Of a DNA stretch of 37,646 bases, positions 1 through 37,646 are shown piece after piece (the first letter of the stretch is position 1; each line of letters opens with the position of its first letter). The notes beneath the pieces were generated by a model. It did not search any database. It was given only the letters and a program-made list of their open reading frames with translations, and had not been told where the DNA came from. Source of the DNA: an uncultured Selenomonadales bacterium (GTDB lineage Bacteria > Bacillota > Negativicutes > Acidaminococcales > Acidaminococcaceae); the NCBI GenBank assembly GCA_900315925.1, contig ONAV01000023.1, forward strand, positions 1-37,646, read 5' to 3'. The position numbers and the translations under genes were made by a program.

Positions 1-252
<252 letters not shown>

Positions 253-266
253 GGGAGGGATAGAAA

Positions 267-2699
267 ATGTTAGCTTCGATTGCGTGGTTAAAGCGCTATG
301 TTGATATTGATGTAACTCCCGAAGAATTGGCTGACAAGCTGACCCGCGTAGGGCTGGAAGTGGAAAGCGTGATTCATCAGGGACAGGGGATCTCCGGCGT
401 GGTGACCGGTAAGGTTACTGCCATTGAGAAGAATCCAAAAAGCGACCACCTGTGGGTGTGCCAGATGGATTACGGCAGCGGCGAGATTGTACAGATCCAG
501 ACCGGCGCCCAGAATGTAAAGCTGGGGGACATCGTTCCTGTGGCTACGTTGGGCGCGGAACTGCCTAACGGCATGAAACTGAAAAAAGTAAAGATGGCGG
601 ACGTGTATTCTTACGGTATGCTGTGCAGTGCGGCGGAACTTGGCATTGACAACAAGCTGCTGCTGCCGGAACAGCGGGAAGGGATCCTGATCCTTTCTCC
701 GGATACACCCATCGGCAAAGACATTAAAGAGGTGCTGGGCCTTAACGATACGGTGCTGGACATTGACCTCACCGCCAATAAACAGGATTGCTTCTGCATG
801 ACGGGCATTGCCCGGGAAGCGGCGGCAGTGCTGGGTAAAACGATGCGCATGCCGGACACCAGCGTAAAGGAAGCGGCCGGCGGCGACGTCCACGACATGC
901 TGCGGGTTGCCATTGAGATTCCGGAACTGTGCAGCCGCTTCACCAGCCGCGCGCTGAAAAATATTAAGATCATGCCGTCGCCGGACTGGATGCAGAACGA
1001 ACTGCGCGCCTGCGGTGTTCGTCCCATCAGCAATGTAGTTGACGTGACCAACTATGTGATGATGGAACTGGGACAGCCTATGCACGCCTATGATTACGAC
1101 ACGCTGGCCGGTCAGGCCCTCATTGTACGCCGGGGTAAAGCAGGGGAACACCTGCAGACCCTGGACGATCAGGACCGGGAACTGACGCCGGACATGATCA
1201 CCATCGCGGATACGGAAAAAGCCGTGGGCCTGGGCGGCGTTATGGGCGGTCTGATCACCGAAGTAACGGATAAAACCAAAACCGTTATTCTGGAAGCGGC
1301 AGCTTTCAACGGCCCGTCGATCCGGCGTACCTCCAAAGCGTTGGGCCTGCGCAGTGAGGCTTCCATGCGCTTCGAGCGGGGCGTGGACATTGCCAACTGC
1401 CATCGCGCGCTGGACCGGGCGGCGCATCTGCTGGAAGAAATGGGAGCCTGCGAAACGGTCTGCGGTATTGCGGACGCGTACCCGGTGCCCTATCATCCCG
1501 CAGTGATTACCGTAACGCCGGAAACCATCAACACCCGTATCGGCGTGAATATTCCCAAAGAGGAAATGATCGCGATTCTGCAGCGTCTCCAGTTTGACGT
1601 GAAGGAAGACAACGGGGCGTTAGTAATTACGGCGCCTACCTGGCGGCAGGATGTGACCTGCGATGCGGATATTTCCGAGGAAATCGCCCGCATGCATTCC
1701 TACGATAAAATCGAAAGTCACAATCCGGAACTGGCCCTGCGCCAGGGCAAGGAAGACCCCATGGAAGAAGTGAAGAGCGAAGCGGAAGATTATCTGGCCT
1801 CTGCCGGTCTGGACGAAGTGATGACCTATACCTTCATCCATCCGTCTTTTGTGGATAAGATGATGTTGAAAGCAGACGACGCCCGCCGCAACGTAATCAG
1901 ACTGATGAACCCCATCAGCGACGAGTTCGGCGTGATGCGCACCACTATGCTGCCCAGCCTGCTGAACACGGCGGCCTATAATCTGGCCCGGCAGGCGGAA
2001 AGCGTGAAGATTTTTGAAGTGGGCCGGGTGTACCTGCCCAAGTCTCTGCCTCTGACCGAACATCCGGAAGAACGCCGGGTGATCGGCGCGGTGATGAGCG
2101 GCCGCCGCAATGAGCTGACCTGGACCAGCGGCAAGGACAATGTGGACTTCTACGATATGAAGGGCGTAGTAGAAGGATTGCTGGCGAAGATGCAGCTTGC
2201 AGATTATGAGCTGGCTGCCTGCGAAGAGCCCTACATGCATCCGGGCAAGAGCTGTGTCGTAAAAGCGGGAGAAAAGGTCATCGGTTATTTTGGCTGCCTG
2301 CATCCGACTGTTGCGGCAAACTTTGATGTTCCGGAAGAGACCTATGTGCTGGAACTGGAACTTGCAACCCTGGCTGAATCCGCTCTGCGGGTTCCCCAAT
2401 ACACGCATCTGGCAAAATTCCCCGGTACCAGCCGCGACATTGCGGTAGTGGTTCCCAGGAACGTTACCATGCAGGAACTGGAACGTGTGCTGCGGGCCAA
2501 CGCCGGCGAACTGCTGAAAGATATCCGCGTCTTCGACGTGTACACCGGTAAACAGGTAGCGGAAGGCTGCAAGTCCGTGGCCTTTAACCTGACTTTCCAG
2601 GCAGAGGACCGCACCCTCACCGACGGGGAGATCGATCCTATCATCAAAAACGTGGTGGAAAAAGTGGCGGAAGCCTATGCGGCGGAGCTGAGAAAATAA
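267..2699 (+). CDS. pheT: Phenylalanine-tRNA ligase beta subunit
   Basis: This 810-residue protein has the usual length for bacterial PheT. An N-terminal tRNA-binding (EMAP/OB) domain lies at about residues 40-150, with the AEKNPKSDHL-type segment. The B3/B4 editing domain covers about 210-390, with RFTSRALKNI and the GLRSEASMRFERG segment. The B5 domain and catalytic-like core follow, and the C-terminal ferredoxin-fold anticodon-binding domain begins near KFPGTSRDIAVVVP. The ATG is preceded by GGGAGGGA. It works with PheS upstream as the alpha2-beta2 tRNA-Phe ligase and proofreads Tyr-tRNA-Phe. Nothing looks damaged. No clear terminator was seen in the 175 bases that follow. Confidence 0.98.
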   Translation: MLASIAWLKRYVDIDVTPEELADKLTRVGLEVESVIHQGQGISGVVTGKVTAIEKNPKSDHLWVCQMDYGSGEIVQIQTGAQNVKLGDIVPVATLGAELPNGMKLKKVKMADVYSYGMLCSAAELGIDNKLLLPEQREGILILSPDTPIGKDIKEVLGLNDTVLDIDLTANKQDCFCMTGIAREAAAVLGKTMRMPDTSVKEAAGGDVHDMLRVAIEIPELCSRFTSRALKNIKIMPSPDWMQNELRACGVRPISNVVDVTNYVMMELGQPMHAYDYDTLAGQALIVRRGKAGEHLQTLDDQDRELTPDMITIADTEKAVGLGGVMGGLITEVTDKTKTVILEAAAFNGPSIRRTSKALGLRSEASMRFERGVDIANCHRALDRAAHLLEEMGACETVCGIADAYPVPYHPAVITVTPETINTRIGVNIPKEEMIAILQRLQFDVKEDNGALVITAPTWRQDVTCDADISEEIARMHSYDKIESHNPELALRQGKEDPMEEVKSEAEDYLASAGLDEVMTYTFIHPSFVDKMMLKADDARRNVIRLMNPISDEFGVMRTTMLPSLLNTAAYNLARQAESVKIFEVGRVYLPKSLPLTEHPEERRVIGAVMSGRRNELTWTSGKDNVDFYDMKGVVEGLLAKMQLADYELAACEEPYMHPGKSCVVKAGEKVIGYFGCLHPTVAANFDVPEETYVLELELATLAESALRVPQYTHLAKFPGTSRDIAVVVPRNVTMQELERVLRANAGELLKDIRVFDVYTGKQVAEGCKSVAFNLTFQAEDRTLTDGEIDPIIKNVVEKVAEAYAAELRK

Positions 2700-2874
2700 G
2701 AAAAAAGTGTGAAAAGGGTTGCTCCCACTGTAAAATAAAGGTAAAATAAATAGTGGTATGTTATTTGGAAAGCTTTTGTTTTTATCTTTCTTTTTAAAAA
2801 GGAAAATGGTAGACGGGCTTTCCTGCTGCCCTGTTTAAATCCGGCCTTACGGCCTTAAGAAGGGAACATTTTAT

Positions 2875-4074
2875 ATGGAAAACAAAGAACGTTTAGTTGG
2901 TACTGTATCCAGAGGCATCCGTTTACCCATCATCCGTCAGGGCGATAACCTGGCAGACATTGTAACGGACAGCGTATTGAAAGCCGCGGCAAGCGAAGGC
3001 TTTGCCCTGCGTGACCGGGATGTCATCTCCATCACGGAATCCATCGTGGCCCGCTCTCAGGGAAACTATTGCTCCGTAGATGACATTGCGGCGGATGTGA
3101 AAGCGAAGTTGGGCGGCGAGACGATTGGCGTCATCTTCCCAATCCTGTCCCGCAACCGGTTTGCCATCTGCCTGCGCGGTATTGCCAAAGGCGCAAAGAA
3201 AGTGGTGCTGATGCTGAGCTATCCTTCCGATGAAGTAGGCAACCATCTGGTAAGCCTGGATCAGATTGATGAAGCGGGCGTGAATCCGTTCAGCGATGTG
3301 CTGACCCTGGAAAAATACCGTGAACTGTTCGGCGCAACGGTTCATGAATTCACCGGCGTGGATTATGTTGACTATTATAAGGAACTGATGGAGTCCAGCG
3401 GCGCGGAAGTGGAAGTGATCTTCGCCAACCATCCGGAAGCCATTCTGAAATATGCGGACAAGATTTTGAACTGCGACATCCACACCCGTGCCCGCACGAA
3501 ACGGATTTTGAAAAAAGCCGGCGCGAAAGTGGTCTGCGGTCTGGATGATATCATGACGACGTCTATTAACGGCAGCGGCTACAATGAAAAATACGGTCTG
3601 CTGGGTTCCAACAAATCCACGGAAGACAAGGTAAAACTGTTCCCGCACCAGTGCCAGTCCCTGGTGGAAGAAATCCAGGAACGGGTGCTGAAAGCTACCG
3701 GCAAACACGTGGAAGTCATGGTATACGGCGACGGCGCCTTTAAAGACCCCCAGGGCAAAATCTGGGAACTGGCGGATCCGGTGGTTTCCCCAGCCTTTAC
3801 CAGCGGTCTGGTGGGTACGCCCAATGAACTGAAACTGAAATATCTGGCGGACAATGATTTTGCGAACCTGTCCGGTGAAGAGCTGAAGAAAGCTATTACC
3901 GACAGTATCGTGAAGAAGAGCGGCAGCCTGGTTGGCAACATGGCGTCTGAAGGCACTACGCCCCGTCAGCTTACCGACCTGATCGGCTCTCTCTGCGACC
4001 TGACCTCCGGCTCCGGCGACAAGGGAACCCCGGTTGTTCTGGTACAGGGCTATTTTGACAACTATTCCAATTAA
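2875..4074 (+). CDS. CofE-like protein (coenzyme F420-0:L-glutamate ligase family)
   Basis: This 399-residue cytoplasmic protein resembles the F420-0:gamma-L-glutamyl ligase family. Near the N-terminus it has the family-like stretch RDRDVISITESIVARSQGN (residues about 46-64), and further on NPFSDV and GDGAFKDP. Known CofE enzymes add glutamate to coenzyme F420. No other F420 gene is visible here and Negativicutes are not known F420 producers, so a different acceptor is likely; that is inference. The ATG follows an AAGAAGGGAAC ribosome site. The gene is isolated by 175 bases upstream and ends at a strong hairpin terminator. Family assignment is good; substrate unknown. Confidence 0.8.
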   Translation: MENKERLVGTVSRGIRLPIIRQGDNLADIVTDSVLKAAASEGFALRDRDVISITESIVARSQGNYCSVDDIAADVKAKLGGETIGVIFPILSRNRFAICLRGIAKGAKKVVLMLSYPSDEVGNHLVSLDQIDEAGVNPFSDVLTLEKYRELFGATVHEFTGVDYVDYYKELMESSGAEVEVIFANHPEAILKYADKILNCDIHTRARTKRILKKAGAKVVCGLDDIMTTSINGSGYNEKYGLLGSNKSTEDKVKLFPHQCQSLVEEIQERVLKATGKHVEVMVYGDGAFKDPQGKIWELADPVVSPAFTSGLVGTPNELKLKYLADNDFANLSGEELKKAITDSIVKKSGSLVGNMASEGTTPRQLTDLIGSLCDLTSGSGDKGTPVVLVQGYFDNYSN

Positions 4075-4082
4075 ACTGTATT

Positions 4083-4118
4083 GCATAGCAGGCCTGAGTA
4101 AAAGCCTGCTATGCATTT
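4083..4118 (+). terminator. Rho-independent terminator after the CofE-like gene
   Basis: A perfect 11-bp stem (GCATAGCAGGC / GCCTGCTATGC, loop of 10) is followed by ATTTTGTG. It begins 9 bases after the stop codon. It separates the CofE-like gene from the GMP synthase gene. Confidence 0.85.
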
Positions 4119-4151
4119 TGTGATTTTTATAAACCCGAAGGAGGCTCATGT

Positions 4152-5135
4152 ATGGAACAGGCAAAACGTCCGGAAACGATGGAACGGATTACGACAAGCG
4201 AACTGGCAAAAGCATTTATTGAAGAACAGGTTGCGGAACTGCGCAAGCAGATTGGAGATAAAAAAGTGCTGCTGGCCCTGTCCGGCGGCGTGGATTCGTC
4301 CGTTGTGGCCGCGCTGCTGATTAAAGCGGTGGGGCAGCAGCTGGTATGCGTACATGTAAATCACGGCCTGCTGCGTAAAGGCGAACCGGAGCAGGTCATC
4401 AAAGTGTTCCGGGACGAAATGAAGGCAAACCTGATTTACGTCGACGCGACGGAACGGTTCTTAGGCAAGCTGGCCGGCGTCAGCGATCCGGAAACCAAAC
4501 GCAAGATCATCGGCGGCGAATTCATTGAAGTATTTGCGGAAGAAGCAAAAAAGCTGGAAGGCATCGAATTCCTGGCCCAGGGTACCATTTATCCGGATAT
4601 TCTGGAAAGCGAACAGGGAATCAAGGCCCATCACAATGTGGGCGGCCTGCCTCCCGAACTGAACTTTGAACTGGTGGAGCCGGTTAAGTTGTTATATAAA
4701 GACGAAGTCCGTGTAGTCGGAAAAGAGTTAGGTCTTCCCGACAACATGGTATACCGTCAGCCCTTCCCCGGTCCGGGACTGGGCGTGCGGTGCCCAGGCG
4801 CTATTACCCGGGATCGTCTGGAAGCAGTGCGGGAAAGCGACGCGATTCTGCGGGAAGAATTTGCGAAGAACGGGCTGGAAGGAAAAGTATGGCAGTATTT
4901 CACCGTAGTGCCCGACTTCAAGTCCACCGGGATTCGCGACGGCAAGCGTACCTTTGATTGGCCGGTCATCATCCGTGCCGTCAACACCAAAGACGCTATC
5001 ACCGCAACGGTGGAAAATGTTCCCTACGAATTGATGCAGCACATCACCGACCGCATCGTCCACGAGGTGAAAGGGATCAACCGTGTGCTGTACGATTTCA
5101 CACCGAAGCCTACGGCAACCATCGAATACGAATAA
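4152..5135 (+). CDS. guaA: GMP synthase ATP-pyrophosphatase subunit (no glutaminase domain)
   Basis: This 327-residue protein matches only the C-terminal part of ordinary bacterial GMP synthase (about 520 residues). The PP-loop SGGVDSS lies near residue 44, HVNHGLLRKGE follows, the adenylation region contains PFPGPGLGVRCPG, and the dimerisation domain ends TPKPTATIEYE. The enzyme adenylates XMP and aminates it to GMP. The class I glutamine amidotransferase domain that normally precedes it is absent. The 77 bases between the previous stop and this start hold only a terminator and an AAGGAGG ribosome site, so the domain has not simply been missed. It must either be supplied by a separate subunit, as in archaea, or the enzyme uses free ammonia. 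The catalytic assignment is firm. Confidence 0.93.
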   Translation: MEQAKRPETMERITTSELAKAFIEEQVAELRKQIGDKKVLLALSGGVDSSVVAALLIKAVGQQLVCVHVNHGLLRKGEPEQVIKVFRDEMKANLIYVDATERFLGKLAGVSDPETKRKIIGGEFIEVFAEEAKKLEGIEFLAQGTIYPDILESEQGIKAHHNVGGLPPELNFELVEPVKLLYKDEVRVVGKELGLPDNMVYRQPFPGPGLGVRCPGAITRDRLEAVRESDAILREEFAKNGLEGKVWQYFTVVPDFKSTGIRDGKRTFDWPVIIRAVNTKDAITATVENVPYELMQHITDRIVHEVKGINRVLYDFTPKPTATIEYE

Positions 5136-5190
5136 ATTCTGCAATAAACAGCGATTACCGTTTACATTGCGGTTTATGCTGAATGAATAT

Positions 5191-5239
5191 TTGCAACTTG
5201 CGAATGCGGCTTGCAAATTGCAAAGATATCATCTATCAA
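5191..5239 (+). promoter_or_regulatory. Possible pckA promoter/operator with three TTGCAA copies
   Basis: The self-complementary hexamer TTGCAA occurs at 5191-5196, 5211-5216 and 5218-5223. The second copy could serve as a -35 element, with TATCAA at 5234-5239 after a 17-base spacer. The start codon of pckA is 32 bases further on. The clustering is visible in the sequence; the role is inferred. Confidence 0.35.
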
Positions 5240-5270
5240 AAACAAAAGATTAGGAGAGAGGTTTAGGAGA

Positions 5271-6825
5271 ATGGCAGTTTTGAAGTTGGAACAGTACGGT
5301 ATTACCGGTGCGACAGAAATCATCCACAATCCGTCCTACGAATTCTTATTCGAAGAAGAAATGAAGTCCGGCCTGGAAGGATATGAAAAAGGCCAGCTAA
5401 CCGAGCTGGATGCGGTGAACGTCATGACCGGCGTTTATACCGGGCGTTCCCCAAAAGACAAGTACATTGTCATGGATGAAAATTCCAAAGATACGGTGTG
5501 GTGGACGACGCCCGAATACCCGAATGATAACCATGTCATGAGTGAAGAGGTATGGGCCAGGGTGAAAGCGCTGGCCGTGAAGCAGCTCTGCGGAAAGCGG
5601 CTGTTTGTGGTGGATGCGTTCTGCGGGGCCAACAAGGATACCCGCATGGCGGTGCGTTTCATTATGGAAGTGGCCTGGCAGGCGCACTTTGTTAAGAATA
5701 TGTTTATTGCCCCTACGAAAGAGGAACAGGAAGATTTCAAACCGGATTTTGTAGTGTACGCTGCGTCCAAAGCAAAAGTGGAGAACTACAAGGAACTGGG
5801 CATCAATTCGGAAACCTGTGTTGCATTTAACATTACCAGTCACGAACAGGTGATCCTGAACACCTGGTACGGCGGCGAAATGAAAAAGGGCATGTTCTCC
5901 ATGATGAACTACTACCTGCCGTTGAAGGGCATTGCTTCCATGCACTGCTCCGCCAACACGGACCTGAAGGGCCAACCGCTACCTTATCGGCGACGACGAG
6001 CACGGCTGGGACGATAACGGCATCTTCAATCTGGAAGGCGGTTGCTACGCCAAGGTCATCGACCTGGACAAAGAGTCCGAACCGGACATCTATAACGCCC
6101 TGCGTCGCGACGCCCTGCTGGAAAACGTGGCCGTTGATGCAGCCGGGAAAGTGGATTTCCACGACAAGAGCGTAACGGAAAACACCCGCGCTTCCTATCC
6201 CATCAGCCACATTGAACATAACGTGAAGAAAATCCGCGCCACATCTTCCGGCCCTGCCGCGAAGAATGTGATCTTCCTTTCTGCCGATGCCTTTGGCGTA
6301 CTGCCTCCGGTTTCCATCCTGACACCGGAACAGACAAAGTACTATTTCCTGTCCGGCTTCACGGCCAAACTGGCCGGAACGGAACGGGGCATCACCGAAC
6401 CGACGCCGACTTTCTCCGCCTGCTTCGGTCAGGCGTTCCTGGAACTGCACCCGACGAAATATGCGGATGAACTGGTGAAGAAAATGGAAAAATCCGGCGC
6501 GAAGGCGTTCCTGGTGAACACCGGATGGAACGGAACCGGCAAGCGCATCTCCATTAAAGATACCCGCGGCATCATCGACGCGATCCTGAACGGCGACGTA
6601 AACAAGGCTCCCACCAAAAAGATTCCGATTTTTAATCTGGAAGTTCCCACCGCGCTGCCGGGGGTTGATACCAATATTCTTGATCCGCGGAATACGTACG
6701 TGAAAGCTGCGGAGTGGGACGCCAAGGCCAAAAATCTGGCAGAACGGTTTATCAAAAACTTCAAAAAATATGAAGGAAACGCGGAAGGCAAGAAGCTGGT
6801 AGCGGCAGGACCGAAGCTGGATTGA
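5271..6825 (+). pseudogene. pckA: ATP-type phosphoenolpyruvate carboxykinase, disrupted by internal deletion
   Basis: PEP carboxykinase converts oxaloacetate plus ATP to PEP, CO2 and ADP. The first part (5271-5972, 234 residues) is intact and includes the substrate-binding TGRSPKDK. It ends at [11 protein letters not shown] and then reads out of frame to a stop at 6017. The second part resumes in another frame at base 5974 with [16 protein letters not shown] and continues to the normal C-terminus at 6825. Comparison with the family shows that about 21 residues are missing at the junction, including the kinase 1a P-loop GLSGTGKTT. A loss of about 62 nt fits both the missing residues and the frame change. 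As read, no active enzyme can be made. The ATG is preceded by TTTAGGAG, and a terminator follows the gene. Real gene decay and an assembly error both remain possible. Confidence 0.9.
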
Positions 6826-6868
6826 CATTCCCCATTGAGTCATACATATATTATGCTGTTAAAAAATC

Positions 6869-6905
6869 CGGAATACCTGACTTAACAGGTATTCCGTTTT
6901 TTTTA
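6869..6905 (+). terminator. Rho-independent terminator of pckA
   Basis: An 11-bp stem (CGGAATACCTG / CAGGTATTCCG) with loop ACTTAA is followed by eight T residues. It lies about 45 bases after the pckA stop. Confidence 0.9.
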
Positions 6906-6913
6906 CTTCTGAA

Positions 6914-6955
6914 TTGACAATACATGCAATACTCTTGTCAAAAATATGTTATAAT
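6914..6955 (+). promoter_or_regulatory. Putative promoter region with TTGACAA/TTGTCAA inverted repeat
   Basis: A consensus -10 element TATAAT lies at 6950-6955, 57 bases before the start codon at 7012. Upstream is an inverted repeat, TTGACAA (6914-6920) and TTGTCAA (6935-6941). Neither arm is at proper -35 distance from the -10 element, so the repeat may instead be a regulator site. It would drive the run of exported-protein genes. Confidence 0.4.
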
Positions 6956-7011
6956 ATTTATAAATTAAGAACAAAGTATCTGTTTTATTATTGTGCAAGG
7001 GAGGTCATCAT

Positions 7012-8346
7012 ATGCAAAAGGTAAAAATGTTGAGCATTGCATTGGCTGCGGCGTTTGCGTTTGCTGTTGCACCGGTCTGCGATACGGGGGTTACGCCGGA
7101 CATATCAAATTTGGGCTGGTCGCGTTCCGCTTTTGCTGAAGGAAACGGTGTAGACTATCAGATTGACCTGCACTACATTCCGCTGATGATGCGTACGGAA
7201 CATTATGATGTGAGCGATGAGAAAGGCGACCTGCTCCGCGCCCGCTGGACGGGCATCCGGGTGACCGGCCCTGTGCCTTTTGAACCGAATATCAACAAAG
7301 CCCTGGATGCATACACGACAAAGGCAGAAAAACAGTTTGCCACATCAAGCAAAAAAATGGTGTCCGACGCTAAATCAGACCACAGCGAACGGGCAAAATA
7401 CGGCGCTACGTTCTTTCCCGCTTTTGAAGATAACAGTGATATCTATGTACGCCGGGCGGATTCCCTGGTGGTAAGTCTGTTGGAATTCGGTTCCAGCTAT
7501 ATGGGCGGCGCTCATGGCATGTACGGTGTGACGGGCAAAACCTTTAACACCTATACCGGCCAGGAGATGCAGCTGACCGATGTGTTTACCAGCCAGACCG
7601 CTATGACTGACGCCATCAAGCAGCAGCTCATGTTTGATTATCCCAAAGCGTCATTCCAGGGAAATAACGGCGCCAGCATGCGTAACATGGTTGAACAGCT
7701 GGCGAAGGAAGGCCACCTGTTCTGGACCATGGATCCCCGGGGCGTGACTTTCTATTTTAATCCGTATATCCTCGGTTCCTATGCGGAAGGCGTTTTCACG
7801 ACTACGCTGCTGTATTCTGAGCGGCCGCAAATCTTCAAACATAGTGAATATACGAAGGCTATCGAATGGCGGGGACCAAAAGGTTATTGCATGGAAATTC
7901 CTTCCTACCTGCCCGTACGGTTAAGTGACAGCCCCCGCGGTGACAGACTGTCCGTGATGAACGACCCGGAAGAACTGCTCATTGATTACTGTGGCGAACA
8001 GCTGAAAGACAAGTTTAACGCAAAAAACATCCGTGCCACACTGGTGTCAATGCCGGAAGGCGAACGGTATCTGTATGTGGATTATCAGAAGGAAGACTGG
8101 AAGCACGCCGTGCGGGTGTATGCCCTCGGCAACGAGCCGGTCTTTGTGGGCGAGTATGCCATGACACGTTTTGTTTCGGATATGGTAGGGAAAAATGGCT
8201 CTGACTGGTACGTGATGACGAATCCCCAGGAGTTTTACATGACGGCCATGCCGGGCAGCGGCTACGCTCCCTGGACAAAGCTGACCTGTCGGGTAGGTGC
8301 AAACGGTGCGCCGGAAGTGTATGAGGTGAAAGGCGGAAAAGGGTAA
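7012..8346 (+). CDS. Exported DUF3298/RsiV-like protein
   Basis: A 444-residue protein with a hydrophobic N-terminus (residues 7-22) and a possible late cleavage after SRSAFA (about residue 42). The segment SSYMGGAHGMYGVTGKTF, followed by NTYTGQEMQLTDVF, resembles the DUF3298/DUF4163 domain of RsiV-type proteins. The C-terminal half is not recognised. The ATG at 7012 is preferred over the upstream TTG at 6991 because GGGAGGTCATC precedes it directly. The protein probably acts in the periplasm or at the cell surface. It heads a series of exported-protein genes; the next starts 9 bases after its stop. The exact function is unknown. Confidence 0.75.
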   Translation: MQKVKMLSIALAAAFAFAVAPVCDTGVTPDISNLGWSRSAFAEGNGVDYQIDLHYIPLMMRTEHYDVSDEKGDLLRARWTGIRVTGPVPFEPNINKALDAYTTKAEKQFATSSKKMVSDAKSDHSERAKYGATFFPAFEDNSDIYVRRADSLVVSLLEFGSSYMGGAHGMYGVTGKTFNTYTGQEMQLTDVFTSQTAMTDAIKQQLMFDYPKASFQGNNGASMRNMVEQLAKEGHLFWTMDPRGVTFYFNPYILGSYAEGVFTTTLLYSERPQIFKHSEYTKAIEWRGPKGYCMEIPSYLPVRLSDSPRGDRLSVMNDPEELLIDYCGEQLKDKFNAKNIRATLVSMPEGERYLYVDYQKEDWKHAVRVYALGNEPVFVGEYAMTRFVSDMVGKNGSDWYVMTNPQEFYMTAMPGSGYAPWTKLTCRVGANGAPEVYEVKGGKG

Positions 8347-8355
8347 GAGGATAAC

Positions 8356-9204
8356 ATGAAAAAGCTACTAATACTATTGCTTTGTATAGCGGCATTGGTC
8401 GTATCTGGGTGCGGAGACAAGTTCGCAAAGGAAAAAGAAGCCGTCAGTAAAGCAGAAAAAGCCGCTATGTCTATGCAACTGCCGGTTGTGATCAAGCCGG
8501 ACAACTGGAAGCAGCCACGCCCCACAAAGCAGGAGGGGGAGAGGTATCAGGCAGGTCTGAATAAACTGATAACAGCGGAAAAGAAGATCCTGGCTGAGAT
8601 GCAAAAGTCGGATGCACAGATTTCGCAAATGCTCCGCAAGGCTTCTGATGAATCGGAAAAGAAAGACGTGCTTGCGTTTCGGGATAAAGTGCGTCAGGAC
8701 CGTATCAATTTTGTAAAGAAAATCTCCCAGGGACGCCTGAGCGGCGACACATTCATAGTGGGTGTCGGCAGCACATGGGAGGAAGTGGAAATGGTGTATG
8801 GCAAGCCTGTAAGCACAGGGAAGCAGAGTATTGGTTCAAAAGAATATGATTATAAAGGAATCAAGTTTGAAGACTGGATCGGAGGCGGTGTTCCACCTCT
8901 GGAAGTGAGAAAAAAATGGGTATCCAGGACGGTTGGCTGTGTTACGGTGACAGCGCAGGACATTATCTCTGACGCCGGGATACAGCTTGGCATGACGTAC
9001 GATGAGGCGTATAAGACTTTGAAATCCAAATATGTCAATAAGACATATACTGCAAAGAGAGATACAATGCGGTTTGACAGATACGGGAAAGATGACAATA
9101 CAGATGTGACTGTCCAGTTCGCAATGAAAGAGACAGGACCGTATCTTATGTTTTTAAGTTTTAAAAAGGACAAGCTGATACGGTACGCGGTAGCGCCGAA
9201 CTGA
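8356..9204 (+). CDS. Lipoprotein with helical N-terminal half and SmpA/OmlA-like repeats
   Basis: A 282-residue protein with a lipoprotein signal: hydrophobic residues 4-16, lipobox VSGC and acceptor Cys19. Residues about 22-125 are charged and probably helical. Two segments then have the pattern of small exported SmpA/OmlA-like proteins: FIVGVGSTWEEVEMVYGKP (about residue 133) and IQLGMTYDEAYKTLKSKY (about residue 207). Similar 'LG...V...YG.P' motifs occur in the exported proteins at 10490 and 20480, so these appear to be related. The ribosome site AAGAGG lies within the gap after the preceding gene, which suggests co-transcription. Function unknown. Confidence 0.7.
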   Translation: MKKLLILLLCIAALVVSGCGDKFAKEKEAVSKAEKAAMSMQLPVVIKPDNWKQPRPTKQEGERYQAGLNKLITAEKKILAEMQKSDAQISQMLRKASDESEKKDVLAFRDKVRQDRINFVKKISQGRLSGDTFIVGVGSTWEEVEMVYGKPVSTGKQSIGSKEYDYKGIKFEDWIGGGVPPLEVRKKWVSRTVGCVTVTAQDIISDAGIQLGMTYDEAYKTLKSKYVNKTYTAKRDTMRFDRYGKDDNTDVTVQFAMKETGPYLMFLSFKKDKLIRYAVAPN

Positions 9205-9227
9205 GTATGTTTTAAAGGAGGATCGGC

Positions 9228-9611
9228 ATGAAAAGGTTAGTTTTTCTTGTAATGATGGTTGCAGCCGTGATGTTTTCCCTGTCAATTGCCCACTGTGAAG
9301 CGAAGGACGTTTGGGTGGACCGGTGGCAGAACAGTAACGCGGACATCTATATGATGGACGAAACACTTGCCTGGGAAGAGAACCTGAACGGCAAATTCTT
9401 CAGGGTTACCACAAAAGAGGTGCAGAACGGAAAAGTGAAACGCTTCATCAAATGGAAATATATAAAACACGGTCAGGAAATGTGGCGCTATGAAACCAAT
9501 CAGATGGGCGGTACCCACATGACGACGGTTTCACCTGGAGACAAGTTGTTTGCTTTCTGTATGAAGCGCATCGGCTGGCAGTATCGCACGGAAGAGCTCT
9601 GGTGCTATTAA
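9228..9611 (+). CDS. Small exported protein of unknown function
   Basis: A 127-residue protein with a clear signal peptide: MKRLVFLV then a hydrophobic stretch to about residue 20, with likely cleavage near SIAHCEA. The mature part is short and rich in Trp, Lys and Glu. An excellent ribosome site, AAAGGAGGATC, precedes the ATG, 23 bases after the lipoprotein stop. I recognise no family. Confidence 0.65.
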   Translation: MKRLVFLVMMVAAVMFSLSIAHCEAKDVWVDRWQNSNADIYMMDETLAWEENLNGKFFRVTTKEVQNGKVKRFIKWKYIKHGQEMWRYETNQMGGTHMTTVSPGDKLFAFCMKRIGWQYRTEELWCY

Positions 9612-9630
9612 AACCTCTATTTCTAAGATT

Positions 9631-9786
9631 ATGAAATTCAAGTATGTGGATATTATGAAAGAGATGATCAACTGCCTTCATAGACTGATTGTTCTGACTG
9701 CCCTGTTTTGCTTCTTTGCGCCTGCGGCTTTTGCCACACCGGCGATACCGGTGGACCGGGATACGTTTTCCATAGGGAATACATGA
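9631..9786 (+). pseudogene. Truncated exported SmpA-like protein (relic, 51 codons)
   Basis: A 51-codon frame starts with MKFKYVDIM and encodes a clear signal peptide (LIVLTALFCFFAPAAFA) followed by TPAIPVDRDTFSIGNT and a stop. The mature start resembles ELPANRIALGV of the 10490 protein and TVPADQLVLGG of the 20480 protein. It stops just where their repeated 'LG' domain would begin. It therefore looks like the 5' remnant of a paralogue. A translated short peptide cannot be excluded. There is no strong ribosome site upstream of the first ATG. Confidence 0.45.
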
Positions 9787-9801
9787 CGGAGGTTGTTTAA
9801 A

Positions 9802-10431
9802 ATGAATGACCATATTTACGGAAGTAAAAACATTACGATGTGTCCGGACGGCAAATACCGCTGGGTGTATGAGCTGGACATGTACAAATCCTCGGTCATC
9901 ATTAAAGAAGTGTGGCGGGCGATGCTGATCGCCGGGGTGATTGTGCTGGCATTTCTGTTTGTTATCAATATTATGGACAACGATTTGATGGAAGCACTGG
10001 AGTTCGTTGCGCAGGCGGCAGCCGTTTTGTTTGGTATTTTTCTGGTTCTCAGCATTATCGGCTATTTGGTTTTCGCGTTTATCATTGGCGGAAAGTATTG
10101 CGTGGTTTTCGAGATGGATGAAGCCGGAGTGAATCACAAGCAACACGAGAAGCATGTGAAGAAGTCGCAGCTGATAGGCGCGATTACAACGCTGGCAGGC
10201 GCTGCAAGGGGTAGTTTAAACATGGTGGGCACAGGTGTATTGGCGGCGGCGCGAACATCTATGTACACTGACTTTGATGCTGTTAAAGAGCTGGAAATTT
10301 TGCCGAAGCAGCATCTGATCCGGTTGAACGAAACCCTGAGCCGCAACCAGGTCTATGCGGCGGATGAAGATTTTGCCTTTGTGGCGGATTATATCATCGC
10401 ACGCTGCCGGAATGCGAAGGTGAAAGGGTAA
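9802..10431 (+). CDS. Membrane protein of unknown function
   Basis: A 209-residue protein. Two hydrophobic segments lie at about residues 38-56 and 70-95, flanked by an N-terminal cytosolic-like stretch. A soluble C-terminal half follows, with KKSQLIGAITTLAGAARGSLNMVGTG and a mixed tail. The architecture is like small YcxB/PH-like membrane proteins, but I cannot place it in a family. The ATG at 9802 is chosen because ACGGAGG lies 8 bases upstream; the TTG at 9793 overlaps that ribosome site. It lies between exported-protein genes, all on the + strand. Confidence 0.6.
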   Translation: MNDHIYGSKNITMCPDGKYRWVYELDMYKSSVIIKEVWRAMLIAGVIVLAFLFVINIMDNDLMEALEFVAQAAAVLFGIFLVLSIIGYLVFAFIIGGKYCVVFEMDEAGVNHKQHEKHVKKSQLIGAITTLAGAARGSLNMVGTGVLAAARTSMYTDFDAVKELEILPKQHLIRLNETLSRNQVYAADEDFAFVADYIIARCRNAKVKG

Positions 10432-10489
10432 GCTCATTCAGGATTTGTTTTAAAATGTAGTCGCTATAATTATGAAAAGAGGTGTAATC

Positions 10490-10987
10490 ATGAAAAAAAT
10501 CAGCCTTATTACATTGTGTTTCGTTTTGTTATTTGGGTTTGCGAGCCTTGCCTATGCAGAACTGCCTGCCAACCGCATCGCGTTAGGGGTGCAGTTGGGT
10601 GCGACGGTTTCACAGGTTAGAAATGTTTTCGGTGTTCCGGACCGGACTACAAAAGAACAGATGAAGTCAGAGGCATACGGGGATTTTGTCGAAACAACCA
10701 TGATTTATGGAAACAATTCAATTGTGGTAAAATTTTATGATGAGAATGTATGGCGGATTGAATCTAACAGCAATAATGGCTGGGCGACTCCAGACGGGGT
10801 AACTGTGGGCATGCCGTTGCAGGGTATGTACGACCGGTTGGGGAAGGAAGACATCAAAAGCCCGGCGGAAAACGGAGAAATGCTGTACTGGTATAATCAT
10901 GATACCAAGAGCCAGGAAAACCGCGGCAACCTGTACGTGTTTGTAAAAGGCGGGCGCGTTTCCCGAATCGTGATTGCGTATCAGTAA
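10490..10987 (+). CDS. Small exported SmpA/OmlA-like protein
   Basis: A 165-residue protein with a signal peptide (MKKISLITLCFVLLFGFASLAYA). Two similar repeats follow: ALGVQLGATVSQVRNVFGVP and VTVGMPLQGMYDRLGKED. These recall the beta-alpha folds of SmpA/BamE/OmlA-type proteins. The ATG at 10490 has AGAGGTG upstream and is preferred to the in-frame ATG at 10472. The protein is clearly related to the one at 20480 (IQYGASISAVESAYGAP; IGLGMDAAALKKAYGAP), so paralogues lie about 10 kb apart. Probably periplasmic; function unknown. Confidence 0.7.
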   Translation: MKKISLITLCFVLLFGFASLAYAELPANRIALGVQLGATVSQVRNVFGVPDRTTKEQMKSEAYGDFVETTMIYGNNSIVVKFYDENVWRIESNSNNGWATPDGVTVGMPLQGMYDRLGKEDIKSPAENGEMLYWYNHDTKSQENRGNLYVFVKGGRVSRIVIAYQ

Positions 10988-11080
10988 GAAAAGGATAGCT
11001 CTTTTGTTGTCCTTGCATCGTGAAAATTCTAAATGTAAACGCAAAAGCAATATTATAAATAGACAGGAGGGCAGGAGAAA

Positions 11081-12034
11081 ATGAAAATTCCGATGGTTTT
11101 TAAAAAGTTCACAGCACTCTTCACCATTTGCTTTGCTTTTCTGTTAATGCTTCCCTGTGCCGGCTTCGCAGAGGACAATCATGTTGAAGCGAAAAAGAAT
11201 CCGAATGCTACGCATTTCCCCGTAACCGGTTCCGGCAAAACGTCCCGGGAATTGTTCAAGGAGGGCGTGTACCGGCGCTTTGCAGATGACAGTATGGTCA
11301 CTTATCTGGTTGTGATGCACAAGAAGGGTGATTTGGCGGGTGATCCCTTTGAACGTACTTACATCGGTATCGAGTCTGTGCAGCGGAATCACCCTGGCGG
11401 AAAACCGGATGGCAGCGTGTTTATGGCGGCCCGGTTGCGGAGCCCGAGAGAGGTAAAACGCTATCTGGGCATGAAGGATAATCCGCCGGTACTAAACGAC
11501 AATGAGCTTCCTTTCCTGCTGGATTATGCGGATACGATCCGCAACGGACAAAAGGGGATGCTTAAGAACCAGCCGAAGATGTATATCATGCTTCCCGCCG
11601 GTGAAGGACGCATTAATATCATCGGTGGTCCGGATAATCTGCCGGCGCCTGTTATGGGGCACTACATCCCGGTAACGGACAGGCCGGCTCCGCTGGTGCT
11701 GCAGCAGGCCATGATCAAATGTATGCTGGAAGATTTCATTCCCGCCGCAACCAATATGCTGAGTACCTCCCAGTTCTATGATTACAAAATGGAGTTTAAG
11801 ACCGGGGATAACCCGCCGGTGGATTGCTGGGCAGGCTGGTATCAGGTTACCGTACGGGAAGACAGGCACATGAATGAATATGATTCCCGTTACCAGATGA
11901 ATTTCATCGTAGGCGATACGGGGAATGATATTAAACTGCTGACGTTGTATGATGGACAGATGTGTCCGATATTTGAAGATCAACGACTGAAAGGAAAGAC
12001 AAACCGCGGCCCGGTCGTGGTGCCAAAGGGATAA
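11081..12034 (+). CDS. Exported protein of unknown function
   Basis: A 317-residue protein with a signal peptide (hydrophobic residues about 12-28, likely cleavage after AGFA). The mature region is mixed alpha/beta, with conserved-looking Cys residues few in number. I do not recognise a family. The ATG follows AGGAGGGCAGGAG. It is the last exported protein before the LUD gene, which begins 28 bases after its stop, so the two may be co-transcribed. Confidence 0.6.
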   Translation: MKIPMVFKKFTALFTICFAFLLMLPCAGFAEDNHVEAKKNPNATHFPVTGSGKTSRELFKEGVYRRFADDSMVTYLVVMHKKGDLAGDPFERTYIGIESVQRNHPGGKPDGSVFMAARLRSPREVKRYLGMKDNPPVLNDNELPFLLDYADTIRNGQKGMLKNQPKMYIMLPAGEGRINIIGGPDNLPAPVMGHYIPVTDRPAPLVLQQAMIKCMLEDFIPAATNMLSTSQFYDYKMEFKTGDNPPVDCWAGWYQVTVREDRHMNEYDSRYQMNFIVGDTGNDIKLLTLYDGQMCPIFEDQRLKGKTNRGPVVVPKG

Positions 12035-12062
12035 TAAAACAGAATTGAGGAGGGGAATCATC

Positions 12063-12698
12063 ATGGCAGATCCAAGGACAGAACGCAATGCAGTATTAGG
12101 CGCGACACTGGTGAAAAAATTGCAGGCACGGGCTTTTGACGCATATTACTGCGCTACGAAAGAGGAAGCGTTGCAGCAGGCGCTGGCGTTAATTCCGAAG
12201 GGAGATGTAATCAGTTGGGGCGGATCGGTTTCCATAGCGGAAATCGGCCTGCTGGATTATGTACGGAAAAACTTCAAATGCATCGACCGGGATACGGCGA
12301 AGACCCCGGAAGAGCGGATGGAGATTATGCGGAAAGGCCTGCTGTGCGACACCTTCCTGATGAGTACCAACGCCATGACAACGGACGGAGAACTGGTAAA
12401 CATCGACGGGAACGGCAACCGCTGCGCCGCCATGATCTACGGCCCGAAGCAGGTCATCGTCATCGCCGGGCTGAATAAAGTAACAGGGAATCTGCACAGC
12501 GCCATTGACCGGGCCCATACCACGGCAGCGGCTATCAACATCCAGCGTTTCGGCGCCAAAACGCCCTGCGCATCGACCGGCGTATGTGCTAATTGTAACG
12601 TAGCGGATACGATTTGTAACTATATTGTTGTTACCCGCCGCAGCAAACCGGCGAAAAAAATCAAAGTCATCCTGGTGGGTGAGGATATCGGCTTTTAA
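12063..12698 (+). CDS. LUD-domain protein with C-terminal Cys cluster
   Basis: A 211-residue cytoplasmic protein of the LUD (LutC/YkgG, DUF162) superfamily. Family hallmarks are GDVISWGGSVSIAEIGL, the TNAMTTDGELVNIDGNGNR segment, and AMIYGPKQVIVIAGLNKVT. Near the C-terminus is a Cys cluster, TPCASTGVCANC followed by DTIC, which may bind a metal or Fe-S cluster. LutC works with LutA and LutB in L-lactate oxidation, but neither is present here, so a lactate role is not supported. The ATG at 12063 follows GAGGAGGGGAATC. A paralogue lies at 19853. A terminator follows the gene. Confidence 0.85.
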   Translation: MADPRTERNAVLGATLVKKLQARAFDAYYCATKEEALQQALALIPKGDVISWGGSVSIAEIGLLDYVRKNFKCIDRDTAKTPEERMEIMRKGLLCDTFLMSTNAMTTDGELVNIDGNGNRCAAMIYGPKQVIVIAGLNKVTGNLHSAIDRAHTTAAAINIQRFGAKTPCASTGVCANCNVADTICNYIVVTRRSKPAKKIKVILVGEDIGF

Positions 12699-12744
12699 TG
12701 AGATAAAACAGGTTGGTTTTTTCAAAGCAGTACCCTTGCATTTC

Positions 12745-12785
12745 AAACGCTGACGGGCATTTTTGCCTGTCGGCGTTTTCTTTTG
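12745..12785 (+). terminator. Rho-independent terminator after the LUD gene
   Basis: A 14-bp stem with two G-U pairs (AACGCTGACGGGCA / TGCCTGTCGGCGTT) and a TTTT loop is followed by TTCTTTTG. Confidence 0.8.
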
Positions 12786-12794
12786 CTGTATTCA

Positions 12795-12823
12795 TTGACG
12801 TTACAATATTGTAATGATAAAAT
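12795..12823 (+). promoter_or_regulatory. Promoter with 14-bp palindromic operator in the spacer
   Basis: The -35 element TTGACG (12795-12800) and -10 element TAAAAT (12818-12823) are separated by exactly 17 bases. The spacer contains the perfect palindrome TTACAATATTGTAA at 12801-12814. A repressor bound there would block RNA polymerase. The next gene encodes an Rrf2-family regulator, so autoregulation is the likely explanation. The leader to the start codon is about 120 bases. Confidence 0.75.
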
Positions 12824-12953
12824 ATAACAAAAGACATTTAACCGGTGATATTTTTTACACTTCTGATAAAGCCGACGGTATTTCAAACAAGGTTTGCCCT
12901 TTGAAAGGGCGATACCTGTTGCGGTTTTTGTCTGAAACATGGAGGAGGGCATT

Positions 12954-13463
12954 ATGCAATTTTCATCCCGTTTTACCATTGCCGTGCATATCCTGCTGGC
13001 GGTCAACGAATTTGACGGACAGTGCAAGACGACTTCTTTCTTTTTAGGCAACAGCGTCAATGTGAACCCGGTCATTATCCGTAAAACGCTGGGGCAGCTG
13101 AAGGACGCCGGCCTGGTTACGGTGGAAGCTGGCGTAGGTGGTGCGTCGCTGGCAAAAGATCCGAAAAAGATTACACTGTGGGATATTTTCTGCGCAGTGG
13201 AGGACAAGAAGGAAGATTTGTTTCACTTTCATGAAAATCCCAACCCCGATTGTCCGGTGGGAGCGAATATCCATGCGGTCATGGACGGCCGGCTGCGGAA
13301 GTTCAAGCGGAACCTGCAGAAGGATCTGGATGACGTGACGCTGCAGGATCTGGTAAAGGATTTGCGCAAAGAACTGAAAAAAGGCCGGAAGCTTTGGTTT
13401 ACTTCCATGCCTGCGGCAACAGGGGAGATAAATAAACCGAAAAAAACCAATACAGCAGAATAG
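12954..13463 (+). CDS. Rrf2-family transcriptional regulator
   Basis: A 169-residue DNA-binding protein. The winged-helix region covers about residues 1-65, beginning MQFSSRFTIAVHILLAV, with recognition-helix region VNPVIIRKTLGQLKDAGLV and the wing GVGGASLAKDP. It then has TLWDIFCAVE and PNPDCPVGANI, as in YwnA-type Rrf2 proteins. It lacks the three-Cys Fe-S cluster of IscR/NsrR, so it probably senses something other than an Fe-S ligand. The ATG at 12954 follows GGAGGAGGGC. The GTPase gene begins 14 bases after the stop, so the regulator and GTPase probably share a transcript. The palindrome in the upstream promoter is the likely target. Confidence 0.85.
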   Translation: MQFSSRFTIAVHILLAVNEFDGQCKTTSFFLGNSVNVNPVIIRKTLGQLKDAGLVTVEAGVGGASLAKDPKKITLWDIFCAVEDKKEDLFHFHENPNPDCPVGANIHAVMDGRLRKFKRNLQKDLDDVTLQDLVKDLRKELKKGRKLWFTSMPAATGEINKPKKTNTAE

Positions 13464-13476
13464 GGGGCGTTTTGCA

Positions 13477-14592
13477 TTGAAAGAAGAAGATATTAAGAAG
13501 CTGATCGATAAATTACAGTATTTTGATTATGATAAACTGCTGAACAAGATCCGTAAAAATGTGAAGAAGCCCAGCGTCCTGGTGACAGGCGGAACCGGTG
13601 TGGGGAAGAGCAGCCTGATCAATCACCTCTTCGGTATGGATGTGGCGAAGACAGGAAACGGAAAGCCTATGACAGACCGTATCACCCGCTACGAGCCGGA
13701 AAACTATGACGTGGTGCTGTACGATACCCTTGGCTACGAAGTAGGGGAAGACAAGCAGCAGCAGTTTTATAAAGATGTAATCGGTTTTGTGAAGAAAGCC
13801 AACGGGCAGAGTGATATAAAGAAGCATGTGCATCTTGCCTGGTACTGCATCTCTGCTGCCAACAAGCGGGTGACCCCTACGGACCTGGACGCCATTGCGG
13901 CGCTGGACGGTTTAACAGAAGTCTGCGTGGTGCTGACCCAGATTGATGCGGCCACCATGGTGGAACTGGACGAGATGAAACAGGTACTGCAGAAGAAACT
14001 GCCGAAGACTTCGGTGTTCCTGGTGAGCATCGATCCCCGGGTGCCGGAAGAAAAGATGCAGTGGAACGGACTGCTGGGGTGGTCGGTGGATCATTTGGAT
14101 GCAGGGCTGCAGCTGGCATTTGCCCAGGCTCTGGGGCAGGAACTGCATGTGAAACATGTCCAGGCGGATAAACTGATCCATCGTTACGTGGCGGCAGCTG
14201 CCGGTGCGGTGGTGTGTCCGCTGCCCATGACGGATTCCGCAGCGCTGATCGCCATTCAGACTACGATGGCTACCCATCTTTTTAACTTCTGGGGTATTGA
14301 CCGGGGGACGGATAAGATTAAGGAAGTGTTTGTCAACGTGGTGGTCGCCAATACGGGGCGCATCTTCTCCCGTTCGCTGCTGAAGCTGATTCCGGGGGCC
14401 GGCTCCATTGCGGCAACTGTGGTGAACAGCGGCGTGGCTACTTCCTTCACTTACGCGTTCGGCAGAGCGGTGAACGAGGTCTGCTATAAAACCGCATCCC
14501 GTATGGCCAACGGGGAAAAAGTGGACATTACGTCCGCCTTTGCCATGGACGTGATTATGAAGTTAATACAGAAGTATTATAATAAAAAGTAG
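13477..14592 (+). CDS. Era-like GTPase with hydrophobic C-terminal domain
   Basis: A 371-residue TRAFAC-class GTPase. The P-loop GGTGVGKSS is at residues 38-46, the G3 motif DTLGYE at 83-88 and the G4-like TQID at 154-157 (TQID rather than NKxD). From about residue 225 the protein becomes hydrophobic and glycine/alanine-rich (AAAAGAVVCPLPMTDSAAL; later LLKLIPGAGSIAATVVNSG), as in the DUF697/YcjF-type tails that associate with membranes. It starts with TTG, supported by AGGGGGC 7 bases upstream. It follows the Rrf2 regulator and precedes a second GTPase. A membrane-stress or envelope role is only inference. Confidence 0.8.
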   Translation: MKEEDIKKLIDKLQYFDYDKLLNKIRKNVKKPSVLVTGGTGVGKSSLINHLFGMDVAKTGNGKPMTDRITRYEPENYDVVLYDTLGYEVGEDKQQQFYKDVIGFVKKANGQSDIKKHVHLAWYCISAANKRVTPTDLDAIAALDGLTEVCVVLTQIDAATMVELDEMKQVLQKKLPKTSVFLVSIDPRVPEEKMQWNGLLGWSVDHLDAGLQLAFAQALGQELHVKHVQADKLIHRYVAAAAGAVVCPLPMTDSAALIAIQTTMATHLFNFWGIDRGTDKIKEVFVNVVVANTGRIFSRSLLKLIPGAGSIAATVVNSGVATSFTYAFGRAVNEVCYKTASRMANGEKVDITSAFAMDVIMKLIQKYYNKK

Positions 14593-14694
14593 AAACCGTT
14601 TAAGCATGTTCAGTGCAATGCAGCACGCAAACCGATAATACAGCGTGATGCGTAAGTTCAAGACCATTCTGTGAAAATGCAGGTGACATAGTTT

Positions 14695-15870
14695 ATGCCA
14701 ATCAGAATCTGGAACCGGACGGGAGGCAAAGGGCCGGTGAAACGGGAAAATGCTTCTTCCCAGACGGAAAAGGCCGGACAGGATAACCATGACCGGCAGA
14801 AAACGGAAAACAAACCCAAACCACATAAACCTACAGTGCGGAACATTCTGGTGCTGGGCAAAACCGGTGTGGGCAAAACTTCCTTGTTAAATTATCTGTA
14901 CGGCTTTGATTTGCCCACGGGGGCAGGTCTGCCCAAAACAGGGAAAGGCTTGCATGAAAATGTGATCACCCGCAACGGAACGGCGTATCATATTTTCGAT
15001 ACCTGGGGCATCGAGGCGGATTCCATGCCGGAGTGGCGGAAAGAAGTGCTGGCCCTGGTCCGGAAGCGTAACACTTCGCCCCGTATCAGCGACTGGTTCC
15101 ACGCAGTGTATTACTGTTTTTCCGCTAACACGGCCCGGATTGAGGAAGCGGAGATCGAAGAGATCCTTGTACCGCTGCTGCAGTCCGGATGCAAAGTAAT
15201 CATAGCGCTGACCAATGCGGAGGATGGGTTCCGGAAGCAGGAAAAGCTGGAAGGCATGAAAGAGTATTTGCAGGAAGAACTGACGAAACGCCTGCATCGG
15301 GACCCGCAGTTGGTAATAATTCCGGTTGTCAGTATTGCCGGCGAAACCCTGGCGGGAGATTCCATTTCCCGTTTCGGCCGTACCGAATCGCTGGAAGCGG
15401 CGCAGTATAATCTGGCGGACGATATTGAAAAACGACTGCCCGCCATTTACAAAATGAATGTGATGAACAAGCTGGGCGCCTGGAAAGAGCGCAGCCTGCT
15501 TCTGCTTGCAAACGGCAAAATCAGTTTTGTATTGAACAACAATTCCGCCAAGCAGCTGATCGATCTGATCAATTACGATCTGCTGAATACCTTCGGCGCA
15601 ATCGATGCGGACGGGGATAAGATGGAAGCGGAAGCCAACGAATACCTGCTGACGGCGGGCAACAAAAAGCCCCTGGACCGGCGCTGGCGTCCGGAGTTCG
15701 GCCGTATCACCTATGTAAAGGGTTACGAGTACAGCAAAGGCCTGTCCGTGGGTTTGGCGTTAGATGTGGCATCCAGCCTGCTGCGCTCCGCCAAAAGTAT
15801 CCGGGAAAATTTAAGCCGCCGGGTCATAAAGACCCACGCGGCCATTATAGATAGTATGCAGAAAAAGTAA
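14695..15870 (+). CDS. Second GTPase of the Era/Obg-like superfamily
   Basis: A 391-residue protein. The first 45 residues are charged and probably disordered. The P-loop GKTGVGKTS lies at 55-63 and the G3 motif DTWGIE at 102-107. The G4 position reads TNAE (173-176) instead of the usual NKxD or TKxD, so guanine specificity may be altered. The C-terminal half is soluble and, unlike the first GTPase, lacks a glycine-rich hydrophobic tail. It is related to the first GTPase in the G-domain but is not a recent duplicate. ATG with weak ribosome site AGGTG. The gap to the upstream gene is 102 bases. Confidence 0.75.
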   Translation: MPIRIWNRTGGKGPVKRENASSQTEKAGQDNHDRQKTENKPKPHKPTVRNILVLGKTGVGKTSLLNYLYGFDLPTGAGLPKTGKGLHENVITRNGTAYHIFDTWGIEADSMPEWRKEVLALVRKRNTSPRISDWFHAVYYCFSANTARIEEAEIEEILVPLLQSGCKVIIALTNAEDGFRKQEKLEGMKEYLQEELTKRLHRDPQLVIIPVVSIAGETLAGDSISRFGRTESLEAAQYNLADDIEKRLPAIYKMNVMNKLGAWKERSLLLLANGKISFVLNNNSAKQLIDLINYDLLNTFGAIDADGDKMEAEANEYLLTAGNKKPLDRRWRPEFGRITYVKGYEYSKGLSVGLALDVASSLLRSAKSIRENLSRRVIKTHAAIIDSMQKK

Positions 15871-15879
15871 GTTGTGTGT

Positions 15880-16075
15880 AAAAAAGTGCGGCATGGACAA
15901 GGCTTACGAAAGCCATCGGAAACGATTGCGTCATTCCGTGAGATGAAATGAGCCGTCGTGGCGAGGCTGTTTGAGGGACGGAGTCCCGAGTTCCGAAGCC
16001 ACAGGCGAATAAATCCACGGAATAGCAATTGTTTCCGGGCTTTCGATGCCTTGCCCTGCCACCGTTTTTCAGAAA
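15880..16075. repeat. Dispersed intergenic repeat, copy A
   Basis: The core at 15991-16061 (71 bases) aligns without gaps to 28289-28359, with 56 of 71 bases identical by hand count. The best-preserved stretch is around AAATCCACGGAATAGCAA. Similarity extends weakly upstream (TGAGCCGTCGTGGCGAGG here, TGAGCGGGCGGAGTGAGG there). Small frames can be read through it, but they are explained by the repeat. The element occupies most of the gap before the DUF1538 gene and ends about 35 bases before its start. Confidence 0.7.
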
Positions 16076-16109
16076 TAGTAAATGCCAGTTTTCAGGAGGC
16101 TCGATTCGA

Positions 16110-17633
16110 GTGCTGAAAGAAATAGCGAAAGAAAAACTCAGTGAAGTCGTCAAGGCGATTGTGCCAATCGTTGCCATCGTCCTGATTTTGTCCGTGACCA
16201 TTGTGCCTATGCCTACCCATGTGGTCATGGTCTTCTTTTACGGCTGTATCCTGCTGATGATCGGCATGGTATTTTTTACCATCGGGTCTGAACAGGCTAT
16301 GGAGCCCATGGGGAAACAGGTAGGCGCCCGCATCACAAAAACGAGGAAACTTTATCTGATATTGCCGTTAGGGCTTTTATTAGGATTTATGATTACCATC
16401 TCTGAACCTGACCTGCAGGTACTGGCGAACCAGGTCCAGTCCATTCCCAACAGTGTTCTGATTATGTCGGTGTCGGGAGGCGTGGCGTTTTTTCTGGTCA
16501 TGGCTCTGGTCCGCATGGTAGTGGGAATCCCACTGCAGCGAATGCTGCTGTTCTTTTATGTGATTGCGTTCGTGCTGGCATACTATACTCCTCGCGATTT
16601 TCTGGCCGTGGCATTTGATTCCGGCGGTGTGACCACCGGACCGATGACGGTGCCTTTTATCATGGCTTTTGGTGTGGGCGTTTCTGCGTTGCGCGGTACC
16701 AAACACTCCTCTCAGGACAGCTTCGGGCTGATTGCGCTTTGTTCAATCGGACCTATTATTTCTGTCTTGCTGTTGGGTCTTATTTTCCGTCCGGAAAATG
16801 CGACATATGAAGCGATTACCGTACCGAAGGTTTTACATTCCATGCAGCTGGGCGGTATGTTTATGGATGAAATTCCGAATCAGGTTCGCGAAATCGCGCA
16901 GGCGGTGGTGCCGATTGCTATTTTCTTTGCCATCTTCCAGACGATTTTACTGCATCTGGAAAAGAAAGCGCTGGTTCGTATCACGAATGGTATCTTTTTT
17001 ACGTTTATCGGCCTGGTTCTGTTTCTGACCGGCGCCAACGTGGGATTCATTCCCGCAGGTTTTGATTTAGGTAGTATTCTGGCGGCCATGTCGTATAACT
17101 GGATTATCGTTCCTATCGGTATGTTGATTGGATATTTTATTATTAAAGCAGAACCGGCGGTTTATGTGCTGATGAAGCAGGTGGAAGATATTACTGACGG
17201 CGCCATCAGCGGACAGGCATTACAACGCAGCTTGTCTATCGGTGTGGCGATTTCGGTAGGACTGGCTATGGTGCGGGTATTGACCGGGATTCATCTGTTC
17301 TATATGCTGATTCCGGGGTATGCGATTGCGCTGCTGCTGACATTTGTTGTGCCTCCGATTTTTACGGCCATTGCTTTCGATTCAGGCGGCGTGGCGTCCG
17401 GTCCCATGACAGCGACCTTTTTACTTCCTTTTGCCATGGGCGCCTGCATGACGGTGGGCGGCAATGTGGTTACAGATGCCTTTGGGGTGGTGACGATGGT
17501 TGCGATGACGCCGTTGGTTGCAATCCAGTGTCTGGGACTTGCCTACAAGCTGAAATCCAGGAAAGTGCAGAAACCGCAGGTTCAGGAAGATACGCTGGAA
17601 GGTTTCGGCGATTATGACATTATCGATCTGTAG
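16110..17633 (+). CDS. DUF1538 membrane protein, internally duplicated
   Basis: A 507-residue polytopic inner-membrane protein with about 12 or more hydrophobic segments. It consists of two homologous halves. EPDLQVLANQV (about residue 99) matches EPAVYVLMKQV in the second half. AFDSGGVTTGPMTVPF (residue 168) matches AFDSGGVASGPMTATF (residue 422). The SGGV/TGPMT motifs within membrane segments resemble a pore or substrate site. GTG start at 16110, preceded by CAGGAGGC; the longer frame upstream runs into the repeat. A tandem PII-like protein is encoded 13 bases downstream, with its ribosome site overlapping this stop codon. A transport function controlled by that partner is inferred, by analogy to AmtB-GlnK. 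Confidence 0.82.
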   Translation: MLKEIAKEKLSEVVKAIVPIVAIVLILSVTIVPMPTHVVMVFFYGCILLMIGMVFFTIGSEQAMEPMGKQVGARITKTRKLYLILPLGLLLGFMITISEPDLQVLANQVQSIPNSVLIMSVSGGVAFFLVMALVRMVVGIPLQRMLLFFYVIAFVLAYYTPRDFLAVAFDSGGVTTGPMTVPFIMAFGVGVSALRGTKHSSQDSFGLIALCSIGPIISVLLLGLIFRPENATYEAITVPKVLHSMQLGGMFMDEIPNQVREIAQAVVPIAIFFAIFQTILLHLEKKALVRITNGIFFTFIGLVLFLTGANVGFIPAGFDLGSILAAMSYNWIIVPIGMLIGYFIIKAEPAVYVLMKQVEDITDGAISGQALQRSLSIGVAISVGLAMVRVLTGIHLFYMLIPGYAIALLLTFVVPPIFTAIAFDSGGVASGPMTATFLLPFAMGACMTVGGNVVTDAFGVVTMVAMTPLVAIQCLGLAYKLKSRKVQKPQVQEDTLEGFGDYDIIDL

Positions 17634-17646
17634 GAGGTAGCGGACC

Positions 17647-18333
17647 GTGAGCGAATTATATTTTATGATGACCATCACGAGTAGGGATATGCTTCCGAAA
17701 TTTTTAGAAGCATTTGACAAAAATAACCTGCCGATCGGTTTTGTTTCATTGGGATACGGTACTGCAAAAGACGATATTCTGGATATGCTGGGACTGGTCC
17801 GGTCGGAGAAAGCAGTTGGGATGACAGTGGTTACCGGCGCAGGATGGGAAGAAGCAAAATGGTATTTGCGAAAAAGGATGTACATTGACGTGCCGGATAC
17901 AGGCATCTCATTCATTATTCCCATGAGCAGCATCGGCGGTAAGCGGGAACTGGCGTTTCTGACAGCGGGGCAGAATTACCGGAAAGGAGAAGAATCGGTA
18001 ATGAAAGATACAACGATGGAATTATTGGTGGTAGTCAGTAACCAGGGACATAACGATCTTGTCATGGATGCGGCCAGGGGCGCCGGCGCTTACGGCGGCA
18101 CGGTAATACATGCCCGGGGTACCGGCATGAACCAGGCGGAACTTTTCTTCGGGGTGTCGCTTGCTTCTGAAAAAGACCTGACCTTCATCGTAACGAAAAA
18201 AAACCAACGCAATGCCATCATGTCGGCCATTATGAAAGAAGCCGGCATGGATACGCCGGCCCAGTCCATTGTTTTTTCCCTGCCGGTTACGGATGCAGTG
18301 GGACTGAATACGGGGGGCGAAGATACCAAATAG
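17647..18333 (+). CDS. Tandem PII-like signalling protein
   Basis: A 228-residue soluble protein with two ferredoxin-like PII folds. The first half (about 1-110) is divergent (SELYFMMTITSRDMLPKFL, VGMTVVTGAG). The second half (about 115-220) is closer to canonical PII: MELLVVVSNQGHNDLVMDAA, then GGTVIHARGTG at about residues 151-161, the nucleotide-binding segment of PII proteins. Classical GlnB/GlnK are about 112 residues and trimeric; a double-domain chain is unusual. GTG start with AGGAGG overlapping the preceding stop, so it is translationally tied to the DUF1538 gene. It probably binds an adenine nucleotide and gates the membrane protein. A strong terminator follows. Confidence 0.82.
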   Translation: MSELYFMMTITSRDMLPKFLEAFDKNNLPIGFVSLGYGTAKDDILDMLGLVRSEKAVGMTVVTGAGWEEAKWYLRKRMYIDVPDTGISFIIPMSSIGGKRELAFLTAGQNYRKGEESVMKDTTMELLVVVSNQGHNDLVMDAARGAGAYGGTVIHARGTGMNQAELFFGVSLASEKDLTFIVTKKNQRNAIMSAIMKEAGMDTPAQSIVFSLPVTDAVGLNTGGEDTK

Positions 18334-18396
18334 ATTGCGCTTGGGAGCAGGAGATCGCAGCTTTTCATGAATTGAAATGATAACATTAAGAAGACA

Positions 18397-18446
18397 ACAA
18401 GTCCCGTTATGCCGGTTTTGTTCAGCATAACGGGACTTGTTTTTAT
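18397..18446 (+). terminator. Rho-independent terminator after the DUF1538/PII unit
   Basis: A perfect 16-bp stem (ACAAGTCCCGTTATGC / GCATAACGGGACTTGT) with a 12-base loop is followed by TTTTTATT. It may also stop - strand transcription arriving from the ABC binding-protein gene, though the T tract on that side is poor. Confidence 0.9.
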
Positions 18447-18568
18447 TAATGTTGAATTTTTAATTTGCTGCTGCAAAAGACCGGTGAGGTTTTTGCAACT
18501 CTACGGAGTACTATACCCGTTGGAGGGCGTGTCTTTGTTTCAACCTAAATCTGGCATGTTGGCCGTTC

Positions 18569-19546
18569 TTACTTTACTTCCGCAATCATACTCTTGATGT
18601 CGATCTTCTTCTTCTGCATATCGTTGGCCAGCAAAAATTCCTGGGTTTCTTCCAGATCTTTCAGGTCTTTAGCGGTGATGGCGGTAGAGAAATCATACCA
18701 GGGCGCCATCAGCTTTACGTCCTCGGGGGAGAGACCGGTTTCTTTGGCGGTGAACTCGAAGGCTTTGTCCTGATTCTTTTTCATGAAGTCGATGCTTTCC
18801 TGATGCAGGGCCATGTATTTTTTCACGGTTTCCGGATGTTCTTTCAGGAATTTTCCGCTGACGCCGATGACGATGGTAGCGTTGACCAGGCCTTCTCCGT
18901 TTGCCAGAATGCGTGCGCCGGCCCGTTGGGCGCGCAGGACATCCGCGCCGGCAACCAACGCGGCGTCAGCTTCCCCGGCAAGTAATGCGTTGACGGCAGC
19001 AGGGATACCGATGGAACGAAATTCCACATCTTTTAAGGACAGTTTTTCTTTCACCAGCGCAGCGGCTAAAATCTGATGAAGGATTGTGCCCTTGGGCCCT
19101 ACCACCCGTTTTCCTTTCAAATCGGCTGCGGTTTTGATGGCCGGATCCTTTACCATGATGTTAAAAGCTTTCGGCGCACGGCTGTAGATGCCTACAACTT
19201 TTACGTCCGCACCGTTGGAAGCAGCCAATATGGCGCTGGTGCCGCCAAGGCAGCTGGCGATGTCCAAAGAACCCGCCGCCAGGGCTTCGGTCTGCTTGGC
19301 GCCGGAACTGATTTCCGGAAATGTGACCTTGGTTCCGTCTTTCTCAAACCCCTTTACGATGGTCTGGTTCGCTTTATCTACAATGCTGGGAATGTTCAGG
19401 GGCTGCTTCACGTACGTGACTTTCAGTTCCTTCAGCAGAGCGGCCGCTTTCTTTTCCGGCGCTTTGGGCGCGCTGCCGCCGCAGCCTGCAAGGATGGCGG
19501 TCAGGGTGAACAGTGTGAATAATACCAGTACAATTCCTTTTTTCAT
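18569..19546 (-). CDS. ABC transporter substrate-binding lipoprotein (SsuA/TauA/NrtA-like)
   Basis: A 325-residue lipoprotein: hydrophobic residues 5-19, lipobox LAGC, Cys22. The fold is that of the nitrate/sulfonate/taurine binding proteins, with EALAAGSLDIASCLGG, a DLKGKRVVGPKG segment near residue 140, and NALLAGEADAALVAG. It should capture a small anionic or aromatic substrate outside the inner membrane. The matching permease and ATPase genes lie on the same strand but about 6.6 kb upstream, beyond a + strand block. A TATAAT element lies on the - strand in the upstream gap. The substrate cannot be told from sequence. Confidence 0.9.
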   Translation of the reverse strand: MKKGIVLVLFTLFTLTAILAGCGGSAPKAPEKKAAALLKELKVTYVKQPLNIPSIVDKANQTIVKGFEKDGTKVTFPEISSGAKQTEALAAGSLDIASCLGGTSAILAASNGADVKVVGIYSRAPKAFNIMVKDPAIKTAADLKGKRVVGPKGTILHQILAAALVKEKLSLKDVEFRSIGIPAAVNALLAGEADAALVAGADVLRAQRAGARILANGEGLVNATIVIGVSGKFLKEHPETVKKYMALHQESIDFMKKNQDKAFEFTAKETGLSPEDVKLMAPWYDFSTAITAKDLKDLEETQEFLLANDMQKKKIDIKSMIAEVK

Positions 19547-19614
19547 GATTTTCCCTCATTTCCTAATCAATGTGTGATAAATCAAACGCAATACCTGCTT
19601 GGGTTTAGCTTGAG

Positions 19615-19633
19615 TTACCTATTGCTAATTATA
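19615..19633 (-). promoter_or_regulatory. -10 element of the ABC binding-protein gene overlapped by a TTAG-N6-CTAA-like box
   Basis: On the - strand TATAAT reads across 19633-19628. A near copy of the inverted repeat seen upstream of feo, TTAC-CTATTG-CTAA, occupies 19615-19628 and touches this -10 element. One of the eight conserved positions differs. No good -35 element was found. The 19547-19852 gap otherwise holds only the divergent promoter of the LUD gene. Confidence 0.4.
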
Positions 19634-19747
19634 GCATGTTTTCCGAAAAAAGGAAGATACTATTGTAGGAAAATATCCCGTCGAAGCTGAGAGGATTTGC
19701 TGATTTTTTCATCTTGTTGTGATAATCTGTTTGCAAAATCGAGTAAA

Positions 19748-19777
19748 TTGTTGTAAGATGAGTACAGTAATTATATA
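19748..19777 (+). promoter_or_regulatory. Putative promoter of the second LUD gene
   Basis: TTGTTG at 19748-19753 and TATATA at 19772-19777 are separated by 18 bases, about 75 bases before the start codon. This is a plausible but not strong sigma-70-type match. Confidence 0.4.
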
Positions 19778-19852
19778 TAGGTTGGCTGGGTAGGATTGCC
19801 CGGTCGGTGAAATCTGGAAATTATATTGTTCTAAGGTTTTAGAGAGGACACC

Positions 19853-20458
19853 ATGGACTTGACGAAGACGGCTGAGGCATTGAAAAAGCGCGGATACGAA
19901 GTGAGCTGCTTTAGCACGGGAGCGGAAGCGGCGGCGTATCTAAACGGCAAAATTGACGGTATGACTGTAGGTTTCGGTGATTCGGAAACGTTGTTGCAGA
20001 TGCATCTGTTTGAAATGCTGCAAACGCATAACGACGTGTATCACCCTAAATATCCAAGGGAAGGGAAAAATTTCTATTCCACTGCGAAGGACTGCCTCAC
20101 TACGGATATCTTCCTGCTGTCTGCCAACGGACTGGCGGAGACCGGGGAAATTGTGAATATTGACGGGACAGGCAATCGGATTGCCGGTTCCCTGTATGGA
20201 CATAAGAAAGTGTATTTTGTTATCAGCCGGAATAAAATCTGTCCCACGCTGGAGGAGGCAGCGTTCCGCGCCCGGAATGTGGCGGCGCCTTTGAACGCAG
20301 AACGGCACGGATACAAAACACCCTGTGCAATTAAAAAGGACCGCTGCTATGACTGCCGGAGTCCCCAGCGAATCTGCAGCGCCCAGACCATATACTGGCG
20401 TAAGATGAACCATACTGAGATGGAAGTAGTACTGATTGACGAGGACATGGGATATTAA
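19853..20458 (+). CDS. LUD-domain protein with C-terminal Cys cluster (paralogue)
   Basis: A 201-residue paralogue of the LUD protein at 12063. Shared features are FLLSANGLAETGEIVNIDG, AGSLYGHKKVYFVISRNKI, KTPCAIKKDRCYDC followed by RICS, and the ending VVLIDEDMGY (VILVGEDIGF in the first copy). The Cys spacing CxnCxxCx6C is kept. Its N-terminal part differs (TDLFET-type residues in the first copy are replaced by GFGDSETLLQ), suggesting a different substrate. ATG at 19853 with an AGAGAGGAC ribosome site. An SmpA-like exported-protein gene follows after 21 bases, repeating the LUD/exported-protein association seen at 7-12.7 kb. Confidence 0.82.
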   Translation: MDLTKTAEALKKRGYEVSCFSTGAEAAAYLNGKIDGMTVGFGDSETLLQMHLFEMLQTHNDVYHPKYPREGKNFYSTAKDCLTTDIFLLSANGLAETGEIVNIDGTGNRIAGSLYGHKKVYFVISRNKICPTLEEAAFRARNVAAPLNAERHGYKTPCAIKKDRCYDCRSPQRICSAQTIYWRKMNHTEMEVVLIDEDMGY

Positions 20459-20479
20459 TATTACGAGGAGGAAATAATT

Positions 20480-20941
20480 ATGATGAAGAAAATGTTGTTA
20501 TCTGTTATTACCGGAAGTATGATTTTAGTCGGCTCTACCTGCTCTGCAACCGTACCCGCTGACCAGCTGGTACTTGGCGGGATACAGTATGGCGCCTCCA
20601 TCAGCGCAGTGGAAAGCGCCTATGGAGCCCCTCGCAAGTCGGAACGGGAAATGGAATCCTACGGGGAAAAAGTGGAGTATAAGTATGGAAATACGTTGGA
20701 ATTTGAATTTCTCAACGGCAAGGTGGTTAGAATTAAGGCAGACGATTTCAGCGATGCCAAAACAAAGGCGGGCATCGGTTTGGGAATGGATGCCGCTGCT
20801 TTGAAAAAAGCCTATGGCGCTCCGGACGCTATCCATGAAGAAGACCATATTTATTACGTTGCCGGGCAGCAGGGGATTGGGTTGAAATTTGAAGTAAAAT
20901 ACGGGAAAATAACCGACATTAAATGCGGTTCCTTGTTTTAA
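20480..20941 (+). CDS. Small exported SmpA/OmlA-like protein (paralogue)
   Basis: A 153-residue protein with a signal peptide (MMKKMLLSVITGSMILVGSTCSA). Two repeats follow: LGGIQYGASISAVESAYGAP and IGLGMDAAALKKAYGAP, each followed by a short beta-rich region. It is a paralogue of the 10490 protein. Ribosome site GAGGAGGAAA. It sits between the LUD gene and the autotransporter, 21 bases from the former. Probably periplasmic or attached to the outer membrane; function unknown. Confidence 0.7.
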   Translation: MMKKMLLSVITGSMILVGSTCSATVPADQLVLGGIQYGASISAVESAYGAPRKSEREMESYGEKVEYKYGNTLEFEFLNGKVVRIKADDFSDAKTKAGIGLGMDAAALKKAYGAPDAIHEEDHIYYVAGQQGIGLKFEVKYGKITDIKCGSLF

Positions 20942-21013
20942 ATTGTGATATGACGGCTGTGCTTACAAATGTAGTACGCTGTAATACTGCTAAAAAGCTT
21001 AGGGGGTAGTAGT

Positions 21014-24000
21014 GTGAAACTCACAGCAAAACAAAGAAAATACTATAGCGAGTTGTCCCGCAAAATCGCGGTGGGGCTGGCCTCCGGACTGCTCTTTGTG
21101 GGAATTGGGCAGTACCCGTCCATCGCGTTTGCGCATCCGGCTCCATCCACAACAGGCAGCTACAGCACTACTGGCGATGTGTCCGGAGGGAGTTATACCG
21201 TGGGGTCTGGTCTGGCTGTTACCACCGAGGCCGCCGGCGGCGCTTCTGTCAATCCGAACAAACGGGCGGTTTCGGTTACCAACAGCACCCTGACGGTGAA
21301 TGGTATGCTGAGTAACAGCGGCTACGGCGGTTATGCTTACCGCGACGCTCTCGCTGCTGCGACGGCTGCGAAAAACAGCCTCGTGCTTCCCGGCACCATT
21401 AAGGTCACTGCCGACGACGACAGGCTGTACGGAGCCTTCGGCGGCTTTGCCTATGCCGGACTGACGAACGCTCCTGTCGGCAGCAATGGTTCGCTGACTG
21501 CCGACGCCTCAGGCAATACGGCTACAGGTACGGGCGCAGACTCCACATTCCATTTCGTTACAGATTTCAGCAAGGTAACCATTCCGGAAGTTACGGATTA
21601 CAGCCCGGGAACCATTTCCCCGGAAGCCGGCCTGGAACTGAAGTCGGCCCTTATGGGCGGCTACGCTGTGACTTCGGCAACAAGCACGGCAGGCGCTGCC
21701 GGGAATCGGAACGCGCAGTCCATCCGTGCGTCGGCCGTAGCCGATAACAATACGGTAACGTTTTCCACACTGAATCTGCAGCCGGAAGTCGCTGTTACGG
21801 GGCAGGATGGCTCCCAGGGGCAGGCCATTGAGTACCGCAGCATGGTGACGGCGGGCGGCGGCCAGGCCATGGCCCTGAACAATGCCAAGGGAAGTTATGT
21901 GGACCACCGCGATACAAACATCGCTTCTGCCGACGGAAATACATTCACCGTCGGCACGCTGAATTTGGAAGAAAAAGTCAACTCTGTTAAAGCCGAGCTG
22001 GAACAGACCACCACGCTCAGCGGCGGTGACGCGCTGGCCCGGTATCAGTCCCCCTCCTCTATGCAGAAGCGGAAAAGCGACGGCAAGGTTAGCATAATCA
22101 CCGAGAGTTACCAGAATACTACATATACCAATATCATCAATATGGCAACCGCAGACAACAATACGGAAACGCTGAACGCCATTATCCTTGGCGGCAAGCT
22201 CGATACCAAAAGCGGAACCACGCCTACCGACGTGGAGGCCGAGGGAGAGCTGGAAGTACGGGCCGGCCATGCCGAAGCTATCGTATTCCTGAACGATACG
22301 AACTCGAAGCTGAACGGTCTTGAGAATAGCGCCCAGGCCAATGGAAACACCCTGACCGTCAGGAAGGTGGTACAGAATATCGAGCAGAGTACCACCCAGG
22401 ATGATAAAGGAGCTGTCGTCCAGGCCTCCACTGTGACCATGATGCTGCACGGCGGCAATGCCAGGACCGAGGTCACGCAAAACGGTACGAACAACGTAAA
22501 TTGGAAAAATGTCAGGAGTTCCGCTGCGGCGAACAGCAACACGATTACGCTGGAAGACATCAGTTCAAACGTGACGGAAAGCTCCCTGACCAGCGGCGCG
22601 GCTACTTCGGATATCTTGCTCATGGAGGGCACGGGCGCCATGGAGGCGACTGTCGCTTCCAACACGGCCTCGGCTTCCGGCAACACGGCACAGATGGGTC
22701 TCAACGCGCCGGTGAATATGGGCTTGGGCTGCGTCGTCAGCGGCGGCGTGGCCGATGTCTCCGTGGCCGCCCAAAATAATTTCAACAATAACGCCGGTAC
22801 GAACAACGGACTGACGATGACCATAGAAACCATGGATGCTGATGCCAGCAGCAATACCATCAAAGTGGTGGGCAAGGTCGATAGCAGCGGCAACAACCAG
22901 TCCGCCGCCACGACTATCACCGCCAACGGCGGCTCGGCCACGGCAGGCCTGAGCTTCGTCGGCGCCACGACGAATAAATACATAAGCCGGGACACAGCTT
23001 CCTGGCAAAACGGCTCGATTACAGCCAATAACAACACTGTGGATCTGACCACATCGTATACCTATACAGCAGCGGGAAAAGGCGCCCTGAAAAAGGCTGC
23101 CCTTCCCACCTTTACAGCGATGGGCGGCAATGCCAGCGGCAGTCTGGGTAATATGAACACTAACGTTAATGTGACGTTGGGAAATCTGAGACTGGAGAGC
23201 ACTGGCAATGCAATCACCATCAATAACAGTATAGACATTACCGGTGCGCCGAAGGGCCAGCTGGACACGAGCTATACGCTGACCGGCGGTGCTTCTTCTT
23301 TCGGGATTAACAACACGGCACCGGCCCTGACGGACGCGCAGGGGAAAGCGCTGGCAATCACTCCCCAGCCTTTCAACATTGCCAAGGCGTCACCCGTCCT
23401 CATTGCCAGCAGCAATACCATCAACGTAACGGAGACCATTAAAGGAACAGCGGGTTCGGGCAGCGCTTCTTCCAGTTCTGCAACTGTAGATACCATTGAG
23501 GGCGGCAATGCGTCTTTCACCTACCTGGACGATGTAAGCGCCAAATCTGCGGTCAGCCTTTCTCCTACGATTAAAGTTACCGGTAATACGGCTACAATCA
23601 CCAGCACGGATACCAGCAATGGCGACGTCGCATCCATCGAAGGCAGTACCTATTCCGGCGGCACGGCGGCTTCCACTGTCACCAGCGGCAAGGCTCCGGT
23701 AGCAGGCGAAACTGCAGTCACCTATACGGAAGGGAACAAAATATCGCATGCCCCAACGATGACTGTCAGCGGCAACACGCTGACCCTTACCAGCACCTTT
23801 GACGCCTCCGCCAGTACGGCCGGAGACGGGACTACGGTCGGCGTCATCAGCGGCGGCAAGGCGAACATCGATATTGTCAATTACGGTAATAACACTACGT
23901 TTGATGTCAGTCCCAGGGCGGACGTGACGGGCAACACGGCCCGGGTCACTCTGAGCAATGCGGCTGCGAACGGCTCTTTTACAGGTCTTGCCCGGGCTTA

Positions 24001-25987
24001 TGGCGGCGCGGCGGAGATGAACGTCTCCAACGGTTCCGCTGCGTCAAGCTCCAAGGACAGCTCGGGAACCGAGACGAAAACACCGGCCTCCAAGCCTCAG
24101 GGCCTCTCCTTTACTGCTTCGCCGGTACTGAATGCCAGCGGCAACACGCTGACAGTTCTTGACACGGCCAGCGATGGAGCCAGTGCGTCAAAAGCTACAG
24201 GCGTCACGGGCCTTTACGGTGGCCGCTCTGCACTTAAGGTTTCAGATCTTGGCACCGGCACCAGGGCGCTTGCACTTTCTTCTGCCAAATTGACTGCGGA
24301 TAATAACACCGTCACCACAAACCGATCCGCGGTGGATGTCTACGGCGGTCAGGCAGCTCTCGAAACGGATGCCCCTCTCACCGCCTCAAAGCTCACGATG
24401 AGCGCAAGCGGAAACACGGTGAACATCGACGGCAACATTGCCAAAGATGTTTACGGCGGCAACGTTCTGCTTTCATCCAATATAGCGGCAGATACGCCGA
24501 CCCTCAAAGCCGACAACAACACCGTGAACTTCAACGCCGGCAACGTGCTTGGCGTGCTCTACGGCGGCCTGATCAATAACGCCGGGGCGCTAAGTGTCGG
24601 CAGAGGCAACTCGCTGAACGTGAGAGGTATCGGTCTTACAGCAAAAAATATCGCGGCTTTCAACACAGTGACCTTCTTCACTTCGCCCGGGAAGATAAAG
24701 GATACGACTCTTCTGACATTAAACGGAGGTCAGCAGACGGATCTTTCCGGGGTCCAAATCAACACTACGATCCATAAAGATTCTGAATTCGCCATCGGGG
24801 ATGTGGTACATCTTCTCGTCAACGATGCGACCATCAAGACTAATGCGGATACAGTTATTACAAACCCGGTGCAGGGCGCGGTAATAGAATACAAGGGCGC
24901 TGCAAGGTTGAGCGCTGACGGGAAGAGCATCGATTTTATTGGTACAGTCCGTTCCATCACTGAGCAGTCCAAGTCGCTGGCGGAGACCCGGGCCGCCGCC
25001 GCAACCATGTTGAACTCCGGTGCGGACTTCTTCACCTCTGCCGGCATCGCCAATGCGGTCGATGCGGCAGCAGCCGAGGTTAGCGGCACCGCGGACGCAT
25101 CGGCAGGCACACAGTCAGGCGGCGCCTCATCTGATGGCAGCAACGCGCAAAGCGGAAACGGCGCTGCAGGCGAGGCGAAAGCGGTACGGAACGGCAGCTT
25201 TGCTCCTTTCGCAGCCCTTGGCGGATCCGGCATGAGGGCGGAATCCGGTTCCTACGTTGATACGCGAGGCTGGAACATCAACGCGGGCTTCGCCCGTGCC
25301 CTGAAGAACAAGAACGGCACTATGACCTTCGGCCCCATCGTGGAATATGGGTGGGGTAACTACACTTCCCATCTGGACGACGGCACCAGGGGGTCCGGCG
25401 ATACAAAGTTCTTCGGCGCCGGCGTGTTCCTGCGGCAGGACAATACGAACGGTCTCTGGTACGAAGGGAGCCTCCGGGGGGGTCACATGAAGAGTGACTA
25501 CCGGGGCAACCTGAACCGTTTAGATGTGACTTACGATACCAGCAACAACTATTTCGCCGCCCATTTGGGCATCGGTAAAGTGAACAAGGTCAGCGAAAAA
25601 GGAAGCTTAGACATCTACACGAAACTTTTCTACGCCTATCAGGGAAGCGCCGAAGCGGATCTGTCCACCGGAGAGCATTTCGACTTTGGCTCTGTGAACT
25701 CAGTTCGTTGGCGCATTGGAGGCAAATACACGCATCAGGTCAACAAGACGGGGAGCATGTACGCAGGCCTCGCTTACGAATACGAGTTTAAGGGTAGCGC
25801 CACGGCCACCTATCAGGATTTGAGCACGCCCAGCCCGAGTATCAAAGGCGGCAGCGGTCTTTTGGAACTGGGCTATAGGATGAAGCCGGGAGCCAAGGGC
25901 CCGATGACCCTGGATTTCGGTCTGAATCTCTGGACGGGGAAGAGAAGGGGTATTGGCGGCTTCCTTAGCGCAAACTGGAAGCTGTAG
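21014..25987 (+). CDS. Giant autotransporter (type Va secretion) with Asn/Gly-rich passenger
   Basis: A 1657-residue protein. The extended signal region (MKLTAKQRKYYSELSRKIA, then a hydrophobic stretch, cleavage near IAFA, residue about 40) is typical of large autotransporters. The passenger (about 43-1310) has some 17 repeats, each with an [A/V]-[S/D]-[G/N]-NT-hydrophobic motif (ASGNTLTV, ADNNTVTF, VTGNTATI) alternating with GGxA motifs (GGNASFTY, GGKANIDI). This pattern predicts a long beta-solenoid. A helical linker (SLAETRAAAATMLNSGADF) precedes a low-complexity Ser/Gly stretch and the C-terminal beta-barrel (about 1393-1657), which ends FLSANWKL. GTG start with AGGGGG. No protease catalytic motif was recognised. 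Probably an adhesin or surface scaffold. A terminator follows. Confidence 0.9.
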   Translation: MKLTAKQRKYYSELSRKIAVGLASGLLFVGIGQYPSIAFAHPAPSTTGSYSTTGDVSGGSYTVGSGLAVTTEAAGGASVNPNKRAVSVTNSTLTVNGMLSNSGYGGYAYRDALAAATAAKNSLVLPGTIKVTADDDRLYGAFGGFAYAGLTNAPVGSNGSLTADASGNTATGTGADSTFHFVTDFSKVTIPEVTDYSPGTISPEAGLELKSALMGGYAVTSATSTAGAAGNRNAQSIRASAVADNNTVTFSTLNLQPEVAVTGQDGSQGQAIEYRSMVTAGGGQAMALNNAKGSYVDHRDTNIASADGNTFTVGTLNLEEKVNSVKAELEQTTTLSGGDALARYQSPSSMQKRKSDGKVSIITESYQNTTYTNIINMATADNNTETLNAIILGGKLDTKSGTTPTDVEAEGELEVRAGHAEAIVFLNDTNSKLNGLENSAQANGNTLTVRKVVQNIEQSTTQDDKGAVVQASTVTMMLHGGNARTEVTQNGTNNVNWKNVRSSAAANSNTITLEDISSNVTESSLTSGAATSDILLMEGTGAMEATVASNTASASGNTAQMGLNAPVNMGLGCVVSGGVADVSVAAQNNFNNNAGTNNGLTMTIETMDADASSNTIKVVGKVDSSGNNQSAATTITANGGSATAGLSFVGATTNKYISRDTASWQNGSITANNNTVDLTTSYTYTAAGKGALKKAALPTFTAMGGNASGSLGNMNTNVNVTLGNLRLESTGNAITINNSIDITGAPKGQLDTSYTLTGGASSFGINNTAPALTDAQGKALAITPQPFNIAKASPVLIASSNTINVTETIKGTAGSGSASSSSATVDTIEGGNASFTYLDDVSAKSAVSLSPTIKVTGNTATITSTDTSNGDVASIEGSTYSGGTAASTVTSGKAPVAGETAVTYTEGNKISHAPTMTVSGNTLTLTSTFDASASTAGDGTTVGVISGGKANIDIVNYGNNTTFDVSPRADVTGNTARVTLSNAAANGSFTGLARAYGGAAEMNVSNGSAASSSKDSSGTETKTPASKPQGLSFTASPVLNASGNTLTVLDTASDGASASKATGVTGLYGGRSALKVSDLGTGTRALALSSAKLTADNNTVTTNRSAVDVYGGQAALETDAPLTASKLTMSASGNTVNIDGNIAKDVYGGNVLLSSNIAADTPTLKADNNTVNFNAGNVLGVLYGGLINNAGALSVGRGNSLNVRGIGLTAKNIAAFNTVTFFTSPGKIKDTTLLTLNGGQQTDLSGVQINTTIHKDSEFAIGDVVHLLVNDATIKTNADTVITNPVQGAVIEYKGAARLSADGKSIDFIGTVRSITEQSKSLAETRAAAATMLNSGADFFTSAGIANAVDAAAAEVSGTADASAGTQSGGASSDGSNAQSGNGAAGEAKAVRNGSFAPFAALGGSGMRAESGSYVDTRGWNINAGFARALKNKNGTMTFGPIVEYGWGNYTSHLDDGTRGSGDTKFFGAGVFLRQDNTNGLWYEGSLRGGHMKSDYRGNLNRLDVTYDTSNNYFAAHLGIGKVNKVSEKGSLDIYTKLFYAYQGSAEADLSTGEHFDFGSVNSVRWRIGGKYTHQVNKTGSMYAGLAYEYEFKGSATATYQDLSTPSPSIKGGSGLLELGYRMKPGAKGPMTLDFGLNLWTGKRRGIGGFLSANWKL

Positions 25988-26066
25988 GGAAAAAACTGTG
26001 CAACCAGGTTGGCGGAAAACCAATAAACCGTTCCCTATTAAGAAGACAATAAAATACTATTTTGAG

Positions 26067-26099
26067 ACGCTGGCAGCTTCATGTTGCCGGCGTCTTTTG
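26067..26099 (+). terminator. Rho-independent terminator of the autotransporter gene
   Basis: A 12-bp stem with two G-U pairs (GACGCTGGCAGC / GTTGCCGGCGTC) and loop TTCAT is followed by TTTTGTCTTT. Confidence 0.85.
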
Positions 26100-26154
26100 T
26101 CTTTATAAAAACCTCGCCATATCGGCGAAGTATGCATGCATACAAAAAGAAAAC

Positions 26155-26176
26155 TCCGGAGCTTTGTGACTCCGGA
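26155..26176 (-). terminator. Rho-independent terminator of the ABC ATPase gene
   Basis: On the - strand the stem TCCGGAG / CTCCGGA with an 8-base loop is followed by GTTTTCTTTTTG. It lies just beyond the ATPase stop at 26181 and ends the permease-ATPase transcript. The binding-protein gene further on is therefore probably transcribed separately. Confidence 0.8.
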
Positions 26177-26180
26177 TTTA

Positions 26181-26978
26181 TTATTCTGCCAGCAAATCCA
26201 GAATTTGCTGGCGCATTTCCTGCAGCGAAGAGTCGGCTGCTTTGCGTGTGAAGGGCAGTGCTACGGGTATATCAGCTTTGATATTGCCGTTTTCCATGAC
26301 CAGGATGCGGTCGCCCAGCAGAAGGGCTTCTTCCACGTCGTGGGTGACGAACAGGATCGTTTTTTTCTGATGCTGAAAGAGTCGCAGCACCATGTCCTGC
26401 AGGTTTCGGCGGGTGAAGTAATCCAGCGCGCTGAAAGGCTCGTCCATGAGAATCAGTTCCGGATCGTAAAACAGCGTGCGCCCCAGGGAAACCCGTTGGG
26501 CCATACCGCCGGAAAGCTGCGAAGGATAAAGCGCAGAAGCTTCCGTCAGTTCCAGTTCTTGCAGCAGTTGCTGGCAACGGCCTTCCAGCGAGGGCAACGA
26601 AACATCTGAATTCGTTGAGTTTCCGTCCTGTCCTTTCTGCGAAAACATGATATTTTCTTTCACCGTGAGCCAGGGCATGAGCCTTGGTTCCTGAAAGACG
26701 GGGGCGGTTTTGGCAGGCAGGCCGGTGATGCAGGAGGCAACGTTTGTGTTTTGACCGGTTGTGCTGTATGATGCAGTCGTCTGGTCTTTTACATTTGTAA
26801 CAGTATCCGGCGTTTCCAGTCCGGCCAGCAGTCGCAGCAACGTAGTTTTACCGCAGCCGCTTTTGCCGACGATGCAGGTGAAAGAGTGGGGCTGAATCAC
26901 CAGCGAATCAATGTTGACCGCTGTTTTATTGCCGTAAGTCTTCTTTAAGTTGTGGAGTGTAAGAAGAGTAGTATCCAT
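26181..26978 (-). CDS. ABC transporter ATP-binding protein (SsuB/TauB-like)
   Basis: A 265-residue cytoplasmic ATPase. Walker A GKSGCGKTT lies at residues 38-46. The Q-loop reads VFQEPRLMPWL, the signature is LSGGMAQRVSLGR (M in place of the usual Q), Walker B is LILMDEPFSALD and the H-loop is FVTHD. The PRLMPWLTV segment is typical of the nitrate/sulfonate/taurine subfamily. The stretch between Walker A and the Q-loop is longer than usual (TTASYSTTGQNTNVASC). The ATG at 26978 is the best homology start, but no good ribosome site is visible; an in-frame ATG lies at 27032. The permease gene ends 96 bases upstream. Confidence 0.9.
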   Translation of the reverse strand: MDTTLLTLHNLKKTYGNKTAVNIDSLVIQPHSFTCIVGKSGCGKTTLLRLLAGLETPDTVTNVKDQTTASYSTTGQNTNVASCITGLPAKTAPVFQEPRLMPWLTVKENIMFSQKGQDGNSTNSDVSLPSLEGRCQQLLQELELTEASALYPSQLSGGMAQRVSLGRTLFYDPELILMDEPFSALDYFTRRNLQDMVLRLFQHQKKTILFVTHDVEEALLLGDRILVMENGNIKADIPVALPFTRKAADSSLQEMRQQILDLLAE

Positions 26979-27074
26979 AATTGTTTGTGCTTGCTCCTGT
27001 TGCCGAAGAGAGCGTCTGACTAAAAAGGGCATTTGTAAGTTATTTGTTGACGCGTAGTTTAAAACAAAGCAGTT

Positions 27075-27824
27075 TTACTTTTTCTGATACCAGGGAATGA
27101 GACGCTGCAGGATATGCAGGAACACCCAGTCCAAAATGCTGCCGATGATACCGATGCACAGCATGCCTGCCAGAACAATATCCGGGCGCGACATTTCCTC
27201 GGCGTCAAGGATCAGGTACCCGATACCGGCAGAAGCGGCGATGAGCTCGGCGCCGATTAATGCGCGCCAGCTGTAGCCTAACGACAGCTGAAGTCCGGTG
27301 ACGATGGCTTCCAGTGCGGCAGGCAACTGGATATGGCGGATCAGCTGCGCTTTGGAAAAACCCAAAGACCGGCCTACTTCCAGCAGCTTCGGGTCGCAGT
27401 TGCGGATGCCGCTGCAGGTGTTCAGGAACAGGGGAAAGAAAGAAGCCAGAAAGATGATGGTGAGCTTGGAGGCTTCGTCAATACCTGCCCATAATATGAT
27501 TAAGGGAATGGCGGCCAAAGGCGGCACATGCCGTAAGAATTCCAGCAAAAACCAGCAGTAGGTGTAAAAATACCGGCTGCGCCCGCATAAAATACCCAAC
27601 GGGATAGCGGTGCAGGCTGCCAGCAGGAACCCGAAAAATACCCGGCGCAGACTGATGGACAGGTGCTTCGCCAGTTCACCGGATGCAGCCAGCTCCGTCA
27701 GCGCGTCCCATACCATTCCCGGAGAGGGGAGCAGATAAAGGCTGAAGACCTGCATACGGGTGATGAGGTACCACACCAGCAGTAATATTACCGGTAAAAT
27801 CATTCCGTTACGAATTCGTTTCAT
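27075..27824 (-). CDS. ABC transporter permease (SsuC/TauC-like)
   Basis: A 249-residue inner-membrane protein with about six hydrophobic segments. The cytoplasmic EAA-loop region lies near residues 150-185 (LLEVGRSLGFSKAQLIRHIQLPAALEAI). LLPSPGMVWDAL near the N-terminus and GYSWRALIGAELIAASAGIGYLI near the C-terminus are typical of sulfonate/taurine/nitrate permeases. It should pair with the ATPase downstream and the binding protein at 18569-19546. Confidence 0.92.
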   Translation of the reverse strand: MKRIRNGMILPVILLLVWYLITRMQVFSLYLLPSPGMVWDALTELAASGELAKHLSISLRRVFFGFLLAACTAIPLGILCGRSRYFYTYCWFLLEFLRHVPPLAAIPLIILWAGIDEASKLTIIFLASFFPLFLNTCSGIRNCDPKLLEVGRSLGFSKAQLIRHIQLPAALEAIVTGLQLSLGYSWRALIGAELIAASAGIGYLILDAEEMSRPDIVLAGMLCIGIIGSILDWVFLHILQRLIPWYQKK

Positions 27825-27845
27825 GGATAACTCCGAAAATGAAAA

Positions 27846-27875
27846 TTAGAGCGGCACAAATCTGTACCGCTCTAA
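27846..27875 (-). terminator. Rho-independent terminator of the feo operon
   Basis: On the - strand a perfect 9-bp stem (TTAGAGCGG / CCGCTCTAA) with a 12-base loop is followed by TTTTCATTTT. It lies 60 bases past the stop of the Cys-rich protein and before the ABC permease. Confidence 0.85.
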
Positions 27876-27937
27876 GTATAACATGAATACGAGGTCAAGA
27901 AAAGATACAGCAAAACAATGGAGAGAATTATATTACT

Positions 27938-28126
27938 TCATTGTCTGCTGATTTCTGCGGCTTTAGCACAATGGCTGCAATGGGAACATTTTCCGCTGCA
28001 ACAGCTGCAGCCGGTTTCACCCCCGTCGTTTTTTAACGCGCTGAAGACACGTTTCATCAGCCGATGAGCGGTGAAAACGAACGCCAGAAAAATAACCGCG
28101 AAAAGAATAGAAGATGGAAGATTCAT
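27938..28126 (-). CDS. FeoB-associated Cys-rich membrane protein
   Basis: A 62-residue protein with one N-terminal membrane helix (about residues 6-22), a basic stretch and a Cys cluster at the C-terminus (GCSCCSGKCSHCSHC). This is the usual form of the small proteins found next to feoB in Firmicutes. It may accept or buffer Fe2+ passing through FeoB. It is the last gene of the feo unit, separated from feoB by 258 bases that hold the second copy of the dispersed repeat. Start ATG with GGAGACC upstream. Confidence 0.85.
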   Translation of the reverse strand: MNLPSSILFAVIFLAFVFTAHRLMKRVFSALKNDGGETGCSCCSGKCSHCSHCAKAAEISRQ

Positions 28127-28136
28127 GACGGGTCTC

Positions 28137-28382
28137 CTATAAAAACTGAACTTGTTGATAAATCATTTTATTGAGTGTTGACCGGGCAACCCGTGAGAGC
28201 CCCAGTTTGACGAACGAGCAACGCGAAGCTCGCTGAGCGGGCGGAGTGAGGAAGTGGGAGACGGGTTGCCCTGCAACACGACTCGGAGTTTCGAAGCCAT
28301 AGGCACATAAATCCATGGAATAGCAAGCGTTTCCGTTTTTGCGTTGCCTGTTCCTGCCAATACTATTTATGTGCAAATACAC
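28137..28382. repeat. Dispersed intergenic repeat, copy B
   Basis: The core 28289-28359 matches copy A (15991-16061). This copy also has a perfect 11-bp inverted repeat, GGGCAACCCGT (28184-28194) and ACGGGTTGCCC (28261-28271), enclosing a second hairpin (CGAGC / GCTCG). It fills the gap between feoB and the FeoB-associated gene. Relative to its host operon it points the opposite way from copy A. Small frames through it are by-products of the repeat. Confidence 0.7.
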
Positions 28383-28384
28383 AT

Positions 28385-30532
28385 TTATGCATGTACATTT
28401 TCCTGCGGCTTCACATAGGGCCTGGCCGGGCGGAAGATGAAGTACAGCGCAACCAGAACCAAGAACAGCGCGATACCCTGCATGGGTCCGAAGGGCACGT
28501 TGCCAACGTACCAGCTGCCCAGATTATAGAATACGAAAGCCAGGGAATACCCTATAATCGCCTGGAACGCAATAGCGAACAGTCCCCATTTACGGCTGCC
28601 CATTTCACGGTAGCAGGTGGCCATAGCAACAAGGCACGGCGGGTCAAACAGGTTCAGGATCATGTAAGAGAACGCAGCCATCGGGGGCATCAGTTTGGAC
28701 AGGGATTCCATAACCTGGGCTTCCTCTGCATCTTCCGCAGCGCCGGCCAGCATCGCCAGCACGCCGACGGCGTCTTCCTTGGCAAGGAAGGCGGCAATGG
28801 AAGCCACAGTGGCCCGCCAGTCGCCCAGGCCGATGGGGGCGAAAATCCAGGAAATGCTGTTGCCCACAACGCCTAACATGGATTCTTCTACTTCTTCTAC
28901 CATTTCGAAGCTGAAGTTATAGGTCTGCATGAACCACAGCAGTACGCAAATCGGGAAAATGATCATGCCGGCTTTGATGATAAAACCGCGGGCCCGTTCC
29001 CACATGTGGATCAGCACGCCTTTTATAGAAGGCATGTGGTAAGCGGGGAGTTCCATGACGAAGGGAGCCGGTTCGCCGGCAAACCAGGAAGTTTTCTTTA
29101 ACGCGATGCCGGCCAGCACGATGATGGCCAGCCCCAGGAAGTACATACCGGGAGCCATGAACACGGAATTGGGGAAGAATACGGCGGTGATCATGCCTAT
29201 GATTTCCGCTTTGGCGCCGCAGGGAATAAAGGTGGCCAGAAGAATGGTCATGCGGCGGTCCCGCTCTTCTTCAATGGTACGGGCAGCCATGATGGCAGGC
29301 ACGCCGCAGCCCATGCCGATGAGTACGGGGATAAAAGACTTGCCGGACAGGCCGAACTGACGGAAGATACGGTCCATGATGAAAGCAACGCGGGCCATGT
29401 AACCGGAGTCTTCCAGTAAGGACATAAAGAAGAAAATCAGCAGGATTTGGGGAACGAAGCCCAGTACGGTGCCTACGCCCCCGATAATGCCGTCAATCAC
29501 CAGACCGCTGAGCCATTCCGGCGCAGCGATGGATTCCAGCATGTTTTTGGCCGCATCGGTGACGATTTCACCGAAGAACACATCGTTGGTCCAGTCGGTC
29601 ATCCAGCCGCCGACGGTGGTGATGGAGATGTAGTACATCAACGTCATGATAATGAAGAAGATGGGCAGACCCAGGAAGCGGTTGGTCACCACCTGGTCGA
29701 TTTTGTCGGACAGGGTCAGGGCATGCTTCGGACGGTTTTTGGTAATGCAGGCGTCGATGATGCTGCCGATATATTCATACCGCTGGTTGGTGATGATGCT
29801 TTCCGCGTCGTCGTCCATTTCCGCTTCGCAGTCTTTGATATGTTCTTCCAGATGGGCGGTGAGGCCGGCAGGAAGCTTCAGATCTTCCAGCACCTGCTCG
29901 TCACGCTCGAACAGCTTGATGGCAAACCAGCGCAGGGTGTTTTTGTCCACCTTGTCGCTGATACTTTCTTCGATATGGGCCAGGGCGTGTTCCACGCTGC
30001 CACGGAATACGTGCGGCAGTTCCGGCGCCTTGAACACCTGATGATTCTCCGCAACCTTTACCGCTGCTTCGGCAACGTCAAGGCAGCCTTTGCCTTCCAG
30101 GGCGCTGATGGGGTAGACCGGGGCTCCGATTTCCGCAGACAGTTTCTGCAGGTTGATGGTGTCGCCGTTCTTGTTCACCAGGTCCATCATGTTGATAGCG
30201 ATGACCACGGGCAGACCTACTTCGATCAGCTGGGTGGTGAGGTACAGGTTGCGTTCCAGATTGGTGCCGTCGATGATGTTCAGGATCACGTCGGGCTTTT
30301 CGTTGATCAGGTATTTACGGGTGACAGTTTCTTCCAGCGTGTAAGGGGAAAGGGAATAGATACCGGGTAAATCCTGAATGATGACATCCTCGTGGCCTTT
30401 CAGCCGGCCTTCTTTTTTCTCAACCGTAACGCCGGGCCAGTTGCCAACGTACTGAGAACTGCCGGTGAGTTCATTGAACAGGGTGGTCTTGCCACAGTTG
30501 GGGTTGCCTGCTAACGCGATTTTGATATCCAT
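28385..30532 (-). CDS. feoB: Ferrous iron transporter B
   Basis: A 715-residue inner-membrane Fe2+ transporter with an N-terminal G-domain. G1 is GNPNCGKTTLFNEL (residues 9-22), the G2 region is GVTVEKKEG, G3 is DLPGIYSL and G4 is NMMD. A helical spacer (about 170-275) follows, then two Gate-type membrane regions (GFVPQILLIFFFMSLLEDSGYMAR; IPCGAKAEI) containing the usual Cys in GMGCGVPA. Length and order are normal. The ATG follows AAGGAGAAATGA, 11 bases after the FeoA stop. The unit is probably iron-repressed through the TTAG-N6-CTAA boxes upstream. Confidence 0.97.
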   Translation of the reverse strand: MDIKIALAGNPNCGKTTLFNELTGSSQYVGNWPGVTVEKKEGRLKGHEDVIIQDLPGIYSLSPYTLEETVTRKYLINEKPDVILNIIDGTNLERNLYLTTQLIEVGLPVVIAINMMDLVNKNGDTINLQKLSAEIGAPVYPISALEGKGCLDVAEAAVKVAENHQVFKAPELPHVFRGSVEHALAHIEESISDKVDKNTLRWFAIKLFERDEQVLEDLKLPAGLTAHLEEHIKDCEAEMDDDAESIITNQRYEYIGSIIDACITKNRPKHALTLSDKIDQVVTNRFLGLPIFFIIMTLMYYISITTVGGWMTDWTNDVFFGEIVTDAAKNMLESIAAPEWLSGLVIDGIIGGVGTVLGFVPQILLIFFFMSLLEDSGYMARVAFIMDRIFRQFGLSGKSFIPVLIGMGCGVPAIMAARTIEEERDRRMTILLATFIPCGAKAEIIGMITAVFFPNSVFMAPGMYFLGLAIIVLAGIALKKTSWFAGEPAPFVMELPAYHMPSIKGVLIHMWERARGFIIKAGMIIFPICVLLWFMQTYNFSFEMVEEVEESMLGVVGNSISWIFAPIGLGDWRATVASIAAFLAKEDAVGVLAMLAGAAEDAEEAQVMESLSKLMPPMAAFSYMILNLFDPPCLVAMATCYREMGSRKWGLFAIAFQAIIGYSLAFVFYNLGSWYVGNVPFGPMQGIALFLVLVALYFIFRPARPYVKPQENVHA

Positions 30533-30543
30533 TTCATTTCTCC

Positions 30544-30762
30544 TTACTGTACTTCGATGCTTTCCGCTTCGCTTTTGCGGATGGAAAGTTCATAGCCACG
30601 CACGTTCAATTCCATGGGATCTCCCAGGGGCGCGATCTTTACGACTTTGATCTCTACGCCTTTGGTGATGCCCATGTCCATAATTCGCCGGCGCAGTTTG
30701 CCTGTGCCGTTCAGTTTGGTAACGGTGCAGACGCCGCCTACCGGAATTTCGTTTAATGTCAT
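30544..30762 (-). CDS. feoA: FeoA-domain protein (proximal to feoB)
   Basis: A 72-residue SH3-like FeoA protein: TLNEIPVGGVCTVTKL, then RRIMDMGITKGVEIKVVKIAP, and GYELSIRKSEAESI at the C-terminus. FeoA is a small cytoplasmic partner that helps FeoB function. AAGGAGG precedes the ATG, and feoB follows 11 bases after the stop. A TTAG-N6-CTAA box lies about 30 bases upstream. Confidence 0.93.
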   Translation of the reverse strand: MTLNEIPVGGVCTVTKLNGTGKLRRRIMDMGITKGVEIKVVKIAPLGDPMELNVRGYELSIRKSEAESIEVQ

Positions 30763-30789
30763 TTCAGATATCCTCCTTGCAATTTATGA

Positions 30790-30803
30790 TTAGTTGTTGC
30801 TAA
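30790..30803. promoter_or_regulatory. TTAG-N6-CTAA box 1, upstream of proximal feoA
   Basis: TTAG-TTGTTG-CTAA, 28 bases before the start of the proximal feoA. It matches the centre of the DtxR/IdeR consensus (TTAGGTTAGCCTAACCTAA). The rest of the 30763-30929 gap contains three TGTACTG copies (around 30876-30925) and a small GGTCAG/CTGACC hairpin. Confidence 0.55.
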
Positions 30804-30929
30804 CTTAGGGTAATAATGATACTGTATTTTTCAGATTTTAATGAGCTTGGTAATTCGCTAATGCACTGCTATAGTAAACTGTACTGATTATGTACTGGTC
30901 AGATTGTACTGACCGGCTTGAATAACTGC

Positions 30930-31142
30930 TTAGTACATGATGCGCCGTGCCATGGATTCGTCCAACGCTACGCGGGAATCGCGTACCTGCAGGATCATAT
31001 TTCCACCCAGACGGGTGACGACGGTGATTTTGCTTCCTACGGTGAAGCCCATTTCTGCCAGATGCAGTCGGGTGGCATCATTGCCGGTGATTTTTTTGAT
31101 TTCTATCACTTCGCCTTCCTGGGCAGTAGGGAGTGGTAACAT
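30930..31142 (-). CDS. feoA: FeoA-domain protein (distal, first gene of the feo unit)
   Basis: A 70-residue FeoA-family protein: EGEVIEIKKITGNDATRLHLAEMGFTVGSKITVVTR and NMILQVRDSRVALDESMARRIMY. Its sequence differs clearly from the second FeoA, so this is not a recent duplication. Two FeoA proteins before FeoB is common in Firmicutes. The ribosome site AAGGAGG lies 9 bases before the ATG. A palindromic box lies about 35 bases upstream. Confidence 0.92.
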   Translation of the reverse strand: MLPLPTAQEGEVIEIKKITGNDATRLHLAEMGFTVGSKITVVTRLGGNMILQVRDSRVALDESMARRIMY

Positions 31143-31172
31143 GGTGAGAGCCTCCTTTTTATTACGAACGAG

Positions 31173-31186
31173 TTAGGAATTGCTAA
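31173..31186. promoter_or_regulatory. TTAG-N6-CTAA box 2, feo promoter operator
   Basis: TTAG-GAATTG-CTAA, extended to GTTAG/CTAAC, lies 31 bases upstream of the first feoA. It sits just downstream of a possible - strand -10 element (TATACG). This is where a DtxR-type metal repressor would block transcription; the identity of the regulator is inferred. Confidence 0.6.
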
Positions 31187-31313
31187 CCGTATATCGCACT
31201 AAACCCTGTTGTTTAAAGTATTTGAGGGGTTCGCAAGTTGAGAAGCTGTTCTTGAGAGCGATATGCAAACGTAAGAATAGCACGTAACTGAAAGAGCACC
31301 TTGCAAACCGGGA

Positions 31314-31327
31314 TTAGCGATAGCTAA
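31314..31327. promoter_or_regulatory. TTAG-N6-CTAA box 3 in the feo/DUF362 divergent region
   Basis: TTAG-CGATAG-CTAA, with a further CTAA half site at 31334. It lies in the 406-base gap between the divergent feoA and DUF362 genes, which otherwise holds boxes 2 and 4 and the DUF362 promoter. Confidence 0.5.
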
Positions 31328-31376
31328 CTTATGGCTAAAATATTGGCCCCGGCCGAACTGTCAGGAATACAATATG

Positions 31377-31390
31377 TTAGCCGGGACTAA
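31377..31390. promoter_or_regulatory. TTAG-N6-CTAA box 4 in the feo/DUF362 divergent region
   Basis: TTAG-CCGGGA-CTAA, extended to GTTAG/CTAAC like box 2. It lies about 70 bases before the DUF362 -35 element. Confidence 0.5.
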
Positions 31391-31461
31391 CCAAATAATA
31401 CACCAACTCCGGAAGTTTGTCAAGGCTAACTGAATCGTGACTTGAAAATTCAAAATATCTC

Positions 31462-31492
31462 TTGACATAGAGTCAAGTTTAGCAGGTATAAT
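31462..31492 (+). promoter_or_regulatory. Promoter of the DUF362 gene with inverted repeat
   Basis: TTGACA (31462-31467) and TATAAT (31487-31492) are both consensus, with a long 19-base spacer. The -35 element is part of the inverted repeat CTTGAC-N5-GTCAAG (31461-31477). A degenerate box, TTAG-CAGGTA-TAAT, overlaps the -10 element. The long spacer suggests that activation or repression by a regulator is needed. Confidence 0.6.
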
Positions 31493-31548
31493 ACATATAT
31501 AAGGTAGGAAACATATAAACAGAGATTTTGAAAAAGGGAGGAAGCATC

Positions 31549-32553
31549 ATGGAAAAATCAAAGGTGTATTTTACGGATTTCCGGGTACAGGTGGGCGTAA
31601 GCCTGTTGCAGAAGCTGAAAACCCTCTGCCTTGTGGCAGGCATTAAGAAAATCGATATGGAAGGCAAGTTTGTGGCTATCAAAATGCATTTCGGCGAACT
31701 GGGCAACATGGCGTTCCTGCGTCCCCAGTACGCGAAGGTGGTTGCCGATCTGGTGAAGGAACAGGGCGGGATCCCCTTCCTGACAGACTGCAATACCCTC
31801 TATCCCGGCAGCCGCCGGCATGCACCGGAGCATATGGACTGCGCCAACCTGAACGGTTTCAATCCCACCACGACGGGCTGCCAGATTATTATCGCTGACG
31901 GTCTGCGGGGCACGGACGAAACAGAGGTTCCGGTTAAAAACGGCGTGTACGTGGAAAAAGCGAAAATCGGACGCGCTATCATGGATGCGGACGTGTTTAT
32001 CAGTCTGGCCCATTTTAAAGGACATGAAATGACGGGGTTCGGCGGCGCGCTGAAGAATATCGGCATGGGCAGCGGCAGCCGGGCCGGTAAAATGGAACAG
32101 CATTCTTCCGGGAAATGCGTCGTGGATGAAGCGCTGTGCCGGGGCTGCCGTCGCTGCGCCAAGGAATGCGGCTCCAATGCCATCACCTATGAAAACAACA
32201 AGGCCCATATCGACAAGAATATCTGCAAGGGCTGCGGCCGCTGCATCGGCGCCTGCACCTTCAACGCCATCAGCAACGACGAATGGGACGCCGGCGACAA
32301 ACTGGACTGCAAGATGGCAGAATATGCCCAGGCCGTGTGCCAGGACCGTCCCTGCTTCCATATCAATCTGGCCATGGATATTTCCCCCAACTGTGACTGC
32401 CATGGCGATAACGACGCAGCGATTCTGCCCAACATCGGCATGTTCGCGTCCTTTGACCCGGTGGCTTTGGATGTGCACTGGAAAGAAACGCTGGAACATG
32501 CGGAAAAGATCGGCATGGGTACCAGAGAGTACGAGCTGATAAAGGTGAAATAA
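31549..32553 (+). CDS. DUF362 protein with two [4Fe-4S] ferredoxin motifs
   Basis: A 334-residue protein with a DUF362 domain (VAIKMHFGELGN; KAKIGRAIMDADVFISLAHFKGHEMTGFGGALKNIGMG) split by a bacterial ferredoxin insert. Two CxxCxxCxxxC motifs (C197, C200, C203, C207 and C226, C229, C232, C236) should bind two [4Fe-4S] clusters. The C-terminal part returns to DUF362 (FASFDPVALDVHW). Probably a cytoplasmic redox protein; substrate unknown. The ATG at 31549 follows GGGAGGAAGC. It is divergent from feo and shares the intergenic region with iron-box-like sites, so coordination with iron supply is plausible given its Fe-S content. Confidence 0.88.
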   Translation: MEKSKVYFTDFRVQVGVSLLQKLKTLCLVAGIKKIDMEGKFVAIKMHFGELGNMAFLRPQYAKVVADLVKEQGGIPFLTDCNTLYPGSRRHAPEHMDCANLNGFNPTTTGCQIIIADGLRGTDETEVPVKNGVYVEKAKIGRAIMDADVFISLAHFKGHEMTGFGGALKNIGMGSGSRAGKMEQHSSGKCVVDEALCRGCRRCAKECGSNAITYENNKAHIDKNICKGCGRCIGACTFNAISNDEWDAGDKLDCKMAEYAQAVCQDRPCFHINLAMDISPNCDCHGDNDAAILPNIGMFASFDPVALDVHWKETLEHAEKIGMGTREYELIKVK

Positions 32554-32653
32554 AAAGGACGTGCTGACAGGTTTTAAGCAGGATGAATGGGAAAAGAAAC
32601 TGCTGTAAACGTCTTTAATACGAATCGTAGCGGCCTGACAGAGCTGAAACCCT

Positions 32654-32684
32654 AAAACAGTCGTGGTATTTCCACGACTGTTTT
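32654..32684. terminator. Rho-independent terminator between the DUF362 and FAH genes
   Basis: A perfect 13-bp stem (AAAACAGTCGTGG / CCACGACTGTTTT) with loop TATTT. The T run is part of the stem. A TATAAT directly follows (32687-32692) and may be the -10 element of the FAH gene, so terminator and promoter abut. Confidence 0.75.
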
Positions 32685-32724
32685 GATATAATGGGAGAAA
32701 ATAAAAGATTGTGGGGGGAAATCT

Positions 32725-33573
32725 ATGCGTTATTACACAGTTCTTATGGATGGGGAAGAAAAAGTTGCAACCAGTGTGGACGGCAAATCATTGTATGTGT
32801 TAGACGGATTTAACGATATGGACGCCCTGATTGCTGCCGGGGGAGTGCAGGGATTTCCAAAAGATGCGCGGAAGGTAAGTCCGGAAGCCGTTAAACTTCT
32901 TTCGCCGATTCCCCGGCCCCGGCAGGACGTGCTGTGCCTGGGTATCAATTACACGGCCCACGCGGAAGAAGCAGAGCGGTTTTCCAAAGAAAGCTTCGGC
33001 GGGGAACGCCCGTATCCCATTTTCTTTTCCAAACGGGTCTGCTATTCCCAGGGAACGGATGCGCCGATTCCCGCGTATACCGGGCTGGTGGATTCCCTGG
33101 ACTATGAGTGCGAACTGGGGGTTGTCATCGGTAAAGACGCGAAGAACGTGAAACGGGAAGACGTGCCGGACTATATTTTCGGTTACACCATCGTCAATGA
33201 TGTAAGCGCCCGGAATCTGCAGACAAGGCATAAGCAGTGGTACTTCGGAAAGAGCCTGGACGGTTTCACACCCATGGGTCCCTGCATCGTGTCCGCAGAT
33301 GAGTTCGCGTTTCCTCCAAAACAGAGGATTGCCTGCCGGGTAAACGGGGACGTGCGGCAGGATTCCAGTACGGCGAACCTGATCACCGGCATTACGGATA
33401 TTATCGTCATGCTGAGCGAAGGGATGACACTGAAAGCCGGAACGGTCATCGCTACCGGTACCCCGGCGGGCGTGGGAATGGGCATGAAGCCGCCCACATT
33501 CTTAAAGCCGGGCGATGTGGTGGAGTGTGAAATCGAAGGCATCGGCGTACTGCGGAACTATATTGAAGGGTAA
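32725..33573 (+). CDS. Fumarylacetoacetate hydrolase family protein
   Basis: A 282-residue protein of the FAH superfamily. A short N-terminal domain precedes the catalytic region at about residues 70-280: LCLGINYTAHAEE, PIFFSKRVCYSQG, DYECELGVVIGK (metal-binding Glu residues), GYTIVNDVSARNLQ, WYFGKSLDGFTPMGPCIV, and GTVIATGTPAGVGMGMKPP. Such enzymes hydrolyse or decarboxylate diketo acids (acylpyruvases, oxaloacetate decarboxylases, 2-hydroxyhepta-dienedioate isomerases). Which one cannot be told. The ATG follows GTGGGGGGAAAT. Confidence 0.9.
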   Translation: MRYYTVLMDGEEKVATSVDGKSLYVLDGFNDMDALIAAGGVQGFPKDARKVSPEAVKLLSPIPRPRQDVLCLGINYTAHAEEAERFSKESFGGERPYPIFFSKRVCYSQGTDAPIPAYTGLVDSLDYECELGVVIGKDAKNVKREDVPDYIFGYTIVNDVSARNLQTRHKQWYFGKSLDGFTPMGPCIVSADEFAFPPKQRIACRVNGDVRQDSSTANLITGITDIIVMLSEGMTLKAGTVIATGTPAGVGMGMKPPTFLKPGDVVECEIEGIGVLRNYIEG

Positions 33574-33641
33574 GATTGCAATCAGTACACACTGAGATTT
33601 CCGTAAGACCTTTGCTGTTTTTTTGGTTCGGGACAGAGATT

Positions 33642-34808
33642 ATGCAACAGTCAGTTCATCAGCGCTGGATCATGCACGTAGACATGGACGCGTTTTACGC
33701 ATCGGTAGAAATACTGGATAATCCCAAATTGAAAGGCTTGCCGGTCATTGTGGGAGGGCGGTCTGCCCGCGGCGTGGTTTCCACCTGCTCTTACGAGGCC
33801 CGCAAATTCGGTGTCCATTCCGCCATGCCGCTGTTCGAGGCAAAACGGCTGTGCCCTCAGGGTGTTTTCGTGCCGGTACGCATGGGCCGCTATGCTGAAA
33901 TGTCGGCAAAGATCATGAAGATTTTCCGGGAAACGTCACCGCTGGTGGAGCAGCTTTCCATTGATGAAGCCTTTGTGGATTTAACCGGCATGGAACGGCT
34001 GGGCGGGGCAGAGGCCATTGCCCATCAGGTGCAGGACCGGATCCAGGAAGAGCTGAAACTCAGCGCATCTGTAGGACTGGCTCCCAATAAATTCCTGGCC
34101 AAACTGGCCTCGGATATGCACAAGCCTCACGGCTTTGTGAGAATTACGCCGGAAGAAGCGGCCGGGCTGCTGGCTCCCCTGCCGGTGACCAAAATATTCG
34201 GCATCGGCCGCAGCGCTGAAGAAAAGCTGAAACAGTTTGGTATTGAAAAGATCGGGCAGCTGGCTGAAGCCGATGTGGGATTGCTGCGAAAGGTGTTCGG
34301 CGTTAATGCGGAACAGGTGAAACGGCTGGCCCGGGGCCTGGATGACAGGCCGGTCGTCAATGAAGAAGAAGCAAAGTCCATTGGCAGGGAAACCACCTTT
34401 GACAGGGATCTGACAGATATGGATTCCTGCCGGGAGGCGGTGCTGGACCTGTGCGGGCAGGTGGGATGGCGCCTGCGCCGGGAACATCTGGCAGGGCACA
34501 CGGTGACGCTGAAAGTGAAGTTTGCGGATTTCCGCATGATTACCCGCAGCTCCACCGGCGACAGACTGATTGCCTGGGATGAAGACATTTTCCTTTTGGC
34601 GGAGCAGATGCTGCAGAAGATTAATGTGAAGCCGGGCGTTCGCCTGTTAGGGATATCGGTGAGCAGTCTGTTCCGCCCGGAGGACGAGCCGGTGCTGGGG
34701 TTTGAAGACAATGAGCGGATGCAGAAGCGCAACCAGGCCATCGACGCATTGAAAAGCAAATTCGGAGAGAACATCATCAAGCGCGGCATTACGGGGAAGA
34801 GAAAATAG
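33642..34808 (+). CDS. dinB: DNA polymerase IV (Y-family)
   Basis: A 388-residue error-prone translesion polymerase. The catalytic palm has HVDMDAFYASVE (first Asp) and SIDEAFVDLTG (the D-E pair). Then come SVGLAPNKFLAKLASD, the helix-hairpin-helix at KIFGIGRSAEEKLKQFGIEKIG, and the little-finger domain. The ATG at 33642 is chosen as the first with a normal N-terminus; the TTG at 33576 would add 22 unconserved residues. The ribosome site GGGACAG is weak. Length is somewhat longer than E. coli DinB. Adjacent to the FAH gene, 68 bases apart. Confidence 0.95.
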   Translation: MQQSVHQRWIMHVDMDAFYASVEILDNPKLKGLPVIVGGRSARGVVSTCSYEARKFGVHSAMPLFEAKRLCPQGVFVPVRMGRYAEMSAKIMKIFRETSPLVEQLSIDEAFVDLTGMERLGGAEAIAHQVQDRIQEELKLSASVGLAPNKFLAKLASDMHKPHGFVRITPEEAAGLLAPLPVTKIFGIGRSAEEKLKQFGIEKIGQLAEADVGLLRKVFGVNAEQVKRLARGLDDRPVVNEEEAKSIGRETTFDRDLTDMDSCREAVLDLCGQVGWRLRREHLAGHTVTLKVKFADFRMITRSSTGDRLIAWDEDIFLLAEQMLQKINVKPGVRLLGISVSSLFRPEDEPVLGFEDNERMQKRNQAIDALKSKFGENIIKRGITGKRK

Positions 34809-34825
34809 GAAATTGGTGACTGCGT

Positions 34826-36209
34826 ATGAAACAGAGCAAAAGCTTCTATAAAAATCTGATGGCAGTTTTGCTGACGCTGGCCTTTGGCATATTAGCCCTT
34901 GTGTTTGGCGTGTTGTTTATTGGCTGCGGTAACGGAGCGCCCAAAACGGGATCCGGGAAGCCAGAGGAGCGTTATATCGCCTTTACGAAAGCAGACGCCT
35001 TTAATCTCCGGCAGGTGATTACGGCTGACAGTTCTTCGTCGCGTACCATCATGTGGCAGTCGGAACCGGAAAACAAAGATGCGTTTGTGGAGTACCGTGT
35101 GGTTGGCAAAGCAGATGTATCTTCTGGCGCAAAAGATACTAAAGAGGTGCGGAAAAATACAAACGATGCCGCAATGAAGAGCAGTGTTTCTACGCAGAAG
35201 GAACGCCTTAACGACAAGTTTACCGATAACGGAAAAACCACCTACGTCCACACGGTGACCCTGCAAAACCTGCAGCCCGGCACGGAATATGAATACCGGC
35301 TGGGGCATGAAAACCGGCGCAGCCAATGGTTCAGGCTGGACACGGCGAATACTCACAACACCTATAAGGCGCTGATTTTTCCGGACAGTCAGAGCGCCAA
35401 ATATAAAGTCTGGGAAGAGGTAGCCATGCCGGCCTGGCAGCGCAACAGGGACGCCCGGTTCTTCATCACCATGGGAGACCTGGTGGATAACGGGGAACAC
35501 GCCTACCAGTGGAATGAATGGTTCACCCGCATCGGACCCATGATCACCCGGATTCCCGCGGCGCCGGTTATGGGCAATCATGAAAATGGACTGGAAAGTG
35601 CGTATGCCTCAGGCCTATCTCCATTATTTCCAGTTGCCGGAGGGAGCGCCGGAACCCTATAAGAACCAGTTTTATTCATTTGATTACGGCGATGTGCACT
35701 ATGTTGTGCTAAATACCCAGACGCGGGAGATGGAAGAGTTTCAGCCCAACCTGTTGCAGGATCAGCTGGCCTGGTTCAAAGCGGACATGGAAAAAACAAA
35801 GAAAAAATGGAAAGTGGTGCTGATGCACAAGGATGTACTGAGATATGGCTTCCTGACCCGCAAAACGCCAAGGGAAGAAGGCATTTCCGAAGAAGGAAAA
35901 ACCTTTATGCCGCTGTTTGACAAATATAATGTGGACGTGGTACTGACCGCCCACCTGCACACCTACCGGAACCGGGGACATATTTACGGGTTTAAACGGG
36001 ATACGAAAGGCCCGCTGTACATCCTCACCGGGGTAGCAGGAGATGTGCGATACCCGAACCTGTGGAAACGACACTCGCTGGACGTTGCTGTTGCGCCCCA
36101 GCCGGAAACCAATAACTACATGGTACTGGAAGCTTCCCCCGGGAGTTTGCGGTTCAGCTGCTATCTGCCGGACGGGACGAAGATTGACGAAACGGAAGTG
36201 AAAAAATAG
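34826..36209 (+). pseudogene. Purple-acid-phosphatase-like metallophosphoesterase lipoprotein, frame-disrupted
   Basis: The N-terminus is a lipoprotein-like signal (hydrophobic 11-32, FIGC, Cys34). A fibronectin-like domain (about 75-175: TIMWQSEP, TVTLQNLQPGTEYEYRLGHE) precedes a calcineurin-type phosphoesterase domain. Metal motifs are FPDSQ, MGDLVDNGEH, GNHE, LMHKD and TAHLHTY. The frame changes right after GNHE near base 35585. The first frame ends at 35662; the second (MDWKVRMPQAYLHYFQLP) runs to 36209. A few residues between GNHE and DWKVRMP seem to be missing, so a short deletion (2 mod 3) is likely. As read, the protein would be truncated. Two short overlapping genes are unlikely, because the active site is split. 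Confidence 0.85.
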
Positions 36210-36252
36210 TGTTGTGTTCCCAAAGCCTCTGATTTGTCGGAACACCTGTTTC

Positions 36253-36286
36253 AGCCCTGAAGGAATATGCGCCTTCAGGGCTTTTG
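36253..36286 (+). terminator. Rho-independent terminator after the phosphoesterase gene
   Basis: An 11-bp stem (AGCCCTGAAGG / CCTTCAGGGCT) with an 8-base loop is followed by TTTTG. Confidence 0.85.
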
Positions 36287-36392
36287 TATGCATGGATACA
36301 GTATATTTTTCGACGATCATATGAAAGTGTTAAAAATATAATATAAATATCTTTTTACAATGGATTTTATGTTTCTGAATACTGGTTTTTTG

Positions 36393-36421
36393 TTGACGGT
36401 TTTCGATTATATTGTTATACT
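36393..36421 (+). promoter_or_regulatory. Promoter of the glutamate synthase gene
   Basis: TTGACG (36393-36398) and TATACT (36416-36421) are separated by exactly 17 bases. The transcript would have a leader of about 150 bases. Confidence 0.75.
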
Positions 36422-36502
36422 GTGTACATATATTATTCTGATACAAAAAACCCGGCATAATTGGAGAAGGTGCCAGGTTAGGATTCAGTAAACACCGGTT
36501 AC

Positions 36503-36536
36503 CGGAGTTTGTACGTGTACGGAGTTTGAACGTGTA
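36503..36536 (+). repeat. Tandem 17-bp repeat in the glutamate synthase leader
   Basis: Two adjacent copies (36503-36519 and 36520-36536) of CGGAGTTTGWACGTGTA differ at one base. A near-palindrome CCGGTTACCGG precedes them (36495-36505). They lie in the predicted 5' leader, 40 bases before the start codon. They may bind a regulator or form leader RNA structure. Confidence 0.6.
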
Positions 36537-36576
36537 CAGACGAAAGAAGCCGTGATTTATGGGAGGGGGAACATCT

Positions 36577-37646
36577 ATGAATCGGAAACTGAGAGATTTA
36601 CCGGCGCCGCAGGGCTTGTATGACCCGGCGTTTGAACATGACGCCTGCGGTATCGGGTTTGTTGTGAATATTAAAGGGGAAAAATCTTACAGCATTATCG
36701 ACGATGCCCTGAAGATTCTGGAGAACCTGAATCACCGCGGCGCTGAAGGCGCGGACCAGAAGAGCGGCGACGGGGCCGGTATTCTGGTGCAGATTCCCCA
36801 TGACTTTTTTGTCCGGGAATGTGAGGTACTGGGCTTTTCCCTGCCGCCGGCAGGCGAATACGGCGTGGGCATGATCTTCGCCCACCGCTATGAATCCTTC
36901 CGCAAAAAGCAGATGGAAACGTTTGAGAAGATCGTCCGGGAGGAAGGGCAGAGCATTTTAGGCTGGCGCGAGGTCCCCATTGACGAGAGCATCATCGGGG
37001 AAGCGGCCAAGTCCATCCGTCCCCGCATCATCCAGGTGTTTATCGGCAAGGCGCCGGATGTGAAAAGCCAGATGGATTTTGAGCGCAAGCTGTACATTAT
37101 CCGTAAGGTGGCGGAAAAGGAAATCATTCCCCAGAGTCAGGTGATGGGATCGGACTTTTATATTGCCAGCCTGTCTTCCCGGACGGTTGTGTATAAGGGA
37201 ATGCTTACCTCCCTGCAGCTGCGGCATTTTTATCTGGACCTGTCAGACCTTGATTTTACGACAGCCATGGCGCTGGTCCATTCCCGCTTCAGCACCAATA
37301 CGTTCCCCAGCTGGGCCCGGGCCCATCCCAACCGCTATATTGTACATAATGGGGAAATCAATACGATCCGGGGCAATATCAACTGGCTGAACGCCCGGGA
37401 AAGCAAGGCCAAGTCGCCGTTTTTCCCGGATATGGAAAAGGTGTTCCCGGTAGTCGATGAGACCGGCAGTGATTCCGCCATGTTTGATAACTGCCTGGAG
37501 TATCTCATGATGACAGGGCATTCCCTGCCTCATGCCATGGTTACCATGATTCCGGAACCCTGGGAGAAGGATCCGTCCATGCCTCAGGATAAGAAGGATT
37601 TTTACCGCTACCAGACCTTTATGATGGAACCCTGGGACGGTCCCGC
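36577..37646 (+). CDS. gltB: Glutamate synthase large subunit, N-terminal part (partial)
   Basis: The frame is open to the window end, giving 356 residues. It starts with a short propeptide ending at Cys24 of HDACGIGF, the nucleophile of class II glutamine amidotransferases, which is exposed by processing. Further motifs are NLNHRGAEGADQKSGDGAGIL, MALVHSRFSTNTFPSWARAHP, and HNGEINTIRGNINW. This matches the glutaminase domain of the about 1500-residue GltB that transfers the glutamine amide to 2-oxoglutarate. GGGAGGGGG precedes the ATG. A promoter and leader of about 150 bases precede it. It lies 367 bases after the phosphoesterase, a gap holding a terminator, promoter and repeats. Confidence 0.96.
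   Translation, partial: MNRKLRDLPAPQGLYDPAFEHDACGIGFVVNIKGEKSYSIIDDALKILENLNHRGAEGADQKSGDGAGILVQIPHDFFVRECEVLGFSLPPAGEYGVGMIFAHRYESFRKKQMETFEKIVREEGQSILGWREVPIDESIIGEAAKSIRPRIIQVFIGKAPDVKSQMDFERKLYIIRKVAEKEIIPQSQVMGSDFYIASLSSRTVVYKGMLTSLQLRHFYLDLSDLDFTTAMALVHSRFSTNTFPSWARAHPNRYIVHNGEINTIRGNINWLNARESKAKSPFFPDMEKVFPVVDETGSDSAMFDNCLEYLMMTGHSLPHAMVTMIPEPWEKDPSMPQDKKDFYRYQTFMMEPWDGP

Follow-up and report, generated by a model that had tools for sequence, protein, structure and literature searches.

A DUF1538 membrane protein and its PII-like partner in Bacillota: a probable regulated monovalent-cation/proton antiporter

Introduction

What does a PII-like protein do beside a membrane protein of the DUF1538 family? 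The question is raised by two adjacent genes in a 37,646-nucleotide stretch of DNA from an uncultured Selenomonadales bacterium, the whole of which is called the window here. The label of DUF1538 remains that of a domain of unknown function even though antiport has been demonstrated for one pair of its members. Public annotations do list the neighbours already, the PII one only as a nitrogen regulator. No report of a DUF1538/PII pair was found in the literature searched, most subscription literature lying outside that search, and the DUF1538/UmpAB papers searched for the words PII or P-II contain no mention of either. Our reading, to which we assign a probability of about 0.6, is that the two genes form an operon for an antiporter of monovalent cations and protons, belonging to the DUF1538 (UmpAB) family, and for a dedicated PII-like regulator that switches antiport.

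Results

The first gene of the pair (16110–17633, plus strand) begins with GTG at 16110, preceded by AGGAGG, and closes with a TAG stop at 17631–17633. It encodes a DUF1538 membrane protein of 507 amino acids made of two repeats, akin to UmpA and UmpB fused. The second gene (17647–18333, plus strand) encodes a tandem PII-like protein of 228 amino acids from a GTG start at 17647, and its ribosome site, TAGGAGG at 17631–17637 on the same strand, overlaps the stop of the first. This overlap and the 13-base gap between the genes had both been described in an earlier sequence-only reading of this DNA and are confirmed. A long hairpin of 19 pairs (18396–18441, no strand assigned) lies 62 bases past the PII-like stop. 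A terminator scan scored it as terminator-like on the minus strand only; on the plus strand the stem leads into TTTATT, so the hairpin may close the two-gene unit as a possible terminator. Three promoter-like sites were found against 3.5 expected, and none stands out. Just upstream of the pair, two consecutive genes (13477–15870) encode different P-loop GTPases, both with MMR_HSR1 matches and the first also with a DUF697 match.

The membrane protein scores 453 bits against DUF1538 (Pfam PF07556; curated cut-off 22.6) and contains two copies of the domain, each above the cut-off, at 16167–16784 (236 bits) and 16914–17540 (230 bits), both on the plus strand. The internal duplication proposed from the sequence alone is borne out by two full family matches. 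A conserved Glu-Pro occurs in each repeat (E99-P100, 16404–16409; E348-P349, 17151–17156; plus strand) and is invariant in our alignments A1 (12 sequences) and A3 (62 sequences). Mostly conserved in the same alignments are the FDSGG stretches of a first FDSGG..TGP motif (16614–16628) and a second FDSGG..SGP motif (17376–17390), again on the plus strand, FDASG variants of the first being present in A1. The EP and F-D-S-G-G..G-P motifs are common to the halves of the fused protein and to split DUF1538 forms. The AF2 model is all-helical with a mean pLDDT of 85.8, and no clear solved fold was found for the transporter. Against the NCBIfam equivalogs for UmpA and UmpB (NF041627, NF041628) it falls below the cut-offs, with 155 bits for a cut-off of 490 and 132 bits for one of 500. 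An AmtB-type transporter (Amt/Rh ammonium channel) was considered and rejected, PF07556 being the only family above its cut-off in a Pfam scan of the protein.

Conservation of the pairing, for which the sequence-only reading had proposed a survey, was assessed from gene neighbourhoods. Of 249 Bacillota genomes, 84 carry DUF1538 and 86 match the tandem PII profile; 83 have both, one has DUF1538 only, three have PII only and 162 have neither. In 82 of the 83 genomes with both, no more than 1.5 kb separates the two. Profile matches in the PII-only genomes have E-values of 8e-13 to 5e-4. The sole DUF1538-only genome (G115) carries a DUF1538 pseudogene with six stops (L190) and no listed PII match of this type, and the two genes are separated in one genome alone (G276), where an intact DUF1538 gene lacks a PII neighbour (L097) and a tandem PII lies on another contig (L185).

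Custom profiles were used to read 187 loci (L018–L204), comprising the window, seven plasmid loci, 80 named-genome loci and 99 other genome stretches, five of which were included for a PII match away from DUF1538. A called DUF1538 frame is contained in 181 of these loci and is accompanied by the PII-like gene in 175. The six without PII are four contig ends (L053, L111, L146, L147), the pseudogene L190 and L097; in L204 a tandem PII stands behind a DUF1538 piece too short for calling. The named-genome loci, taken as the best 80 from 575 confirmed ones, are therefore not a random sample; 77 show the pairing and the other three stop at a contig end. All 177 counted transporter-to-PII junctions have both genes on one strand with PII downstream, and with start codons set by rule the median gap is 14 nt, 54 junctions overlapping and 153 having gaps of at most 60 nt. 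One contig-end locus within the 175 (L076) carries a PII fragment upstream, and no PII downstream, of its DUF1538 frame.

DUF1538 also adjoins 12 of 12 further PII loci from relatives of the window. From 72,556 plasmid records, searches with DUF1538 and with a single PII domain yielded the identical nine, seven of which the window's own PII protein recovers as well, and the genes are adjacent in all nine (by annotation, and for L019 and L021 by locus reading). Three of the nine are from Alphaproteobacteria and combine two split DUF1538 genes with one single-domain PII; these three loci, two of them from strains of one species, make up the coverage outside Bacillota. The DUF1538/PII-like pairing is close to obligate, with 82 of 83 genomes and 175 of 181 loci bearing it out. 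A lack of conserved pairing, which the sequence-only reading had named as refuting its proposal, is thereby contradicted, and the two genes are in all likelihood functionally coupled.

The number of PII domains follows the form of the transporter, one PII domain pairing with single or split transporters and two with the fused transporter. Fused DUF1538 with a tandem PII accounts for 121 of the 181 loci. Where there are two DUF1538 genes, 16 loci have one single PII, 11 a tandem PII and five two single PII genes; one DUF1538 gene occurs with one single PII in nine loci, and fused DUF1538 with two single PII genes in three. The remainder consists of three doubled loci, three with split or odd frames, four contig-end cases and the six without PII; fused DUF1538 with just one PII domain was not encountered among the 181. 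Two complete transporter and PII units lie in tandem in L049, L061 and L070, each unit with its own PII gene.

Places away from DUF1538 make up 8 of the 105 listed for the tandem profile, and five of the eight were inspected: L188, L186, the separated copy of G276, and L187 and L189, which have other neighbours. In L188 a single-domain PII of the same type (1765–2103) directly follows an antiporter with Na_H_Exchanger and TrkA_C domains (262–1755). In L186 another of the same type (3688–4047) lies about 260 nt past a frame for the transhydrogenase beta-subunit PNTB (908–3430), which is 841 amino acids long and has three PNTB stretches. A profile of the single PII domain (A4) matches in 122 of the 249 Bacillota genomes. 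Beside DUF1538 its scores are 85–160 bits for most C-domains and single domains; in the re-searched genomes without DUF1538 they are 22–52 bits, except for 69 in G108 (L187), and these matches may be ordinary PII proteins.

Two PII-like domains were assigned in the tandem protein by profile and predicted fold. Pfam P-II (PF00543) matches the C-domain only, at 30 bits against a gathering cut-off of 25. The option of the second domain being the sole PII-like domain was rejected; both halves show the PII order of strands and helices. The N-domain (17647–17958, plus strand) has the B-loop VPDTGISF (17890–17913), in which one of two glycines is replaced by D, and an altered T-loop base. The C-domain (18010–18312, plus strand) keeps the T-loop base GGTVIHARGTG (18094–18126) and has lost the B-loop, reading TPAQSIVF. 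For comparison, the consensus of the single PII domain is GGTI..GRGTGIHE....IEPEKE....KPGxGIAF. Across the window's class of 94 tandems, both B-loop glycines are present in 88 N-domains versus 13 C-domains, and the basic residue of the T-loop base in 85 C-domains versus 15 N-domains; the window's own N-domain is not among the 88 because its first B-loop glycine is the one replaced by D. In the other class, of 31 tandems, both B-loop glycines are found in 29 C-domains and six N-domains, and the second glycine in all 31 N-domains. Judged by these motifs, loss in the window's class is complementary, the N-domain keeping the B-loop and the C-domain the T-loop base. The earlier view that only the second domain keeps GGTVIHARGTG and that the domains differ stands, now as a systematic difference over 94 tandems; the asymmetry it described is not simply one of an intact and a decayed domain.

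Canonical PII signatures for the uridylylation site and the C-terminus, taken as PROSITE-like patterns that both fired on a GlnB sequence, are found in none of the 192 PII open reading frames of the surveyed loci, the window included. The ATP/2-oxoglutarate residues of nitrogen PII are, in E. coli numbering, R38, Q39, K90, R101 and R103. Aligned with solved PII chains, the single-domain profile shows I, H, I and G in the first four of these columns, is variable in the fifth, and keeps the lysine of the K58 column. With the signatures absent and most ligand residues replaced, sensing of ATP and 2-oxoglutarate cannot be assumed, and the nucleotide and 2-oxoglutarate ligands put forward earlier are not the obvious guess. 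At 43 bits, the P-II family protein 9p1x_H is the solved chain closest to the single-domain profile, followed by GlnB/GlnK-type chains, all closer by sequence than CPII, SbtB, PstA or CutA. The window's tandem PII alone found no solved chain below E 0.02.

The transporter ends in GDYDIIDL (17607–17630, plus strand), a candidate docking peptide. The pattern [IVL][IVLF][EDM][hydrophobic] closes 68 of the 142 complete C-termini of fused DUF1538 proteins, a set that takes in members of the window's genus. Residues of these 68 tails are I in 67, I in 68, E or D in 68 and L in 65, the last four places being partly fixed by the search pattern itself, and D stands at position -7 in 56. The linker ahead of the tail has an entropy of 2.9–3.7 bits per place (n = 68). 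Variants in the window's genus are GDYDIIDL, which is that of the window, GDYEIIDL and GDYDIIEL. In the AF2 model the linker is of low confidence and the tail forms a short helix. Among 123 tandem-PII loci, the C-domain B-loop is lost in 58 of 58 with a terminal tail, 19 of 32 with an internal motif and 6 of 33 without the motif. As the tail and B-loop-loss traits change six and four times on the transporter tree, this link is an association of few events. We give about even odds to the D-x-x-I-I-E/D-L tail docking the PII regulator.

Of the 14 genomes of the window's genus (G000–G013, window included), 10 carry the PII gene. Elsewhere in the family a PII match is confined to 2 of 23 genomes, and the pair there is of the other class. 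In the transporter tree the genus clusters together with Oscillospirales/Clostridia sequences at a local support of 0.976, which, together with the rare, other-class matches in its own family, suggests horizontal gain of the pair. Elsewhere in the window, the gene for ATP-dependent PEP carboxykinase (5211–6822) is apparently split: a Pfam match in 6127–6822 spans only the end of the profile (287–464 of 465), and the first part was recognised by eye in another frame upstream, which looks like inactivation or an assembly error. A 1657-amino-acid open frame (21014–25987) has no Pfam match at E 1e-5.

Discussion

Given their consistent side-by-side inheritance, the PII-like protein is very probably a dedicated switch of the transporter. 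What is switched can be approached through the DUF1538 pair UmpAB from Halomonas zhaodongensis, which was discovered by complementation of E. coli KNabc and is described as a hetero-dimeric Na+(Li+,K+)/H+ antiporter (PMC5484666). This corrects the sequence-only reading, which took the DUF1538 substrate to be unknown: UmpAB is one member whose substrate is known. The window protein shares with UmpAB the Pfam family and two homologous halves, in its case fused in one chain, UmpA and UmpB having seven predicted segments each (PMC5484666). It differs in scoring under both equivalog cut-offs and in having a linker and an IIDL tail, and the UmpAB paper describes no PII gene and mentions neither PII nor P-II (PMC5484666). 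Four open reading frames and no PII gene are listed for the cloned umpAB fragment (PMC5484666), so antiport would not require the regulator, which is what one expects of a switch. A genome-based predictor has DUF1538 in its table of key families for pH adaptation (PMC13255231). By analogy with UmpAB, the window transporter is probably an antiporter of monovalent cations.

Precedents for PII control of transport include AmtB and SbtA, which are blocked through binding by the PII proteins GlnK and SbtB (PMC10710835). Both resemble the window in setting a small PII-fold protein beside a multi-helix transporter, AmtB-GlnK also in being a conserved gene pair. Unlike them, the window has no ammonium channel, its PII is a tandem free of canonical PII signatures, and its transporter is a two-repeat protein that is not a known trimer. 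The parallel to AmtB-GlnK drawn earlier is reasonable as an analogy of regulator and transporter and fails for the transporter itself, which has no Amt match above the Pfam cut-off. PII-NG adjoins the proton/cation antiporter CzcABC in Geobacter (GSU2134; PMC7726332); there too a PII-like protein is coded beside a proton/cation antiporter, although CzcABC is another transporter type.

In the mechanism that we propose, the PII-like regulator would sit at the cytoplasmic face and bind a small anionic or nucleotide ligand, and its binding or release would switch antiport activity. Such direct regulation is quite probable in our judgement; the PII proteins of the same type after the Na_H_Exchanger/TrkA_C antiporter and PNTB are counted for a PII-regulated antiporter. 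The tandem protein of the window's branch would divide the work between an N-domain with the B-loop and a C-domain with the T-loop base, and the C-terminal D-x-x-I-I-E/D-L peptide of the transporter would probably hold the regulator docked. More tentatively, and on balance doubtfully, the N-domain may be the ligand sensor and the C-domain, having no B-loop, the receptor for this peptide. The regulator would then be permanently tethered and gate the antiporter, not a known trimer, while docked, which would make it an asymmetric PII switch, in contrast to GlnK with its reversible T-loop plug. The complementary loss of PII motifs and the co-occurring conserved C-terminal peptide are new here.

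Other accounts of the pair fit parts of the evidence. Chance or a passive operon neighbourhood is extremely improbable: we found no supporting point for it, chance adjacency was rejected on the 82 of 83 genomes with the genes within 1.5 kb, and the identical nine of 72,556 plasmid records speak against it as well. A ligand-free role for the PII-like protein, as a subunit in the structure or assembly of the transporter, is quite unlikely. The constant gene pairing, the replacement of most canonical ligand residues and the absence of B-loop glycines from one domain per tandem in most of the window's class agree with a subunit, but most members of both classes retain at least one domain with the B-loop glycines and one with the T-loop base, and UmpAB is active in E. 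coli from a fragment for which no PII gene is listed (PMC5484666).

Comparably small is the probability that the transporter is itself the sensor and the PII-like protein its messenger, with sequestration at the membrane reporting ion or proton status and the transporter left ungated. A small protein released from the membrane could work elsewhere, GlnK being reportedly sequestered by AmtB in this way, and one genome has kept both genes apart (L097/L185); yet PII is nearly always at the transporter, the doubled loci L049, L061 and L070 included. Less remote, though still unlikely, is another cargo, a different cation or a small metabolite, with PII sensing that substrate or a product of it and the function of UmpAB not extending to the fused forms of Bacillota. 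The window protein lies far below the UmpA and UmpB cut-offs and has no clear solved fold, and to our knowledge only one DUF1538 pair has been characterised. Against this, each half is a full member of PF07556 and shares the EP and F-D-S-G-G..G-P motifs with the split forms, the same PII type also stands behind a Na_H_Exchanger-type antiporter, and the place of DUF1538 in the pH-adaptation table fits ion/proton exchange (PMC13255231).

If the PII-regulated antiporter is the correct reading, the view put forward in PMC10710835 that only transporters able to work as trimers come under PII control becomes directly testable. A pair acting as a PII-controlled Na+/K+/H+ antiporter would extend PII signalling to ion and pH homeostasis in many Bacillota.
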